This document shows, piece after piece, positions 1 through 64,000 of a stretch of 64,000 nucleotides of DNA. Within the stretch, counting starts at the first letter, position 1. Each line of letters starts with the position of its first letter. The position numbers and the translations under genes are program-made. Source of the stretch: Rhodospirillales bacterium (lineage in GTDB: Bacteria; Pseudomonadota; Alphaproteobacteria; Rhodospirillales; Defluviicoccaceae); NCBI GenBank assembly GCA_016793925.1, contig JAEULH010000086.1:1-64000 (forward strand), read 5' to 3'. The notes below the pieces were generated by a model. The model was not told the DNA's origin, ran no database searches, and worked only from the letters and a program-made list of their open reading frames with translations.

Positions 1-2413
1 CGGTTCCGAGCAGGCAGGCGTTTTCCTCCGCCCGGAAGATGTCGATCAGGGTGCCGGTGTCGATCGCGTCGACATGCTGAGCGTAGAGGCGCAGGCCGGC
101 CGCGGCGAGATCGGCGCCGATCCGCCGGTGCACCGAGCGCAGCCGGTTGATGGAGGTGAACAGCCCGAGGCCGCCGCCGCCCGCGGCCTTGAACAGCTCG
201 CGGTAGGCCGCCGCGATCTGGGCCGGATCGTCGCGGGCAACGTCGGTGACAATGAAAACGCGGGTTTGCGCCGCATAATCGAACGGCGAGCGCACCAGCG
301 AGCGAACCGGCGGTGTCGGCAGGTGCGAAGTGCCGGTCCGCCGCTCTGCCGCGAGCCAGTCGGCGTCGTCGTCGCCGCTGCCGTCGCGCAAGGTGGCCGA
401 CGTAATCGCCGCACCGTGGGCGGGGGCGAGGACGAGGGCGGCAAACGCGCGAGTGGGGTCGAGCCAGTGGCGGTGGAAGCCGGCATCGACCTCGCGGCCG
501 CCGACGCGCTCGATCGCAAACCAGTCGACATACGCGGCGGGCGTCGCGTCGGGGAGCGAGCGGAGCATCGCCCGCCAGCCCTCGACCGGCATGATCGCGC
601 GGCGTTCGAGCGTCCGTCGGGTGCTGTCGAGCCGTTGCCGGGCCGCACTGTCGAGCGAGGCGGCCTTGTCGTCGAGCATCCGTTGCGCCGCCGCGGCAAG
701 CCGGCGCAGCGGCGCCTCGAGGCGGCCGAGCCCGCTTTCGAAGCGGTCGGCGGCTTCGATCAGCCCGGGGACCGGCGGACGCACCGCGGTCTCGAGGCTG
801 TAGGCCGAATCGCCGTCACGACTTCGGGCGTGGACCTGCTGGCGAACGAGGGCGAGAAAGGCCTCGCCGCCACCGGCCGGCACGCCGCCGGCGAGCCGCG
901 CCCGCCATCCGGGGCCGGGCAGGCAGGCGGCCGCCACCAACGCCTCCGCCAGGGCTGCCGCAGCGTCGCCGTCGGCCTCGGCGACATCACCCAGCCGTTC
1001 GCTCAGGCCGCGCCGTCGCGATCGCCGGCCGCCTTCGGCGCCACGCAGCCAGCGGCGCAGTTCGGCCGCCTCCAGACCACACAGGTGGAGCGAGAACACG
1101 GCGTCGGCCGCATCGAAGAGATGATGCCCCTCGTCGAAAACGTACCGGAGCGGGATGCGCCCCTCGTCGCCGCCGCGAGCGGCCTGCCTCAAGACCAGAG
1201 CGTGGTTGGCGACAACCAGCTCGGCGCTTCGGGCCCGCCGGATCGATCGCTCGATGAAGCACTTCCGGTAGTGGCGGCAGGCGCTGTAGATGCATTCCCC
1301 CCGGGTGTCGGTAAGGCCGAGGATCAGGTTCGGTCCGAGCAGATCCGCAAGCCAGCCGGGAAAGTCGCCGCCGACCATGTCGCCGTCGCGGCTCGCCGCA
1401 GCCCAGCGGGCGACGAGACCCAAAGCGACCCGGTTGACGCCGGCGTCTGCGCCGCCGCTCGCAAGAGCGTCCTCCAGGTTGAGCAGGCATAGCGTGTTCT
1501 CCCGGCCCTTGCGGATGACGACGCGGCGAGCCTTCTCGGCGAAGTTGGGGTAGACGCGGTCGAGTTCGCGATCGATCTGTCGCTGGAGGTTCCGCGTGTA
1601 GGTGCTGATCCACACCGGCGCGCGGTTCTTGCGCGCCCACACCTCCGCCGGAGCTATGTAGCCGATGGTCTTGCCGACGCCGGTTCCGGCCTCGGCGAGG
1701 ACGATCTGCGGGACCCCCGAGCGGTCGCGGGGCGCGAACGCGCCGGCCACGGCGCTGACGAAGGCCAGCTGTTCGGCGCGCGGTTCGGCCTCGCTGCCGA
1801 GAAACTGGATCAGCCGCGCCCGCGCCTCGACCGGCTCCACCGGCCACGAATCCGGCGGCGGCTCGGGCGGCGCATCCTCCCACTCGCGCAGCCGCCGCCA
1901 CACCTTCAGCCCCGCCAGCGGTTCGCCGCGTGGCCTCAGTTCGCTTGCAAGCGCCGAGAGAACCGCCCTCGCCCACTGCCATTGCGAATCACCCATGGCC
2001 CAGGCGACGGCCTCGGCGTCCGCCCCGGGAGAGGCGGTCAGCTCGCCGAGAAGAGCGCGCGCGGCGGCGTACAGACACGCGGCTTCCGCCTCGAGGCTCG
2101 CCGGCGCCGGCAGAAGCAGGGCGTCGGACAGGCCCAGAGGCGTCGGCACGCAGAATCGGGCCGGCCGGACGAAGGCGAACAACTCGAGCACGTCGTGAGC
2201 TGCGAACGGCCGGGCGCCGAGGCGGCGGGCGACGGCCCGGGCGTGGCAGACCAGGGGCATGGCGCCCCGCTCGACCCGACGCGCCGCCTCGCCCGGATCG
2301 AGGCGCTCGACCTCGCCGTCCGGCGAGACCCAGACGGCCTCATCGAACCCGACGGCGAGGGCCGGTGCGTCGGGAAGCCGCGCGCGAGCGGCGGCACGTA
2401 CGGCACGATCCAT
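1..2413 (-). CDS. DinG/XPD-like ATP-dependent DNA helicase (C-terminus cut by window edge)
   Basis: Superfamily 2 DNA helicase of the DinG/XPD type, expected to unwind DNA 5'-3' in the cytoplasm. Read leftward from an ATG at 2413, the frame stays open for about 804 codons to the window edge, so the last helicase motifs are missing. Walker A (GTGVGKT) is near residue 241. A Cys (TLCLL) near 307 and the cluster CIYSACRHYRKC near 371-383 look like the four ligands of the 4Fe-4S cluster of this family. The DEAH-box equivalent DEGHH is near 425. The visible end (HVDAIDTGTLIDIFRAEENA) is typical of the second helicase lobe. The ATG is chosen because no other in-frame start precedes the domain and a TATAAT sits immediately upstream. 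A role in repair or R-loop/replication conflict removal is inferred from the family. Confidence 0.9.
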   Translation of the reverse strand, partial: MDRAVRAAARARLPDAPALAVGFDEAVWVSPDGEVERLDPGEAARRVERGAMPLVCHARAVARRLGARPFAAHDVLELFAFVRPARFCVPTPLGLSDALLLPAPASLEAEAACLYAAARALLGELTASPGADAEAVAWAMGDSQWQWARAVLSALASELRPRGEPLAGLKVWRRLREWEDAPPEPPPDSWPVEPVEARARLIQFLGSEAEPRAEQLAFVSAVAGAFAPRDRSGVPQIVLAEAGTGVGKTIGYIAPAEVWARKNRAPVWISTYTRNLQRQIDRELDRVYPNFAEKARRVVIRKGRENTLCLLNLEDALASGGADAGVNRVALGLVARWAAASRDGDMVGGDFPGWLADLLGPNLILGLTDTRGECIYSACRHYRKCFIERSIRRARSAELVVANHALVLRQAARGGDEGRIPLRYVFDEGHHLFDAADAVFSLHLCGLEAAELRRWLRGAEGGRRSRRRGLSERLGDVAEADGDAAAALAEALVAAACLPGPGWRARLAGGVPAGGGEAFLALVRQQVHARSRDGDSAYSLETAVRPPVPGLIEAADRFESGLGRLEAPLRRLAAAAQRMLDDKAASLDSAARQRLDSTRRTLERRAIMPVEGWRAMLRSLPDATPAAYVDWFAIERVGGREVDAGFHRHWLDPTRAFAALVLAPAHGAAITSATLRDGSGDDDADWLAAERRTGTSHLPTPPVRSLVRSPFDYAAQTRVFIVTDVARDDPAQIAAAYRELFKAAGGGGLGLFTSINRLRSVHRRIGADLAAAGLRLYAQHVDAIDTGTLIDIFRAEENACLLGT

Positions 2414-2419
2414 GGATCC

Positions 2420-2449
2420 ATTATAGGGATTCGGCAACGGCCGCGTCAG
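2420..2449 (-). promoter_or_regulatory. Candidate promoter placing the dinG-like start codon at +1
   Basis: On the minus strand a perfect TATAAT lies at 2425-2420. A CTGACG (4 of 6 matches to TTGACA) lies 18 bp further upstream at 2449-2444. The helicase ATG at 2413 is where transcription would be expected to start, so the mRNA may be leaderless. No Shine-Dalgarno sequence is visible. Prediction from spacing only. Confidence 0.45.
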
Positions 2450-2457
2450 GCCGTTGC
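2434..2457 (-). terminator. Hairpin between hydrolase gene and dinG-like gene
   Basis: Perfect 9-bp stem GCAACGGCC/GGCCGTTGC with loop GCGTCA, just after the hydrolase stop in the minus direction. No T-run follows, so it is at best a weak or Rho-assisted terminator. It also overlaps the -35 region proposed for the helicase gene. Confidence 0.35.
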
Positions 2458-2505
2458 TGCCAGCCGGCGGCGGCGGACGGCGGCGGACGGCGACAACCGC
2501 GCGGC

Positions 2506-3309
2506 TCAGGCCGATTGCGGCGCCGTTCCGCAGAGTTCGGCGATCGCGCCGAAATAGGCGCGCCGGCCGATCATCATCAGATCGTTGTGGCCGGCGCCGG
2601 GGACGGAAACCAGCTTCTTGTTCGTCGCCGGCGAGGCCTCGTAGAGGGCGCGGGCGTCGCCGATGGGAATGATCCAGTCGCGCTCGCCATGGATGATGAG
2701 GGTCGGCAGGGTGACCCGGTCGATCTTCTCGAGGTTGCCGAAGCCGTCCTTCTGCTCGTAGGCGTCGGGGAGTTGAAGAAAGCCGATGCGTTCGATCAGC
2801 GGGAACGTGTAGGCGAACCCGCTTTCGAGGATGAGGCCGTCCAGCCCTCCGGTTGCGCGCGAGGCGACCTCCAGCGCGGCGGCGCTCCCGAGCGACCGGC
2901 CCATGACATACAGCCGCTCGGGCTGGATCCCGACTTCGGCGAACACGTCGCCGATCCGTTCGAACGTCGTGAGCGCATCGCGAACCAGCGCCGTCGCCGT
3001 GGGCGAACCGTCGCTGGCGCCGTAACCGCGGTAATCGACGACAACCAGCGTCAGCCCGAGTTCGGTGTAGAACGAGGCGATCGTGTCGTAATCGGAGGCG
3101 ATCTCGCCGTTGCCGTGGAAGAACAGAATCACCGGCGCCGTCTGCGCCGCCACGTAGACCTTGCCGCCGAGCATGTTGCCGTCATCGACGGGAATGCGGA
3201 CAAGGTGGACGTCGGCCGGCAGGTGCGATTCGTCGAAGTCGCGGCGCGGATAGAACAGGACGCCGAGCACCTCGGGCCGATCAAGGACATCGTAGCGCTT
3301 GTCCGTCAT
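2506..3309 (-). CDS. Alpha/beta hydrolase (BEM46/ABHD13-like)
   Basis: A 267-residue serine hydrolase of the alpha/beta fold. Visible landmarks are the oxyanion segment FFHGNGE near residue 64, the nucleophile elbow GRSLG near 137, an acid candidate in HGERDW near 213 and the catalytic His in GAGHND near 241. That gives a complete Ser-Asp-His triad in the expected order. There is no clear signal peptide, so it is probably cytoplasmic. The start at 3309 is preferred over an in-frame start 25 codons upstream because GGGGGGAG directly precedes it and the upstream extension is low-complexity. The substrate is unknown; the family includes esterases, thioesterases and peptidases. The gene is followed by the dinG-like helicase in the same direction and is divergent from the YhaO-like gene. 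Confidence 0.88.
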   Translation of the reverse strand: MTDKRYDVLDRPEVLGVLFYPRRDFDESHLPADVHLVRIPVDDGNMLGGKVYVAAQTAPVILFFHGNGEIASDYDTIASFYTELGLTLVVVDYRGYGASDGSPTATALVRDALTTFERIGDVFAEVGIQPERLYVMGRSLGSAAALEVASRATGGLDGLILESGFAYTFPLIERIGFLQLPDAYEQKDGFGNLEKIDRVTLPTLIIHGERDWIIPIGDARALYEASPATNKKLVSVPGAGHNDLMMIGRRAYFGAIAELCGTAPQSA

Positions 3310-3667
3310 CTCCCCCCCTATCGACGACTGCGTCGAGCGACCACGAAACGAACCTACCATCCGCCCGATGTTTTTCCACACCATCGCTCGCGCTTTCCCT
3401 TACCGCGCCGCTGCACGCAGTTCACTATCAATCTCCGTTAAACTGGCCCGATTGCCAACACCGATGGTGCGGAGACGGTGCGGTTGCGGTCCATCCGGCC
3501 ATTGCGTCTTGCGACGAGAAAGCCGCTGCAATGCTCCCCGGCAATGCACACGCGAAGATTTTGTGGCAGAATGCGCGCCAGCCGCGGGGACCGCGCGATC
3601 GAACGCGGCTGAGGCGGGCGCTTGCGGTTGCGCCGGGCACTTTCGCTGGATCACCTGTTCCGAGCGC
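3310..3667. other. Divergent intergenic region, no gene seen
   Basis: A 358-bp gap between the leftward hydrolase and the rightward SbcD/YhaO-like gene. It must carry both promoters, but I see no convincing -35/-10 pair, no riboswitch and no hairpin terminator. Open frames reach through it but carry no family signature. Confidence 0.5.
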
Positions 3668-4960
3668 ATGAGATTTCTCCACACCGCCGACATTCACCTC
3701 GACAGTCCGCTGACCGGCCTGAGCGCCGCCAACGATCTCCCTCTCGATCGCCTTCGCGAGTCGACCCGCCAGGCGCTCGCCAACCTTGTCGATTACGCGC
3801 TTGCCGAGGCCGTCGATTTCATCGTCATCGCCGGCGATCTCTACGACGGCACCTGGCACGACTTTACGACCGGGCTTTATTTCGTCCGGCAGATGGCGCG
3901 TCTCGACCAGGCCGGCATTCCGGCCTATGTCGTGCTCGGCAACCACGACGCGGAGAACCGGCTGACCCGCAAGCTCACGCTTCCGGGCAACGTTCACGTC
4001 TTCCCGGCGGAGCGAGCCGAGACGGTCTTTCTCCCTGACCGCTCGGTCGCCCTGCACGGACGCAGCTTTCCCACCGCCGCGGTCGGCGACAACCTCGTCC
4101 TCGCCTACCCGCCGGCCGCGCCGGGATGCTTCAACATCGGCCTGCTGCACACGGCGGCCGGCGGCCGCGAGGCTCACGCGAACTACGCGCCCTGCGCGCT
4201 GTCCGATCTTCTCGCCAAGGGCTACGACTACTGGGCCCTCGGCCATGTCCACGCGCGCGAGGTCCTTCACGAACACCCGCACATCGTCTTCCCCGGCAAT
4301 CTCCAGGGCCGTCACATCCGCGAGACCGGAACGAAGAGCTTCACCGCGGTGCGCGTCGAGAATGGGCGGGTGGTGGCGGCAGACCCGGTCGCCGCCGATG
4401 TGGTCCGTTGGCTGCGCTGCCCCGTCGATCTTGCGAACGCCGCCGATCTGGACGACGCCGTCGATGCGATCGGCGCAGCGCTTCTCAAGGCGTCCGACCA
4501 GGCCGAAGGTCGGCTCGCCGTCGTCCGGCTTGTGCTCGAAGGCACTTCGCCGGCCCACGCGCACTTCGCCGCGCAGCGCGAGCGCTTGATGGCCGAATGC
4601 CACGCCGCGGCCGCGCGCGTATCCTCGCAGCTGTGGATCGAGAAGGTCGAGGTGAGGACGCGGCCGATTTTCGAGCAAACCGCGACCGCGGCCCGCGCCG
4701 ACGCGATCGGTGCGTTGATCCGCTCGGTCGACGCCCTGGCGAGGGACGACGAGGCCCGCGCCGCTCTTTCCCGCGAGCTGAACGAACTGGTCAGCCGGCT
4801 GCCGGACGAGCTCAAGGGGCGCTGGTGGAAGGGCGGCGTGGAAACGCTTGGCGGCGGATCCCGTTCCCCCTCGATTGACGAAAGCAGCCTCGGGACGGTC
4901 ATCGCGGCGGCCCGCAATCTGCTCGCGGTCCGGATCCTAGACGCCGAGGGAGAGGCATGA
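3668..4960 (+). CDS. SbcD/YhaO-family DNA repair metallophosphoesterase
   Basis: A 430-residue calcineurin-like nuclease subunit, presumed to act with the next gene's ATPase on DNA ends. The metal-binding motifs appear in order: DIHLDS (residue 9), GDLYDG (near 57), GNHDAE (near 94), LLHTAAGG (near 161) and GHVHA (near 194). The MRFLHTADIHLD opening is the classical N-terminus of the family, which fixes the start at 3668 although an in-frame start exists 123 codons upstream. No strong Shine-Dalgarno is visible. The stop overlaps the start of the partner gene by 4 bp (ATGA), so the two are translationally coupled. Length and partner type favour the YhaO subfamily over SbcD. Confidence 0.92.
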   Translation: MRFLHTADIHLDSPLTGLSAANDLPLDRLRESTRQALANLVDYALAEAVDFIVIAGDLYDGTWHDFTTGLYFVRQMARLDQAGIPAYVVLGNHDAENRLTRKLTLPGNVHVFPAERAETVFLPDRSVALHGRSFPTAAVGDNLVLAYPPAAPGCFNIGLLHTAAGGREAHANYAPCALSDLLAKGYDYWALGHVHAREVLHEHPHIVFPGNLQGRHIRETGTKSFTAVRVENGRVVAADPVAADVVRWLRCPVDLANAADLDDAVDAIGAALLKASDQAEGRLAVVRLVLEGTSPAHAHFAAQRERLMAECHAAAARVSSQLWIEKVEVRTRPIFEQTATAARADAIGALIRSVDALARDDEARAALSRELNELVSRLPDELKGRWWKGGVETLGGGSRSPSIDESSLGTVIAAARNLLAVRILDAEGEA

Positions 4961-7900
4961 GAATCGAGCGGCTCGCGCTCGAGCGCTACGGTCATTTCAG
5001 CAACTACGAGACCGACCTCGGCGGCGACGGCGTCCGTCTGGTGGTTGTCCTCGGCCGCAACGAGGCCGGCAAGACCACCGCGCTGAGAGCCCTTGGCGAT
5101 CTCCTGTTCGGCATCGAGCCACGCTCTCCGTACAACTTCCGTCACGACTACAAGGACATGCGGATCGGCGCCGAGTTGCGCGGAAGCGATGGCCGCCGCC
5201 TGACGGTGCGCCGGCGCAAGGGCAACCAGAACACCCTTCTCGACGCCGAGAACCGGCCGCTCGGCGACGACGCGCTGGCGCCCTTCCTTGGCGGCGCCGA
5301 CCGCTTCGTCTTCGACAACCTTTTCGGTCTGACGCACGAGGCGCTCAGGTCCGGCGGCGACCGGATGCTTGCCGCAAGGGGCGATCTCGGGCGGATGCTG
5401 TTCGAAGCGGGCAGCAGCATGCGCAACATCACCCAGGTGCTCGATGCCCTCGAGGGCGAGGCCGCAGCGCTCTTCACGCCGCGACGCGTGTCCAGCAAGC
5501 CGTTCTACGTCGCCTCCGACGCCTGCAACGCCGCCGGCCGCGACGGCCGGCAGGCGACGTTGTCCTTCGAGCGCTGGCAGCAGAGCGAGCGCGAACGCAT
5601 CCAGGCCGAGGCGGAACAGGATGGCGTCCGCCACCGACAAGACGATCTCGAGACGAAGCGGGCACGGCTCGAGCGGATCCGCCGCACCCTGCCGTGGGTC
5701 GTCCAGATGCGCCAGGTCGAAGCCGAACTCGCCGAACTCGCCGATGCGCCGATCATGCCCGCCGATGCCGGCGAGCGGCTCAATCGCGCCAGGCCCGCTT
5801 TCGAGGTCGCCCGTGACAGACTTGAGCGCGAGCAGGCGGCGGCGGCGAACGCCCTCGCCCGCCTTGCGGCGCTCGACATTCCCGAGGCGCTGCTCGCCGC
5901 CGGCGACGAGATCGAGCGGCTGTATCAGCGCCGCGGTGCCATCCTCGAGGGGCGCAACGAATTGCCTGCGCTGAGGGAGAGGCGCGACGAGCTGCAGGCC
6001 GAGGCGGTGCACCTGAGAGCCGAGCTTGCCTGCGCCGAGAGCGCGCGCCCGAGCGAAACCGAACTCGCTGAGGTCCACGAGCTGATCGCGCGCGACAGCG
6101 AGCTCGGCAAACAGGTCGGCGACGTTGCCGAGCGCCAGGAGGCAGCGGCGGCGGCGCTCGCCGGCATCGTCGGCCGGCTGGAGACGCTGCCACCCGAACG
6201 GAACCTTGGCCGCCTCGCGATGGCGGTCGAACAGACGCAGTGCCTCGGCGATCTCGACAGCCGCCTGGCCGATGCAACAACCGCTGCCGCGGACGCCGGC
6301 GCGCAGCTCGCGCGCTCGCTCGCCGCCTTGGCGCTGTGGGCCGGAGACGCGGCCGCGCTGGAGGCGCTGGCGCTGCCGGAACGAGACACGGTCGGGCGCT
6401 TCGAGCGCGAGTTCAGCGACACGCGAATGCTGGCGCAAGGCGCGAACGACCGGATGCAGAAGGCGGAAGAAGAACGGCAGCAGTGCCTTCGCGAGCTCGC
6501 CGCCCTCCGTCATGGGCGCCCGCTGCCGACGGCCGAGGCCGTCGCCGCGGCGCGGGGGCATCGCGACCTTGGCTGGACGCTGATCCGCCGCCTTTACATG
6601 GAGCGCGAGGTGGTCTCCGAGGCGGACGTCGAGGCCTTCGCCCCGCAAGAACACCTGGCGGAGCGCTATGAGAAAGCGGTCGCCGCCGCGGACGCGCTCG
6701 CCGACAGGCGCGAGGCCGAAGCGCAGCGGGTCGCCCGTCACGATCAGGTCAGCGCCGACCTCGACGCCGCGGCCGAGCGCCGTCGCCGCTTCGCCGAGGA
6801 GGCCGCGCAGAAGGAAGCGGCGCTCGCCGCGTTGCGCGAGGAATGGCGAAGCATCTGGCGGCCAGCCGGGATCGAACCGCTGCCGCCCCGCGAAATGGAG
6901 TTGTGGCTGGCTCGCCGCCAGGAGGTCCTCGGCGATTTTGAGGCGGTTCGCGCGACGCAACGCGCTGTGGTCGAGACAGAGGCGCGGCTGACCGGGGCGC
7001 GTTGCGACCTGGAGGCGGAGTTGCGGGCGGTGCAGCCATCGCTGCGGGACGGATGCGGGCTGACCGATCTCCTCAAGGAGGCAAAGGCGCTCCTCAAGAG
7101 CGGCGGCGAGGCGGCGCAAAGGCGTGCCGTGTTGGAGGAGAAACGGGATCTTCAAAAGACGACGCTCGATTGCGAGCAAAGCCGTCGGGCGGCATTGGCC
7201 GAGCGGTGCAAGGACTGGCGGGCGGCGTGGGCGAGCGCGCTCGCGCCTCTCGGCCTGTCGGCAACGCTGACGCCGGCAGCGGCCGCTGCGGCCGTGCGCC
7301 TGTGGGAAGACATACGGCGCAACGAGGTCGCGCTGGCCGAGGTCGACCGGCGCAGCGACAGGATCGCGCGCGACGGCGCAGCATTCGCCGGCGAGGTTGA
7401 ACGGCTCGTCGCCGACGCCCTGCCGGGACGGCCGCTCACCGGCGATCCCCTGGCCGCAACCGCCGAGGCGTTCGAACGGCTGCAGGTGGCGCGTCAGGAT
7501 GCGCGCAACAAGCGCGACCTGGAGGACGTTCTGCACAAGGCGCAAGCGGCGGCGGCGCAGGCGCAAATCGAGGCCGAGGCGGCGCGGGCCGAGCTGGATC
7601 ACCTCAAGGACGTCGCCGGCTGCGCCAGCGACGATGCCCTGGCCGCAGCCATCGATCGGTCCAGGCGCAAGCAGGACCAGACGGTCGAGCTGGCGAGGTT
7701 AAAAAAGGAGATTGTCGCCAACGCCGAAGGGTTCGGTCCCGAAGTGGCCATTGCCGAGACGGAAGGCCGCGATCCCGACGAGATGCTGGGCGAGATCGCG
7801 GCCATCATCCATGAAAGCGAGGATCTGCGCGCGGAAGCGGAAACGCTGAGCGAGCGGGTGGCGACGTTTCGCCGGCGGCGCGACGAGCTGGAGGCCGGCA

Positions 7901-8496
7901 CCGCCGCGATGGCCGCGGAGCAGGCCCGGCGCAACGCTCTCGCCGATCTCGAAGACTGCAGCGAGCGCTGGATGGCGATGAAAGCCGCGGCCTTCCTGCT
8001 GCGCCGCAGCATCGACCAGTTTCGTCGCGAGCGGCAGGGGCCGGTTCTCGGTCGCGCCGAGAACCTGTTTTCGGCGCTGACCCTCGGCAGCTTCGTCCGC
8101 TTCAGGATCGATTACGACAGCGCCGACCAGCCGCTCCTCCTCGGCGTTCGCGCCGACGGCGCGTCCTGCCCCGTCGACGGGATGAGCGACGGCACCCGCG
8201 ACCAGCTTTTCCTCGCGCTGCGTCTGGCCGCCGTCGAAAGCTTCCTGACGAACGACGAACAGCTCCCCTTCGTCGCCGACGACCTGTTCGTTCACTTCGA
8301 CGACGCGCGGGCCACGGCCGGGCTGAAGGCGCTGATCGAACTCGGCGGCAAAACCCAGGTGCTGCTTTTTACCCATCACCATCATCTCGCCGAACTGGCC
8401 CGACAGGCAGGGGACAGCCGGGCGGTCCGCATTCAGTCGTTGGATCGGCCCGCTCTCGCCCGCCCTCGTTTCGAGGCAGAGATGGCGATCGATTGA
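4957..8496 (+). CDS. YhaN/SbcC-like AAA ATPase with long coiled coil
   Basis: A 1179-residue SMC/Rad50-like ATPase. Walker A (GRNEAGKTTALRALG) is near residue 34. The middle (about 190-1000) is rich in Ala, Arg, Glu and Leu heptads, a long coiled coil. The C-terminal ABC signature region (MSDGTRDQLFLALRLA) is near 1072, followed by a Walker B-like FVADDLFVHFDD near 1106 and a final H-switch segment (LLFTHHHH). The head domains are split by the coiled coil, as in Rad50/SbcC. The overlap with the phosphoesterase gene indicates a nuclease complex that processes DNA ends. I see no CxxC zinc hook in the middle, which fits YhaN rather than SbcC. Confidence 0.9.
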   Translation: MRIERLALERYGHFSNYETDLGGDGVRLVVVLGRNEAGKTTALRALGDLLFGIEPRSPYNFRHDYKDMRIGAELRGSDGRRLTVRRRKGNQNTLLDAENRPLGDDALAPFLGGADRFVFDNLFGLTHEALRSGGDRMLAARGDLGRMLFEAGSSMRNITQVLDALEGEAAALFTPRRVSSKPFYVASDACNAAGRDGRQATLSFERWQQSERERIQAEAEQDGVRHRQDDLETKRARLERIRRTLPWVVQMRQVEAELAELADAPIMPADAGERLNRARPAFEVARDRLEREQAAAANALARLAALDIPEALLAAGDEIERLYQRRGAILEGRNELPALRERRDELQAEAVHLRAELACAESARPSETELAEVHELIARDSELGKQVGDVAERQEAAAAALAGIVGRLETLPPERNLGRLAMAVEQTQCLGDLDSRLADATTAAADAGAQLARSLAALALWAGDAAALEALALPERDTVGRFEREFSDTRMLAQGANDRMQKAEEERQQCLRELAALRHGRPLPTAEAVAAARGHRDLGWTLIRRLYMEREVVSEADVEAFAPQEHLAERYEKAVAAADALADRREAEAQRVARHDQVSADLDAAAERRRRFAEEAAQKEAALAALREEWRSIWRPAGIEPLPPREMELWLARRQEVLGDFEAVRATQRAVVETEARLTGARCDLEAELRAVQPSLRDGCGLTDLLKEAKALLKSGGEAAQRRAVLEEKRDLQKTTLDCEQSRRAALAERCKDWRAAWASALAPLGLSATLTPAAAAAAVRLWEDIRRNEVALAEVDRRSDRIARDGAAFAGEVERLVADALPGRPLTGDPLAATAEAFERLQVARQDARNKRDLEDVLHKAQAAAAQAQIEAEAARAELDHLKDVAGCASDDALAAAIDRSRRKQDQTVELARLKKEIVANAEGFGPEVAIAETEGRDPDEMLGEIAAIIHESEDLRAEAETLSERVATFRRRRDELEAGTAAMAAEQARRNALADLEDCSERWMAMKAAAFLLRRSIDQFRRERQGPVLGRAENLFSALTLGSFVRFRIDYDSADQPLLLGVRADGASCPVDGMSDGTRDQLFLALRLAAVESFLTNDEQLPFVADDLFVHFDDARATAGLKALIELGGKTQVLLFTHHHHLAELARQAGDSRAVRIQSLDRPALARPRFEAEMAID

Positions 8497-8716
8497 AGGC
8501 GCCGCGTGCGTCGACCCCGCGGAAATGCGACCGGTTCGACCGTTTCGCCGCCGCGGCGGCCTCACCCATCTGAACGCTCTTGCGGCCAACGAACGGCGCG
8601 GCGGACGTTATACTGCAGTGCAGCAATGGATTATAGGTTTGACAGCCTGCCGCCATAGGTATGCAATTGTATTCGAGGCGCGCAAATCAAGAAGCGGTTG
8701 GATAAGGGACGTTTGG

Positions 8717-9151
8717 ATGTCATGCCCGTATTTGGGCGGCGAAGGCGCTGGCGCGCCGCAGGTCTGGGATGAGGACGCGGCATTTTTGCCGAACCTCGCG
8801 TCCGGCCCCGTCGTCATCACCGGCCGCTACGCCAAGACCAGCGTGCCGGCCGCGCATCGCGTCGACATGGCCGCGGAGTTGGCGAGAATCCGTCGCGTCT
8901 TGACGGTCCTTCGGGCGGAAGACGCCATTTTGATCGAGATCGCGTTGGACGAGGCGCGCTACCAGTTCGCCAGGTCGCAACCGAACGCCGACAAGATCGG
9001 AGCCGCCGTTCAGCGGGCGCTCGACCTTGCCAGCCGCGACGACGGCTTCGATGAGCGGCGCGAAGCCCTGGTCGCACCCCTGCGCCACGTTTGCGCCTGG
9101 CTCGGGGCGCCTTGGCATCGCCTACTCGGCTTCGTCGGCCTTACATTCTGA
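8717..9151 (+). CDS. Small protein of unknown function with amphipathic helical core
   Basis: A 144-residue protein that I cannot assign to a characterised family. The start at 8717 is chosen because AAGGGA lies 8 nt upstream; a longer in-frame start at 8525 lacks this. The N-terminal 50 residues are Gly/Pro-rich (LPNLASGPVVITGRYAKT). Residues 50-110 form a probable helical hairpin rich in Ala, Glu and Arg (ELARIRRVLTVLRAEDAILI, then DKIGAAVQRALDLASR). The C-terminus is hydrophobic and Trp-containing (CAWLGAPWHRLLGFVGL). That arrangement reminds me of tails of uncharacterised bacterial proteins, but this is recollection, not a match. No signal peptide. It stands alone between the YhaN-like gene and the convergent GGDEF/EAL gene. 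Confidence 0.7.
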   Translation: MSCPYLGGEGAGAPQVWDEDAAFLPNLASGPVVITGRYAKTSVPAAHRVDMAAELARIRRVLTVLRAEDAILIEIALDEARYQFARSQPNADKIGAAVQRALDLASRDDGFDERREALVAPLRHVCAWLGAPWHRLLGFVGLTF

Positions 9152-9206
9152 ACATTCTCGGGGCGCCGGGAAGGATTTCGACGGCCGGGGCAGGATGCTC
9201 GGCCGG

Positions 9207-11861
9207 TCAGATCGCGAGCGCGCCGTCGTTCAGGTCCGCAGCGAGCAACGCAGACGCGCTGCAGTAGTCGACCGGAGCGCCGAAGAAATAGCCCTGACCG
9301 TAGTCGCAGCCGGCGGATCGCATCCAATCGCACTGCATCGCCGTCTCGATGCCCTCGGCGATGACGCTAAGGTCCATGTTCTTCCCGAGCAGCAGGATGG
9401 TTCGCGCCATTTCGACGTGCTCGCGTCCGGCCATCAGGCGACTGGTGAAGGCCCGGTCGATCTTCAGCACGGAGACGGGGAAGGTGTGGAGGTGACTGAG
9501 CGAGGAATAGCCCGTCCCGAAGTCGTCGATGCAAAGCCGGGCACCGAGGTCGGCGATGCCGCTCAGCGTCCTGTGAACCTCGATCGGGTTCGACATCATG
9601 ATCGACTCGGTGATCTCGAGTTTAAGGTTTGGCCCCGGCAGCCCTGTCTCGTTGAGCGCGCGGGCGACCCGCTCCACCGCATCCTCCTGCTCGAGCTGTG
9701 CAGCCGAGACGTTGACGGACATGAAGAGGTGCTCGCAGACCCCGCCGTACCGGCGCCGCCAACTGGCGGCGAAGGTGCAGGCCTCCCGCAGCACCCAGTC
9801 GCCGATCGGCACGATCATGCCGGTCTCTTCGGCGGTGGGGATGAACTCCGACGGCGGCACGAGGCCTCGGCTCGGGTGGTTCCATCGCACCAGCGCCTCG
9901 AAGCCGGCGATCCGCTGGTTTTTCAGGGTGACGATGGGCTGGTAATGAACGACGAATTCGCCTCGGTCGAGGGCATGGCGAAGCTGGGTCTCGATCTCCA
10001 GGCGGCTGACGACCGCCTGGTGCATGCCCGGCTCGAACAGCACGGTGGTGCTGCGCCCCCGGTCCTTGGCCTGGTACATGGCGATGTCGGCGTCGCGTAG
10101 GACGGCGTCGGCGTCGGCGTAGCCGCCGGAGCGAGCCCAGGCGACGCCAATGCTGAGGCTGACGAAAATGTCCCGGCCGTTGAGGTCCATGGGTTCGTGG
10201 CAGGCCTCGTGCAGCCGTTCGGCCAGAGCAAGGGCGCTCGCCGGCATGACGCCGCCCTCGATGAGGATCGCGAACTCGTCGCCGCCGAGGCGGGCCAGCG
10301 TGTCGGCCGGGCGCAGGCGCTGCGACAGGCGCTGACTCATCGCGATCAGCAGGTTGTCGCCGACGAGATGGCCATAGCTGTCGTTGATCAGCTTGAAGCG
10401 ATCGAAGTCGAGGAACAGCACCGCGAACACCGCCTCAGCCGACCGCTCGCCGCGCGCCATGAGTTGGCTCAACCGTTCGAAGAACAGGAAGCGGTTGGGC
10501 AGCCCGGTCAGGGCGTCGTGGAAGGCGTTCTTGATCAGGTTCTCCTCGGCCGTGCGCCGCGCGCTGATGTCGATCGCCATGCCCTCATAATAGGCGACTG
10601 CACCGCCCGCTCCCCTGACCGCGCGCGTGTTCTGCGAAATCCAGGTCTTCGTTCCGTCCGGCCGACAGACTTCGCTTACGAAGTCGATAACCTCGCCGAA
10701 GGTGTTGACCACCCGATCGAAGGCCTCGCGGCTTGCGGCTTTCAACATCACGTCCGGGCGCGCCGCCGCGATCAGCACGTCCGGGTTGGCGTAGCCCAGA
10801 ATGCGCGCCATCGCCGGATTGGCGCTGATCAGGCTACCGTCCAGCGCCATCTGGAAGATGCCCTCGACCGCGTTCTCGACGATACTGCGATAGCGCTCTT
10901 CCGCTTCGCGCAGGTCCGCCGTCCGCTCTTCGACCTGCATTTCCAGAGTTGCGCGCGAACGGCGCAGGGCGCTCGCGGCGGCGTCCAAGGCCGAGCCCGC
11001 GCGCTTCGCCCATGTGAGCACCAGAGCGAGCAGCGCGAACATGAGCAACGCCGTCCCCAGGAGCGGGATGATCATCGCGTGAAACATGGCGTAGCCGGGA
11101 AGGTTCGGCTGCCAGATCAGGAAGCCGACAATCGCGTGAGGTTCGCCGCCGCTCTGCAGCGCGAGCGAAAGCTCGCCGGCGCCCGCGTTGTCGGTGCTGG
11201 CGACACGCAGATCGGACAAGCCGTTGCCGCCGGCGACGCGCGCAAGGAACTGGGGCGAGAAATCCCGGACGAAGACAAGGACGCAGCCCTCGCCGCCGCG
11301 ATTGGCAGCTCGCGGCCCCTGGGGCTGGATGACGGCTGCGGCTGCAAGATGCACCCGGTCGTAGAGCCGAACCGGCCATACGGCGCGCCGATCTTTCGCG
11401 GCCGCGCGGGCCCCGAGGATCAGCGGCGCCAGGGTCTCATACAACGACGGTCCCGTTGCCGTGCCGTACGCTCCGTCCGGCGCGCGATGCGAGGCGAACA
11501 GCGGATCATTATCGGGCCCGAAAATGAAAACGTGGTCGATGCCGTAGATCGTGTGCGGTGCCAGCGAAAGCTGATTCGTCGCCCACGTCGCATCGAAACG
11601 CTGGTGCAGGTTCAGGTAGACCGAGTCGCCGGAAGCGAAGTCCATCGCCACTTCGCCAAGCCGATCTTCCGCGACGAGCAAGGCTGAAACCGCGTTCCGC
11701 CACGACGCCTCCCTGGCGTCGGCGTCGCGGCCGCGCGCGGCGAGCGCGGTCATGATCGCGATCCCGGCCAGCCCGACCAAAAAAAGAGCGATGACCGGTA
11801 CCGCGATCCGGCGCGTCAATTCGACAGCTCCGGAAAACAGCCCGCCTGACACGGTTGACAT
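9207..11861 (-). CDS. CHASE4-PAS-GGDEF-EAL membrane cyclic-di-GMP enzyme
   Basis: An 884-residue inner-membrane signalling protein that makes and/or degrades cyclic di-GMP. A membrane segment lies near residues 18-42, then a periplasmic sensor resembling CHASE4 (about 45-250) and a second membrane segment near 260-287. A short coiled coil and a PAS domain (about 315-435) follow, then GGDEF (about 440-605) and EAL (about 620-875). The GGDEF signature RLGGDEF is intact at 525-530. An RPAD at 517-520 sits exactly where the inhibitory RxxD site belongs. The EAL signature FEALVRW is intact near 655 and the DDFGTGYSSL loop follows. Both catalytic domains therefore look active, so net activity cannot be predicted. 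The start has an adjacent G-run rather than a well-spaced Shine-Dalgarno. Confidence 0.93.
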   Translation of the reverse strand: MSTVSGGLFSGAVELTRRIAVPVIALFLVGLAGIAIMTALAARGRDADAREASWRNAVSALLVAEDRLGEVAMDFASGDSVYLNLHQRFDATWATNQLSLAPHTIYGIDHVFIFGPDNDPLFASHRAPDGAYGTATGPSLYETLAPLILGARAAAKDRRAVWPVRLYDRVHLAAAAVIQPQGPRAANRGGEGCVLVFVRDFSPQFLARVAGGNGLSDLRVASTDNAGAGELSLALQSGGEPHAIVGFLIWQPNLPGYAMFHAMIIPLLGTALLMFALLALVLTWAKRAGSALDAAASALRRSRATLEMQVEERTADLREAEERYRSIVENAVEGIFQMALDGSLISANPAMARILGYANPDVLIAAARPDVMLKAASREAFDRVVNTFGEVIDFVSEVCRPDGTKTWISQNTRAVRGAGGAVAYYEGMAIDISARRTAEENLIKNAFHDALTGLPNRFLFFERLSQLMARGERSAEAVFAVLFLDFDRFKLINDSYGHLVGDNLLIAMSQRLSQRLRPADTLARLGGDEFAILIEGGVMPASALALAERLHEACHEPMDLNGRDIFVSLSIGVAWARSGGYADADAVLRDADIAMYQAKDRGRSTTVLFEPGMHQAVVSRLEIETQLRHALDRGEFVVHYQPIVTLKNQRIAGFEALVRWNHPSRGLVPPSEFIPTAEETGMIVPIGDWVLREACTFAASWRRRYGGVCEHLFMSVNVSAAQLEQEDAVERVARALNETGLPGPNLKLEITESIMMSNPIEVHRTLSGIADLGARLCIDDFGTGYSSLSHLHTFPVSVLKIDRAFTSRLMAGREHVEMARTILLLGKNMDLSVIAEGIETAMQCDWMRSAGCDYGQGYFFGAPVDYCSASALLAADLNDGALAI

Positions 11862-12235
11862 CCCCCCGAGCCCACCGGATCACGATTTTAACCTGTCTGT
11901 ATAACCCGTTGGGGGGTCTATGCCAAGCGCGCATTCAAGCGGAAATGTCGGAATTTTACAGAAAATCGGAGAGCATCTTCTTCCGGGCGCCCCCATGCGG
12001 CTTCCGCACGGGGTTCTCCGATGGCCGCTCGGAAATAATGATCTGCGGCTGGCGCGCTATTTGCTTGAAGATGCTGATGCGTGGCGGTCGCATTCTTGTG
12101 GCATGATGGCGGCGGCCGTGGCACGGTGTAATCGAATTGCCGCAATTTGTCCTGGCGGCCGAGACAAGATGGAACAGCGGCGCGTCCGCCGTGGGACGAT
12201 GACGAGGTCAGGCGCCGCACACAGGGAGCAACCTC
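11862..12235. other. Divergent intergenic region, no gene seen
   Basis: A 374-bp gap between the GGDEF/EAL gene (leftward) and the AGCS symporter (rightward). It contains AT-richer patches around 11885-11905 and 12035-12070 that could hold promoters. No convincing box pair, hairpin or coding frame with a family signature was found. Confidence 0.45.
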
Positions 12236-13663
12236 ATGCTGGAAGCAATAAACGACCTCTTGTGGAGCAAGGTACTGATCGCGGCCCTTATCGCTCTCGG
12301 GCTTGCGTTCACCATCGTCTCACGTTTCGTACAGTTTCGCTATTTCCTGCAGATGTTCGCCATTGTTCGCCAGGCCTTCCATCACGAGGCCGGTCACCTC
12401 AGCTCGTTCCAGGCCTTGGCGCTGAGCGTCGCCGGACGGGTCGGAGCCGGCAATATTGCAGGCGTGGCCGTGGCCCTGACCCTCGGCGGCCCCGGCGCGA
12501 TCTTCTGGATGTGGATCGTCGGCCTGGTCGGCATGGCGACCAGCTATTTCGAATGCACCCTCGCCCAGGTGTTCAAGAACGCCGAGCCCGACGGAACCTA
12601 TCGAGGCGGACCCGCATACTATATGGAGCGGGCCTTGCGTCAGCGGTGGATGGCGATGCTCTTCTCCGTCCTGCTGCTGGTCACCTTCGGTTTCGCCTTC
12701 TGCGCGCTGCAGTCCTACACGGTGGCGACGTCCCTCGATGACGCTTTCGGCATTCCGCCATACGCCAGCGGCATCGGCCTGGTCGTCATCCTTGGCCTGA
12801 TCATCTTCGGCGGTGTCAAGCGCATCGCCGATGTCGCCGAGATCGTGGTCCCGGTTATGGCCATCGGCTATTTCGTCATGGCCATCGTCGTCATCCTGCT
12901 CAAGATCGACGAGATCCCGGCGGTATTCGCCACGATCTTCCGCAGCGCCTTCGGCCTGGAGCCGGCGTTCGCCGGCGGCATGGGCGCCGCCATCCTGCTC
13001 GGCGTCAAGCGCGGGCTCTTTTCCAACGAGGCGGGCCTTGGCAGCGCGCCGAATGTCGCCGCGGTCGCCTTCATCCCGCACCCCGGCAATCAGGGCATCG
13101 TCCAGTCTTTCAGCGTGTTCATCGACACGCTGATCATGTGCACCTGCACGGCGGTGATCATCCTGCTCTCCGGCGTTCTCGTGCCCGGCGGCAGCGACGT
13201 CGGCGGCGTCGCCATGACCCAGTCGGCGCTGGCGGCCGAGGTCGGCGAATGGGGACGCTCGTTCGTCAGCGTCGCCCTGCTCCTGTTCGCCTTCACATCG
13301 ATCATGTACAACTACTACCTCGGCGAGAACAGCCTGAACTTCTTCAGCGGAGAGAACAAAACCCTCTTCACGATCTACCGGATCTTCGTCCTGGCGCTGG
13401 TCCTGTGGGGCGCGATGCAGGATCTCAGCACGGTCTTCTCCTTCGCCGATGTCACCATGGGCCTGCTGGCGCTGGTCAACCTCGCTGCCCTCGCCTTGCT
13501 GTTCAAGATCGGCCTGAGGGTGATGAAGGACTTCGACCGCCAGTTCGCAGCCGGCGAGAAACCGGTGTTCGACCCGGCGAAGTTTCCCGACCTCGACATC
13601 GACCCGGAGGCCTGGCCGGCGGAGAAGGCTGCGGCGGTCCGGTCCGCGGCGCCTGGAACTTGA
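12236..13663 (+). CDS. Sodium:alanine/glycine symporter, AGCS family
   Basis: A 475-residue inner-membrane transporter of the alanine or glycine:cation symporter family, expected to take up small neutral amino acids with Na+. The family's first conserved loop is present (ALALSVAGRVGAGNIAGVAV, residues about 59-78). It is followed by the GGPGAIFWMW segment, GTYRGGPAYYMERAL, and the later GVKRGLFSNEAGLGSAPN region near 256. About 9-11 hydrophobic segments are visible and the length is normal. The start is supported by AGGGAG 7 nt upstream. The DoxX gene follows 69 bp downstream. Confidence 0.93.
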   Translation: MLEAINDLLWSKVLIAALIALGLAFTIVSRFVQFRYFLQMFAIVRQAFHHEAGHLSSFQALALSVAGRVGAGNIAGVAVALTLGGPGAIFWMWIVGLVGMATSYFECTLAQVFKNAEPDGTYRGGPAYYMERALRQRWMAMLFSVLLLVTFGFAFCALQSYTVATSLDDAFGIPPYASGIGLVVILGLIIFGGVKRIADVAEIVVPVMAIGYFVMAIVVILLKIDEIPAVFATIFRSAFGLEPAFAGGMGAAILLGVKRGLFSNEAGLGSAPNVAAVAFIPHPGNQGIVQSFSVFIDTLIMCTCTAVIILLSGVLVPGGSDVGGVAMTQSALAAEVGEWGRSFVSVALLLFAFTSIMYNYYLGENSLNFFSGENKTLFTIYRIFVLALVLWGAMQDLSTVFSFADVTMGLLALVNLAALALLFKIGLRVMKDFDRQFAAGEKPVFDPAKFPDLDIDPEAWPAEKAAAVRSAAPGT

Positions 13664-13666
13664 ACC

Positions 13667-13687
13667 GGGATCGGACGATTCGATCCC
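13667..13687 (+). terminator. Weak intercistronic hairpin after the symporter gene
   Basis: Inverted repeat GGGATCG/CGATCCC with a 7-nt loop lies just after the symporter stop. There is no T-run. It may attenuate or stabilise rather than end transcription before the DoxX gene. Confidence 0.25.
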
Positions 13688-13732
13688 GCGTCCAGTGCCA
13701 TCTTCCTTCAACGACGGCGACGGAGGACCTGC

Positions 13733-14197
13733 ATGCAAAACAACGAGACCGAGCGACTCATCGTGCCTGCCCTCGGCCCTCTTTACGCAGCCTTCAGGCC
13801 TTACGCGTGGCTGCTGGTCCGCGTCGTCGCCGGCGTAAACCTGCTTCCGCACGGGACGCAGAAGCTGTTCGGCTGGTTCGGCGGCAATGGCATCGAGGCT
13901 ACGGTGCAGGGCTTCGCCGCCATGGGCTTCGAGCCGGCCGCGCTTTGGGTCTGGCTCGTCGCCCTGACCGAGACGGTCGGCGGCTTCTGTCTCGCCGTCG
14001 GGCTGCTGACCCGCCCGGCGGCGCTCGCCATCGCCATCTTCCTCTTCACTGCCGTCGCCCACCATTGGGCAAACGGCTTTTTCTGGCCGCAAGGCGGCTT
14101 CGAGTACCCGCTGCTGTGGGGGGTCGTCGCCGTCGCCTTCGCCATTCGCGGCGGCGGCGCCTTCTCGCTTGACCGGCTGATCGGCCGCGCCTTCTGA
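13733..14197 (+). CDS. DoxX-family membrane protein
   Basis: A 154-residue inner-membrane protein of the DoxX family. Four hydrophobic segments are visible. The family segment VRVVAGVNLLPHGTQKLFGW is at about residues 25-44, followed by the FAAMGFEPAALW region. DoxX proteins have been linked to thiol and redox homeostasis in some bacteria, but most members have no known role and none can be read here. GGAGG 6 nt upstream supports the ATG at 13733. It lies downstream of the AGCS symporter and ends before a strong hairpin. Confidence 0.88.
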   Translation: MQNNETERLIVPALGPLYAAFRPYAWLLVRVVAGVNLLPHGTQKLFGWFGGNGIEATVQGFAAMGFEPAALWVWLVALTETVGGFCLAVGLLTRPAALAIAIFLFTAVAHHWANGFFWPQGGFEYPLLWGVVAVAFAIRGGGAFSLDRLIGRAF

Positions 14198-14226
14198 CGC
14201 AGGCGCAGATCAACCTGCATTGACCG

Positions 14227-14250
14227 CCCCGGCGCCTGTCGGCGCCGGGG
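14227..14250 (+). terminator. Strong GC-rich hairpin after the DoxX gene
   Basis: Perfect 10-bp stem CCCCGGCGCC/GGCGCCGGGG with a TGTC tetraloop, 29 nt after the DoxX stop. The following TCTCTGCG is only moderately T-rich. It probably ends the symporter-DoxX transcript. Confidence 0.7.
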
Positions 14251-14374
14251 TCTCTGCGTCCGCGCACCGGCCACACCCCACCCCGATGCCGGAATCGGCA
14301 CCGTCGAATCACGGTACGAAAATCGCGACCTGCGGCGGGTGCGCGTCAACACTTTGTTCCTTTGCCGGCATAGA

Positions 14375-14419
14375 CCACAAAATGTAGTTGTGGCGAGGGT
14401 GCGAGGCCTATATAGTGCC
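14375..14419 (+). promoter_or_regulatory. nrdJ promoter with two candidate NrdR boxes
   Basis: CCACAA...TTGTGG (14375-14393) is an inverted repeat around AATGTAG. CCTATATAGTGCC (14407-14419) resembles the core of the NrdR box. TTGTGG (14388-14393) and TATAGT (14411-14416) are separated by exactly 17 bp and could be the -35 and -10. Box-like sites overlapping the promoter would fit repression of ribonucleotide reductase genes by NrdR. The shared TAG cores are 28 bp apart, not the usual 31-33, so the box assignment is tentative. Confidence 0.45.
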
Positions 14420-14583
14420 ATGATCGTGCCGAGGCCGCACAAGGGGTTGGAGAGCGGCGCGAGGTTCGCAAAAAGTCGTTGGGGGGACACAGGGAAGTCC
14501 ACAGGCTCGGTTTTGGCGACACGCCGCCCGCACCGCCGGACGTCCAGCTGATTTGGTCAAGAACGGTCGAGACGGAACCACGC

Positions 14584-17500
14584 ATGCGTATCCAGCGGCA
14601 CTTTACCCAGCATTGCGCTTCCAGCGGGGCGTCGCCCTACGACAGCATCGACTTTCGAACCCTCGCCAGCGAGATTCGCAATCCCGACGGCTCCGTCGTC
14701 TTCCGCCAGGACGATATCGAGGTGCCGGCGCACTGGTCCCAGGTCGCCTGCGACGTGCTCGCCCAGAAGTACTTCCGCAAGGCCGGCGTCGCTGCGCGGC
14801 TGCGCCCGGTGAAGGAGCGCGGGGTGCCGTCGTGGCTGTGGCGGCGCAAGCCCGATGCGGCGCGGCTGACCGAGATGCCCGAAGGCGAGCGCTACGGGGG
14901 CGAGACCAGCGCCCGGCAGGTGTTCGACCGCCTTGCCGGAACCTGGACCTACTGGGGCTGGAAAGGCGGCTACTTCGACGGCGAGGAGGACGCCAAGGCC
15001 TTCTTCGACGAACTGCGCTTCATGCTCGCCAGGCAGATGGCGGCGCCGAATTCGCCGCAGTGGTTCAACACCGGGCTGCACTGGGCCTACGGGATCGACG
15101 GCCCGGCCCAGGGCCATTTCTACGCCGAGCCCGCGACCGGCGAAGTTCGCGCTTCGGATTCGGCCTACGAGCACCCCCAGCCGCACGCCTGCTTCATCCA
15201 GAGCATCGGCGACGACCTCGTCAACCAGGGCGGGATCATGGACCTCTGGGTCCGCGAGGCGCGCCTGTTCAAATACGGATCCGGATCCGGCACCAACTTT
15301 TCGAAGCTCCGCGCCGAAAGCGAGCCCCTGTCCGGCGGCGGCAAGTCGTCCGGGCTGATGAGCTTTCTCAAGATCGGCGATCGCGCCGCCGGCGCCATCA
15401 AATCCGGCGGAACCACGCGACGCGCGGCGAAGATGGTCGTGGTCGATATCGATCATCCCGACGTCGAGGCGTTCATCAACTGGAAGGCAACCGAAGAACA
15501 GAAGGTCGCCGCCCTCGTCGCCGGCTCCAGGCTCGCCCAGGCGCGCCTCGACGCGGTGGTGGCGGCGTGCGGCGGTGACGACGACGGCGGCCAAAAGGAC
15601 GACGACGAAGCGCGGTTCGACCCGAAGCGCAACCAGGCGCTGAAGGCGGCGATCCGCGAGGCGCGCCGGGCGATGATCCCGGAAGCGTACATCCAGCGCG
15701 TCATCGAGCTGGCACGCCAGGGTTGCGCCGTCCCCTCCTTCCCCGCCTTCAACGTCGACTGGGATTCGGAGGCCTACCTGACCGTCTCCGGGCAGAACGC
15801 CAACAACAGCGTGCGCGTGCCCAACGCCTTCCTCGAAAAGGTCCGCCTCGACGGCACCTGGGAGCTGACGAGACGAACGGACCGGCGTACGGCGAAGGTG
15901 GTGCGCGCGCGCACGTTGTGGGATCAGATCGGCCGCGCCGCCTGGAGCAGCGCCGATCCGGGGCTGCAGTACGACACCACCATCAACGAATGGCACACCT
16001 GCCCGCAGAGCGGCCGAATCAACGCGTCGAATCCGTGCTCGGAGTACATGTTCCTCGACGACACGGCCTGCAACCTGGCCTCGCTCAACCTCGTCGCCTT
16101 TCAGCGCGAGGACGGTCGCCTCGACGTTACGAGCTTCGTCCACGCCGTGCGCCTGTGGACCGTCGTCCTCGAGATCGCCGTGCTGATGGCGCAGTTCCCG
16201 TCGCGGCGTATCGCCGAGCTGTCCTACGCCTACCGCACGCTCGGCCTCGGCTTCGCCAACATCGGCGGCTTCCTGATGGCTGCCGGCATGGCCTACGACT
16301 CCGATGCCGCGCGCAACACCTGCGGCGCGATCAGCGCGGTCATGACCGGCACCGCCTACGCCGCCTCCGCCGCGATGGCGGCCGAGCTGGGCGCGTTCGC
16401 CGGCTTCGAGCGCAACCGCGAGGCGATGCTTCGGGTTGTGCGCAACCACCGCCGCGCGGCCTGCGGCGAGCATGAAGGCTACGAGGGCCTTTCGGTTCTG
16501 CCGGTGCCGCTGGAGGTCGCCGCGCTGAAGGACACGGAGCTCGCCGCCGCGGCGCAGGCTGCATGGGACGAGGCGCTGGCCTTGGGCGAGCGTCACGGCT
16601 ATCGCAACGCCCAGGCCACGGTCATCGCCCCGACCGGCACCATCGGCCTGGTCATGGACTGCGATACGACCGGCATCGAGCCGGACTTTGCCCTCGTCAA
16701 GTTCAAGAAGCTGGCAGGCGGCGGCTACTTCAAGATCATCAACCGGATGGTGCCGATGGCGCTGGCTCGCCTCGGCTACGCCCGCGACGCCATCGGCCGC
16801 ATCGTCGGCTACGCCACCGGCCACGGCACGCTGGCGGGAGCGCCCGCGCTGGACCATGAGGCCCTGCGCGCAAAAGGGTTCACCGACGAGGCCATCGATC
16901 GGGTCGAGCGCGGGCTCAAGGACGCCTTCGACATCCGCTTCGTCTTCAACAAGTGGACCCTGGGCGAGGCCTTTTGCGTCGACGTGCTCGGCATCGACGC
17001 CGACCGCCTCGACGACGTTTCGTTCTGCCTGCTCTCCGCGCTGGGCTTCGGGCGAGAGGACATCGAGGCCGCGAACACCTATGTCTGCGGCGCGATGACC
17101 CTGGAAGGCGCGCCCGGGCTTCGGTCCGAGCACCTTCCGGTGTTCGACTGCGCCACCCCCTGCGGTCGCAAGGGGCAGCGGTCTCTCTCCGTCGACAGCC
17201 ATATCAGGATGATGGCAGCGGCGCAGCCGTTCGTCAGCGGCGCCATCTCCAAGACGATCAACCTCCCCCATGACGCCTCCGTCGAAGCCTGCAAGCAGGC
17301 CTACATGCAGGCCTGGCAGCTCGGGCTGAAGGCGACGGCGCTCTACCGCGACGGCTCGAAACTGTCCCAGCCGCTGTCGTCGTCGCTGATCGAACCGGAA
17401 GAGGCTGCCGAGTTCGCCGAAGAGACCTTCGCCCGCTCGACGGTGGAACGCGCCGAAATCGTCGCCGAACGGATCGTCGAGCGGATCGTCAACCGCCCGG

Positions 17501-18300
17501 ACCGCCACGGTTTACCCAACCGGCGCAAGGGTTACACCCAGAAGGCCAAGGTCGGCGGGCACAAGGTCTATCTGCGCACCGGCGAGTACGAAGACGGCCG
17601 CCTCGGCGAGATTTTCATCGACATGCACAAGGAAGGCGCCGCCTTCCGCTCGCTGATGAACAACTTCGCGATCGCCATCTCCATCGGCCTGCAGTACGGC
17701 GTGCCGCTGGAGGAGTTCGTCGAAGCCTTCACCTTTACCCGCTTCGAACCGGCCGGGCCCGTCGAAGGCAACGATTCGATCAAGATAGCCACGTCGATCC
17801 TCGACTACATCTTCCGCGAGCTGGCGACCTCCTATCTCGGCCGCTACGACCTCGCCCATGTCGCGCCTGACGAGATGGCGCCGGGCAGCCCCGACCGCGA
17901 GTTCGGCGGGGCCGGGGGCAGCGGCGGCGACGAAGCCGGCGATGTCGACGCCCTGCCGGCGGTGCATCGCCTCGCCAGCAGCGGCTATGTCCGCAGCCGC
18001 TTCCGCGTCTACACCGGAACGCGGGAAAGCGCCGAGGCCGGCGGCGCGGCCGCGCGCAGCGTCGAGACCGCGTTCGCCGGTGCCGTCGGCGGCAGCGAGG
18101 CGGCGACGCTGGTGCACGGCCAGGCGGCGCTGTCGGAACACGTGACGGGACACCTCCACGTTCACGCCCAGCACTCGCGCCAGGCGCGGATGAAGGGCTA
18201 CGAGGGCGATTCCTGCGACGAATGCGGCAACTTCACCCTGGTCCGCAACGGCACCTGCCTGAAGTGCCTGACCTGCGGCGCGACGACGGGGTGTTCATGA
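14584..18300 (+). CDS. nrdJ: Vitamin B12-dependent (class II) ribonucleoside-diphosphate reductase
   Basis: A 1238-residue adenosylcobalamin-dependent ribonucleotide reductase that makes deoxyribonucleotides without needing oxygen. The active-site Asn-Cys-Glu segment is seen in [18 protein letters not shown] near residue 480. The [10 protein letters not shown] loop is near 405 and [20 protein letters not shown] near 680. The C-terminal 28 residues hold four paired Cys ([13 protein letters not shown]) and form a zinc-ribbon/redox tail. The large size and Zn tail are typical of alphaproteobacterial NrdJ. The start at 14584 ([11 protein letters not shown]) begins the conserved N-terminus; in-frame sequence upstream lacks conservation features. 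The gene is monocistronic, between a candidate NrdR-regulated promoter and an intrinsic terminator. Confidence 0.95.
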
Positions 18301-18375
18301 ACGTCTTCTCACCGACCCGCGCCGGCCTGGCAGGGTTGCGCTTTCCCTCCCGCCCGTCCCTCTCCGGGGAACTTG

Positions 18376-18426
18376 GGGCGCGCTCCGGATCCTGATCGCC
18401 GCCGGAGCGCGCCCGGTTGTTTTTTT
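18376..18426 (+). terminator. Intrinsic terminator of nrdJ
   Basis: A 13-bp stem GGGCGCGCTCCGG/CCGGAGCGCGCCC (18376-18388 with 18402-18414) and a 13-nt loop are followed by GGTTG and seven T (18420-18426). It is the clearest Rho-independent terminator in the window. Confidence 0.9.
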
Positions 18427-18518
18427 GAGGACCTTGCATAGTTGAAGCAACTAATGACATACGCGATTTCTGCAACAACGCCGCGTCGCGTGAAGTACTG
18501 AACGGAATGATTTGGTGC

Positions 18519-18536
18519 CGGCCGGAAGTCCGGCCG
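18519..18536. repeat. Short GC hairpin in the nrdJ-MDR intergenic region
   Basis: Perfect 7-bp inverted repeat CGGCCGG/CCGGCCG around AAGT. No T-run follows. It lies in the 531-bp gene-free stretch 18301-18831, which also carries the nrdJ terminator and two palindromic repeats. No gene is recognised there. Confidence 0.4.
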
Positions 18537-18634
18537 TGACGGGAACTGGTAGGTCGTAAAAGGACTCAGTGATAGTCGAACCTGTTGCGGCCATCCACGT
18601 TCAGTAATTGCACAGCGTCAAGGGTAAAGAATCC

Positions 18635-18716
18635 GTCATCGCGAGCCCCGCAGGGGCGTGGCGATCCAGCAAGTGCTCTGGATTGCTTCGTCGGCTCCGC
18701 CTCCTCGCAATGACGT
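18635..18716. repeat. 82-bp palindromic intergenic repeat (CGTCATTGCGAG family)
   Basis: The ends CGTCATCGCGAG and CTCGCAATGACG are inverted repeats matching at 11 of 12 positions. Inside, ATCCAG and CTGGAT form a nested stem around CAAGTGCT. The sequence is of the widely scattered CGTCATTGCGAG...GAAGCAATCC type of bacterial intergenic palindromes. No reading frame is carried, so it is a non-autonomous REP- or MITE-like element. A partial relative occurs at 57959-57995. Confidence 0.75.
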
Positions 18717-18743
18717 CCTTTCTTTTTTTAATTGTCGCTCTTG

Positions 18744-18814
18744 CCCTCACCCTCCCGCTGCGCGGGCCTACCTCTCCCGCGGGCGCCGTGCGGGAAAGGG
18801 TCGGGGTGAGGGCG
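18744..18814. repeat. 71-bp palindromic repeat with GCCCTCACCC ends
   Basis: Perfect 10-bp terminal inverted repeats GCCCTCACCC/GGGTGAGGGC enclose GC-rich nested stems (CCCGC/GCGGG). It lies 27 bp after the previous palindromic repeat and abuts the 3' end of the MDR gene. A degenerate copy sharing CCCCTCACCC lies at 49353-49405. Confidence 0.7.
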
Positions 18815-18831
18815 GAAATCTTGGCCGCGGC

Positions 18832-19842
18832 TCAGTAGCCGATGCAGATCTTGCCGAAGTGGCGGCCTTCGGCGAAGGCGGCGAAGGCCTTCGGCGCGTC
18901 CTTGAAGCGGAACACCCGATCGACGACGGGATGAAGACGATGCGTCGCGATCGCCCGGCACATCGCCTCGAAGCCGTCTCGCGAACCGACCGTCACGCCC
19001 TGCAGGCGCAGGTTGCGCATGACCACCAGCGGCAGGGCGAAGGTCGCGTCGGCCCCGGACAGCACCCCGATCAGGCTGATGACGCCGCCGATCCGAACCG
19101 CCCGGACCGAGCGCGCCAAGGACTCGGCGCCGCCAAGCTCGACGACGTGGTCGCAGCCCGCGCCGCCGGTCAGGGCCTTGACCGCCTTGTCCCACTCCGG
19201 CGTCGTCCGGTAGTTGATCACCGCGTCGGCGCCGAGTTGGCGGCCGCGGGCGAGCTTGTCGTCGCGCGACGAGGTAAGGATTACGCTGGCGCCGGCGATC
19301 TTGGCGAACTGCAGCGCGAACAGGGCGACGCCGCCGGTGCCCTGGACCAGGACCACGTCACCCGGCCCGACCCGGCCCAGCGTCGCGATGGCGCTCCACG
19401 CGGTCAGCCCGGCGCAGGGCAAACAGGCGGCCTCGGCGTCGCTCAGATGCTCCGGCACGCGCACGACAGCGTCAGCGGCGATGCACATCCGTCGGCGCAG
19501 GACGCCGTCGAGCGGGCCGCCGAGGGTGGTGCGGAATTTCGCCTGGGTCGGGTCGCCGCCGATCCATTCGGGGAAGAACGTCGGTGCGACACGGTCGCCG
19601 ACCGCGACCCGCTCGACGCCGGCACCGGTCGCGACGACCTCGCCGACGCCGTCGGACAGCGGGATCAGCGGCAGGGTGTTGCGCGGCCCGTACCCCCCGC
19701 GCACCGTCAGCAGGTCGCGGTAGTTGAGCGACGCGGCGCGCATTTCGAGCAGGACTTCGCCGGGGCCGGGTTCCGCATCGGGTCGCTCGCCCAGTTCGAG
19801 CTTGTCCAGGGCAAACCCGGACGTCAGCTGCCAGACCTCCAT
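18832..19842 (-). CDS. MDR-superfamily NAD(P)-dependent oxidoreductase (quinone oxidoreductase-like)
   Basis: A 336-residue medium-chain dehydrogenase/reductase, cytoplasmic. The N-terminal GroES-like domain holds NYRDLLTVRGGYG near residue 40. The nucleotide-binding Rossmann segment is VQGTGGVALFALQFAK near 168, followed by LGADAVINY. The zinc-ligand Cys/His pattern of classical alcohol dehydrogenases is not evident, so it resembles zinc-free quinone or enoyl reductases. The start at 19842 (MEVWQL) begins the conserved domain; a longer upstream frame overlaps the PfkB gene and has shadow composition. GGAG lies 11 nt upstream. It is 43 bp downstream of the PfkB kinase and probably cotranscribed with it. 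Substrate unknown. Confidence 0.9.
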   Translation of the reverse strand: MEVWQLTSGFALDKLELGERPDAEPGPGEVLLEMRAASLNYRDLLTVRGGYGPRNTLPLIPLSDGVGEVVATGAGVERVAVGDRVAPTFFPEWIGGDPTQAKFRTTLGGPLDGVLRRRMCIAADAVVRVPEHLSDAEAACLPCAGLTAWSAIATLGRVGPGDVVLVQGTGGVALFALQFAKIAGASVILTSSRDDKLARGRQLGADAVINYRTTPEWDKAVKALTGGAGCDHVVELGGAESLARSVRAVRIGGVISLIGVLSGADATFALPLVVMRNLRLQGVTVGSRDGFEAMCRAIATHRLHPVVDRVFRFKDAPKAFAAFAEGRHFGKICIGY

Positions 19843-19885
19843 CAGACGATGTTCTCCGCAAACAGGTTGATCTCGTCGTTTCGCT

Positions 19886-20842
19886 TCAGCCGCCCTCCGC
19901 GGCCACCGCCTCGACCTCGGTCCGCGCGCGCAGCCGGTCGACCACGCCCGTGTCGATGTCGGCCAGGCCGAGGCTTTGTGTATTCGCAGCACCCGTCGCC
20001 GCGGCGAGGCGGAGCGCCTCGGGCGCATCGAGCCCGCCGGCGTAGCCCGCGAGCAGGCCGGCGAGGAAAGCGTCGCCGCTCGCGACCTTGTTGACGGGCG
20101 TCAGCGCCGGCGGCCGCGCCAGCCAGGCCCCGCCCGCTTCGGCGAGAACCGCGCCTTCGGCGGCCATGGTGACGATGGCGCGGGCGGCGCCGCGCCGACG
20201 CAACCATTGCGCCGCGCTGACCGCCGCGGGCACGGTCGTCACCGGCTCGCCAAGGACGGCGGCGGCCTCCTCGGCGTTGATCTTGACCCCGTCGGGACCG
20301 GCGTACAACGCGTCGATCAGCGCCTCGCCGCCCGTATCGACCCAGACCGAGCGGCCTCCGGATCGGCCCTCGCCGGCCGCGGCGGCGACCAGCCGCGCCA
20401 GCCCGCCCGAGGTCACGTTCGGCGGCATGCTGCCGCAGATGCAGACGGCCTCGGCCTCCCGACCCGCGTGCTCGACGTCGGCGAGAAGCCGCGCCCAGTC
20501 CTCCTCCTGCAAGACCGGCCCGGGCTCGTTGATGAGCGTCGCCGTGCCGCGCTCGTCGACGACGATGATGCAGGTGCGGGTCTCACCGTCGATCCAGGTC
20601 CAGGCCGTGGTCAGGCCTTCGAAGCGGGCGCTGTCGGCGGCGCGACAGCCGGCCTCTCCGCCGAGCAGCCCGACGCAGACCGGATGGTGACCGAGCCGGC
20701 GCAGCGCCCGGGCGACGTTGACGCCCTTGCCGCCGCAGGTGACCCTGGCCGCCGTCGCCCGCCAGATCCCGCCGGCCGCGAACTGCGGCACGGTGATCAG
20801 CCGGTCAACGGCTACATTGGGCGTCACGCAGAGGATGTTCAT
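19886..20842 (-). CDS. PfkB-family sugar kinase (1-phosphofructokinase-like)
   Basis: A 318-residue ribokinase/PfkB-fold kinase that phosphorylates a sugar or sugar phosphate with ATP. The first PfkB signature (GGKGVNVARALRRLG) is near residue 37. The second, with the catalytic Asp, is NKVASGDAFLAGLLAGYA near 247. The opening MNILCVTPNVAVDR is that of the 1-phosphofructokinase/tagatose-6-phosphate kinase branch. No fructose PTS genes are adjacent, so the substrate is not settled. The gene is divergent from the AroE-like gene and upstream of the MDR oxidoreductase. Confidence 0.9.
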   Translation of the reverse strand: MNILCVTPNVAVDRLITVPQFAAGGIWRATAARVTCGGKGVNVARALRRLGHHPVCVGLLGGEAGCRAADSARFEGLTTAWTWIDGETRTCIIVVDERGTATLINEPGPVLQEEDWARLLADVEHAGREAEAVCICGSMPPNVTSGGLARLVAAAAGEGRSGGRSVWVDTGGEALIDALYAGPDGVKINAEEAAAVLGEPVTTVPAAVSAAQWLRRRGAARAIVTMAAEGAVLAEAGGAWLARPPALTPVNKVASGDAFLAGLLAGYAGGLDAPEALRLAAATGAANTQSLGLADIDTGVVDRLRARTEVEAVAAEGG

Positions 20843-21028
20843 GAACCGAAACGCTTTGCTGCACCGCGATCAAAGCCGCACCGCGGCGCCACCTTGCCGG
20901 GCTCCAGATTAACGTGCGGCCGAGGGATTCGTTCGCAGACAGAAAATCGACCGATTACATAATGATACGGCATCCTCGGATGCTCGCCCGCTGGAATAAT
21001 GCCGCAACGAACGGAGCGTCAACGGGAA

Positions 21029-21874
21029 ATGGCAACATCGAACCCGATCCTCTGCGGCTCGATCGCGGCGCGGCCGGGGCGCTTCGGCGTCGCCATGCAC
21101 AACGCCGCCTATCGCGCTCTCGGTCTCGACCATGTCTACGTCGCCTTCGGAACGGAAGACACCGCCGGCGCCATCGCAGCCATGCGGGCGCTGGGCCTGC
21201 GCGGGCTCGGCCTGACCATGCCGCACAAGGTCCGGGTCATCGACCACCTCGACGCGCTTGCGGACGACGCGCGCGCCATCGGTGCGGTCAATACCGTGGT
21301 CAACGACGACGGACGGCTGACCGGTCACAACGTCGACTGGATCGGCGCGATCCGGGCCTTCGCCGAGGTCGGCCCCGTCTCCGGGCTGCGCGCCGCGGTC
21401 GTCGGCGCCGGCGGCGGCGCCCGCGCCGTCGTCTTTGGCCTGATCCGCGCCGGCGCGACCGTCACGCTCTACGCGCGCTCGGTGGAACAGGGCCGCGCGC
21501 TTGCGGAACACCTCGGCGCGGTCTACGCCGGCTCCGTGGCCGCCCTCGCCGAGGCCGACGCGGTCGACCTCATCGCTCACGTCACCCCCGTCGGGCTCAA
21601 CGACGCTTCGGCCCTGCTCGTGCCCGAGGCGGCGCTGCGGCCCGGCCGGATCGTCTTCGACGCGGTGCCCCAGCCCGTCGATACACGCCTGCTCCGCGAG
21701 GCCGCGGCGCGCGGCTGCCGGACGATCCCCGGCGTGCGCATGCAGCTTCACCAGGCGGCGGCGCAATTCGAGCTCTACACCGGGCGTTCGCCCGACCTGG
21801 GGGTGATGGAAGACGCTCTTCGGACGGCCATGGCCGCGGCCGGAACGCCGGCGGCAACCGCGGCTTCGCCCTGA
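21029..21874 (+). CDS. Shikimate dehydrogenase-family protein, divergent substrate site
   Basis: A 281-residue AroE-superfamily NAD(P)-dependent dehydrogenase. The catalytic Lys (MPHKVRVIDHLD, near residue 62) and Asp (GHNVDWIGAI, near 101) are present. The dinucleotide loop VVGAGGGARAVVFGL is near 125 and a C-terminal QAAAQFELYTG segment closes the fold. The SxS motif that binds shikimate near the N-terminus of true AroE is replaced by Arg-Phe-Gly (ARPGRFGVAMHN). The substrate may therefore be quinate or another hydroxy-acid, and this is probably not the housekeeping AroE. The start is uncertain: ATG at 21029 has GGAG 12 nt upstream, and ATG at 20999 is also in frame. It is convergent with ppc. 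Confidence 0.82.
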   Translation: MATSNPILCGSIAARPGRFGVAMHNAAYRALGLDHVYVAFGTEDTAGAIAAMRALGLRGLGLTMPHKVRVIDHLDALADDARAIGAVNTVVNDDGRLTGHNVDWIGAIRAFAEVGPVSGLRAAVVGAGGGARAVVFGLIRAGATVTLYARSVEQGRALAEHLGAVYAGSVAALAEADAVDLIAHVTPVGLNDASALLVPEAALRPGRIVFDAVPQPVDTRLLREAAARGCRTIPGVRMQLHQAAAQFELYTGRSPDLGVMEDALRTAMAAAGTPAATAASP

Positions 21875-21882
21875 AGCCGCGG
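21858..21882. terminator. Bidirectional hairpin between aroE-like gene and ppc
   Basis: Perfect 10-bp stem CCGCGGCTTC/GAAGCCGCGG with a GCCCT loop overlaps the AroE-like stop and sits 3 bp from the ppc stop. It can serve both convergent transcripts. It lacks a T-run on either side. Confidence 0.5.
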
Positions 21883-21885
21883 CGA

Positions 21886-24648
21886 TCAGCCGGTGGTGCC
21901 AAGGCCGCTGGCGATGGCATTGACCAGCAGGAGCAGGCGCGCGAGGAGAGCCGCCGCGGCCTCCTCGTCCCCGCGCTCCTGGGCCGCGCGCCACTCGGCG
22001 ATCAGACGGATCTGTTGGCGGTGGAGGATGGACAGCGCCGGCGTGCGCATCCGGATCGACCGGGTCAGGGTTGGCCGCTGCTCCTCGAGGGCGCCGTCGT
22101 GCAACGCCTCGAGCATCGACCGGGTGGTCGCGAACTCCTCGAGGATCGCGGTCAGATAGCGCGTACGCAGGTCCTCGTCCGTAACCAGCGCGGCGTAGGC
22201 GCGCATCAGGTCGGCGTCGGCCGTCAGCACGGTGGTCGAGGCGTTGGCGAAGACATAGGTCAAGGGCGGCCAGCGGCGGCTTCGGGTCGCCGCGGCCAGC
22301 TCGGCGAAGGCGGCCGGATCGGACCGCTTCAGGGCGGCAAGGGCGCTGCCGACCCCGTACCAGCCGGAGAGATAGAAGCGCGACTGGCTCCAGGCGAACA
22401 CCCACGGGATCGCGCGCAGATCGGCCAGCGTCCGCTCGCCGCTGCGCCGCGCCGGGCGGGAGCCGATCCGGCTGTGCTCGATGGCGTCGATCGGCGTGGC
22501 CTGCGAGAAGAAAGCGACGAAATCCTCGCCGTCGACGAGATTGCGATACGCCTTGCGGCTTTCGGCGGCAAGCTGGTCCATGAGCGCGACCAGGGCCGGG
22601 TCGGGCGCCGGCTCGTCACGGTCGAGGAGGGTTCGGCGCAACGCCCCCGCGCTGAGGAGCTCGATGTTGTGCGCCGCGGTGATGCGGTTGGCGTATTTCT
22701 GGGCGATGGTCTCGCCCTGTTCGGTCATGCGCAGGCCGCCGCCGACCGAGCCGTTCGGCAGGGCGTCGAGAAAGCGATGCGCCGGCCCGGCGCCGCGGCT
22801 GATGGTGCCGCCGCGGCCGTGAAAGAAGCGGATCTGCACGCCCGCCTCGGAGGCGACGCGGACCATGTCCAGCTGCGCGCGATACAGCGACCAGAAGCTG
22901 GCCAGCAGGCCGCCGTCTTTGCTCGAGTCGCTATAGCCGATCATCACCTGCTGGCGGCGCTCGCCGTCGCCGCGGGCGCGCCCCTGCGCGGCGAGGCTGC
23001 GCTGGGTGATCGGATGGGCGAGAAAGCGGCCGAGAACGTCGGGCGCCCGCCGCAGATCCTCGATCGTTTCGAACAGCGGAACGACCGGCAGCCGGCACCA
23101 CGGGCCGCCATCGCCCCCGCCCCCATCGCCGCTCTCGCCGTCGTGGGCGAGCAGCCCGCCTTCCCGCGCCAGAAGGTAGACGACGAGCAGGTCGGAGACG
23201 GCGCTGGTCATGCTGACGATCAGGGCGCCGAGGCCGTCGCTGCCCCACGCCGCAAGATGCTCGGCCACGGACGCGTAGCAGTCGAGAACGGCGCGCGCCT
23301 GCGGACCGACGTCGGCGTCGGCGCGAATGAACGGCCGCGGACTGGCCAGTTCGGTGGCGAGCAGCGCAAGCCTGCGCTTCTCGTCCCAGCCCGAGAAGTC
23401 GCTCTCGGCAAAGCCGGCTGCGGCCATGAACTGGTCGACCGCAAGGTCGTGGAACTGCGCATTCTGGCGAATGTCCAGGTTGGCGGCATGAAAGCCGAAC
23501 GTGCGCACGAGGTCGCTGGCGACATCGACGTCCGTGCGCGCCAGCCGGTCTGCGCCGAGGCGATGCAGGTCGGCTCGGAGCAGGTCGAGATCGTCCAGCA
23601 GGTCGGAAGCGCGCTGATAGGATCGCCCGTCCCGACGCAACGTCGCGTCCTCGTCGGCATCGGGCAGCAACGCGAGCATGGCGGTCGCAAACTGACGCCA
23701 AGGCTCATCCGGATTGCGGTGCGGCGTCTTCATGCCGTCGGGAAGGTCGGCCTTCATGGCGGCGAGACGCGCGCATAGCGCCTCTCCGGGATCCTGCAAC
23801 CGCCCCGAAAGGCTGATCCGCGCCGCGAGCCGCGTCAACTGGTCGCGAATAAGGTCGAGTGCCGTAGCGCGGAGTTGGCCGAGGGTGCGCCGGGTGGTGT
23901 CACCGGTCACAAAGGGGTGGCCGTCGCGATCGCCACCGACCCAGTTGCCGAAGCCAAGGTTCGAAGTGCAGGGATAGCGGTCGTCGAGCAGCGCCGGATC
24001 GAAGCCGGCCTGCTGCCATGCCTCGCGCAGGCGGCGGACGAGCAAAGGCAGCACGCTCGGGAACACGTTGCGGAGGTAGTGCAGGACGTTGCGAACCTCG
24101 CTGGCGACGTCGGGGCGTTCGACGTGGATCTCTGCCGAGCGCCATACCAACTCCAGCACCGCCTTGATCTCGTCGCGGATGTCGTCCTGCTCGCGCGGCG
24201 TCCACATCTTGTTCTCGCGCTGCACGAGCAGAAGATAGAGTTCGCGGTGGTGCTCCAGGATCGTCCGCCGCTTGGCCTGGGTCGGGTGCGCCGTCAGCAC
24301 CGGTTCGATACGGATCCCGGGCAACGTCGCTGCGATCTCCTCCGGCGCGTGGCCGGCTGCGGAAAGCAGGGCAAAGGTGTTCTCCCACGAGCCGGACCGT
24401 TCGCCAAGCCGTCCCGCCGCCGCCAGCACACGATGGTTCTGCGCATAGGCGTTCTCTTCGATCATGTTCAACAGGACGAACGCCGTGGAGTAGGCCTGCG
24501 GCAACCGGGCCGGGATTTCGTCGTTGCCGTCGAGTTGCACGGAGGCGAGCCACGGCAGGCGGGCGGCGATGTCCTCCTCACCCTGCTCACGCAGAACCTC
24601 GCCAAGGCAGCTCATGATGAAATCGAGGTCGCGACTGATCTTCGGCAT
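21886..24648 (-). CDS. ppc: Phosphoenolpyruvate carboxylase
   Basis: A 920-residue anaplerotic enzyme that carboxylates PEP to oxaloacetate in the cytoplasm. All hallmark segments are present in order. They are LTAHPTQAKRRTILEHH (active-site His, near residue 117), GNWVGGDRDGHPFV (near 230), GYSDSSKDGGLLASFWSLYR (near 575), FHGRGGTISRGAGP (near 610) and ATPIDAIEHSRIGSRP. The chain ends in Thr-Gly as is usual for bacterial PEPC. The start at 24648 (MPKISRDLD) is preferred over a GTG 13 codons upstream because a G-run lies 9 nt before it. It is convergent with the AroE-like gene. A feed-forward anaplerotic role is inferred from the family. Confidence 0.96.
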   Translation of the reverse strand: MPKISRDLDFIMSCLGEVLREQGEEDIAARLPWLASVQLDGNDEIPARLPQAYSTAFVLLNMIEENAYAQNHRVLAAAGRLGERSGSWENTFALLSAAGHAPEEIAATLPGIRIEPVLTAHPTQAKRRTILEHHRELYLLLVQRENKMWTPREQDDIRDEIKAVLELVWRSAEIHVERPDVASEVRNVLHYLRNVFPSVLPLLVRRLREAWQQAGFDPALLDDRYPCTSNLGFGNWVGGDRDGHPFVTGDTTRRTLGQLRATALDLIRDQLTRLAARISLSGRLQDPGEALCARLAAMKADLPDGMKTPHRNPDEPWRQFATAMLALLPDADEDATLRRDGRSYQRASDLLDDLDLLRADLHRLGADRLARTDVDVASDLVRTFGFHAANLDIRQNAQFHDLAVDQFMAAAGFAESDFSGWDEKRRLALLATELASPRPFIRADADVGPQARAVLDCYASVAEHLAAWGSDGLGALIVSMTSAVSDLLVVYLLAREGGLLAHDGESGDGGGGDGGPWCRLPVVPLFETIEDLRRAPDVLGRFLAHPITQRSLAAQGRARGDGERRQQVMIGYSDSSKDGGLLASFWSLYRAQLDMVRVASEAGVQIRFFHGRGGTISRGAGPAHRFLDALPNGSVGGGLRMTEQGETIAQKYANRITAAHNIELLSAGALRRTLLDRDEPAPDPALVALMDQLAAESRKAYRNLVDGEDFVAFFSQATPIDAIEHSRIGSRPARRSGERTLADLRAIPWVFAWSQSRFYLSGWYGVGSALAALKRSDPAAFAELAAATRSRRWPPLTYVFANASTTVLTADADLMRAYAALVTDEDLRTRYLTAILEEFATTRSMLEALHDGALEEQRPTLTRSIRMRTPALSILHRQQIRLIAEWRAAQERGDEEAAAALLARLLLLVNAIASGLGTTG

Positions 24649-24687
24649 CCAGCTTGCCCCCGTCTCGTCAAATCGCTTCACGGGCAC

Positions 24688-25085
24688 GGCGCGCGCGACC
24701 CGGCACGTCGCATTTATAGTCGCACACGGTCGCTTACCAGAGCGGCGGCTCGGGTATCCGCGTCATTGCCCGTACCCGCGGACGAGGTGCGCGGGCGACG
24801 CCGGCATGTGCAGGATGCGCGCTGCGGGAAAGGTGGCGAACGCCCGGGTCGGCATCCGTGAGGGAACGCCCGGAAATCTGATGGGGGTCGCGCCGCCTTT
24901 GAAAAGAGGAACGGCGGTCGGAAAGCCGACCGCCGAGTGCGGCGTGGTGCCGATCTGGGCTTCGGAGATGGGGGATCTCCGACCCTTTGTCGTAGGAGGT
25001 CTGTCGTTGATCCTTCTTCTACTGCGCAATTGTGTCCAATTTAAGCCGCTACGATGACGATCAGGCCACACCTCGAGCGAGGGTC
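24688..25085. other. Intergenic region with two hairpins, no gene seen
   Basis: A 398-bp gap between the end of the leftward liv operon and ppc. It holds the liv terminator-like hairpin (24912-24935) and a second perfect hairpin TCGGAGAT/ATCTCCGA around GGGGG (24962-24982). The ppc promoter must also lie here, but no clear boxes were found. Short frames present are Pro/Arg-rich and look non-coding. Confidence 0.5.
24912..24935 (-). terminator. Terminator of the liv/CoA-ligase operon
   Basis: Perfect 10-bp stem CGGCGGTCGG/CCGACCGCCG with a 4-nt loop. In the minus direction it is followed by TTCCTCTTTTC, a T-rich tail. It lies about 150 bp past the livF stop. Confidence 0.7.
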
Positions 25086-25913
25086 TCACAGCCAGCGCTT
25101 GCGCCGCTTGTACGACTTGAGGTTTTTGAAGGATTTCCGCTGCTCGCCCCCGCCGAGATAGAACTCCTTGACGTCCTCGTTGTTGCTCAACTCCGCCGCG
25201 CTGCCGTCAAGAACGATCTTGCCGCTCTCCATGATGTAGCCGTAGTCGGCGCAGCGCAGCGCCATGCGCGCGTTCTGCTCCACCAGCAACATGGTGATGC
25301 CGAGATCGCGGTTGAGCTGGCGGATGATGGCGAAGACCTCATTGACCAGCAGCGGCGACAGCCCCATCGACGGCTCGTCGAGCAGCATCAGTTGCGGCCG
25401 CGCCATCAGCGCCCGGCCGATGGCGAGCATCTGCTGCTCGCCCCCCGACAGGTAACCGGCGAGCCCCGTCCGCTCCTTCAGCCGCGGGAAATACGAAAAG
25501 ACCATCTCGATGTCGGCGCCGATCTCGCTGTCGCGGCGGGTGTAGGCGCCCAGTCGAAGGTTCTCGATCGGGGTCATGTCCTCGACGATGCGCCGGCCCT
25601 CCATGACCTGGAAAAGGCCGCGGCGGACGATGGTTTCGGGAGCCAGATGATCGATCCGCTCGCCGTTCAGCGCGATCGTGCCGCGGGTGACTTCGCCGTC
25701 CTCGGTCTTGAGCAGACCCGAGATGGCCTTGAGCGCCGTCGATTTGCCGGCGCCGTTGGCCCCGAGCAGGGTGACCAGCGCTCCTTTGCCGACCTCCAGG
25801 CTGACGCCGCGCAGGACGAGAATGACCTCGTCGTAGACGACCTCGATGTTGTTGACCGCCAGCGCCACCTGCGTCGCGGCTTCGGTCTCGCCGGCAACGG
25901 CCGTCTGCGCCAT
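25086..25913 (-). CDS. livF: LivF-type ABC transporter ATP-binding protein
   Basis: A 275-residue ATPase of the branched-chain amino-acid/carboxylate (HAAT) ABC family, at the cytoplasmic face of the permease. Walker A is GANGAGKST near residue 53, the signature YLSGGEQQMLAIGRALM is near 150, and Walker B with LLLDEPSMGLSP follows. The Lys/Arg-rich C-terminus (YKRRKRWL) is unusual but plausible. The ATG at 25913 is chosen because GGGAGGGG precedes it; an in-frame start 12 codons upstream has no such site. It is the last gene of the operon and pairs with the livG-type ATPase at its head. Confidence 0.93.
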   Translation of the reverse strand: MAQTAVAGETEAATQVALAVNNIEVVYDEVILVLRGVSLEVGKGALVTLLGANGAGKSTALKAISGLLKTEDGEVTRGTIALNGERIDHLAPETIVRRGLFQVMEGRRIVEDMTPIENLRLGAYTRRDSEIGADIEMVFSYFPRLKERTGLAGYLSGGEQQMLAIGRALMARPQLMLLDEPSMGLSPLLVNEVFAIIRQLNRDLGITMLLVEQNARMALRCADYGYIMESGKIVLDGSAAELSNNEDVKEFYLGGGEQRKSFKNLKSYKRRKRWL

Positions 25914-26010
25914 GACGTCTTCACCCCTCCCGTGCAACAATCGCGACAAGCCGGCTTGGGGGCGAGGCCCCTGCCGCGCGGCAGGAGCCTCCCTGTTCAG
26001 TCGCCATCCG

Positions 26011-27321
26011 CTACCAGCCGAGCCACTCCGGCTTGCGCGGGATGTCGACCTCGTAGACCTTCTCCATGCCGATGGTTCCGTCCGCCATCAGCTGGGCGAT
26101 GTCGGCGTTGGCCGGCGGATCCTCCTTGACCTTGCCGCGGTAGACGAGAACCTCGGTGAAGCCGCGGTGGTCTTCAGGCGTCCAGGTCGCCTTCGGGCAG
26201 ACGCCCTCCAGCCCGGCCGGCACCCAATCCGTCTTCTGGTACATGCCCTCCTTGATTTTGGGACCGCTGATACCGCCGTTCTTGTCGGCCCACTCCATCG
26301 CCTCCTTCATGTAGTAGTAGGAGCAGATCCCGCGGATGTAGTGGACCGGCTTGTAGGTCGCGTTCGGATCGGCGTTCTTGGCGATCTCCTTGACCAGCTT
26401 CATCCCCGGGGCATCCGAATTCCAGTCGACGGCGCCCATCACCCAGACGACGCCATCGGCGGCCCGGCCCGCGGCCTTCATCAGGTTCTCGTCGTAGCCC
26501 CAGATGTTGGACATGAACTGGACATCCGTCCCGACCGTCTGACACGACTTGAGCAGCGAGACGTTGGAATCGGAGGTGTTGGCAAGGAAGGCGTAGTTGG
26601 CGCCCGACTCCTTGAGGCTGAGGCACTGGGCCTTGAAGTCTCCAGGGCCGAGGCTGTACTGGATCGCCGGCAGGACCTCGAAGCCGAGTTCGGCGGCGTA
26701 GACTTCGCCGGCCTTCTTCGGCGCGTTGGGATAGGGATGGTTGTCGCCCATGTGAACGTACTTGGGCTTGCCTTTTCCGCCCTTCGCCTCCCAGTCCTGC
26801 TTCGCCCACTGGAGCAGGGCGCGCACGCCGTCGGAATAGGACGGCGCCATGATGAAGTTGTAGGGCGTCGGCTTCTTCGTCTCGGGTCCCTTGCCCGTCG
26901 GGTCGGTCAGGTGTGCGGAATACGAAGCCGAGAAGTAGGGGACCTTGTCTTCTCCGACGAAATTGACGAGCGCCTCGGTGTCGCCCGTGCCCCAGCCCTG
27001 GATCGCGACATAGCCCGCCTGGTTCCACTTCTTGTAGGTCGCGATCGCCCGCGGCACCTCGTAGGAGTAATCGACCGTGTCCAGATTGACGGTTTTGCCG
27101 TTGATGCCGCCATGGGCGTTGACCCACTTCGCTGCGTCGACTTTGGCCTGGCCGTAGGGCGTGCCGACGATCGCCGTGCGCCCGGTGTAGTCGACCAGGT
27201 TGCCGACGGGTATGTCCGCCGCCGCCGCGGTTCCCATTGCCGCAGCGATTACCGCGAGCGTCGCGCCGAACCCTGCCAGCGCCGCCGCCGGCGTCGCTGC
27301 CCTTTGCCCCGTCCGCCTCAT
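26011..27321 (-). CDS. Periplasmic substrate-binding protein of the Liv-type ABC transporter
   Basis: A 436-residue Leu/Ile/Val-binding-protein-like (periplasmic-binding type 1) receptor. A signal peptide is clear: Arg-rich start (MRRTGQR), hydrophobic stretch LAGFGATLAVIAAAM and probable cleavage after TAAA near residue 34. The mature domain opens IPVGNLVDYTGRTAIVGTPYG, read here in two parts as IPVGNLVDYTG and RTAIVGTPYG. GINGKTVNL follows, the usual family landmark. GGGGAGGA upstream sets the start at 27321, although the frame stays open far upstream. Its large size compared with about 370 for LivJ/K places it among HAAT receptors for aromatic or organic acids and amides. The ligand cannot be read from sequence. 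Confidence 0.92.
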   Translation of the reverse strand: MRRTGQRAATPAAALAGFGATLAVIAAAMGTAAAADIPVGNLVDYTGRTAIVGTPYGQAKVDAAKWVNAHGGINGKTVNLDTVDYSYEVPRAIATYKKWNQAGYVAIQGWGTGDTEALVNFVGEDKVPYFSASYSAHLTDPTGKGPETKKPTPYNFIMAPSYSDGVRALLQWAKQDWEAKGGKGKPKYVHMGDNHPYPNAPKKAGEVYAAELGFEVLPAIQYSLGPGDFKAQCLSLKESGANYAFLANTSDSNVSLLKSCQTVGTDVQFMSNIWGYDENLMKAAGRAADGVVWVMGAVDWNSDAPGMKLVKEIAKNADPNATYKPVHYIRGICSYYYMKEAMEWADKNGGISGPKIKEGMYQKTDWVPAGLEGVCPKATWTPEDHRGFTEVLVYRGKVKEDPPANADIAQLMADGTIGMEKVYEVDIPRKPEWLGW

Positions 27322-27386
27322 CGATCGTTCCTCCCCTCGGTTCATGGACGTCGTGCGTCCCCACGGCTGTCCCGGTTCTCTCGACG

Positions 27387-28475
27387 TCAATAGGAGAACG
27401 GGTACAGTTTCCAGTAAGCCTTGATCTGCCGCCAGCGGTGGGCGAGCCCGTCCGGCTCGAAAATCAGAAAGAGCACGATCGCAAGCCCGATCGCCGCCTG
27501 CTTGAGGAAGGCGAGCCCGTTGACGATCGACGGTACGTTGCCCCAATCGGTGGCGCGCAGGATGTTCACCGCCCACGACATCGCCTCCGGCAGCAGGACC
27601 ATGAAAATCGTGCCGAGCAGCGAGCCCATGATCGAGCCGAGGCCGCCGATGATGACCATGCCGAGAAACTGGATCGACAGCAGGATGTCGAAGGCTTCGA
27701 CCGAGACATACTGGAGGTAGTGGGCGTAGAGCGCGCCGCCGATGCCGGCGAAAAACGAGGAGATGCCGAAGGAGAGAACGCGGTATTTGGTCAGGTTGAC
27801 GCCCATGACCTCGGCCGACAGGTAGTGATCGCGCACCGCGACCAGAGCCCGCCCGTCGCGGCTGCGCATCAGGTTGGCGGCGAGCAGGTACATCACCACG
27901 AGGTACGCGAGGACGACATAGAAGTACTGCCGGTCGCCGCTGATCTGGTAGCCGAAGACAGCGAAAGGCGCCGCGAGGGAGCCGGAGGAGCCGCCGGTGA
28001 ACCAGTCGGCGCGGGCGAAGAAGTCTTGCAGGATAAACTGCGACGCCAGGGTTGCGATGGCCAGATAGAGGCCCTTGATGCGACCCGCGGGAATGCCGAC
28101 GATCAGGCCCACGGCGGTGGTCCACAGCGCCGCCAGCGGGATGCTGAAGAAGACCGGAACACCGTAGGTGTTGTTCAGATAGGCCGACGCGAACGCGCCG
28201 AAGCCGAAAAAGGCCGAATGGCCGAGCGAGATCTGCCCAGTGAAGCCGACCAGGACATTGAGGCCGAGGGCTGCGATGGCGAGGTAGCCGATCTGGATGA
28301 GCAGAGTGATCCAGTAGTCGCTGAGCACGCTGAAGCCGCCGATCTGCAGGGGCGCTGCGATAAGAAGGGCGACGCCCACAAGCGCGAAGGCGCGCGAGCG
28401 GGCGCTGGGAAAGATGGTGGTGTCCGCCCGGTAGCTGGTCTTGAAGTCGCCGCAGCGGGTCAGCGCCTGTGCCAT
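27387..28475 (-). CDS. livM: LivM-type ABC transporter permease
   Basis: A 362-residue inner-membrane permease of the HAAT family. The conserved LGLNVLVGFTGQISLGHSAF segment is near residue 68-87, and about 8-10 hydrophobic segments follow. The cytoplasmic loop with GRALVAVRDHYLSAEVMGVN near 210 contains the LivM EAA-like coupling region. It starts 3 bp after the livH stop, so the two are translationally linked. It forms the membrane channel with LivH. Confidence 0.93.
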   Translation of the reverse strand: MAQALTRCGDFKTSYRADTTIFPSARSRAFALVGVALLIAAPLQIGGFSVLSDYWITLLIQIGYLAIAALGLNVLVGFTGQISLGHSAFFGFGAFASAYLNNTYGVPVFFSIPLAALWTTAVGLIVGIPAGRIKGLYLAIATLASQFILQDFFARADWFTGGSSGSLAAPFAVFGYQISGDRQYFYVVLAYLVVMYLLAANLMRSRDGRALVAVRDHYLSAEVMGVNLTKYRVLSFGISSFFAGIGGALYAHYLQYVSVEAFDILLSIQFLGMVIIGGLGSIMGSLLGTIFMVLLPEAMSWAVNILRATDWGNVPSIVNGLAFLKQAAIGLAIVLFLIFEPDGLAHRWRQIKAYWKLYPFSY

Positions 28476-28478
28476 CCG

Positions 28479-29372
28479 CTACAACCTTTCGATCTTTTCG
28501 GTGCCGAACAGGCCGTAGGGCTTGATCATCAGGATCAGGACCAGGGCGTAGAACGGGGCGATGGCATAGAGGTTGCCGAGGTTGAGCCACTGGCCGTCGA
28601 CATACTCGGCGAGGTTCTCGAGCACGCCGATGATCAGCCCGCCGACGACCGCGCCGACGATCGAATCGAGGCCGCCGAGGATGACGGCGGGAAAGACCTT
28701 GATGCCGAAGAACGACAGCGCCGGCGACACGCCGTTGACGATGCCGAAGACGACGCCGGCCAAAGCCGAAACCATCGCCGAGATCGCCCAGGAGACGGCG
28801 AACATCTGCTTGACCGAAATGCCGAGGCTTTGCGCCACCTGCTGATTGAAGGCGGTCGCCCGCATCGCCAACCCCAGGCGCGAATACTTAAAGAACCAGG
28901 CGAAACCGGCCATGATCAGGAGCGAAATGACCATGCTCATGAGGTAGGCCGGCTGGACGTTGAGACCGAAGATGTCGACCGAGCGGATCGGAAAGATCGG
29001 CGGGAACGGCTGGGTGAAGACGCCGAACAGCCATTTCATGATGGCCTGGAAGAAGATCGACAACCCGATGGTCACCATGATCACGGAGATCACCGGCTCC
29101 CCGATCATCGGCCGCAGCACCAGCACCTGCAGGACGATGCCGAAGACCATCATGAAGACCAGGGTGAGCAGGAAACCGGCGTAGAAGGGGAGCTGGAACT
29201 CGGTCAGCAACCACCAGCAGACCCAGGCGCCGATCAGCAGGAATTCGCCTTGCGCGAAGTTCACCACCTGCGAGGCCTTGTAGATCAGCGTGAAGCACAT
29301 GGCGACGACGCCGTAAAGCGTGCCCAGTATCAGCCCGTTGACGACGAGTTGGAGGAGGAGTTCGACGTTCAT
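28479..29372 (-). CDS. livH: LivH-type ABC transporter permease
   Basis: A 297-residue inner-membrane permease. The family start LVVNGLILGTLYGVVAMCFT and the ASQVVNFAQGEFLLIGAW segment are near residues 10 and 33. The coupling-loop sequence RATAFNQQVAQSLGISVKQM is near 175 and GGLDSIVGAVVGGLIIGVLE near 240. Seven to eight membrane spans are visible. A GGGAG lies about 12 nt upstream of the ATG. It follows the acyl-CoA ligase by 17 bp and precedes livM by 3 bp in the same operon. Confidence 0.93.
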   Translation of the reverse strand: MNVELLLQLVVNGLILGTLYGVVAMCFTLIYKASQVVNFAQGEFLLIGAWVCWWLLTEFQLPFYAGFLLTLVFMMVFGIVLQVLVLRPMIGEPVISVIMVTIGLSIFFQAIMKWLFGVFTQPFPPIFPIRSVDIFGLNVQPAYLMSMVISLLIMAGFAWFFKYSRLGLAMRATAFNQQVAQSLGISVKQMFAVSWAISAMVSALAGVVFGIVNGVSPALSFFGIKVFPAVILGGLDSIVGAVVGGLIIGVLENLAEYVDGQWLNLGNLYAIAPFYALVLILMIKPYGLFGTEKIERL

Positions 29373-29389
29373 CGCATGCTCCCGCCTGC

Positions 29390-31333
29390 CTACTCCGCCG
29401 CCTGCCGGGCGCCGGCGGCATCCGCCGCCAGCACCGTCTCGACGCGCAGGTCGGTGACGACGCGCGAGCGCGTTCCGTCCTGGAAGGTGATCGTTGCATC
29501 GACGTGGACGGCGTCGCGGCCGGCGTAGATCGCATCGATGATCTCGCCGTACTTCTCGTTGATCACGCCGCGGCGGACCTTGCGCGTGCGCGTCAACTCG
29601 CCGTCGTCGGGGTCCAGCTCCTTGTACAAGAGCAGAAACTTGCGGATCCGGTGCGCCTCGGGCAGCGTCGCATTCACATCGAGGATCTCCTTGCGCAGCA
29701 GGGCGTAGACCTCGTCGCGACCGGAGAGGTTCGTGTAGTTGGTAAAGGAAATGCGCCGCTGCTCGGCCCATTTGGCGGCGATGGAAAAGCGGATGCAGAC
29801 GATGGCGGCCAGATAGGGCCGGCCGTGACCGAGGATCACCGCCTCGGCGATGAACGGCGAGAACTTGAGCTTGTTTTCGATGAACATCGGCGAGAACCGC
29901 GCCCCGGTCGATGTCGTCGCGATGTCCTTGATCCGGTCGATGACGACCAGATGGCCGTTTTCCGGCTTGAAGTAGCCGGCGTCGCCGGTGTGCATCCAGC
30001 CGTCGCGGAACTCCGCCCGGGTCGCCTCCTCGTTGCCGTAGAAGCCCGAAAACATGCCGCTCGAGCGCGAGACGATTTCGCCGACGCCGTTCTCGTCCGG
30101 GTTTTCGATCCGGACCTCGGAATTGTCGAACGGCGTGCCGACGGTATCGAAGTCGACGTCGTCGGCCGCGTGGATGGTGTAGGCGCCGGCCAGCTCGGTC
30201 TGGCCGTAAAGCTGCCGCAGCGGCACGCCCATGGCGAGAAAGAAGCGGAAGGTTTCGGGACCGAGCGCGGCGCCGCCCGTCGCCGCGGAGGTCAGGTAGG
30301 TGAAGCCGAGACGGTCCTTCAGCGCGCGAAAGAGGATGGCGTCGGCCAGCCGCGAACGCCGGCCGCGGCGAAGCGCCTCGCCGCCGAGCTTCATGCCGAG
30401 GTCGAACATCATCCGCTTGAACGGCGTCGCGTCCATCATCCGCGCGCGAACGTCGGCGGCCACCCCTTCCCATGCCCGAGGCGCGAGGAGGACGAAGCTC
30501 GGGCCGATCTCGCGCAGGTCGGCCATCATCGTCTCCTGGTCTTCGACGAAGTTGACGCACACCCGCGCGATCAGCGCCTGGGCGACGGCGTAGACCTGTT
30601 CCATGATCCAGGGCAGCGGCAGCACCGAGACGTAGTTGTCGCTCGGCCGCTTGGGGTCGCGGCGCAGGTAGGCAAGGCAGTGGCTGAGGAAGGCGCCGGC
30701 CTGCAGCATGGCCAGCTTCGGCCGCGCGGTGGTTCCGGAGGTGGTGCAGAGCACGGCCACGTCGTCGCCCCGGCCGGCGGCGACCTCGCGCCCGTACAGC
30801 TCCGGATCCTCGCGTTCGACCTCGGCGCCGAGGCGGCAGAGGGCGTCGAGGCCGATGACCCGCGGGTCGTCGTACTTGCGCATGCCGCGCGGGTCGCAGA
30901 AGACGATGCGCATGACGCACGGGGTCTGCTCGATGAGTTCGAGCAGCTTGTCGACCTGCTCCTCGTCCTCGGCGACGATCAGCTTGGCGTTGGCGTAGTT
31001 GATAAGGTAGCTGACCTCGTCGCCCATCGAGTCCTGGTAGATGCCGAGCGACATGCAGCCGAGAGCATGGGCGGCGATCTCGCCCCAGACCCACTCCGGC
31101 CGATTGTCGCCGATCAGCGCGACGCACTGGCCGCGTCGGACGCCCAGGCTGTACATGCCGAGCGCCATCGAGCGGACCTGGCGTTGGTAGTCGGCCCAGG
31201 TGAACGCGTTCCAGATGCCGAACTCCTTTTCGCGCATCGCCACCGCATCCGGCCATGTCCGGGCGTTGTGGGCGAGGACCTTCGGAAAGGTGTCGTGAAC
31301 GGCGACGTCCGCATAGGCGCTGTCGCCGGTCAT
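29390..31333 (-). CDS. AMP-dependent acyl-CoA synthetase embedded in the Liv operon
   Basis: A 647-residue ANL-superfamily enzyme that should activate a carboxylic acid to its CoA thioester through an acyl-AMP. The P-loop-like motif reads CTTSGTTARPKLAML (near residue 185); Ala replaces the usual Gly of TSGTTGxPK. The YGQTELAGAY motif (near 385) and the GWMHTGDAGYF/DRIKDI hinge region (near 450-470) are intact. Size and sequence style are those of long-chain fatty-acid-CoA ligases (FAA1 type). Its start overlaps the livG stop by 4 bp and its end is 17 bp before livH. It therefore belongs to the transporter operon and probably traps the imported acid as CoA ester. The substrate is not identifiable. 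Confidence 0.92.
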   Translation of the reverse strand: MTGDSAYADVAVHDTFPKVLAHNARTWPDAVAMREKEFGIWNAFTWADYQRQVRSMALGMYSLGVRRGQCVALIGDNRPEWVWGEIAAHALGCMSLGIYQDSMGDEVSYLINYANAKLIVAEDEEQVDKLLELIEQTPCVMRIVFCDPRGMRKYDDPRVIGLDALCRLGAEVEREDPELYGREVAAGRGDDVAVLCTTSGTTARPKLAMLQAGAFLSHCLAYLRRDPKRPSDNYVSVLPLPWIMEQVYAVAQALIARVCVNFVEDQETMMADLREIGPSFVLLAPRAWEGVAADVRARMMDATPFKRMMFDLGMKLGGEALRRGRRSRLADAILFRALKDRLGFTYLTSAATGGAALGPETFRFFLAMGVPLRQLYGQTELAGAYTIHAADDVDFDTVGTPFDNSEVRIENPDENGVGEIVSRSSGMFSGFYGNEEATRAEFRDGWMHTGDAGYFKPENGHLVVIDRIKDIATTSTGARFSPMFIENKLKFSPFIAEAVILGHGRPYLAAIVCIRFSIAAKWAEQRRISFTNYTNLSGRDEVYALLRKEILDVNATLPEAHRIRKFLLLYKELDPDDGELTRTRKVRRGVINEKYGEIIDAIYAGRDAVHVDATITFQDGTRSRVVTDLRVETVLAADAAGARQAAE

Positions 31334-32154
31334 TGCGCCGCGGCCGCCGGGGCCGCCCGGTCGTCTTCGGCGTCGACCCCGAGGTAGGCCTTCTTGACGT
31401 CCGCGTCGGCCATGACCGCGTCCGGTTCGCCTTCCGCGATCTTCCGCCCGAAATCCAGGACCAGCACCCGGTCGGAGATGTCGACCACCACGGCCATGTC
31501 GTGCTCGATCATCACCACCGTCATGCCCCACTCGGCGTTGAGGTCGTTGATGTAGCGCGCCATGTCCTCCTTCTCCTCGAGGTTCATGCCGGCCATCGGC
31601 TCGTCGAGAAGAAGAAGATGCGGCTTGAGCGCCACCGCGCGGGCGAGTTCGACCCGCTTGCGCAGGCCGTACGGCAGGGTTCCCGCGATCGCCTTGCGGA
31701 TCGGCGTTATCTCGAGGAAATCGATGATCTCCTCGACCTGGCGGCGGTGGGCCAGTTCCTCGCGCTGGGCGCCGACGAACCAGTAGAGCGAGCCGGTTGC
31801 GACGTTGTTGCGGAGCAGGTGATGGCGCCCGACCATGATGTTGTCGAGCACGGTCATGTGATTGAACAGCGCAAGGTTCTGAAAGGTGCGGCCGATGCCG
31901 AGCCCGGCGCGGGCGCTGGGCTTCATCGCCGTGACGTCGCGACCGTCGATGACGACCCGGCCTTCGGTCGGCGTGTAGCGCCCGGAGATGCAGTTCAGCA
32001 TCGAGGTCTTGCCAGCGCCGTTCGGCCCGATAATGGAGAACAGCTCGCCGCGGCCGACGTGGAAGGTGACATGGCTGAGCGCTCGCACACCGCGAAAACT
32101 CAGGGACACCTCCCGCACTTCGAGCAGCGGGCTTTCACCCGTCACGACGCTCAC
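31330..32154 (-). CDS. livG: LivG-type ABC transporter ATP-binding protein
   Basis: A 274-residue ATPase, first gene of the operon. Walker A is GPNGAGKTS near residue 43. The signature region is TLPYGLRKRVELARAVALKP near 160, which is the LivG form of LSGGQ. Walker B is LLLDEPMAGM, and the His switch is MIEHDMAVV. The C-terminal 15 residues are acidic and Ala-rich (DDRAAPAAAAQ). It overlaps the acyl-CoA ligase by 4 bp. With LivF it powers LivHM. Confidence 0.93.
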   Translation of the reverse strand: MSVVTGESPLLEVREVSLSFRGVRALSHVTFHVGRGELFSIIGPNGAGKTSMLNCISGRYTPTEGRVVIDGRDVTAMKPSARAGLGIGRTFQNLALFNHMTVLDNIMVGRHHLLRNNVATGSLYWFVGAQREELAHRRQVEEIIDFLEITPIRKAIAGTLPYGLRKRVELARAVALKPHLLLLDEPMAGMNLEEKEDMARYINDLNAEWGMTVVMIEHDMAVVVDISDRVLVLDFGRKIAEGEPDAVMADADVKKAYLGVDAEDDRAAPAAAAQ

Positions 32155-32571
32155 CCTCCCTCAGCCGTGCGCTTGTGCGCACTTGTCCGTCTTGACGCGC
32201 AACCGCCGCTTTATCGCGGCCGGCGCGTTCGCGGTTTATGACCCGCACGCAGGAGTGTAGCCGGATCGACGCGCTTTGACCATGGCATCTGTATGATCGC
32301 GAAGGGTCCGGAGGACGGGCAGCGCCCAGGATTTTTCGCACATTTGCGCGGCCGACGGCGCCGGCGGTTTCGGTTCGTTCCGCCAGAGCGGGGCCATGTT
32401 CATGTACTTGCGTGTGGGACTGCCTGATCTGGGCGATGCGCCTCGACCTGGCCACTGCCGACGCGGCGCGATTGACCTTTCGCCCGCGAATGATTAGCAA
32501 CGACGAGAGGGCCGCCGTTCGTCGCATCGGCGGTGAAAAAAAGCCGCACGAAAAAATCCGGGGTGACGTCC
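32155..32571. other. Divergent intergenic region, no gene seen
   Basis: A 417-bp gap between livG (leftward) and the GntP permease (rightward). It contains a small inverted repeat of GTGCGC near 32165-32181. No clear promoter boxes, riboswitch or recognisable small gene were found. Confidence 0.45.
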
Positions 32572-33921
32572 ATGCTGCTCGTCCTTCTGCTGCTCCTGAG
32601 CATCGCCTTTATCATCTTCGCGACGGCCAACCTCCGCATGCATCCGTTCCTTGCGCTGCTGATCGCCGCCTTCGCCTTCGGTATTCTCTCCGGCATGCCG
32701 CTGGCCGACGTGGTCAAATCGGTCAACGACGGCTTCGGCGGAACCATCGGCTACATCGGCATCGTCATCCTGGCGGGCTCGATCATCGGCACCTTCCTCG
32801 AACGCTCCGGCGGCGCCTTTCGCCTCGCCGAGAGCATTCTCAAGGTCACCGGCGAGCGCAACGTCCCGGCGACCATGTCGATCATGGGCTTCGTCGTGTC
32901 GATCCCGGTGTTCTGCGACTCGGGCTTCGTCATCCTCTCGTCGCTGAACAAGGCGCTGACCCGGCGCGCCGGCATCACCCTGGCGACCACGGCGATCGCG
33001 CTCAGCCTCGGCCTTTACGCCACCCACACCATGGTCCCGCCGACGCCGGGGCCGATCGCCGCCGCCGGCATCCTCGGCGCGGATCTCGGCCTCGTCATCC
33101 TCTGGGGGATGCTCGTCGCCGCGATCGCCTGCTTCGCCGGCTGGGTCTTCGCCGTCACCGTCGCCAAGCGCATCTACATCTCGCCCGATGACGAACTGCC
33201 CGGGGAGGCGGCCAAGTCGCCGACGCCGGTCGCCGCCGCCGACAGCCCCGGCCCGGTCAAGTCGCTGTTGCCGATCCTGATCCCCATTGTCCTGATCGTC
33301 ATCCGCTCGATCGCGGAATTCCCGACCAAGCCCTTCGGCACCGAGACGCTCTACACCATCCTCGCCTTTGTCGGTCAGCCGACGGTCGCGCTGCTGATCG
33401 GCGTCGCTCTGGCGCTGCTGCTGCCGAAGAAGCTCGAGCGCGCGATGCTCGCGGACAAGGGCTGGGTCGGCGAAGCCATTCTTGCGGCGGCGACCATCAT
33501 CATCATCACCGGCGCGGGCGGCGCTTTCGGCAAGGTGCTGCAGAATTCGGGCATCGCCGGCGTCGTCGGCCAGACGCTGGCCGACACCCGCATCGGCATC
33601 ATCCTGCCGTTCCTCATCGCCGCCGGCATCAAGACCGCGCAGGGCTCCTCGACCGTCGCGATCATCACCACCGCCGGGCTGATGGCGCCCCTGCTGGCGT
33701 CACTCGGCCTCGACAGCGACACCGCAAAGGCGCTGGTCGTCGTCGCCATCGGCGCCGGCTCCATGGTCGTCTCCCACGCCAACGACAGCTTCTTCTGGGT
33801 TGTCACCCAGTTTTCCAACATGGATGCGGCGACCGGCTACAAGCTCCAGACCGTCGGAACCCTGGTCGAGGGACTGGTCGCCGCTGTCGTCGTCTGGGTC
33901 ATCAGCATCGGTGTCTTGTGA
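32572..33921 (+). CDS. GntP-family gluconate/glycerate-type permease
   Basis: A 449-residue inner-membrane H+ symporter of the gluconate permease family. About 11-13 hydrophobic segments are visible. The conserved segments FGGTIGYIGIVILAGSIIG (near residue 55), SIPVFCDSGFVIL (near 113) and the C-terminal GAGSMVVSHANDSFFWVVTQ (near 395) are intact. The ATG at 32572 is preferred because it matches the usual MLLxLLL start and has GGGGTG upstream; an in-frame GTG at 32533 would add 13 basic residues. The stop overlaps the next ATG (TGATG). Coupling to a glycerate 2-kinase suggests glycerate, or a related sugar acid, as substrate. Confidence 0.9.
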   Translation: MLLVLLLLLSIAFIIFATANLRMHPFLALLIAAFAFGILSGMPLADVVKSVNDGFGGTIGYIGIVILAGSIIGTFLERSGGAFRLAESILKVTGERNVPATMSIMGFVVSIPVFCDSGFVILSSLNKALTRRAGITLATTAIALSLGLYATHTMVPPTPGPIAAAGILGADLGLVILWGMLVAAIACFAGWVFAVTVAKRIYISPDDELPGEAAKSPTPVAAADSPGPVKSLLPILIPIVLIVIRSIAEFPTKPFGTETLYTILAFVGQPTVALLIGVALALLLPKKLERAMLADKGWVGEAILAAATIIIITGAGGAFGKVLQNSGIAGVVGQTLADTRIGIILPFLIAAGIKTAQGSSTVAIITTAGLMAPLLASLGLDSDTAKALVVVAIGAGSMVVSHANDSFFWVVTQFSNMDAATGYKLQTVGTLVEGLVAAVVVWVISIGVL

Positions 33922-35201
33922 TGGCGACCGAGATGAAGCGCGAGAATCCCGAAGACCTGCTGCGCCGAGCGTTCGCAGCCGCCGTCGACGCGGCCCGTGC
34001 GCCCGAAAACATCATCGCCCATCTGCCTCCGCCGCCCAAAGGCCGCACGGTCGTCGTCGGCGCCGGCAAGGCCGCCGCAACCATGGCCAAGGCGGTCGAA
34101 GAGAGCTGGCCGGGCGCGCTCGAGGGGCTGGTCGTCACCCGATACGAGCACGGCCTGCCGACCTCCCGGATCGAGGTGATCGAGGCGGCGCATCCCAATC
34201 CCGACGAGGCCAGCCAGCGCGCCGCGTCGCGCATCCTCCAGCTTGCCAGCGGCCTCGGTCCGGACGATCTGCTGCTGTGCCTGATTTCCGGCGGCGGCTC
34301 GGCGCTCATGGCGCTGCCCGCGCCGGGTCTGACCCTCGCCGACAAGCAGAGCGTGACGCGGGGCCTGCTCCGCTGCGGCGCGACCATCAGCGAGATCAAT
34401 TGCGTGCGCAAGCACCTCTCGGCGATCAAGGGCGGCCGCCTCGCCGCGGCCGCCGCGCCGGCGCCGGTCGTTGCCTTGCTGATTTCCGACGTGCCCGGCG
34501 ACGATCCGTCGGTGATCGCCTCGGGGCCGACGGTCCCCGATCCGACCACGGTGAAGGATGCGCTCGCGGTCATCGACAAGTACGGCCTCGATGTCCCGGC
34601 CCAGGTCCGGACGCACCTGGAAGGCGGCACGGCGGAAACGCCGAAGCCGGGCGACCCTCGTCTCGCCAACAGCCGCATCGCGATGGTCGCAACCCCGCAA
34701 GGCGCGCTGGAGGCTGCGGCGGCCGTGGTCCGCGACGGCGGCTACCGGCCGCTGATCCTGGGCGACGCCCTCGAGGGCGAGGCGCGCGATGTCGCCCTCG
34801 TCCATGCCGCCATCGCCAAGCACGCCGCCCGCTTCGGCCAGCCGGCGGAGCCGCCCTGCGTGCTGTTGTCTGGAGGGGAAACCACGGTGACCCTGCGCGG
34901 ACAAGGTCGCGGCGGGCGCAACGGCGAGTTCCTCCTGGCCCTGACGGTGGCGCTGGACGGCCATCCGCGGATCTGGGCGCTGGCCGCCGATACCGACGGG
35001 ATCGACGGCGTCGAGGACAACGCCGGCTCGGTTCTCCGCCCCGACACGCTCGCCCGCGCCGCTGCCGCAAACCTGGACGTGCGCGCGCTGCTTGCCGACA
35101 ACGACAGCTACGGCCTGTTCTCGCAACTCGGCGACCTGATCGTGACCGGGCCGACCCGAACCAACGTCAACGACTTCAGGGCCGTGCTCGTGACGGAATG
35201 A
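33921..35201 (+). CDS. Glycerate 2-kinase (GckA/TtuD, MOFRL family)
   Basis: A 426-residue kinase that phosphorylates D-glycerate to 2-phosphoglycerate. It feeds tartrate, glyoxylate or hydroxypyruvate breakdown into glycolysis. The N-terminal DUF4147 domain shows VVGAGKAAATMAKAVE near residue 45, LISGGGSALMALP near 120 and INCVRKHLSAIKGGRLA near 158. The C-terminal MOFRL domain shows LSGGETTVTLRGQGRGGRN near 315 and ADTDGIDG near 355. ATG at 33921 overlaps the permease stop. The pair forms an uptake-and-phosphorylation unit. Note that the MOFRL family is usually named ttuD or gckA. Confidence 0.93.
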   Translation: MATEMKRENPEDLLRRAFAAAVDAARAPENIIAHLPPPPKGRTVVVGAGKAAATMAKAVEESWPGALEGLVVTRYEHGLPTSRIEVIEAAHPNPDEASQRAASRILQLASGLGPDDLLLCLISGGGSALMALPAPGLTLADKQSVTRGLLRCGATISEINCVRKHLSAIKGGRLAAAAAPAPVVALLISDVPGDDPSVIASGPTVPDPTTVKDALAVIDKYGLDVPAQVRTHLEGGTAETPKPGDPRLANSRIAMVATPQGALEAAAAVVRDGGYRPLILGDALEGEARDVALVHAAIAKHAARFGQPAEPPCVLLSGGETTVTLRGQGRGGRNGEFLLALTVALDGHPRIWALAADTDGIDGVEDNAGSVLRPDTLARAAAANLDVRALLADNDSYGLFSQLGDLIVTGPTRTNVNDFRAVLVTE

Positions 35202-35311
35202 CGCGGTTGCGCGTTTGTGGTGCCCAAACGGGGAATTCTCTGCTACGCTGAGCGCATTCCGCTCCGCCCGCGATCCGATCCCGTTTCTTCGGACAACATG
35301 ACCACATCATT

Positions 35312-36595
35312 GTGATCCCGCGCATCATCTCCGTCTGCAACCTCAAGGGCGGCGCCGGCAAGAGCACCATTGCCGTCAACCTCGCCTGCGCCATCCGTGC
35401 GCGCACCGGGGTCGATTGCATCCTGGTCGACGCCGACCGTCAGGCGACCGCGCTCAAGTGGGCCGAAAACGGCGAACTCGGCATCCGCGTCACCTCGCGC
35501 GTGCTTCATGAGGCGAAGCCGGACGACGTCCACCCGGGGCTGATGTGGGTCACCCAGATCAGGATCCTCGCCGCCAAGAACCCGTCGGTGATCATCGACC
35601 TGCCGCCGGGGCTGGAATACTCGTTGGCGGCGGTCGCGGCGATCTCCGACCTCATCTTCGTTCCGGTCACGCCAAGCGGCGTCGACTTCCACTCGACGGC
35701 GCGTTTCATCAAGCTCGTGCAGAAGACCCGGGAGATCCGCGGCAGCAACAAGCCCGGTTGCGTTATCGTCCCCAATCGGCTCGACCGGCGGACGGTGATT
35801 TCCCGCAAGATGGCGTTCTACGAGCAGTTCGGCGAGCCGATCGCGCCGCCGATCGGCATGCGTTCGGCCTTCGTCTACGCCTTCGATCGGGGGCGCTGGG
35901 TCGGCGACATCTCGCCGCGATCGGCCGCCTGCCGGGAAATCGAACAGCTCGCCGCCTTTATCGACGGCAGCGCCGACGATGCGACCGCCGCCACCGGCAA
36001 GGCGGCGTCAGCCGCCGTAGCCGAGCACGGCGGGAAGCCAGAGAGCGAGGCCGGGAAAGAAGACGACGGCGACGAGCGCCGCGGTCATGGCGATCACCAG
36101 CCAGAGCACCCAGCGAACGGTCGATTCGAGCGGTACGCCGGCGATCCGGGCGGTGACCATCAGGTTGACGGCGACGGGCGGCGTGAACTGGCCGATAGCG
36201 ATGTTCATGGCCATGAGCACGCCGAACCAGACGGGGTTCCAGGCGTGCGCGACCATGATCGGCAGAAGCAGGGGCATGGTGATCAGGTAGATGGAGACTC
36301 CGTCGAGGACCATGCCGGCGATGAGCAGGACGGCCATGATCAGGAGCAGCGTCCCGGACTCGTCCTGACCGATGGCGACAATGACCTTGGCGGCGGCATC
36401 GAAAGCGCCCAGCGTGCTGCCGGCCCAGGCGAAGATGCCGGCCAGGGCGATGACGAACATGATGACCGCCGACGTTTCGGCGGAGTCGACGAAAGCCTCG
36501 TAAACCTCGCGCCAGCCCAGGGTCCGATAGTAGCCGACGCCGATGACGAGGCCGTAAACCGCCGCCACCGCGGCGGCCTCGGTCGGGGTGAATAG
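35312..36595 (+). CDS. Orphan ParA/MinD-like ATPase with antisense read-through tail
   Basis: The first 230 residues are a ParA-family deviant-Walker ATPase. KGGAGKST is near residue 12, LVDADRQATALKWAE near 38, IIDLPPGLEYSLAA near 93, and a normal fold end (CREIEQLAAFIDG) near 222. No ParB or replication gene is nearby, so its cargo is unknown. The frame does not stop there. It continues 196 codons antisense to dctM, codon-in-register, to a stop at 36595. That tail is Asp/Glu/His/Gly/Gln-rich and looks like antisense of membrane codons, so it is probably not selected as protein. The start is GTG. A five-codon ATG frame (35298-35315) ends on it with a GTGA overlap. Confidence 0.75.
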   Translation: MIPRIISVCNLKGGAGKSTIAVNLACAIRARTGVDCILVDADRQATALKWAENGELGIRVTSRVLHEAKPDDVHPGLMWVTQIRILAAKNPSVIIDLPPGLEYSLAAVAAISDLIFVPVTPSGVDFHSTARFIKLVQKTREIRGSNKPGCVIVPNRLDRRTVISRKMAFYEQFGEPIAPPIGMRSAFVYAFDRGRWVGDISPRSAACREIEQLAAFIDGSADDATAATGKAASAAVAEHGGKPESEAGKEDDGDERRGHGDHQPEHPANGRFERYAGDPGGDHQVDGDGRRELADSDVHGHEHAEPDGVPGVRDHDRQKQGHGDQVDGDSVEDHAGDEQDGHDQEQRPGLVLTDGDNDLGGGIESAQRAAGPGEDAGQGDDEHDDRRRFGGVDESLVNLAPAQGPIVADADDEAVNRRHRGGLGRGE

Positions 36596-37306
36596 TCCGG
36601 TTCGCAGCCCGCCCAGGATCAGCACCGGAGCGAACAGGCCGGGACCGGCGGAGAGCAGGCTGGCGAAGAACGGCGGCCGGGTTGCATCCTCTTCGCCGCC
36701 CATGTCGTAGCGTCGGCTGAGCCACCAGGTCGGCACGGCCACCGCCAGGCCGCAGAGCAGGCCCGGCACGAGCCCGGCCGCGAACAGTGCGCGCAGGTCG
36801 ACGCCGGGAACCAGGATCGAATACAGGATCAAGGCGATCGACGGCGGGATCAGAATCGCCGTCGACGATGCGGCGGCGATGACCGACGCGGAAAACGACC
36901 CCGGATAGCCGGCCCGGCGCATGGTCGGGATCATGACGGCAGCCACCGCCGCGGCGTCGGCCGGGCCGGAGCCGGACATCCCGCCCATGATCATGCACAC
37001 CAGGATGGCGACCAGGGCCAGGCCGCCGCGGCGCGGACCGACGATCGCCTGGATGAACGCAATCAGCCGAGCGGCGACGCCGGACCGCTCGAACAGGGTG
37101 CCGGCAAGGATGAACAGCGGGATCGCGATGAGCGGGTACTTGGCGATGCCGTTGAAGGTGTTCGTCCCGACGGTCGCCAGCGCTTGGATGTCGAGGCCGA
37201 CAAGGATCCCGGCGATGCCGCCCGCCGCAAGCGCCACGGCAATGGGTGCGCCAAGCGCCATGAGCAGGACGAAGACGCCAAGGAGGAGAATGTTGGCCTC
37301 AACCAT
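36008..37306 (-). CDS. dctM: TRAP transporter large permease subunit
   Basis: A 432-residue inner-membrane protein of the DctM/SiaM family with about 12 hydrophobic segments, forming the main ion-coupled transport unit. Family features include ANILLLGVFVLLMALGAPIA at the start, GGMSGSGPADAAAVAAVMIP near residue 110 and the late IGQFTPPVAVNLMV near 370. It starts 9 bp after dctQ. Its 3' end is overlapped antisense by the ParA-like reading frame for 588 bp. The normal stop (TGA, 36010-36008) and length show that dctM itself is intact. Confidence 0.93.
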   Translation of the reverse strand: MVEANILLLGVFVLLMALGAPIAVALAAGGIAGILVGLDIQALATVGTNTFNGIAKYPLIAIPLFILAGTLFERSGVAARLIAFIQAIVGPRRGGLALVAILVCMIMGGMSGSGPADAAAVAAVMIPTMRRAGYPGSFSASVIAAASSTAILIPPSIALILYSILVPGVDLRALFAAGLVPGLLCGLAVAVPTWWLSRRYDMGGEEDATRPPFFASLLSAGPGLFAPVLILGGLRTGLFTPTEAAAVAAVYGLVIGVGYYRTLGWREVYEAFVDSAETSAVIMFVIALAGIFAWAGSTLGAFDAAAKVIVAIGQDESGTLLLIMAVLLIAGMVLDGVSIYLITMPLLLPIMVAHAWNPVWFGVLMAMNIAIGQFTPPVAVNLMVTARIAGVPLESTVRWVLWLVIAMTAALVAVVFFPGLALWLPAVLGYGG

Positions 37307-37315
37307 GCCCGCATC

Positions 37316-37825
37316 TCACCGCCGGTTCGCGATGGCGGTGACCGCCCTCTGCCATAGCCGGACCATCATCAGAAGCGCCAGAACGGGGAGCCAGACCGTA
37401 TAAACCCAGGCCGGATGACCGAGGCCCGGACTTGTCTCGCCGAATTCCCACTGCTCGTAGGCAAGACGACCGCCGTAGAAGACAATCAGGCCCAGTACGA
37501 CCGTCGCCGCCGCCAGCGAGAGGCCGGCGCAGCACGATTGCCACCTGGGTGGCAGGCGATTGACAAGAACGAGGATGCGAATGTGGCGGTCTGCGGCGAA
37601 AGCCAGGGACGCGCCGACGAAGGTCATAATGACGAGGAGGACGACCGAGTACTCCTCGGTGAACGCGAACGAGATGTTGGTGGCGTAGCGGACGACGACG
37701 TTGGCGAAGCTGATCAGGCAGATCAGCGCCATGGCGGCGGCGCCGACCGCCCGCTCCAGCCGCGGTGGCGGCGGCGATGGCGGCGGCGCGTCGGCGCCCT
37801 CCTCCGGAACGCGCACGGCCCGCAC
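37316..37825 (-). CDS. dctQ: TRAP transporter small permease subunit
   Basis: A 169-residue (as called) inner-membrane protein with four hydrophobic segments (near residues 28-50, 60-80, 100-122, 142-162), typical of DctQ. The family pattern FTEEYSVVLLVIMTFVGASL is near residue 60. The start is uncertain because no ATG lies between the dctP stop at 37869 and the first membrane segment. In-frame candidates are GTG at 37825 (used here), GTG at 37816 and TTG at 37864. None has a good Shine-Dalgarno site. The Pro-rich N-terminus (PPPSPPPPRLE) is odd. Confidence 0.85.
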   Translation of the reverse strand: MRAVRVPEEGADAPPPSPPPPRLERAVGAAAMALICLISFANVVVRYATNISFAFTEEYSVVLLVIMTFVGASLAFAADRHIRILVLVNRLPPRWQSCCAGLSLAAATVVLGLIVFYGGRLAYEQWEFGETSPGLGHPAWVYTVWLPVLALLMMVRLWQRAVTAIANRR

Positions 37826-37868
37826 TGCCGCGCGCGAGGAGCGGTCGGTCCGGCGGTCCGGCAACGGA

Positions 37869-38891
37869 TCAGGGCTTGCTTGCGGCGACGGCGCTTTCCG
37901 CGCGCCCGACGAGATCCGGGCCAATCCTCCCGGCCCAGGTGTCGAACACAGGCCTGGTGGCGGCGACAAAGGCCCGCAGCTCGGCCGCACTTGGACGCGT
38001 CACCCTCACACCCATGGTCGGAAGTTCCGCTTCGGCTTCGGCGTCACCGTCGCGCGCGAGCTGGATCGAGAGCTTGCCGGCTTCGCTCGCTGCCTGCCGC
38101 ACGATCTCCTGGTCCGCCGGCGCGAACGAATTCCAGACGCGGGCGTTGACCGCGAAGATCAGCGGATCGGCAACGTAATTCCAGAGCGTCACATAGGTCT
38201 GGCCAAGCGTTTCCATTTTCGCGTTGACGTAGACGGTCAGCGGATTCTCCTGGCCGTCGACGGCGCCGGTCGCCAGGGCCGGCTTGGCGTCCGCCCAACT
38301 CATCTGGGTCGGGTTGGCGCCGAGCGCCGAGAAGGTATCGTTGAACAGCGGCGAGCCGACGACCCGGATCTTGAGACCCTGAAGATCCTCGGGCTTGCGC
38401 ACCTCGCGCTTGGAATTGGAAAGCTGGCGGAAGCCGTTCTCGCCCCAGGCCAGCGGCTCGATCCCGCGCTGGCGGATGATCGCGAACAGGTCGCGGCCGA
38501 CGTCGCCTTGGGTCAAGGCATCGATGGCAGCGTGATCAGGCATCAGGAACGGCAGGGCGAACAGGTTGAGTTCCTTGATCTGCGGCGACCAGTTGATGGT
38601 CGAACCGACGGCCATCTCGATAATGCCGTCACGCATCGCCGTGAACTCTTTCGTCTGGTCGCCCTGGACGAGTTGGCTCCCGGAGTAGACCTTCATGACG
38701 ATGCGCCCGTCGGTCCGCTGAGCGACCAGCTCCGCCCACTTTTCCGCCGCCACGCCCCATGGGAACGGCGGCCCCAGCACCGTCGAGACCTTGTATTCGG
38801 GCTTGTAGTCGGCAGCCGGTGACCGCGCCGCCGGCAATGACGCAAACACGGCGAGCATCGCTGCGACAACCAAAAGCCTGCTTATCCTCAT
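37869..38891 (-). CDS. dctP: TRAP transporter solute-binding protein, DctP family
   Basis: A 340-residue periplasmic receptor. The signal peptide is MRISRLLVVAAMLAVFASLP, ending near the PAA site at about residue 27. Family landmarks are the TMRDGIIEMAVG-like segment, FALPFLMPDH near 111, and PEDLQGLKIRVVGSPLFNDT near 163. The Arg that binds the ligand carboxylate (KIRVVG) is retained. ALGANPTQMSWADAKPALATG follows, as in C4-dicarboxylate and sugar-acid receptors. It heads the dctP-dctQ-dctM operon. A ligand such as a C4-dicarboxylate or a sugar acid is plausible. Confidence 0.93.
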   Translation of the reverse strand: MRISRLLVVAAMLAVFASLPAARSPAADYKPEYKVSTVLGPPFPWGVAAEKWAELVAQRTDGRIVMKVYSGSQLVQGDQTKEFTAMRDGIIEMAVGSTINWSPQIKELNLFALPFLMPDHAAIDALTQGDVGRDLFAIIRQRGIEPLAWGENGFRQLSNSKREVRKPEDLQGLKIRVVGSPLFNDTFSALGANPTQMSWADAKPALATGAVDGQENPLTVYVNAKMETLGQTYVTLWNYVADPLIFAVNARVWNSFAPADQEIVRQAASEAGKLSIQLARDGDAEAEAELPTMGVRVTRPSAAELRAFVAATRPVFDTWAGRIGPDLVGRAESAVAASKP

Positions 38892-38998
38892 GATCCCGTA
38901 TCCCTGCGTTTCTCTTGCGCCTCCCGCGTCCGAGGCGCTGTTGCCGGGATCCTAGCACGGCTCTGTCGAGACGCGCAGCCGTTGGCGTGGCGCTCGCC

Positions 38999-41212
38999 TC
39001 AGCCGGCGCCGGGGGGTCCGGCGGAGAACAGGATCGCAAAGCGCGCCCCTGGGCCGCTGCCAACCTCCAGCTCGGCGCCCATGCTCCGCACGAGCCCGGC
39101 CACGACCTTCATGCCGAGGCCCAGGCTGTCCGCTATGCGGTACCCTTCAGGCAGGCCGCGGCCGTTGTCGCTGACGCGGAGCCGACAGACGCCGTCCGGC
39201 CCGGCCCGGAAGGAAATGTCGATGCGTCCCTCCGAATTCCCGTCGAAGGCGTATTTGGTCGCATTCGTCACCAGTTCGTTCACGATCAGCGCCAGCGAAA
39301 TCACCCGGTCGGTCACCAGCTCCGCGGTATCGGCGTCGACGTTGATGACAATCCCTCTCCCGGCCGCGACCGTATCCTGCAGTTCGCGACACAGATCGCG
39401 CAGGTAGCCGGCAAATTCGATGGCGCAGATCGGCTCCGCGCCGCGATAGAGATGCTCGTGGATCTTGGCGATGGTCAGGATCCGCCGATCGGCGTCGGTG
39501 AGTTGACGGCGCAACTCCATGTCGTCGGTGGAGCTGAGTTGCAGGCCGAGCAGGCTTGAGACGAGCTGCAGGCTGTTCTTCACGCGGTGGTTCACCTCGC
39601 GAAGCATGATCTCCCTCTGTCGGAGGAGACCGCGCTGGGCGGTGACGTCGTAGGCGACGCCGATCATCCGCACCGGCCGGCCGGTGTCGTCGGTTTTGAT
39701 TTCGCCCTGGGCGGCGAGGCAGCGAACCTCCCCGCCCGGATGAACGATGCGATACTCGCCCTGATAGGTTCCGTCCCTCATGGCGCGCTCGACGTCCTCG
39801 TCAACGCGCGGGCGATCTTCCGGGTGCAGCGCCGCGTAGAAGGCGGCGACGTCGTGCGGCCCGGGCCGGGGTTCGAGACCGAGCAGGCGGAAGAACGACT
39901 CCGACCAGGTCGCCTGATGCGTGACGATGTCCCAGTCCCAGACGCCGACGCCGCCGGCATCCTGCGCCAGATGCAGCCGCGCCTCGCTGTCGCGCAAGGC
40001 CTCCTCGACGGCCCGGCGCTCGGTAACGTCCACGGCGGAGGGAATCAGCTTGGTGATGACGCCTTCGGCGTTGCGCAGCGGCGCAATCATGAAATCGATG
40101 GTCATCATCCGGCCATGCGCCATGCGCGCGTCGATATCGAAGCGCGACAATTCGCCTCGCGCCGCGCTCGCCACCGCGTCGGCGACGCGGGCCTGCACCT
40201 GCGGGTGATGGGACCACCAGTAGGTCTGCTCGAACCGCTTGCCGCGCACGTCCGCGAGCGACAGGCCGGCCGCCTCGAGCGGGGCGCGGTTCGCCCACAG
40301 CATCACGCCGTTGATGTCCAGGATGCCGACGAAGGCGAACAGATTGTCGAGCAGGTCGCGCATCTGCTGCTCGCTCTCGCGCAGCGCATGTTCCGCCGCC
40401 TGCCTCTCGCTGAGATCGCGGATGAACGCGATCGCCTCGTCCTTTCTCACCCCGACCATGCTGTAGCCGATCAGGATCGGAAGGACCGTCCCGTCCTTGC
40501 GGATATACGCCTTCTCGTAGGGCGTGCAGCGACCTCTCTCGACGGCTTCGGCGATCGCGGCATCATCCACCGGCGCGAATTCGGGCGGCGTCAGGTCGCG
40601 CCAGCGGACAAGCCCGCTTTCCAGGTCGGCTCGGCTGAACTGGATCATTTCGAGGAAGGCGTCGTTCGCGTCAAGGACGTCGCCCGCGACGTTGCTGCGC
40701 AATATCCCGATGGGGAGGGCCTCGACCAGGGCGCGATAGCGCTCCTCGCTCTTGCGATAGGCGGTTATCTCCGACAGGTTGGCGATTGCGGCGACGATGG
40801 CGCCGCCTTCGCGGACCGGCACGGCGCTGACCAGGAGCGTGTGCACGATGCCGTCGCGACGTGCGATCTGAAGCTCGCGCCCGACCTGACTTTCCCCGCG
40901 CAAGGCGCGCCGGAGCGGCGTCTCATCCGCCGACAGCCGCCGGCCGCCCTCGAAAACGTCGCCCCAGATCGCGGCGGCCTCGCTTATGCGCAGCCCCTCG
41001 AGATCGCAGCGGACAAGGCGATGCGCCGCCTCATTGACGAGGATGATGCGGCCTTCGCCGTCGCAGGCGATGATCGCCTCCGCCGCTTGCCGCAGCATCT
41101 CGACAGCAAGCGCAGGTTGGAGCGCGCCGCACGACGTTTCGGCGGCCAGCGGCCTCAGCGACGCGCCGGCGACCTCAACATCCATGCCGACCGCAGCTTC
41201 CTTGTCCGCCAC
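38999..41212 (-). CDS. Multi-PAS sensor histidine kinase (HisKA_2 type)
   Basis: A 737-residue cytoplasmic-looking kinase without membrane segments or signal peptide. Four to five PAS domains span residues about 30-520. They are followed by the HisKA_2 phospho-acceptor box LREVNHRVKNSLQLVSSLLG (His near 543) and an HATPase domain. That domain has the N-box VNELVTNATKYAF near 645 and the G-box DNGRGLPEG near 690. This is the kinase type that often drives PhyR-like or single-domain regulators in alphaproteobacteria. No receiver gene is adjacent, so it is an orphan. The start is GTG at 41212 with GAGGA 8 nt upstream; ATG at 41185 is an alternative. Confidence 0.92.
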   Translation of the reverse strand: MADKEAAVGMDVEVAGASLRPLAAETSCGALQPALAVEMLRQAAEAIIACDGEGRIILVNEAAHRLVRCDLEGLRISEAAAIWGDVFEGGRRLSADETPLRRALRGESQVGRELQIARRDGIVHTLLVSAVPVREGGAIVAAIANLSEITAYRKSEERYRALVEALPIGILRSNVAGDVLDANDAFLEMIQFSRADLESGLVRWRDLTPPEFAPVDDAAIAEAVERGRCTPYEKAYIRKDGTVLPILIGYSMVGVRKDEAIAFIRDLSERQAAEHALRESEQQMRDLLDNLFAFVGILDINGVMLWANRAPLEAAGLSLADVRGKRFEQTYWWSHHPQVQARVADAVASAARGELSRFDIDARMAHGRMMTIDFMIAPLRNAEGVITKLIPSAVDVTERRAVEEALRDSEARLHLAQDAGGVGVWDWDIVTHQATWSESFFRLLGLEPRPGPHDVAAFYAALHPEDRPRVDEDVERAMRDGTYQGEYRIVHPGGEVRCLAAQGEIKTDDTGRPVRMIGVAYDVTAQRGLLRQREIMLREVNHRVKNSLQLVSSLLGLQLSSTDDMELRRQLTDADRRILTIAKIHEHLYRGAEPICAIEFAGYLRDLCRELQDTVAAGRGIVINVDADTAELVTDRVISLALIVNELVTNATKYAFDGNSEGRIDISFRAGPDGVCRLRVSDNGRGLPEGYRIADSLGLGMKVVAGLVRSMGAELEVGSGPGARFAILFSAGPPGAG

Positions 41213-41567
41213 CTCGCAATCATCCTCCGCAACCCATCATTTGCCGACGCATTTATATAGGTAATGGAAAACGGCGGACGCCAATCCGCCATTTCGACCT
41301 AACACAGGTATCGGCCTTGACCGGGACGCGCGCCACGGTGTATCGCTTAAGAATTGTGGTGATGATGATGCCCGTCCAGCAGCTTCTGTCGATTACCGGC
41401 CCGGTCCTCGCCTGAGGGCCGGGATTCTGGAGCATCCGGCGCCGATCCAGGCGCAGGACTGCCGTTCTCTTGCAATGTCGTCGATCGATCTCGCTTTCGC
41501 GTGAGCCCTGCGGAAGCGGGTGTTCGATCTTCCGCTGAAGCACGGTTTCAGGAAGCGCACCTTCATC
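41213..41567. other. Intergenic region before ACT-domain gene
   Basis: A 355-bp gap between the kinase (leftward) and the ACT-domain gene (rightward). It contains a possible 17-codon frame (41362-41415) and a CCGGCCC/GGGCCGG inverted repeat (41396-41422) that overlaps its end. No clear promoter boxes were seen. See the finding on a possible leader. Confidence 0.4.
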
Positions 41568-41876
41568 ATGTCGAACGCATTCGCCAGCTCTGCGGCTCCC
41601 ACAGCCGCGTCCGCCGTCGCCGTATCTTGCTTTTCCGTCGTCGCGACCGCCGAGGTCGACGTCATGGCCCGCGTGCTCGGGGCCTTCGCCAAGCGCGGGA
41701 TCCTGCCCGACCGCTGGTACAGCAGCGTCGCCGGGAATGGCGACGGTCTGCACATCGACGTCCAGGTCGCCGGCCTCGATCGGCCGCAGCGCGAGCGTAT
41801 CGCGCAAAGCCTTCGCCAGATGGTCGAGGTGCAGACCGTGCTGACCTCGGAAAAGCGATACGCCCTGTCGGCCTGA
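41568..41876 (+). CDS. Stand-alone ACT-domain protein
   Basis: A 102-residue protein whose residues about 20-95 look like an ACT ligand-binding domain. It shows VATAEVDVMARVLGAFAKRG and a second strand region GDGLHIDVQVAGLDRPQRER. The layout resembles IlvN/IlvM regulatory subunits of acetolactate synthase, but no ilvB is nearby. ATG at 41568 is chosen because AGGAAG precedes it by 12 nt; the in-frame GTG at 41520 is less likely. It probably binds an amino acid. The partner is unknown. Confidence 0.75.
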   Translation: MSNAFASSAAPTAASAVAVSCFSVVATAEVDVMARVLGAFAKRGILPDRWYSSVAGNGDGLHIDVQVAGLDRPQRERIAQSLRQMVEVQTVLTSEKRYALSA

Positions 41877-41877
41877 G

Positions 41878-41898
41878 GCGCGGATCTCAGATCCGCGC
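41878..41898. terminator. Bidirectional hairpin between convergent genes
   Basis: The palindrome GCGCGGA-TCTCAGA-TCCGCGC lies across the gap between the stops of the ACT-domain gene (41876) and the YflT-like gene (41887). No T-run follows in either direction. Confidence 0.5.
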
Positions 41899-42534
41899 GC
41901 GCGGCAGGAAGGGGTCGGGCTGGAAGCCGGAAAGCGGATCAGCCTGCGGATCGGTGTCCGGCGGCAGGTCGTGCACGTGGACGTCATCGGCCGAGTGCCT
42001 GTTCAGCACGGCGACGGCCCGCTCTTCGTGAGCCGGATCGCGCAGGCGAACCCAAAGCAGCAGGCCGCCCTTGTCGATCTGATTCTGCACCTGCCTGGCC
42101 CGTTCGCGGCCGAGCCAGCGCGCGCCCAGCGTGCCGAGGAAGCCGCCGGACCCCCCGGCGACGGCCGCTGCGGCGATCGCTGCGGCCAGGGTGCCGCCCG
42201 AGGCGACGACGGCGCCGATGGCCGCGACGGCACCGATGTAGGCGAGGCCGCCGATGATGCCGGCACGCCCCTCGGTCAGCGAATCGCGGCCGACGAAGGC
42301 CGCCCGCGGAACCTTCGGGTCGTCCTCGAGCTCGGCGACCTTTTCGTAGACGTGGCCGAGCTTCTCCTCGACGACCTTCTGCGCCGCGAGCAGGCTCAGC
42401 TCCGAGCGGTCGAAGCCACAGTTGAGAAGTTCGTCGACGGCCGCCTGCAAGGTTTTCCAGTCGTGGAACAATCCGACGGCCTCTCGCGTGCCGGATGTCG
42501 CGGCCGTCGCCGCGGTCGTGCTGGGTTCGCTCAT
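41887..42534 (-). CDS. YflT/GsiB-17M-like stress protein with glycine-zipper core
   Basis: A 215-residue protein. The N-terminus (AVGLFHDWKTLQAAVDELLN, residues about 20-39) and GFDRSELSLLA are the pattern of the heat-induced stress protein YflT/general stress protein 17M domain. Residues about 85-135 form a Gly/Ala-rich hydrophobic region (IIGGLAYIGAVAAIGAVVAS) like a glycine-zipper membrane hairpin. A third region, WVRLRDPAHEERAVAVLNRH, repeats the GSP17M-like fold. Probably membrane-associated. The role is unknown, with a stress link inferred from the family. It is convergent with the ACT-domain gene. Confidence 0.78.
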   Translation of the reverse strand: MSEPSTTAATAATSGTREAVGLFHDWKTLQAAVDELLNCGFDRSELSLLAAQKVVEEKLGHVYEKVAELEDDPKVPRAAFVGRDSLTEGRAGIIGGLAYIGAVAAIGAVVASGGTLAAAIAAAAVAGGSGGFLGTLGARWLGRERARQVQNQIDKGGLLLWVRLRDPAHEERAVAVLNRHSADDVHVHDLPPDTDPQADPLSGFQPDPFLPRARI

Positions 42535-42673
42535 CTCCGCTCCTCAAACCGGATGGCGCTTCGCGGGCACCATATGCCTTCTTTCCGCGCCACGATGATG
42601 GCGGAAGAAACCGCAGGTTGGCCAGCACTGTTTTGGCTTGCCGACGGATCCATGGACGACGCGTCGACCTGCG

Positions 42674-43108
42674 TCAAGCGAGCCGTTCGGGATGGCGCGG
42701 CAATCCCGCGAGATAGCGGCCGAGCGCGCGGTCGGCGTTGCGGATATGGCCGATCAGGTCGGCGTCGAGAGCATCCAGCGCGTCCGCACGCAGGCCGCCG
42801 CAACCCGCCGCCGCCTGCTCCGCGCGCAACTCCTCCAGGCACTGGATCATCTGCTCGTGCTCGCCGGCGTGACCGTCGTACTCGCCGTACTGGTACAAGC
42901 GCATCAACAGTTGCTCGGAGGCAAAGTGCATCTTGCTGTAGTCGACAAGCCGGTCAAGGACGTCCTGGACGTTGTCGTCCTCTCCGGCCCGGACCGCTTC
43001 GCGCAGGGCGTAAAGCAGGCCGAGCTGGATATGATGCTCGCCGTCCATCTCCTCGCGACCGGCCACGCCCGGACCACCGCTGCTCCCTTGCTGATGGGGC
43101 GTTCTCAT
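42674..43108 (-). CDS. Bacteriohemerythrin
   Basis: A 144-residue four-helix oxygen-binding or oxygen-sensing protein with a non-heme di-iron site. The ligand pattern is visible: GEHHIQLG near residue 23, KMHFASEQLLM near 61, HAGEHEQM near 80, and DLIGHIRNADRALG near 120. The usual Glu of HFxxEE is partly kept as EQ. The ATG at 43108 has GAGGA 8 nt upstream and is better than a TTG five codons earlier. A soluble, cytoplasmic oxygen carrier or sensor is inferred. The gene is in the same direction as the YjbQ-family gene upstream (31 bp gap). Confidence 0.88.
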   Translation of the reverse strand: MRTPHQQGSSGGPGVAGREEMDGEHHIQLGLLYALREAVRAGEDDNVQDVLDRLVDYSKMHFASEQLLMRLYQYGEYDGHAGEHEQMIQCLEELRAEQAAAGCGGLRADALDALDADLIGHIRNADRALGRYLAGLPRHPERLA

Positions 43109-43139
43109 GGTCGTCTTCCTCAAGCGCCCTTTGCGTGCG

Positions 43140-43559
43140 TCACGCGCCGATGAGGTGGAGCATCAGCGTGCGCGAGTGCGGCGCCGTGCGGTGCTCGAAC
43201 AGATAAAGACCCTGCCAGGCGCCGAGCGCCATCTTGCCGCTGGATACCGGCACGCTCAGGGTCGTCAGGGTCAGGGCCGAGCGGATATGGGCCGGCATGT
43301 CGTCCGGGCCCTCTGTTCTGTGCTTGTAAAGCGACGGATCCTCGCGCGCGATGCGTTTGAAAAAGGCGAGAAGGTCGCGCAGCACGTCCGGATCGGCGTT
43401 TTCCTGGATGGTCAGGGACGCGCTGGTGTGGCGGCAAAACACCGTCAGCAGGGCCGTCTCGACGGCCTCCCCGATCAGCCACCGCTGCACCTGATGGGTT
43501 ATCTCGTAAAGACCCTCGCCGTGGGTCTCGACGCGGATGATATCCTGACACTGCTTCAT
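43140..43559 (-). CDS. YjbQ/UPF0047-family protein
   Basis: A 139-residue member of the YjbQ family, annotated in databases as secondary thiamine-phosphate synthase. The conserved segments are FCRHTSASLTIQENADPDVL (near residue 41), EGPDDMPAHIRSALT (near 83) and LGAWQGLYLFEHR (near 112). His and Glu residues in these form the presumed active site. The physiological role is poorly known. It starts 90 bp from the divergent mmcB and is followed by the bacteriohemerythrin gene. Confidence 0.92.
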   Translation of the reverse strand: MKQCQDIIRVETHGEGLYEITHQVQRWLIGEAVETALLTVFCRHTSASLTIQENADPDVLRDLLAFFKRIAREDPSLYKHRTEGPDDMPAHIRSALTLTTLSVPVSSGKMALGAWQGLYLFEHRTAPHSRTLMLHLIGA

Positions 43560-43649
43560 GCCGACAGCCTAACGCGAGGGCGCGCCCAGGCCAACCCAGT
43601 TAGCGGGAAAGCGGTTGTCAACGCCGGCCGCGCAGCCTAGAACAGGCGC

Positions 43650-44129
43650 ATGAGCGAACAAAGAATGAACGAAATGTCGGGCTCCGCTTCGGGTGCGGGC
43701 CGGCGGCTGGCCCGCGGCGTTTGCAGGCTGCTGGCCGACCACGGCTACCGGACGCTGTGCGAGCTGACTCTGGTCGACGGACGCCGGGTCGACGTCTTCG
43801 CGCTGGACCGCCGCGGCGGGATTCTCATCGTCGAGGTCAAGACCTCGCTGGCCGACTACCGCGCCGACAGCAAATGGCCCGACTACCTAGCCTCGTGCGA
43901 CCGCTTCGCCTTCGCCGTGCCGGCCGCCTTCCCTGTCGACATTCTGCCGGGAGAGGTCGGGATCATCGTCGCCGATGCCTTCGGCGGCGCATTTGTCCGT
44001 CCGCCGCGGCCCGAGGCGCCGATTGCGGCGGCGCGGCGCAAGGCGCTCACGATCCGCTTCGCCCGGACCGCCGCCGCCCGCCTGCAGATGTGCATGGACG
44101 CGCCAACCGCCGACCCGCTCCTGCGCTGA
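43650..44129 (+). CDS. mmcB: MmcB-family DNA repair protein
   Basis: A 159-residue protein of the MmcB (DUF1052) family, an alphaproteobacterial protein linked to mitomycin C resistance and SOS-regulated repair. The PD-(D/E)XK-like core is visible: Asp in RRVDVFALDRRGG near residue 47 and IVEVKTSLADYRADSKWPDY near 58, with the paired Glu-Val-Lys. The FAVPAAFPVDILPGEVGIIV segment follows near 92. It is convergent with the YgjP-like gene. ATG at 43650 is used; two further in-frame ATGs follow closely (43665, 43674). Confidence 0.92.
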   Translation: MSEQRMNEMSGSASGAGRRLARGVCRLLADHGYRTLCELTLVDGRRVDVFALDRRGGILIVEVKTSLADYRADSKWPDYLASCDRFAFAVPAAFPVDILPGEVGIIVADAFGGAFVRPPRPEAPIAAARRKALTIRFARTAAARLQMCMDAPTADPLLR

Positions 44130-44160
44130 GGCGAGCCCCGCGCAGGCGCCAGCAGCCCGT

Positions 44161-45006
44161 TCAGCCGTAGCGGTGCAGGCCGGCGCCGTGACGCTTCAGC
44201 CAGGCCCGGCCCGCCAAGGCGTCGCCGCCGATCGCTTCGACCAGCGCCCAGAAGCGGGGGCTGTGATCGCGGTGCGCGAGGTGCGCCAGTTCGTGGGCCA
44301 CGACGTAGGCCAGCGCCGCCGGCGGAGCAAGAATCAGCCGCCACGAGAACGACAGGTTGCCGTTGGCGGCGCACGAGCCCCAACGCGAGCGGGTGTCGCG
44401 CACGCTGATCCGGCCGACGGGAATGACGGCCGGCTGGGCCGTTTGCCCACAAAGGCGAGGAGCGCGGTTCGCCACCTCTGCAGCCAGCTCCACGCGCGCC
44501 TGATTGCGCAACCAAGATTGCAGGCGGGGCGCGAGGCGCGCCTTTGCGCCGCCGATGCAGATCGCCCGGTCCTCGGCGAAGATGCCGCAGGCGCTCGGGC
44601 TGTGGCGGATGCGGTGGTCGACGCCGCGCAATGGCACGATGCGGCCATCTTCGAACGGCACCCGTTCCGGCTGTTCGGCGATCCTGGTTGCGATCCACGA
44701 CGCGTTGGCGCGCGCCAGGGCGAGGCCGTCGGCGAAGGCGGCTGTCTCCGGGATCGTGACGACAAGGCCGTCTCCGGCGGCCGCCAGCCGCAGGGTCAGT
44801 CGCCGGGCGCGGCGGGTCCGGCGGACGACCAGTGCGACCTCCCGCCCCGCGACGACGAGGCTCGTCCGCCGCTGCCAGGGTCCATCAGCGCGCAGCGCCG
44901 TGATCCTCGCCGCCTCGGCCTCCCGCCGTCTCTCAGGCGAGCGGCGGCGGTGCGAAGGCGAGACGGTCGAGCGCCGAAGCCAAGGCCGCGGCCTCGGCGG
45001 CGGCAA
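44161..45006 (-). CDS. YgjP/SprT-like zinc metalloprotease (DUF45/M48 type)
   Basis: Contains the zinc-metalloprotease motif HELAHLAHRDHSPRFW, with HExxH and a downstream His in the usual arrangement, and the DUF45 landmark SVRDTRSRWGSCAANGNLSF before it. It is cytoplasmic, a predicted metal-dependent hydrolase. The start is uncertain. The conserved part begins near 44930, but no ATG, GTG or TTG lies between the DapA-like stop (44933) and the domain. The TTG at 45006 used here overlaps the upstream gene by 74 bp. A rare start such as ATC or CTG just after 44933 is possible. Last gene of a ycgN-dapA-ygjP-like operon. Confidence 0.82.
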   Translation of the reverse strand: MPPPRPRPWLRRSTVSPSHRRRSPERRREAEAARITALRADGPWQRRTSLVVAGREVALVVRRTRRARRLTLRLAAAGDGLVVTIPETAAFADGLALARANASWIATRIAEQPERVPFEDGRIVPLRGVDHRIRHSPSACGIFAEDRAICIGGAKARLAPRLQSWLRNQARVELAAEVANRAPRLCGQTAQPAVIPVGRISVRDTRSRWGSCAANGNLSFSWRLILAPPAALAYVVAHELAHLAHRDHSPRFWALVEAIGGDALAGRAWLKRHGAGLHRYG

Positions 45007-45868
45007 GACGCATCAGCGGCGGGCGAATATTGCGCCAGCTCTCGACGCCGCTGTGTCCGGCCATGATTTCCTTCAGCCCGGCGCTGAGCGGATAGGCCGC
45101 GATCGCCCGGCGCACCGCGCTGAGCCGGGCCTGCACCGTATCCGCCGCTTTTGCCTCGCCGGTCCTATGGGCGGCGAGCACCTTGGCGCCGAGTTCGGCA
45201 GCGACGTTGCTGACCGCCGTGATGCAGCCCACGCCCCCTCCGCGCAGGAGCGGCAGGAGGCTCTCGTCGGAGCCGGCGAAGACCCGGAAGCCGGGGAAGG
45301 CGGCGGCGGTCTCGATCATGGCGGCGGTGTCGCCGGAGCTGTCCTTCATCCCGGCCACCGTTCCGGGATAGCGGGCGATCAGTCGCCCGATCAGGTCACG
45401 GCTCAACGGCACCGACGTCATCTGCGGGAAGTGGTAGAGGTAGACGCGCAGCCTCGCGTCCGCCACCCGCTCGATGACCTCGCTGAAGGCGGCGAACAAA
45501 CCATCGTCGCTGACGCCCTTGTAGTAGAACGACGGCAGGACGAGGACGCCGGCGACGCCGCGGCCGGTGGCATGGCGGCTGAGCGCCACCGTTTCGGGGA
45601 TCGAGCAGCAACCGGTACCCGGTATCAGGCTCGCGGCAGGAATCCCGGCACCGACCAGGCGATCGAGGATCTCGATCCGTTCCTCCCGGGAAAAGAGGTT
45701 GGCCTCGCCGGTCGTGCCCAGGATCGACAGCCCGTCGCAGCCGTGGGCAAGCAGCCAGCGGCAGTGCCTGGCGAAGAGCTCATGATCGGGCGCGAGGTCG
45801 TCGTGAAGCGGAGTCAACACGGCGGCGAAAACGCCGGTCGGGTCGGCGGCGGGAGCGGGAGCAGTCAT
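44933..45868 (-). CDS. DapA-superfamily (DHDPS/NAL) aldolase or dehydratase
   Basis: A 311-residue class I aldolase-fold enzyme. The substrate-carboxylate motif GTTGEANL is near residue 45, the Tyr of YLYHFPQM near 138 and the Schiff-base Lys of AGMKDSSGD near 165. The residues of the superfamily are present, but the neighbourhood has no other lysine-biosynthesis gene. DHDPS, N-acetylneuraminate lyase-type or keto-acid aldolase are all possible. The ATG at 45868 is supported by upstream GGCGAGG. It starts 13 bp after the YcgN stop and is cotranscribed with it. Confidence 0.88.
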   Translation of the reverse strand: MTAPAPAADPTGVFAAVLTPLHDDLAPDHELFARHCRWLLAHGCDGLSILGTTGEANLFSREERIEILDRLVGAGIPAASLIPGTGCCSIPETVALSRHATGRGVAGVLVLPSFYYKGVSDDGLFAAFSEVIERVADARLRVYLYHFPQMTSVPLSRDLIGRLIARYPGTVAGMKDSSGDTAAMIETAAAFPGFRVFAGSDESLLPLLRGGGVGCITAVSNVAAELGAKVLAAHRTGEAKAADTVQARLSAVRRAIAAYPLSAGLKEIMAGHSGVESWRNIRPPLMRLAAAEAAALASALDRLAFAPPPLA

Positions 45869-45881
45869 CTCGGCCTCGCCC

Positions 45882-46364
45882 TTACGCCGACCAGGTAACG
45901 ATGTGGTGCTCGAGAGGTCCCGCGCGCGACTCGGGCACCGCGCGGCCGCGCACCGAGGCGCCGACCCGGTGGACAAGCTCCGGATCGCCGGAAACCAGGT
46001 GATGCCACGACGGCAGGTCGCGACCTTCGGCCAGAAGGCGGTAGGCGCAACTCGACGGCAGCCAGGTCAAGGCGAGCACGGTCTCGGCAGTCAGCGCTTC
46101 GCAGTTCGGAACGTAGCGTCGGCGTTCGGCGTAGCGGGTGCAGCGACAGGTGCCGACATCGAGCAGGCGGCAAGCGACGTTGGTGTAGCTGATTTCGCCG
46201 GTGTAGCCGTCCTCGATTTTCTCGAGGCAGCACTTGCCACAGCCGTCGCACAGAGCCTCCCACTCCGCCCGGCTCATCTCGGCGAGGCCGCGCCGCTTCC
46301 AGTATTCAGGCTCGAGCGGCTCTGCCGTCGGGAGCTGCGGCACCTGTTCGTCGCGTGCGTCCAT
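45882..46364 (-). CDS. YcgN/UPF0260-family Cys-cluster protein
   Basis: A 160-residue protein with the characteristic Cys-rich core. [13 protein letters not shown] near residue 37, [18 protein letters not shown] near 60 and an upstream-downstream [21 protein letters not shown] region (read here in parts: [23 protein letters not shown]) match YcgN. These Cys probably bind iron or zinc. The function is not established. ATG at 46364 has GGGAG upstream; longer in-frame extension is Ala/Arg-rich and non-conserved. It is the first gene of the ycgN-dapA-ygjP-like operon. Confidence 0.9.
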
Positions 46365-47029
46365 CGATCGTTCTCCCGCCCCGCCTGCCTTTTCGGCCGA
46401 CCTTTTGCTTTGCCATGGACCGCGACAGCCGCACCGGCCACGGTCGGCGTCCGCCTGACAGCCTGAACCCCCCACGAGGACTGTGCGCAAATTAAGACGA
46501 CGGCGTCAACAGCGCTGGCGCCCCGCCACGCCCCAGGCCCTCCCGACCGGTTTGCCGATCCGCCGCGTGCCTCGAACCCGCCAATTGCCGGTCCGCAGCG
46601 CGTGCCGGTCCGCCGCTTGCCGACCCGCCGCGCTCGCGCCGGTCGCGCCTGGCGCAGGACGATGCCGGCGCGGTTCATGCCTGGCGCGGGTTAACGCCGG
46701 CCGGCGCCGCTCGACGCTCGACGCTCGACGCTCGACGCTCGACGCTCGTGCTGCAAACAACGCCGGCACAGGTCAACGCGTGACGCGTTGCTGCGCAGGA
46801 CGATCCCGGCACAGATCGCCGCCCGGGGTCTGTCGCGGCGCCGGCAGGACATGCCGGACCGGCGCCGGCTTCGAACCATTCGAACCGGGCGAAAGACGAG
46901 AGGTTGGCCCGGAGCGGACGAAGGCCGGTTCGTCTTGTCGTTGCTCGCGTTTTTCGTCGTTGCGCGCGTTTCTTTGACGTGGCAGCGCGTTTCTTGTCGT
47001 TGTTCGCGCTTCTTGACGTGGCAACCGGC
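46365..47029. other. 665-bp repeat-rich intergenic region without a convincing gene
   Basis: Between ycgN and the lipoprotein gene there is no recognisable coding frame. The region holds the 7-bp tandem array described below. It also has two copies of GCGCAGGACGAT (46652-46663 and 46793-46804) and the palindrome AACGCGT-G-ACGCGTT (46775-46789). Two copies of CTTGTCGTTG (46934-46943 and 46993-47002) lie 59 bp apart in a T-rich patch. Open frames in it translate to Arg-rich repeats typical of non-coding GC-rich DNA. Confidence 0.6.
46708..46749. repeat. Six-copy tandem repeat of CGCTCGA
   Basis: Units of 7 bp start at 46708, 46715, 46722, 46729, 46736 and 46743. The first five are perfect and the last ends in T instead of A. 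It is a probable slippage-prone microsatellite in a gene-free region, with no reading frame associated. Confidence 0.9.
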
Positions 47030-47422
47030 TCAGCGTGCCGCCCCGGGCTCCTCCCCTCCCAGACGCAGGGCCTCGACGGTGAGCGCGATCGGCGCGGCGG
47101 GCCCTTCTCCCTTAACCTCTCCCTCCTCGATCCTTTCCGTCTCCTCGACCTCTGCCGGCGGCGGCGGCTCGAGCCGGATTGGCGTTCGCGCCGGCGCTTC
47201 GGTCCGCCGCGGCGAGGGGCCGTAATAGTTGACCAGCCGCCGGTCCGCGGTCGGATCGGGATCGCGCCGGCAGTCGCCGTCGGCAAGCGTCCGGTAGCAG
47301 TAGACCGGCTCGGCGTCGTAGACCGCGCGTTCGTACGCCGACTCGTAGCCACATCCGCTAAGACCGGAACCGGCCGCCAAGCCAGCCAGAAGCCCGAACC
47401 CCATCAGCCACCCGCGCACCAT
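47030..47422 (-). CDS. Small lipoprotein of unknown function
   Basis: A 130-residue protein with a lipoprotein signal: hydrophobic MGFGLLAGLAAGSG followed by lipobox LSGC, with acylated Cys near residue 24. The mature part has a CYRTLADGDCRRDPDP segment with two Cys near residues 42 and 50, then a Pro/Glu-rich tail (PPPPAEVEETERIEEG). I do not recognise a family. A TATAAT on the minus strand at 47464-47459 is 37 bp upstream. Probably an envelope protein. Confidence 0.78.
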   Translation of the reverse strand: MVRGWLMGFGLLAGLAAGSGLSGCGYESAYERAVYDAEPVYCYRTLADGDCRRDPDPTADRRLVNYYGPSPRRTEAPARTPIRLEPPPPAEVEETERIEEGEVKGEGPAAPIALTVEALRLGGEEPGAAR

Positions 47423-47458
47423 TCGGTTCCAACCGATCCATCATCCCGTCCCGCGTGT

Positions 47459-47482
47459 ATTATAGCAGAGATATCGTATAAT
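47459..47482. promoter_or_regulatory. Divergent TATAAT pair between lipoprotein and hisP-like genes
   Basis: An exact TATAAT on the plus strand (47477-47482) and another on the minus strand (47464-47459) face outward in an AT-rich patch. Neither has a strong -35 at the ideal distance, so activator-dependent or weak divergent promoters are possible. Confidence 0.4.
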
Positions 47483-47687
47483 GGTCGCATTATTTGCACA
47501 TCTCCGGTTGCCTCGCCGCCTCCCGCTGCGGGCCGGGCCTGCCCCCGGCATCCGCCGTCCGGCGCATCGAGCGAGGAGGGCCGGCCAATGCCTTGACTTC
47601 GGCCGCAACCGCAACCCAGACTGGCGCGCCGGGATAAGGGCGTAAGCAACCGAAGCACCCCGGGCAGCGATTGCGGGAGGACGACGC

Positions 47688-48464
47688 ATGGCCGAGGATG
47701 GCGCCGCCGCACTGGAAGTCGCCGAAATCCACAAAAGCTTCGGCTCTTTCGAAGTCCTGAAGGGCATCTCGCTCTCGGCCCGCGATGGCGACGTGATCTC
47801 GATGATCGGAGCCAGCGGCTCGGGCAAGAGCACGTTCTTGCGCTGCATCAATCTGCTCGAGAGCCCCGATCGCGGCGAAATCCGCCTGGCCGGCGAGACC
47901 ATCCGGTTGCGGCCGCGGCGCGGCGTCGGCCTCGTCGCCGCCGATCCGAAGCAGATCACGCGGATGCGGGCCCGCATGGGCTTCGTATTCCAAAGCTTCA
48001 ATCTCTGGTCGCACCTGACCATTCTCGGCAACGTCATCGAGGCGCCCATCCACGTCGCCGGGACGCCGCGCGCGGAAGCGGTCGAACGCGGGGAGGCGCT
48101 GCTCGCCAAGGTCGGGATCGCCGAGAAGCGCGACTTTTATCCCGCTCAGCTCTCCGGCGGCCAGCAGCAGCGCGCCGCCATCGCCCGGGCGCTGGCCATG
48201 GAGCCGGAGGTGATGCTGTTCGACGAGCCGACGTCGGCGCTCGATCCGGAGCTCGTCGGCGAAGTGCTTGGCGTCATGCGCGCGCTGGCCGAGGAAGGGC
48301 GGACGATGATCGTCGTCACCCACGAAATGCGCTTCGCCCGCGACGCCTCGACCCGGGTCGCCTACCTGCACGACGGCAGGATTATCGAGGAAGGGCCGCC
48401 GTCGCAGGTCTTCCAGTCGCCGCAGACCGAGCGCTGCCGCCAGTTCCTCGCCAGTCACTTGTAG
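47688..48464 (+). CDS. hisP: Polar amino-acid ABC transporter ATP-binding protein
   Basis: A 258-residue ATPase of the HisP/GlnQ family. Walker A is GASGSGKST near residue 43, the Q-loop VFQSFNLWSH follows near 97, the signature QLSGGQQQRAAIARALA near 155, and Walker B with MLFDEPTSALDPELVGEV near 180. The insertion between Walker A and the Q-loop (RPRRGVGLVAADPKQI) is typical of HisP of histidine/arginine/ornithine transporters. GGGAGG upstream supports ATG 47688. First of four genes, hisP-hisJ-hisQ-hisM. Confidence 0.92.
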   Translation: MAEDGAAALEVAEIHKSFGSFEVLKGISLSARDGDVISMIGASGSGKSTFLRCINLLESPDRGEIRLAGETIRLRPRRGVGLVAADPKQITRMRARMGFVFQSFNLWSHLTILGNVIEAPIHVAGTPRAEAVERGEALLAKVGIAEKRDFYPAQLSGGQQQRAAIARALAMEPEVMLFDEPTSALDPELVGEVLGVMRALAEEGRTMIVVTHEMRFARDASTRVAYLHDGRIIEEGPPSQVFQSPQTERCRQFLASHL

Positions 48465-48527
48465 GCGGGGCGAGGGGCGGCTATCGCCGGCGACCATGCC
48501 GGCAGGACCGAGAACAGGGAGAGCAAG

Positions 48528-49280
48528 ATGAGCCTCAAGACCGCCGCGCTTGCCGCCGTCGCCGCCATCGTTCTCTTGACGGCGTCGGGGCCGACCCGTG
48601 CCGAAACCCTGCGCATCGGCACCGAAGGGGCCTACCCGCCGTTCAACCAGATCGACCCGTCGGGCGAGCTCATCGGCTTCGACATCGACATCGCGCAGGC
48701 CCTCTGCGACAAGATGAATGTCGAGTGCGTGTTCGTCCGCCAGGATTGGGACGGCATCATCCCCGGCCTGCTCGCGCGCAAATACGACGCCATCGTCGCC
48801 AGCATGTCGATCACCGAGGATCGCCAGCAGGCGGTCGACTTTACCGACCCCTACTATTCGAACAAGCTGCGCTTCGTCGCCGCAAAGAACGCAAAGGTCG
48901 ATCCCGACAACCTGAAAGGCAAAGTCATCGGCGCGCAGCGGGCGACGATCAGCGCCAGCTACCTGGAGGATCACCCGTTCAAGGGCGCCAAGGTCAAGCT
49001 CTACGACACCCAGGAGAACGCCTACCTCGACCTCGCCTCCGGCCGGGTCGACGCGATTCTCGCCGACAGGCTGGTGAGCTACGACTGGCTGGAATCCGAC
49101 GCCGGCAAGAACTTCGCCTTCGTCGGCGAGCCCATCGACATCGGCGACAAGATCGGCATCGCGGTGCGCAAAGGCGATACCAAGCTGCTCGCCCGCCTGA
49201 ACGCGGCGCTGGCGGAGATCATCGCCGACGGCACCTACGAGGAGTTGAACGCCAAGTATTTTCCGTTCCCGATCTATTAA
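48528..49280 (+). CDS. hisJ: Periplasmic amino-acid-binding protein (HisJ/ArgT type)
   Basis: A 250-residue solute receptor. The signal peptide runs from MSLKTAALAAVAAIVLLTAS to a probable site after TRA at residue 25. The mature start RIGTEGAYPPFNQIDPSG and GFDIDIAQALCDKMNVEC are family landmarks. VKFD-like DWDGIIPGLLARKYDAIVAS follows near 70, and the Asp/Arg site YYSNKLRFVA near 120. The lysine/arginine/ornithine or histidine group fits, but the exact ligand is uncertain. GGGAG upstream supports the start. It follows hisP by 63 bp. Confidence 0.92.
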   Translation: MSLKTAALAAVAAIVLLTASGPTRAETLRIGTEGAYPPFNQIDPSGELIGFDIDIAQALCDKMNVECVFVRQDWDGIIPGLLARKYDAIVASMSITEDRQQAVDFTDPYYSNKLRFVAAKNAKVDPDNLKGKVIGAQRATISASYLEDHPFKGAKVKLYDTQENAYLDLASGRVDAILADRLVSYDWLESDAGKNFAFVGEPIDIGDKIGIAVRKGDTKLLARLNAALAEIIADGTYEELNAKYFPFPIY

Positions 49281-49352
49281 CGCCCTGCGCGATGTTCAGG
49301 TCGCACCCTTTGTGGTCCATTCGGTTCGCGTGTCGCGGCATTGAGGGGACGC

Positions 49353-49405
49353 GCCCCTCACCCGCCCGCCTTGCGGGCTGCCCCCTCCCACTGGAAGAGG
49401 GCACT
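49353..49405. repeat. Degenerate copy of the CCCTCACCC palindromic repeat
   Basis: CCCCTCACCC is followed by a CCCGCC...GCGGG internal stem and CCCTCCC...GAAGAGGG. It shares its 10-bp head and overall style with the 18744-18814 element but lacks the complementary end. It lies in the 133-bp gap between the hisJ-like and hisQ-like genes. Confidence 0.5.
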
Positions 49406-49413
49406 TCAACGCC

Positions 49414-50109
49414 ATGATCGACCTCGCCGGATTTGGCGATCAGTTGCTTCTCGGCGCCGCCATGACGGTGCAGCTTGCCGTGGCCGCGCTCATCGTCGGC
49501 CTCGTCCTCGGCCTCCTCGGCGCGACCGCTCGCCTCTCCGGGTTCGCCCCCGCCCGCGCGCTCGCCGGCGCCTACACCACGGTCGTTCGCGGGCTGCCGG
49601 AACTGATCGTCGTGCTGATCATCTACTTCGGCGCATCGCGCCTCTTGACGACCGCCGCGGCGGCCCTCGGCTACGACGGGTTCGTCGAACTGAGCCCGTT
49701 CGCGGCCGGCGTCATCGCCCTGGGGCTCACCTTCGGCGCCTACGCGACCGAGGTGTTCCGCGGCGCGATCCTGGCGATCCCAAAGGGACAGGTCGAAGCG
49801 GCGCACGCGTTCGGCATGGGCCGCTGGCTCACCTTCCGCCGGATCGTCCTGCCCCAGGTCTGGCGCATCGCCCTGCCCGGCCTCGGCAACCTGTTCCTCG
49901 TCCTGCTCAAGGACACTTCGCTGGTCTCGGTCATCGGTCTCGAGGAGTTGATGCGCAAGACGCAGATCGCGGTCGGTTTCACCCGTGCGCCGTTCACCTT
50001 CTACCTGACCGCCGCCGTGCTCTACCTGCTGATGACGATGATCGCCATGGCGGCGTTGCATCGCGGCGAGCGCGCCGCGGCCCGCGGCATGCCGCGTCTG
50101 CGCGGATGA
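49414..50109 (+). CDS. hisQ: Polar amino-acid ABC transporter permease, HisQ type
   Basis: A 231-residue inner-membrane permease with about five hydrophobic segments. The cytoplasmic EAA loop is EAAHAFGMGRWLTFRRIVLP near residue 129-148. RGLPELIVVLIIYFG near 55 is the conserved family segment. It precedes hisM by 7 bp, with which it forms the channel. It follows hisJ by 133 bp, a gap that contains a palindromic repeat. Confidence 0.92.
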   Translation: MIDLAGFGDQLLLGAAMTVQLAVAALIVGLVLGLLGATARLSGFAPARALAGAYTTVVRGLPELIVVLIIYFGASRLLTTAAAALGYDGFVELSPFAAGVIALGLTFGAYATEVFRGAILAIPKGQVEAAHAFGMGRWLTFRRIVLPQVWRIALPGLGNLFLVLLKDTSLVSVIGLEELMRKTQIAVGFTRAPFTFYLTAAVLYLLMTMIAMAALHRGERAAARGMPRLRG

Positions 50110-50116
50110 GGCGGCG

Positions 50117-50806
50117 ATGAATTTCGAAGTCATCGTCGCCAACCTGCCGAAGCTGCTCGAAGGCGCGGGCCTCACCCTCGAGCTTGTCGCTTTCGGCCTG
50201 GTCGGCGGCGCGGCGCTGGCGCTGCCGGCGGCGCTGATGCGCGTGTCGCCGCGCTGGTGGCTGTGGGCGCCGGCTTTCGCCTACATCTTCTTCTTCCGCG
50301 GCACGCCGCTGCTGGTCCAGATTTTTCTCGTCTATTACGGCCTCGGCCAATTCGAAGCTGTGCGCGACAGCGTCCTCTGGCCGATCCTGCGCGAGCCGTT
50401 CTGGTGCGCGATCATCGCCTTCGCGCTGAACACCGGCGCCTACACCGCCGAGATCCTCCGCGGGGCGATCCAGGCGGTGCCGGTGGGCGAAGTCGAAGCG
50501 GCGACGGCGTTCGGGATGTCGCGCACGCTGTCCTTGCGCCGCATCATCCTGCCGCGGGCGTTCCGCATCGCCTTGCCGGCCTACGGCAACGAGGTGATCC
50601 TGATGCTCAAGGGCAGCGCCCTGGCGAGCACCATCACGCTGCTCGATCTGACCGGGATGGCCCGGACGATCATCGCCAGGACCTACATGCCGGTGGAGAT
50701 CTTCCTCGCCGCCGCGCTCATCTACCTGGGCATGACCTTCGTCTTCGTTCAGCTCTACCGCCTCCTCGAGCGCCGCCTCAGCCGCCACGTCGTCGGCGCT
50801 CGGTGA
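50117..50806 (+). CDS. hisM: Polar amino-acid ABC transporter permease, HisM type
   Basis: A 229-residue permease with five hydrophobic segments. The EAA loop is EAATAFGMSRTLSLRRIILP near residue 127-146. FFRGTPLLVQIFLVYYG near 58 is the conserved segment of the family. It is translated 7 bp after hisQ and completes the transporter. No clear terminator follows. Confidence 0.92.
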   Translation: MNFEVIVANLPKLLEGAGLTLELVAFGLVGGAALALPAALMRVSPRWWLWAPAFAYIFFFRGTPLLVQIFLVYYGLGQFEAVRDSVLWPILREPFWCAIIAFALNTGAYTAEILRGAIQAVPVGEVEAATAFGMSRTLSLRRIILPRAFRIALPAYGNEVILMLKGSALASTITLLDLTGMARTIIARTYMPVEIFLAAALIYLGMTFVFVQLYRLLERRLSRHVVGAR

Positions 50807-50961
50807 TCATCCTGGCCTGACGCTTGCACTCACCGTTTGCATCTGCGTCACAGCCGCAACGAGAAGATGATCGCGATTCGCCGTCATGGTACAATCGGGA
50901 GCGATGCGAAAAGCATTCCGAAAGCCCTTAAAGAGGCTTCGTCCGACACTGGGAGGGCGCG

Positions 50962-51564
50962 ATGGGATACAAGCTGGAAGGCGATCTTCTCGAAGTCTGC
51001 GATTGCAAGGTTCTGTGTCCGTGTTGGATCGGCGAGGATCCCGATAACGGAACCTGCGATACATCGCTGGCCTACCACTTTCGCTCGGGCGTGATCGACG
51101 GGATCGACGTCTCCGGGCTCACGGTGGCCTCTGCGGCCAAGGTCCCCGGCAATGTCCTCGATGGCGGCTGGCGGCGCCAGTTGTTCGTCGATGCGAGAGC
51201 GAGCGACGACCAGATGACCGCCATCGTCGACGTCCTGACCGGGCAAAGAGGCGGACCGCTCGCCGATCTCGCCGCGCTCGTCGGCGAAGACCTGCCGCCG
51301 CAGCGCGCGGCCATCACCTTCGAGCTCGACGAAGGCAAGGGTACGCTGCAGGTCGGCGACCTGATCGAGGCCACGATGGAGCCGTACCGGGGGCCCACCG
51401 GTGTCGTGACGACGCTGAACGAGAGCATCTTTACGACGATCCCCGGCACCCCGGCGTACGTTTCCAAGGCCGAGACGTTCCGCCTGCGCAACGCCGATCT
51501 CGGCCTCGATGTCGACCTCAAGGGGCACAACGCGATCCAGGGCAGCTTCCGCTTCGAGTGCTGA
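50962..51564 (+). CDS. DUF1326-domain protein with N-terminal Cys cluster
   Basis: A 200-residue protein of the DUF1326 family. The hallmark is the N-terminal cluster EVCDCKVLCPCWIGEDPDNG with a later Cys (GTCDTSLAYHF), spaced as a metal-binding site. The rest is a mixed alpha/beta domain (FVDARASDDQMTAIVDVLTG). GGGAGG lies 5 nt before the ATG. The next gene encodes a DUF2182 membrane protein. The pair is often adjacent and presumably functions together, but the process is unknown. Confidence 0.9.
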   Translation: MGYKLEGDLLEVCDCKVLCPCWIGEDPDNGTCDTSLAYHFRSGVIDGIDVSGLTVASAAKVPGNVLDGGWRRQLFVDARASDDQMTAIVDVLTGQRGGPLADLAALVGEDLPPQRAAITFELDEGKGTLQVGDLIEATMEPYRGPTGVVTTLNESIFTTIPGTPAYVSKAETFRLRNADLGLDVDLKGHNAIQGSFRFEC

Positions 51565-51621
51565 CCCGGTGCGGCGCGACGACCCCGGCCCGCTTGCGTT
51601 CCGCCGAGGGTGAAAGCGGCC

Positions 51622-52434
51622 ATGCAGGCCATCCGCCACAAGGACGCGTTCGTTCTCGTGATGGGCGGACTGCTGGCTTTCGCCTGGCTCGTCCTGTGGT
51701 TGTGGGCGGGCAGCCCCTTCGGCCGTTACCTGGACCACGGCGACTGGACGAAAATCGGCTTTGCCGGCGCCCTGTGCGCGGCGATCCCCGCGGGCGACGC
51801 CGTGGTTCCGGCCGCCCTCTACGTCGGCGCCTGGCTGTTCATGATTGCGGCGATGATGCTGCCGACGACGCTGCCCCTGCTCGCAGTGTACCATCGCCTC
51901 ACGCAGCGCCGCCCCGATCGCTCCCTCCTGCTCGGGCTTGTCATCGCCGGCTACCTGTCGGCGTGGACGGGCTTCGGCCTTGCCGCGCATGCCGTCGACC
52001 TGGCCCTCCACCGCGTCGTCCTCGCCCTGCCGTGGCTCGCCCTCCACGGCTGGGTGATCGGCGCGGCGGTTATCGCCATCGCCGGACTGTTCCAGTTCAG
52101 CCCGCTCAAGCACCGCTGCCTGGAGAAGTGCCGGACGACGCTCTCCTTCGTCATCGAGCACTGGCAAGGCCGCCACGAACGCCGGCAGGCCTTTCGCATG
52201 GGCTGGCGCCATGGCGTCTTTTGCGTCGGCTGCTGCTGGGCGCTGATGCTGCTGATGTTCGTCGTCGGGACCGGCAGCGTCGGCTGGATGCTGCTCCTGG
52301 GCGCGGTCATGGCGATCGAGAAGAACATGCCGTGGGGCCGCCGCCTCACCGCCCCCCTCGGCATCGCCCTGATCGGCGGGTCGCTGGCGCTCGCCGCCTG
52401 GCACCTGGGGCAGCAGGCGGCGGTCGCCGGTTGA
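51622..52434 (+). CDS. DUF2182 predicted metal-binding integral membrane protein
   Basis: A 270-residue inner-membrane protein with about 6-7 hydrophobic segments. The family motif GAWLFMIAAMMLPTTLPLL is near residue 72-90, and LKHRCLEKCRTTL near 175 and FCVGCCWALMLLMFVVG near 200 carry the conserved Cys/His. GAGGGTG 9 nt before ATG 51622 makes this start better than an in-frame GTG at 51610. It lies 57 bp after the DUF1326 gene and is convergent with thiC. Confidence 0.9.
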   Translation: MQAIRHKDAFVLVMGGLLAFAWLVLWLWAGSPFGRYLDHGDWTKIGFAGALCAAIPAGDAVVPAALYVGAWLFMIAAMMLPTTLPLLAVYHRLTQRRPDRSLLLGLVIAGYLSAWTGFGLAAHAVDLALHRVVLALPWLALHGWVIGAAVIAIAGLFQFSPLKHRCLEKCRTTLSFVIEHWQGRHERRQAFRMGWRHGVFCVGCCWALMLLMFVVGTGSVGWMLLLGAVMAIEKNMPWGRRLTAPLGIALIGGSLALAAWHLGQQAAVAG

Positions 52435-52447
52435 TCTCAGGCCGCGA

Positions 52448-54511
<2,064 letters not shown>

Positions 54512-54574
54512 GAACGTCCGCCAGCATGCGCAGGTCAGAGCCGAAGCGTCAAGCGGACGACGCCCGCTTCGACC

Positions 54575-55414
54575 TCAGGTCGGCGAAATGTGAACAGCCT
54601 GCGTCGTCCGCTCGTCGGCCTTGACCGCGCCGGCGGCCGGGGCGATGTGCACCGACATCTCCGACGGGAACATCGTCCCGAATATTGTGGCGAACGACAC
54701 CTCCGCAGCATCCCGGCCGACGCCGATCCTGACGATGCCGTCGAGTGCGGCCTGTCGGGTCGCGTCGAACAGATACCAGCGGCCGGCGAGGTAGGCTTCG
54801 AACACGGCGTGAAAATCCGGCGGCTCGAGGCCGTAGGCGTAGCCGCTGACGAAGCGCGCGGGGATCCCCAGGGCGCGGCAGAAGGAGATGCCGAGATGGG
54901 CGAAGTCGCGGCAGACGCCGGCGCGCTCGGCCAGCGTGTCGTAGGCCGATGTCCCGGTATCGCTGGCGCCGCGCCGGTATTCGATGGTGTCGTAAATCCA
55001 GTTGCAGATCGCCGTGATCCGTTCATGACCCGGCGCCATCGCGGAGAATTCCTCCGTCGCCCAGCGGGCGAGCTTGTCGGAGGGGCAATAGCGGCTCGGG
55101 TAGAGGTGCGGCATGACGACGAACGGGACGTCGGCGGGCGGGACTTCCTCGATCGTCGCCGGGTCGGTGCTGTCGACGTCGAGTTCGACATCCGCGTCGT
55201 AGCGCACATGCAGATCGCCCTTGCCGGCCCTTAGCTTGGTGTAGCGATTGCCGCTTTCCGGCATTTCCCACGTGTCGATCGGGCAGTCGGGGGTAATGAC
55301 CAGGCTCTCGCGCAAGATCTTCTGCCGCTCGGTCCGCGCCGCCTCGATATTCAGGATCAGCGTCGAGGGGCCGGCGACGCTGTAGCCGAGGTTGCATCCC
55401 ACGTTGTAAATCAT
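54575..55414 (-). CDS. Transglutaminase-like cysteine peptidase-fold protein
   Basis: A 279-residue transglutaminase-family protein. The catalytic triad is visible: Cys in RAGVCRDFAHLGISFCRALG near residue 163, His in PDFHAVFEAYL near 198, and Asp in RWYLFDATRQAA near 213. The N-terminal beta domain (NLGYSVAGPSTLILNIEAA) is typical of bacterial members paired with circularly permuted ATP-grasp proteins, but no such partner is adjacent. ATG 55414 follows AGGGA by 9 nt and is preferred over ATG 55420 or more upstream starts. The biochemical role is unproven. Confidence 0.9.
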   Translation of the reverse strand: MIYNVGCNLGYSVAGPSTLILNIEAARTERQKILRESLVITPDCPIDTWEMPESGNRYTKLRAGKGDLHVRYDADVELDVDSTDPATIEEVPPADVPFVVMPHLYPSRYCPSDKLARWATEEFSAMAPGHERITAICNWIYDTIEYRRGASDTGTSAYDTLAERAGVCRDFAHLGISFCRALGIPARFVSGYAYGLEPPDFHAVFEAYLAGRWYLFDATRQAALDGIVRIGVGRDAAEVSFATIFGTMFPSEMSVHIAPAAGAVKADERTTQAVHISPT

Positions 55415-55592
55415 GTCCATCCGTCCCTGGGTCTGCCGACGGGCCGCCGGCGCGCTTGACGGCTGCCTTGTGCTTGGCGCCATCCCGCATGTCAACAGCA
55501 CGCCCGCAGCGGCCGTGCTGCCTCATAGGTTAGTCGCTGCAGCGGCGAGATCCTGTTTTTGGCGGGAATGCGAAACCGTCGTTTAGTGAACT

Positions 55593-55658
55593 TGTACGTA
55601 TTCAAGGCGTACAGATTGACAGCGCCCCGCCAGCCGGCGTACATTTTGAATGTGTACA
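55593..55658 (+). promoter_or_regulatory. Promoter with paired operators of the DUF1778-GNAT toxin-antitoxin module
   Basis: Two 21-bp sites, 55593-55613 and 55638-55658, share TGTACnnATTCAAnnnGTAC but in opposite orientation, centres 45 bp apart. Between them lies TTGACA (55616-55621, perfect -35), followed 18 bp later by TACATT (55640-55645, 4 of 6 for -10), which sits inside the second site. Binding of an antitoxin dimer would block RNA polymerase. Autoregulation is expected for this class. Confidence 0.75.
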
Positions 55659-55676
55659 GCACGCAGGAGAGCCGCC

Positions 55677-56479
<803 letters not shown>

Positions 56480-56915
56480 AAGCGTCTCGTGGATGCAAAT
56501 GACAAATCACTTGCTCGCGCCCGACTCTTCACAAATCGGCGCGTAGAACCGGTTCTGTTGACCTCTGCCGTTATCCACGGCGAGGTACCGCAGGTGAGCG
56601 CGCATTCTGATCTGCCAGGGTGCGAAGCGGCCTGAGCCGCGCTCACGGGTACGCTACCCCGGTTCTGTGAGGATTTCCCAGAGAGGATATTTATCGGAAT
56701 ACCTGTGCCGGGAACGGGAATAGCCGGTCTCGCCGTCGCCCGGAGCGAGCTGATGGCCCGAGCCATCGGCACCGCCTCTTGCGGGTGTCGTCCGCCCTGG
56801 CAGCGGCGCAAAAAACCTCGCCCGCAGCGACGGCGTGGCTTAAGTACTGCACCTGCACACGGGCGTTGCGCACCATGGCCGTGTCCGTACAACCCAGACT
56901 GGCGAAGGCGCAAGC
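56480..56915. other. Intergenic region after the toxin gene, no gene seen
   Basis: A 436-bp gap. It includes the palindrome AGAACCGGTTCT near 56545-56556 and GC-rich inverted segments, but no recognisable ORF, terminator with T-run or tRNA. Short frames in it have no family features. It is likely partly the promoter region of the MBL-fold hydrolase gene. Confidence 0.4.
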
Positions 56916-57551
56916 ATGAGATACTCGGTCGTCCCCGTCACCCCGTTCCAGCAGAACTGCACCGTCGTCTGGTGCGAGCAAAGCCGTCGCGGCGCCGTGA
57001 TCGACCCTGGGGGGGACATCGAGCGGATCTTGGCAGCGGCCGACAAGGAGGGGGTCAAGCTCGAAAAGATCCTGCTGACCCATGGTCACCTCGATCACGC
57101 CGGGGCGACGGCCGAACTTGCCGCCAAGCTCAGGCTGCCGGTCGAAGGGCCGCATCTCGCCGACCAGTTCTGGATCGACGGCATGGGCCAGCAAAGCCGC
57201 ATGTTCGGTGTCGCTCCGCTGCCGTCGTTCACCCCGGATCGCTGGCTGGAGGGCGGCGACAGCGTCGAGGTCGGGCCGCTGACGTTCGCCGTGCGTCACT
57301 GCCCCGGCCATACGCCGGGTCATGTGATCTTTTTTCATGAGCCATCGCGGGTCGCCTTCGTCGGCGACGTGCTGTTCCACGGCTCCATCGGTCGGACCGA
57401 CTTTCCCGGCGGCGACTACGACACCCTGATTCGATCGATCCGCGAGCAGCTCTGGCCGTTGGGCGACGACGTCACCTTCATCCCCGGCCACGGTCCGTCG
57501 TCGACCTTCGGCGTGCAGCGACGCGTCAACCCGTACGTCGCCGACGCCTGA
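56916..57551 (+). CDS. MBL-fold metallo-hydrolase (glyoxalase II-like)
   Basis: A 211-residue zinc-dependent hydrolase. The HxHxDH motif THGHLDHAG is near residue 56, the second metal His in CPGHTPGHVIF near 131, the bridging Asp in AFVGDVLFHGSIGR near 150 and the C-terminal His in IPGHGP near 190. This resembles the YcbL/glyoxalase II-like branch. A glyoxalase I gene lies about 450 bp downstream on the other strand, so thiol-ester hydrolysis is plausible but not proven. Confidence 0.92.
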   Translation: MRYSVVPVTPFQQNCTVVWCEQSRRGAVIDPGGDIERILAAADKEGVKLEKILLTHGHLDHAGATAELAAKLRLPVEGPHLADQFWIDGMGQQSRMFGVAPLPSFTPDRWLEGGDSVEVGPLTFAVRHCPGHTPGHVIFFHEPSRVAFVGDVLFHGSIGRTDFPGGDYDTLIRSIREQLWPLGDDVTFIPGHGPSSTFGVQRRVNPYVADA

Positions 57552-57780
57552 ACGGCGCTCTACACCCGCTCGCACCGCTCTTCGCTTTCGCCGACGCCGC
57601 GCCGAGGCCGCAGCACGCGCTGGGGTTGTCGACGTGCCGTCGAATGCGCTTGTGTTCGCCATATGTTCGTGTTACGTACACACCCATACGGGGGTAACAA
57701 GCGCCGTGGCGCAACTTTTCCATTACTCTTTTTACAAGAACAAGTTATACTTAATGTAATTCATGCGTGTTGAGGTGATC

Positions 57781-57945
57781 ATGCCGAACGTTGCGAAAAT
57801 GAGCCGGGTGCTTTACCGCCACGAGTGGTCCTCGCTCGACGAATGGGTGGAGGCCCTCGCCGAGCTTGCAGATTGCAACGACCAGACGATCGACGAGGTT
57901 GTCCGCGCCGCCCAGCGCAAAACCGCTGACATCTATTTCGAGTAG
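57781..57945 (+). CDS. Small conserved-looking protein of unknown function
   Basis: A 54-residue protein (MPNVAKMSRVLYRHEWSSLD...) with no recognised domain. It is predicted helical and weakly acidic (EWVEALAELADCNDQTIDEV). The start at 57781 is strongly supported by GAGGTGATC directly upstream, which is fully complementary to the 16S 3' end; an in-frame ATG at 57763 has no such site. An AT-rich patch with TATACT at 57746-57751 could be its promoter. Function unknown. Confidence 0.6.
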   Translation: MPNVAKMSRVLYRHEWSSLDEWVEALAELADCNDQTIDEVVRAAQRKTADIYFE

Positions 57946-57958
57946 AGCGGTTTGTTGC

Positions 57959-57995
57959 GGATTGCGTCGATGCGAACGCCGCCTCGCAATGACGG
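57959..57995. repeat. Partial copy of the CGTCATTGCGAG intergenic repeat
   Basis: GGATTGC...GCCTCGCAATGACGG matches the right half of the 18635-18716 element (GGATTGC...CTCGCAATGACG) with small gaps. The left half is missing. It lies right after the small ORF and before the glyoxalase gene. Confidence 0.6.
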
Positions 57996-58009
57996 ACCGG
58001 CGGCGCCCG

Positions 58010-58450
58010 CTACCATTTCCCGGTGTTGGCCATGCTCGCCCACGGCTCCTGCGGCTGTTGCGCCTGCCCTGCCTGCAGGAGCTCGATGGAGATGCCGTCG
58101 GGAGAGCGGACAAAGGCCATCCGGCCATCGCGCGGCGGTCGATTGATGGTAACCCCGGCGGACTGAAGCTTCCCGCACAGACCGTAGATGTCGTCGACCT
58201 GGAAGGCGAGATGACCGAAGTTGCGGCCGCCGCCGTACTCCTCCGGATCCCAGTTGTAGGTAAGCTCCAGCAGCGGCGCGCTGTCCGCCTTGGCCCGCGC
58301 CTCGTCCTGGGGAGCGGCCAGGAAAACCAGGGTAAACCGCCCGGCTTTGCTTTCGACCCGCCGAAGTTCGCGCATGCCGAGCTTGGCGCAATAGAAGTCC
58401 AGGCTCTGCTCAAGGTCGCCGACTCGAACCATCGTATGCAGGTACCGCAT
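58010..58450 (-). CDS. gloA: Lactoylglutathione lyase (glyoxalase I)
   Basis: A 146-residue vicinal-oxygen-chelate metalloenzyme that converts the methylglyoxal-glutathione hemithioacetal to S-lactoylglutathione. Typical elements: [20 protein letters not shown] at the start, [20 protein letters not shown] near residue 60-79, and [15 protein letters not shown] near 115. The metal ligands (His 5, Glu in LELTYNW, His in FGHLAFQV, Glu in IELLQ) are present. GGGAGAG upstream supports ATG 58450. It belongs with the MBL-fold hydrolase as the likely glyoxalase system. Confidence 0.93.
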
Positions 58451-58546
58451 AAATCTCTCCCCTCGTTTTCGCTCATTAACCAAATCGTAGCGGGCGTCCG
58501 GCATATCTGGCGGCACGACGACCGCAAGCACGCGAGGATCCGCCCA

Positions 58547-58723
58547 ATGACAATTTCGCCGGCCGGCAAGAGGCCTGACGTCCGCGCCACACGCGGGCCA
58601 GCCCCCTTTGGCGACGACATCGGTTTCGATCTGCTCGACCAGATCGACGACTTCGCCGATCCGGATCTCGAGGAGATCGTCGGCACCGCCCATCGGGTCG
58701 CGGCCGGCGAATCGTTCGACTGA
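58547..58723 (+). CDS. Possible small acidic protein
   Basis: A 58-residue frame ([18 protein letters not shown]...) with a basic N-terminus and an acidic C-terminal half ([19 protein letters not shown]). GAGGA lies 8 nt before the ATG. I recognise no family. It sits in the 350-bp gap 58451-58801 between glyoxalase I and the lipoprotein gene. Evidence is limited to the Shine-Dalgarno and composition, so it may be non-coding. Confidence 0.4.
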
Positions 58724-58801
58724 AAGGCAACGCCGGTCCGGCAGGTCGAAACGGATCGCGACAATCGCTCGTCGAAGACCTGTAAGCGTCCGCACAGCGA
58801 T

Positions 58802-59416
58802 CTAGAAGCCGATCCCCCAGCCGACCCCGCCACCCCCGCCGCCGACCCCGACGCCGACGCCCATGCCCGGACGACGGAAGTCATCCCGCGGGAACAGGTC
58901 GCGGGTCGCCTGCCGGATAAGATTGGTGAACTGCGGATCGGCGACCCCGCTGGTCGGGCCGACGCTGCCTTGGACGTTGGCGATCATGTCCTCGCCGTCG
59001 CACATGGTCATCAGCAGCCGCACCTGGTTTTCCGGAGACGGACCGCCGCCTTCACCGGCGCCGCGGCAGTTCTCCGACGCGCCCAACCCGACGGGGCCGT
59101 TGAAGGTGGTGACGACGCGGAACGTCGGGCTTGCGGCTTCCTGCGCGTTCGCGGTGAACCGGGCGCCGGCGCTCCAGGTGATCGCCTGCTCCATGGCCCG
59201 CGCGACCGTGTCGCCGATAACGGCCGCGTCGGTCGCATAGGGCTTGCCGCGCACCTCGACGAGCATCGGTCCGCGATCCATCACCCCCTGCGCGAAGCTC
59301 CAGGCGTTGGGATTTCGCAACGTCGGCTGGGTAACCGGCCGGTCACCGGCACAGCCCGCCAACAGCAAAACCACGAGAAAGCCGCCGCTCAAGAACCGCC
59401 AGACGTTTCCGGCCAT
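58802..59416 (-). CDS. Lipoprotein with Gly-rich C-terminus
   Basis: A 204-residue lipoprotein: hydrophobic LSGGFLVVLLLAGC with lipobox LAGC, acylated Cys near residue 22. The middle has a tandem-like pattern (RNPNAWSFAQGVMDRG; TFRVVTTFNGPVGLGASENC) and DMIANVQGSVG, which suggests an envelope protein of unknown family. The last 20 residues are a Gly/Val-rich run (VGVGVGGGGGG). ATG 59416 is supported by AGGAGCGGAG upstream; in-frame starts further out have weaker sites. Divergent from the HhH-GPD gene. Confidence 0.8.
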   Translation of the reverse strand: MAGNVWRFLSGGFLVVLLLAGCAGDRPVTQPTLRNPNAWSFAQGVMDRGPMLVEVRGKPYATDAAVIGDTVARAMEQAITWSAGARFTANAQEAASPTFRVVTTFNGPVGLGASENCRGAGEGGGPSPENQVRLLMTMCDGEDMIANVQGSVGPTSGVADPQFTNLIRQATRDLFPRDDFRRPGMGVGVGVGGGGGGVGWGIGF

Positions 59417-59613
59417 CGCCGCTCCGCTCCTCAGCATCTCCTCTGCGCCTCTGCGCGCACCGCATGTTCTCGTGATGATACATATGTCGTCTCGCGTAAA
59501 CGGGCAAAGAGTGCACCGCATGCGCTTCGCGCACGCGCGGGTTCGCGCCGACCCCGTTCATCGGGAAGAAGCCGCCGTGGTAAGCTCTCCCGGATGGAAG
59601 CGGAGCGGCGGAC

Positions 59614-60228
59614 GTGTCCTTGACGCGCGAGACATTGGAAGACAGTGAGCTGTACTCCGAAGCCCTGGGCATCGACCTTGGGACGGGCAGCGAGGCGGCC
59701 TGCTTTTCCTGGTTCGTGGCCAGCCAGCTCTACGGTGGACGGATCGCCGAAACCACGGCGGCGAAGACGTACGCGATCTTCGCCGATGCCGGTCTGCTTT
59801 CTCCCGACGCCATCCTGCGCGCTGGCCACGACTACCTGATCAACCCGATCATGCGCCGCGGCGGCTATGTCCGCTATGACAATCGCAAGGCCGACCAGAT
59901 CATTCGCGCCTGCGAAACCCTGACCCGGGACTACGCCAGCCGCATCAGCGGCCTGCACGATGAAGCCGCCGACCCGGCCGATCTCGAGGCTCGGCTCAAA
60001 AGCATCTACGGCATCGGCCCGGTCACAGCCAACATCTTCCTGCGCGAGCTGCGGCCGTTCTGGGCCAAGGCCGATCCGGCGCCGCTGCCGGTCGTTGCCG
60101 ACCTGGCCCGGATCCTCGGCATCGACGCGACCGCCTACGACCGCAAGACCCTGCGATTCGCTCGGCTCGAAGCCGGCCTCCTCCGCCACCGCCGGCAGCT
60201 CGAATGGCGGCTCTCGGCCGCCCCGTAG
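59614..60228 (+). CDS. HhH-GPD-like DNA-repair protein (endonuclease III-like fold)
   Basis: A 204-residue protein with a helix-hairpin-helix motif (LKSIYGIGPVTANIFLRELR near residue 128-147) in the position used by HhH-GPD DNA glycosylases. No 4Fe-4S Cys cluster is visible at the C-terminus and the catalytic Asp position cannot be assigned, so glycosylase activity is uncertain. The start is GTG with GGAG 9 nt upstream. It is convergent with the RND transporter gene (23 bp gap). Confidence 0.75.
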   Translation: MSLTRETLEDSELYSEALGIDLGTGSEAACFSWFVASQLYGGRIAETTAAKTYAIFADAGLLSPDAILRAGHDYLINPIMRRGGYVRYDNRKADQIIRACETLTRDYASRISGLHDEAADPADLEARLKSIYGIGPVTANIFLRELRPFWAKADPAPLPVVADLARILGIDATAYDRKTLRFARLEAGLLRHRRQLEWRLSAAP

Positions 60229-60251
60229 CTGGGATCGGGGCGGAGGCATCA

Positions 60252-63200
60252 CTACTCGGCGGCGTGGGGGACCGCGACGGGTTCGGCCGTTCGCCCGACG
60301 GCGGCGGGGTCGAGCTTCGCTCCGCGGCCGGCCATCAGCGCATAGACCACCGGAATGACAAACAGGGTGAAGAAGGTCCCGATGGTCAGGCCGCCGACGA
60401 TGACCCAACCGATGTCCTGCCGGCTCTCGGCGCCGGCGCCGGTCGCGACAGCCAGCGGAACGGCGCCGAAGACCGTCGCGCCGGTCGTCATCAGGATGGG
60501 CCGAAGCCGCAGCACCGCCGCTTCGACGACTGCGTCGCGGACCGCTCGCCCCTCCCGGCGCATCTGATTGGCGAACTCGACGATGAGAATGCCGTGCTTG
60601 GTGATCAGCCCGATGAGCGTCACCAGCCCGACCTGACTGTAGATGTTGAGCGTGCCGCCGCTCACGTAGAGGCCGGCCAGACCGCCGGCGATCGACAGCG
60701 GAACGGTGAGCATGATGATCAGCGGATCCTTGAAGCTCTCGAATTGCGCGGCAAGGACCAGGTAGATGAAGGCCAGCGCGAGGCCGAAGGTGACGTAGAT
60801 GTCGGCGCTGGCCTCCCTGAACTCGCGCGATTGCCCGGAAAAGTCGAGCCGCGCGGTGCCGGGAAGCACGTCTTTGGCCGCCGCCTCCAAAGCAGCGAGC
60901 CCGTCGGCGAGGCTGTAGCCGGGGGCGAGGTTGGCGGTGATGGTCGCGGCGCGCATCTGATCGAAGTGGTTAAGTTCCTTCGGCGCGACCGTCTCCTCGA
61001 TCCGGACCAGATTCGAGAGCGGCACCATCGCCCCGCCGGCGGCACGCACGTAGATCCGGTTGAGCGCGTCCGGGGTCATCCGGTCCTCGTCGCGGATCTT
61101 GACGATCACGTCGTACTGCTCGCCCTCGCGTTTGAAACGGGTGACCTGGCGACCGGCGAGCAGCGTCTCGACGCCGCGCCCCAGCGTCTCGACGGCAATG
61201 CCGAGGTTCGCCGCCTTGTCGCGATCGAGGCTGACCTTGATCTGCGGGGTGTTCAGCTTGAGGTCGGTCTCGACGTTGAGCAGAACGGGCGAATCCGCGA
61301 CCTTCGCCATCAGATCGTCGACCATGGTTTCGAGCTCGCGATACGGGCGCGAGGTCTTCACCACGATTTCCACGGGCTTGTCGCGGACCCGCTGGCCGAG
61401 CGGCGGCGGATTGACGGGGAAGGCCATGACCCCCGGCACGCCGAACATTTTCGGCGCGAGGGCGGCGGCGATCTCCTTTTGCGAGCGCGTGCGCTCGTTC
61501 CACGGCTTCAGCTTGACGAACGAGATGCCCTGGTTGACGACCGGGTTGCCGACGACGACGAAATACCGGTCGACGTCCGGCTCGGCGGCGTAGATGGCCT
61601 CCAGATCCCGGGCATAGGCGTCGATGGCGTCGATCGTCGCCCCTTCGGAGGCAACGAACACGCCGACGACGGTGCCCTGATCCTCGACCGGCGCCAGCTC
61701 CGACTTGAGGTGGGTCGACAGCACCCAGATCGCGGCGACGACGCCGGCGCCCATCACGGCAATCACCGGCCAGGCCGTCAGCGCCACGCGCAGCAGGCGT
61801 CGATAGCCGCCGGTCATGGCGCCGAGCCCGCGCTCGATGGCCCGATAGGCGATGTTGTGCCTGCTCTCGTGGCGCAACAGCTTGGCGCACATCATCGGCG
61901 ACAGGCTGAGCGCAACGAAGCCGGAGACGAGGACCGCGCCGGCGAGCGTCCAGGCGAATTCCGTGAACAGCCGACCGGTCTTGCCGGTCATGAAGCCGAT
62001 GGGAAGGTAGACCGCCGCCAGCGTCAGGGTCATCGCGACGACGGCGAAGCCGATCTCGCGCGAGCCGCGGAAGGCGGCCTGCAGCGGCGTCGCCCCGGCC
62101 TCCATGTGTCGGTAGATGTTCTCAAGCATGACGATGGCGTCATCGACGACGAGGCCGATGGCGAGGACGATGGCGAGCAGCGTCAAGGTGTTCAGGGAGA
62201 ACCCGAGCGCGTACATCAGCGCAAACGCGCCGATGAGCGAGACCGGAATGGTGACCAGAGGGATGAGCGTCGCGCGCAGCGAGCGCAAGAACAGGAAGAT
62301 GATCAGGACGACGAGAACGGCGGCCTCGGCGATGGCGTGGTAGACGTTCTTGATCGACTCCTCGATGAAGATCGCCTTGTCGTGGGCGACCGCGACCTTC
62401 ATCCCTTCCGGCAGGCTGTCGATGATCGAGGGCAGGCTCTCGCGAACGGCCCGGGAGACTTCGAGCGGATTGGCGGTCGCCTGTTTCACGACCCCGAGCG
62501 CCACCGTCGTCGTCCCGTTGAAGCGCACCCGGCGGCGTTCGTCGGCGGCACCGAGTTCCGCCGAGCCGACGTCGCCCAGCCGAACGAGGTAGCCGTTGGC
62601 GTCGCGCAGGATCATGTTCTCGAACTGCTCGGTGGTGCGCAGGTCGGTCTCGGCAAGAACCGTGAACTCGCGCTTTTCGCTCTCGATGCGCCCGGCCGGA
62701 ATCTCCACGTTCTGCCGGCGCAAGGCGTCCTCGACCTCCTGCGGAGTCATGTCGAACGCCGCGAGCCGGGCCGGATCCAGCCACAGCCGCATGGCGTAGC
62801 GGCGCTCGCCGAAGATGCGAACTTCGGCCACGCCGGGCACCGTCTGCAGGCGGTCCTTGACGTAGCGGTCGGCGTAATCGGTGACCTCGAGCGGCGAATG
62901 CCGGTCGCTGAAGAAGGCGAGATAAATGATCGGCTGCGCGTCCGCCTCGACCTTCTGAATGACCGAATCGTCGGCATCATCGGGAAGGCGGCCACGCACA
63001 CGGCTGACCCGGTCGCGCACGTCTGCCGCAGCGGCGTCGGGATCGCGGTCCAGCCGGAAGACGATGGTGATCTGGCTCTCTTCCTCCCGACTGATCGAGG
63101 TCAGGTAATCGATGCCCTCGATCCCGGCGAGCGAGTCCTCGAGGATGTTCGTGACCTGGCTTTCGATAATGTCGGCACTGGCCCCCTCGTAGGTGGTCTG

Positions 63201-63341
63201 AACGGTGACGACGGCTGGGTCGATGTTGGGGTACTCGCGCACCGGCAAGCGCTGATAGCCGACGAGGCCGACGAGAACCACGAGCAGGCTGAGGACGGTG
63301 GCGAAGACCGGCCGGCGGATGCAGACATCGGAGAGTTTCAC
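60252..63341 (-). CDS. RND-family inner-membrane efflux transporter (AcrB/MexF type)
   Basis: A 1029-residue proton-driven efflux pump (HAE1 family) in the inner membrane. The start MKLSDVCIRRPVFATVLSLL is typical. The TM4 relay segment GLVVDDAIVMLENIYRHME near residue 400 holds the essential Asp-Asp pair. GRIESEKREFTVLAETDLRT near 225 and the C-terminal LTLIGLITKHGILIVEFANQ-like region (near 935) are in place. Twelve membrane segments with two large periplasmic domains are visible. It follows the membrane-fusion gene by 5 bp. The substrates are unknown. Confidence 0.95.
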   Translation of the reverse strand: MKLSDVCIRRPVFATVLSLLVVLVGLVGYQRLPVREYPNIDPAVVTVQTTYEGASADIIESQVTNILEDSLAGIEGIDYLTSISREEESQITIVFRLDRDPDAAAADVRDRVSRVRGRLPDDADDSVIQKVEADAQPIIYLAFFSDRHSPLEVTDYADRYVKDRLQTVPGVAEVRIFGERRYAMRLWLDPARLAAFDMTPQEVEDALRRQNVEIPAGRIESEKREFTVLAETDLRTTEQFENMILRDANGYLVRLGDVGSAELGAADERRRVRFNGTTTVALGVVKQATANPLEVSRAVRESLPSIIDSLPEGMKVAVAHDKAIFIEESIKNVYHAIAEAAVLVVLIIFLFLRSLRATLIPLVTIPVSLIGAFALMYALGFSLNTLTLLAIVLAIGLVVDDAIVMLENIYRHMEAGATPLQAAFRGSREIGFAVVAMTLTLAAVYLPIGFMTGKTGRLFTEFAWTLAGAVLVSGFVALSLSPMMCAKLLRHESRHNIAYRAIERGLGAMTGGYRRLLRVALTAWPVIAVMGAGVVAAIWVLSTHLKSELAPVEDQGTVVGVFVASEGATIDAIDAYARDLEAIYAAEPDVDRYFVVVGNPVVNQGISFVKLKPWNERTRSQKEIAAALAPKMFGVPGVMAFPVNPPPLGQRVRDKPVEIVVKTSRPYRELETMVDDLMAKVADSPVLLNVETDLKLNTPQIKVSLDRDKAANLGIAVETLGRGVETLLAGRQVTRFKREGEQYDVIVKIRDEDRMTPDALNRIYVRAAGGAMVPLSNLVRIEETVAPKELNHFDQMRAATITANLAPGYSLADGLAALEAAAKDVLPGTARLDFSGQSREFREASADIYVTFGLALAFIYLVLAAQFESFKDPLIIMLTVPLSIAGGLAGLYVSGGTLNIYSQVGLVTLIGLITKHGILIVEFANQMRREGRAVRDAVVEAAVLRLRPILMTTGATVFGAVPLAVATGAGAESRQDIGWVIVGGLTIGTFFTLFVIPVVYALMAGRGAKLDPAAVGRTAEPVAVPHAAE

Positions 63342-63346
63342 CGCCC

Positions 63347-64000
63347 CTAGGCTCCGGCCCCGGGCGCGACCGGCGTCGGCGCCATGACCTCGACGGCGGA
63401 GCCCTCCCTGATCTTAAGCTGGCCGGCGGTGACGACGACGTCGCCGGCCGACAGGCCCCGGGTCACCTCGACCCAGCCCGGCCCGCGCTGCCCAAGCGTG
63501 ATCTTCGTCTTTACTGCCTTGCCGTCGACGACGGTGAAAACGTAGCGCTCCTCCCCAACCGGGATGATCGCCTGCTCGGGGACGGTGATGGCGTCGTCGC
63601 GGACGTTCAGAACGAGGCGGATGCGGCTGAAAAGACCGGGCCGCAGCAGCCCGTCGGGATTGGGAACTTCGGCGCGCAGAGCGATGCTGCGGCCGCCGGG
63701 GTCGACCTGCGGATCGACGGCGAAGACGCGGCCGCGGAAACGGCGACCCGGATAGGCATCCACCTCCAGCTCCAGTTCCTGACCGGCGCGCAGGTCGGAA
63801 AGATGGCGCTCGGCGATCCGAAAATCGACCTTGATCGGGTCGATGCTTTCGAGGTTGACCAGATCTTCGCCGCTGGACACGTAGTCGCCGACACTCACCC
63901 GGCGCAGGCCGATCATGCCCGAGAACGGCGCGGTGATCCTGGTCTTGTCCAGCCGCGCTTCGGCCAGATCCACCTTCGCCCGATCGCTGTCGAGGCTGGC
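63347..64000 (-). CDS. RND efflux membrane-fusion protein (N-terminus cut by window edge)
   Basis: The C-terminal 217 or so residues of a periplasmic adaptor (HlyD/AcrA family) partner of the RND pump. Visible parts are the lipoyl/beta-barrel border KTRITAPFSGMIGLRRVSVG, LVNLESIDPIKVDFRIAERH, the barrel domain GRVFAVDPQVDPGGRSIALR and the C-terminal IIPVGEERYVFTVVDG. The start lies beyond the right edge. It is translated just ahead of the pump gene (5-bp gap). An outer-membrane TolC-like gene was not seen in the window. Confidence 0.93.
   Translation of the reverse strand, partial: ASLDSDRAKVDLAEARLDKTRITAPFSGMIGLRRVSVGDYVSSGEDLVNLESIDPIKVDFRIAERHLSDLRAGQELELEVDAYPGRRFRGRVFAVDPQVDPGGRSIALRAEVPNPDGLLRPGLFSRIRLVLNVRDDAITVPEQAIIPVGEERYVFTVVDGKAVKTKITLGQRGPGWVEVTRGLSAGDVVVTAGQLKIREGSAVEVMAPTPVAPGAGA

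Follow-up and report, generated by a model that had tools for sequence, protein, structure and literature searches.

A ParA-like frame that reads without a stop into the antisense strand of the neighboring dctM gene is very probably the product of a stop codon lost in this lineage alone. The window (the whole stretch of 64,000 nucleotides of contig JAEULH010000086.1 that was analyzed) contains this frame as 427 codons with a GTG start and a first in-frame stop, TAG, at 36593–36595, and gene-calling software would annotate a ParA of 427 aa at 35312–36595 on the plus strand. The frame overlaps the convergent dctM by 588 bp in codon-aligned antisense orientation, as the earlier note had described and the analysis bore out. 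In the reading that we favor, the stop of parA was removed by rearrangement, substitution or indel, or is hidden by an error in the draft, translation runs on to the next chance stop, and the tail added in this way is an unselected passenger. The features of the region are collected in Table 1.

Table 1. Features of the parA–dctM region, in window coordinates
Feature	Position	Strand	Basis or remark
Glycerate 2-kinase-like gene (DUF4147 + MOFRL), upstream of parA	33918..35201	+	Pfam; NF041176 248 bits, below the cut-off of 550
ParA-like ATPase, native part, residues 1–232	35312..36007	+	Pfam AAA_31 2.7e-12, CbiA 7.8e-12
Run-on tail, residues 233–427 and TAG	36008..36595	+	Codon-aligned antisense of the dctM 3′ end
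TAG in the +1 frame	36018..36020	+	Stop list by frame; would end ParA at about residue 235 given a single-base indel just upstream
TAG that closes the ParA frame (first in-frame stop)	36593..36595	+	Complement of a rare CTA Leu codon in dctM
dctM, TRAP transporter large permease, intact, 432 aa	36008..37306	-	Pfam DctM 1.8e-100; TIGR00786 2.6e-104
dctQ, TRAP small permease	37316..37990	-	Pfam DctQ 3.3e-25, residues 90–220
dctP-like TRAP solute-binding protein	37869..38891	-	63–68% identical proteins adjoin dctQ and dctM at all six other dctM loci inspected

The ATPase and the ends of its relatives

The first part of the frame is a ParA-like ATPase, for which the Pfam profiles AAA_31 and CbiA both scored above cut-off. 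It carries a P-loop of the KGGxGK[ST]T type with its lysine (KGGAGKST, residues 12–19) together with conserved Asp motifs (D40, D42 and D96, invariant among the conserved columns of the alignment), which are the features of ParA/MinD-type deviant Walker ATPases; the P-loop and the Asp motifs go by the names Walker A, A′ and B. The AlphaFold2 model places the last helix of the fold at residues 205–219 and the end of the fold at around residue 219–220. Homology fades at around residue 220. The earlier note had placed the end of the domain near residue 230, which is too far downstream for the fold and agrees with the positions where the proteins of relatives end.

In the alignment with relatives that the earlier note had proposed, three members of the same family, at only 63–65% identity the closest ParA relatives in the searched set, stop at the equivalents of residues 225, 227 and 234. 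The wider comparison started from 109 loci, 64 of which aligned to at least residue 195 and were counted; another 44, with shorter alignments, were excluded, and one gave no hit; the 64 include three duplicates (L039–L041 are the same as L002–L004), so that at most 61 are distinct. When ends were counted with a 220-residue query, 61 of the 64 homologues alignable to the C-terminal end stopped at positions equivalent to 220–242, and the other three at 258–288. The tail is kept by none of these 64, in a searched set where the genome of the window was the only one of its genus. Several relatives, among them L003, L032 and L040 with matches up to residue 299, gave apparent longer matches into the tail, which we rejected as evidence of a shared tail; in the L003 alignment, tblastn reads through the relative's own stop. 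Retention of the tail in plasmid relatives was likewise rejected, as not one of the 1,983 plasmid records with a match reaches 80% query coverage; the ten plasmid matches listed end at query residues 209–218.

The antisense frame opposite dctM and the composition of the tail

ParA residue 233 (TCA) is the complement of the dctM stop codon, TGA, at 36008–36010, and from this point onward the two genes share codon boundaries. As the earlier note had stated, only TCA, TTA and CTA codons in dctM are able to close the ParA frame. These codons are scarce in the region: in seven local genes, CTA accounts for 2 of 310 Leu codons, TTA for none, and TCA for 4 of 152 Ser codons. With this local synonymous codon usage, the probability of finding no antisense stop in the 195 dctM codons is 0.73. 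The null expectation for openness was completed with 32 other DctM genes from the order and the class (58% to 70% GC), which are the best-scoring loci rather than a random sample and were chosen on their DctM match alone; a parA neighbor was looked for in six of them and found in none. In 18 of these 32 genes, the same antisense frame runs for 195 codons or more from the dctM stop before it closes, often through the entire gene, and the frame in the window, which shuts at codon 195, closes earlier than many of them. The open stretch opposite dctM is therefore unremarkable and is no more than chance gives; the frame is open because TTA, CTA and TCA are hardly ever used in this GC-rich genome. 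Caution is warranted in general, since in GC-rich genomes the antisense frame that shares codon boundaries with a gene is usually free of stops, and a single lost stop can thus add hundreds of residues to a convergent neighbor.

The composition of the tail is likewise unsurprising. Asp, Glu, His and Gln make up 39% of the tail, compared with 44% (SD 4%) in the corresponding segment of the antisense frames of the 32 other DctM genes, and its mean hydropathy is -1.42, compared with -1.76 (SD 0.21). The tail thus lies at the less polar end of these frames (1.2 SD low on the four residues and approximately 1.6 SD high on hydropathy), an offset that is no sign of selection, yet makes the match to DctM antisense inexact. 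The richness in these residues to which the earlier note had drawn attention is real, but it is not special to ParA: it is what the antisense of a DctM membrane protein gives, because the U-centered codons for hydrophobic residues read as A-centered codons for polar residues on the opposite strand, and the charged character of the added tail follows from the membrane protein encoded there. GC content by codon position also changes. In ParA, it is 0.625/0.491/0.901 at the three positions and in the tail 0.903/0.451/0.651, which is the dctM pattern mirrored, with the flip at around 36000. The constraint that is visible in the bases of the tail is thus that of dctM.

The tail was also considered as a domain and rejected as such, as the Pfam and NCBIfam searches found no match beyond residue 215 of the ParA frame and no fold is predicted. 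In the AlphaFold2 model, nearly all of residues 221–424 have a pLDDT below 50 (the low stretches are 221–244, 246–266, 268–278, 280–305, 307–309, 311–396 and 398–424), and the last ~200 residues average 34–45 per ten-residue block. These results bear on the reading in which the tail is a functional, acidic and disordered extension of ParA, recently overprinted from the dctM antisense strand and now under selection, for example to modulate nucleoid binding or contact with a partner. Some ATPases of the ParA, MinD or MipZ type have functional termini, and in the sequence as it stands a ribosome must translate the tail. However, in openness and composition it resembles DctM antisense frames generally, it lacks both a Pfam hit and a predicted fold, and the 64 homologues end without it, so that we consider this reading very unlikely. 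The more specific claim that the tail is translated and already selected, so that ParA, having lost its stop, would be acquiring an acidic, disordered domain at its C-terminus from the strand opposite a transporter gene, is highly improbable. The earlier note had offered either a real tail or a lost stop or frameshift; the homologue ends favor the latter, and a functional tail finds no support in features that are generic to the antisense of DctM. A tail conserved beyond the constraint of dctM would mark an overprinted coding region, and among the relatives examined there was neither a tail nor a parA–dctM junction. Retention of the tail in sister genomes would make it a clear-cut example of overprinting that extends a protein at its C-terminus.

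The neighborhood of parA and the missing stop

The partner gene is intact. Positions 1–413 of the 413 positions of the Pfam DctM profile are aligned, and the eight closest class-level homologues (at least 54% identity) align from query residues 1–6 to 430–431 of 432. The remainder of the TRAP operon lies upstream of dctM on the minus strand, and the name dctP for its solute-binding protein gene is assigned from its position. The listed dctQ frame (GTG at 37990) overlaps dctP by 122 bp (37869–37990, minus strand); the DctQ domain begins at residue 90, so dctQ probably begins at a codon well downstream, which would make the overlap an artifact of start choice. On the other side of parA, the glycerate kinase-like gene overlaps a putative gntP-like transporter gene by 4 bp (33918–33921), as in a translationally coupled operon.

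A close dctM (E ≤ 1e-80) was found in none of 10 other family genomes and in 3 of 59 relatives overall, genomes of the same order whose dctM is 66–69% identical to that of the window; this patchiness suggests that dctPQM (36008–38891, minus strand) was acquired horizontally. Both parA and glxK are absent from all six other dctPQM loci inspected, and dctM is absent from all four parA-relative loci inspected. Conserved synteny was thus ruled out as an explanation, since the relatives of parA have other neighbors and those of dctPQM are without parA and glxK. As parA loci occur without dctM and dctPQM loci without parA, the neighborhood appears, as judged from the sequences compared, to be confined to this lineage, and the stop would have gone either when the neighborhood formed or afterward, through a substitution or indel.

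According to the stop-loss reading, the native stop of parA would be expected at ~35990–36017, the point at which parA meets the 3′ end of the patchily distributed dctPQM operon. It would have been removed by the rearrangement that joined parA to dctM, by a substitution or by a small indel, or be hidden by the draft sequence. Translation would then continue in the antisense frame that is codon-aligned with dctM, as far as the first rare CTA Leu codon of dctM, which supplies a TAG at 36593, and the tail would be carried as an unselected and probably disordered passenger on a working ATPase. Near the expected end, one codon, K230 (AAG), could be turned into a stop by one substitution; either this codon or the +1-frame TAG may be the stop that was lost, as both fit the sequence.

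In one form of this reading, the loss is not biological, and a single-base indel or substitution in the assembly hides the true stop, which might be the +1-frame TAG at 36018; the protein would then have ~235 residues and overlap dctM by ~13 bp. The assembly is a draft in 123 contigs, the TAG in the neighboring frame sits exactly where the proteins of relatives end, and Palleja, Harrington and Bork (2008) put down 124 of 178 long convergent overlaps to 3′-end extension by frameshift or stop mutation (PMC2478687). Against it, codon-position GC keeps the ParA frame to ~36000, there is no homopolymer of note, and dctM is full-length across the same bases, so that an indel within its 36008–36020 segment is hard to reconcile with the sequence. 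We regard a draft error as possible but doubtful; being a special case of stop loss, its probability is contained in that given above for the lost stop as a whole.

There is no gap between the expected end of parA and the 3′ end of dctM, and this abutment would also suit an overlap that is kept for regulation, in which dctM or parA would be damped by antisense RNA from convergent transcription, the open frame being incidental. Also in its favor, a consensus scan found no terminator-like sites on the plus strand in 35150–36700, although such a scan is a weak test in a GC-rich alphaproteobacterium. The parA–dctM arrangement, however, was seen in no relative examined, so nothing suggests that the overlap is maintained, and a regulatory role is unlikely.

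Relation to known overlaps and antisense frames

Stop loss is described as an origin of overlapping genes (PMC2268670), and the parA–dctM overlap is an ordinary member of the known convergent overlaps that arise by 3′-end extension. As in category iii as set out by Palleja et al. (PMC2478687), the genes are convergent, the overlap exceeds 60 bp, one gene is longer at its 3′ end than all of its orthologues (427 aa, compared with 225–234 in the three close relatives and 220–288 in 64 of 64 homologues) and its partner, dctM, has the length of its orthologues. Unlike typical members of the category, the overlap is long, because the frame that was entered follows the codon boundaries of a GC-rich gene. 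Long codon-aligned antisense frames that result from codon usage are also on record (PMC3454372, citing Merino 1994 and Silke 1997), and the ParA frame resembles those described there in being open through the rarity of TTA, CTA and TCA in the gene opposite; in contrast to them, it is entered from a real upstream gene and has no start codon of its own. The opposite hydropathy of complementary codons, as put forward in the Blalock–Smith idea (PMC2206014), is in line with a hydrophilic peptide read from the antisense of a hydrophobic membrane protein, but the parA–dctM case makes no claim of binding or function.

The ATPase part is similar to the ParA family partition ATPases of NCBIfam NF041546 (ParA_partition), with residues 5–215 matching nearly the entire profile (positions 1–202 of 203). 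It differs from them in its score of 128.3 bits, below the curated cut-off of 180, and in the run-on tail, which is present only in the window protein. The same genome contains a second ParA-like gene (G000:C61:2079-2699, minus strand) that is 34% identical to the overlapping ParA.
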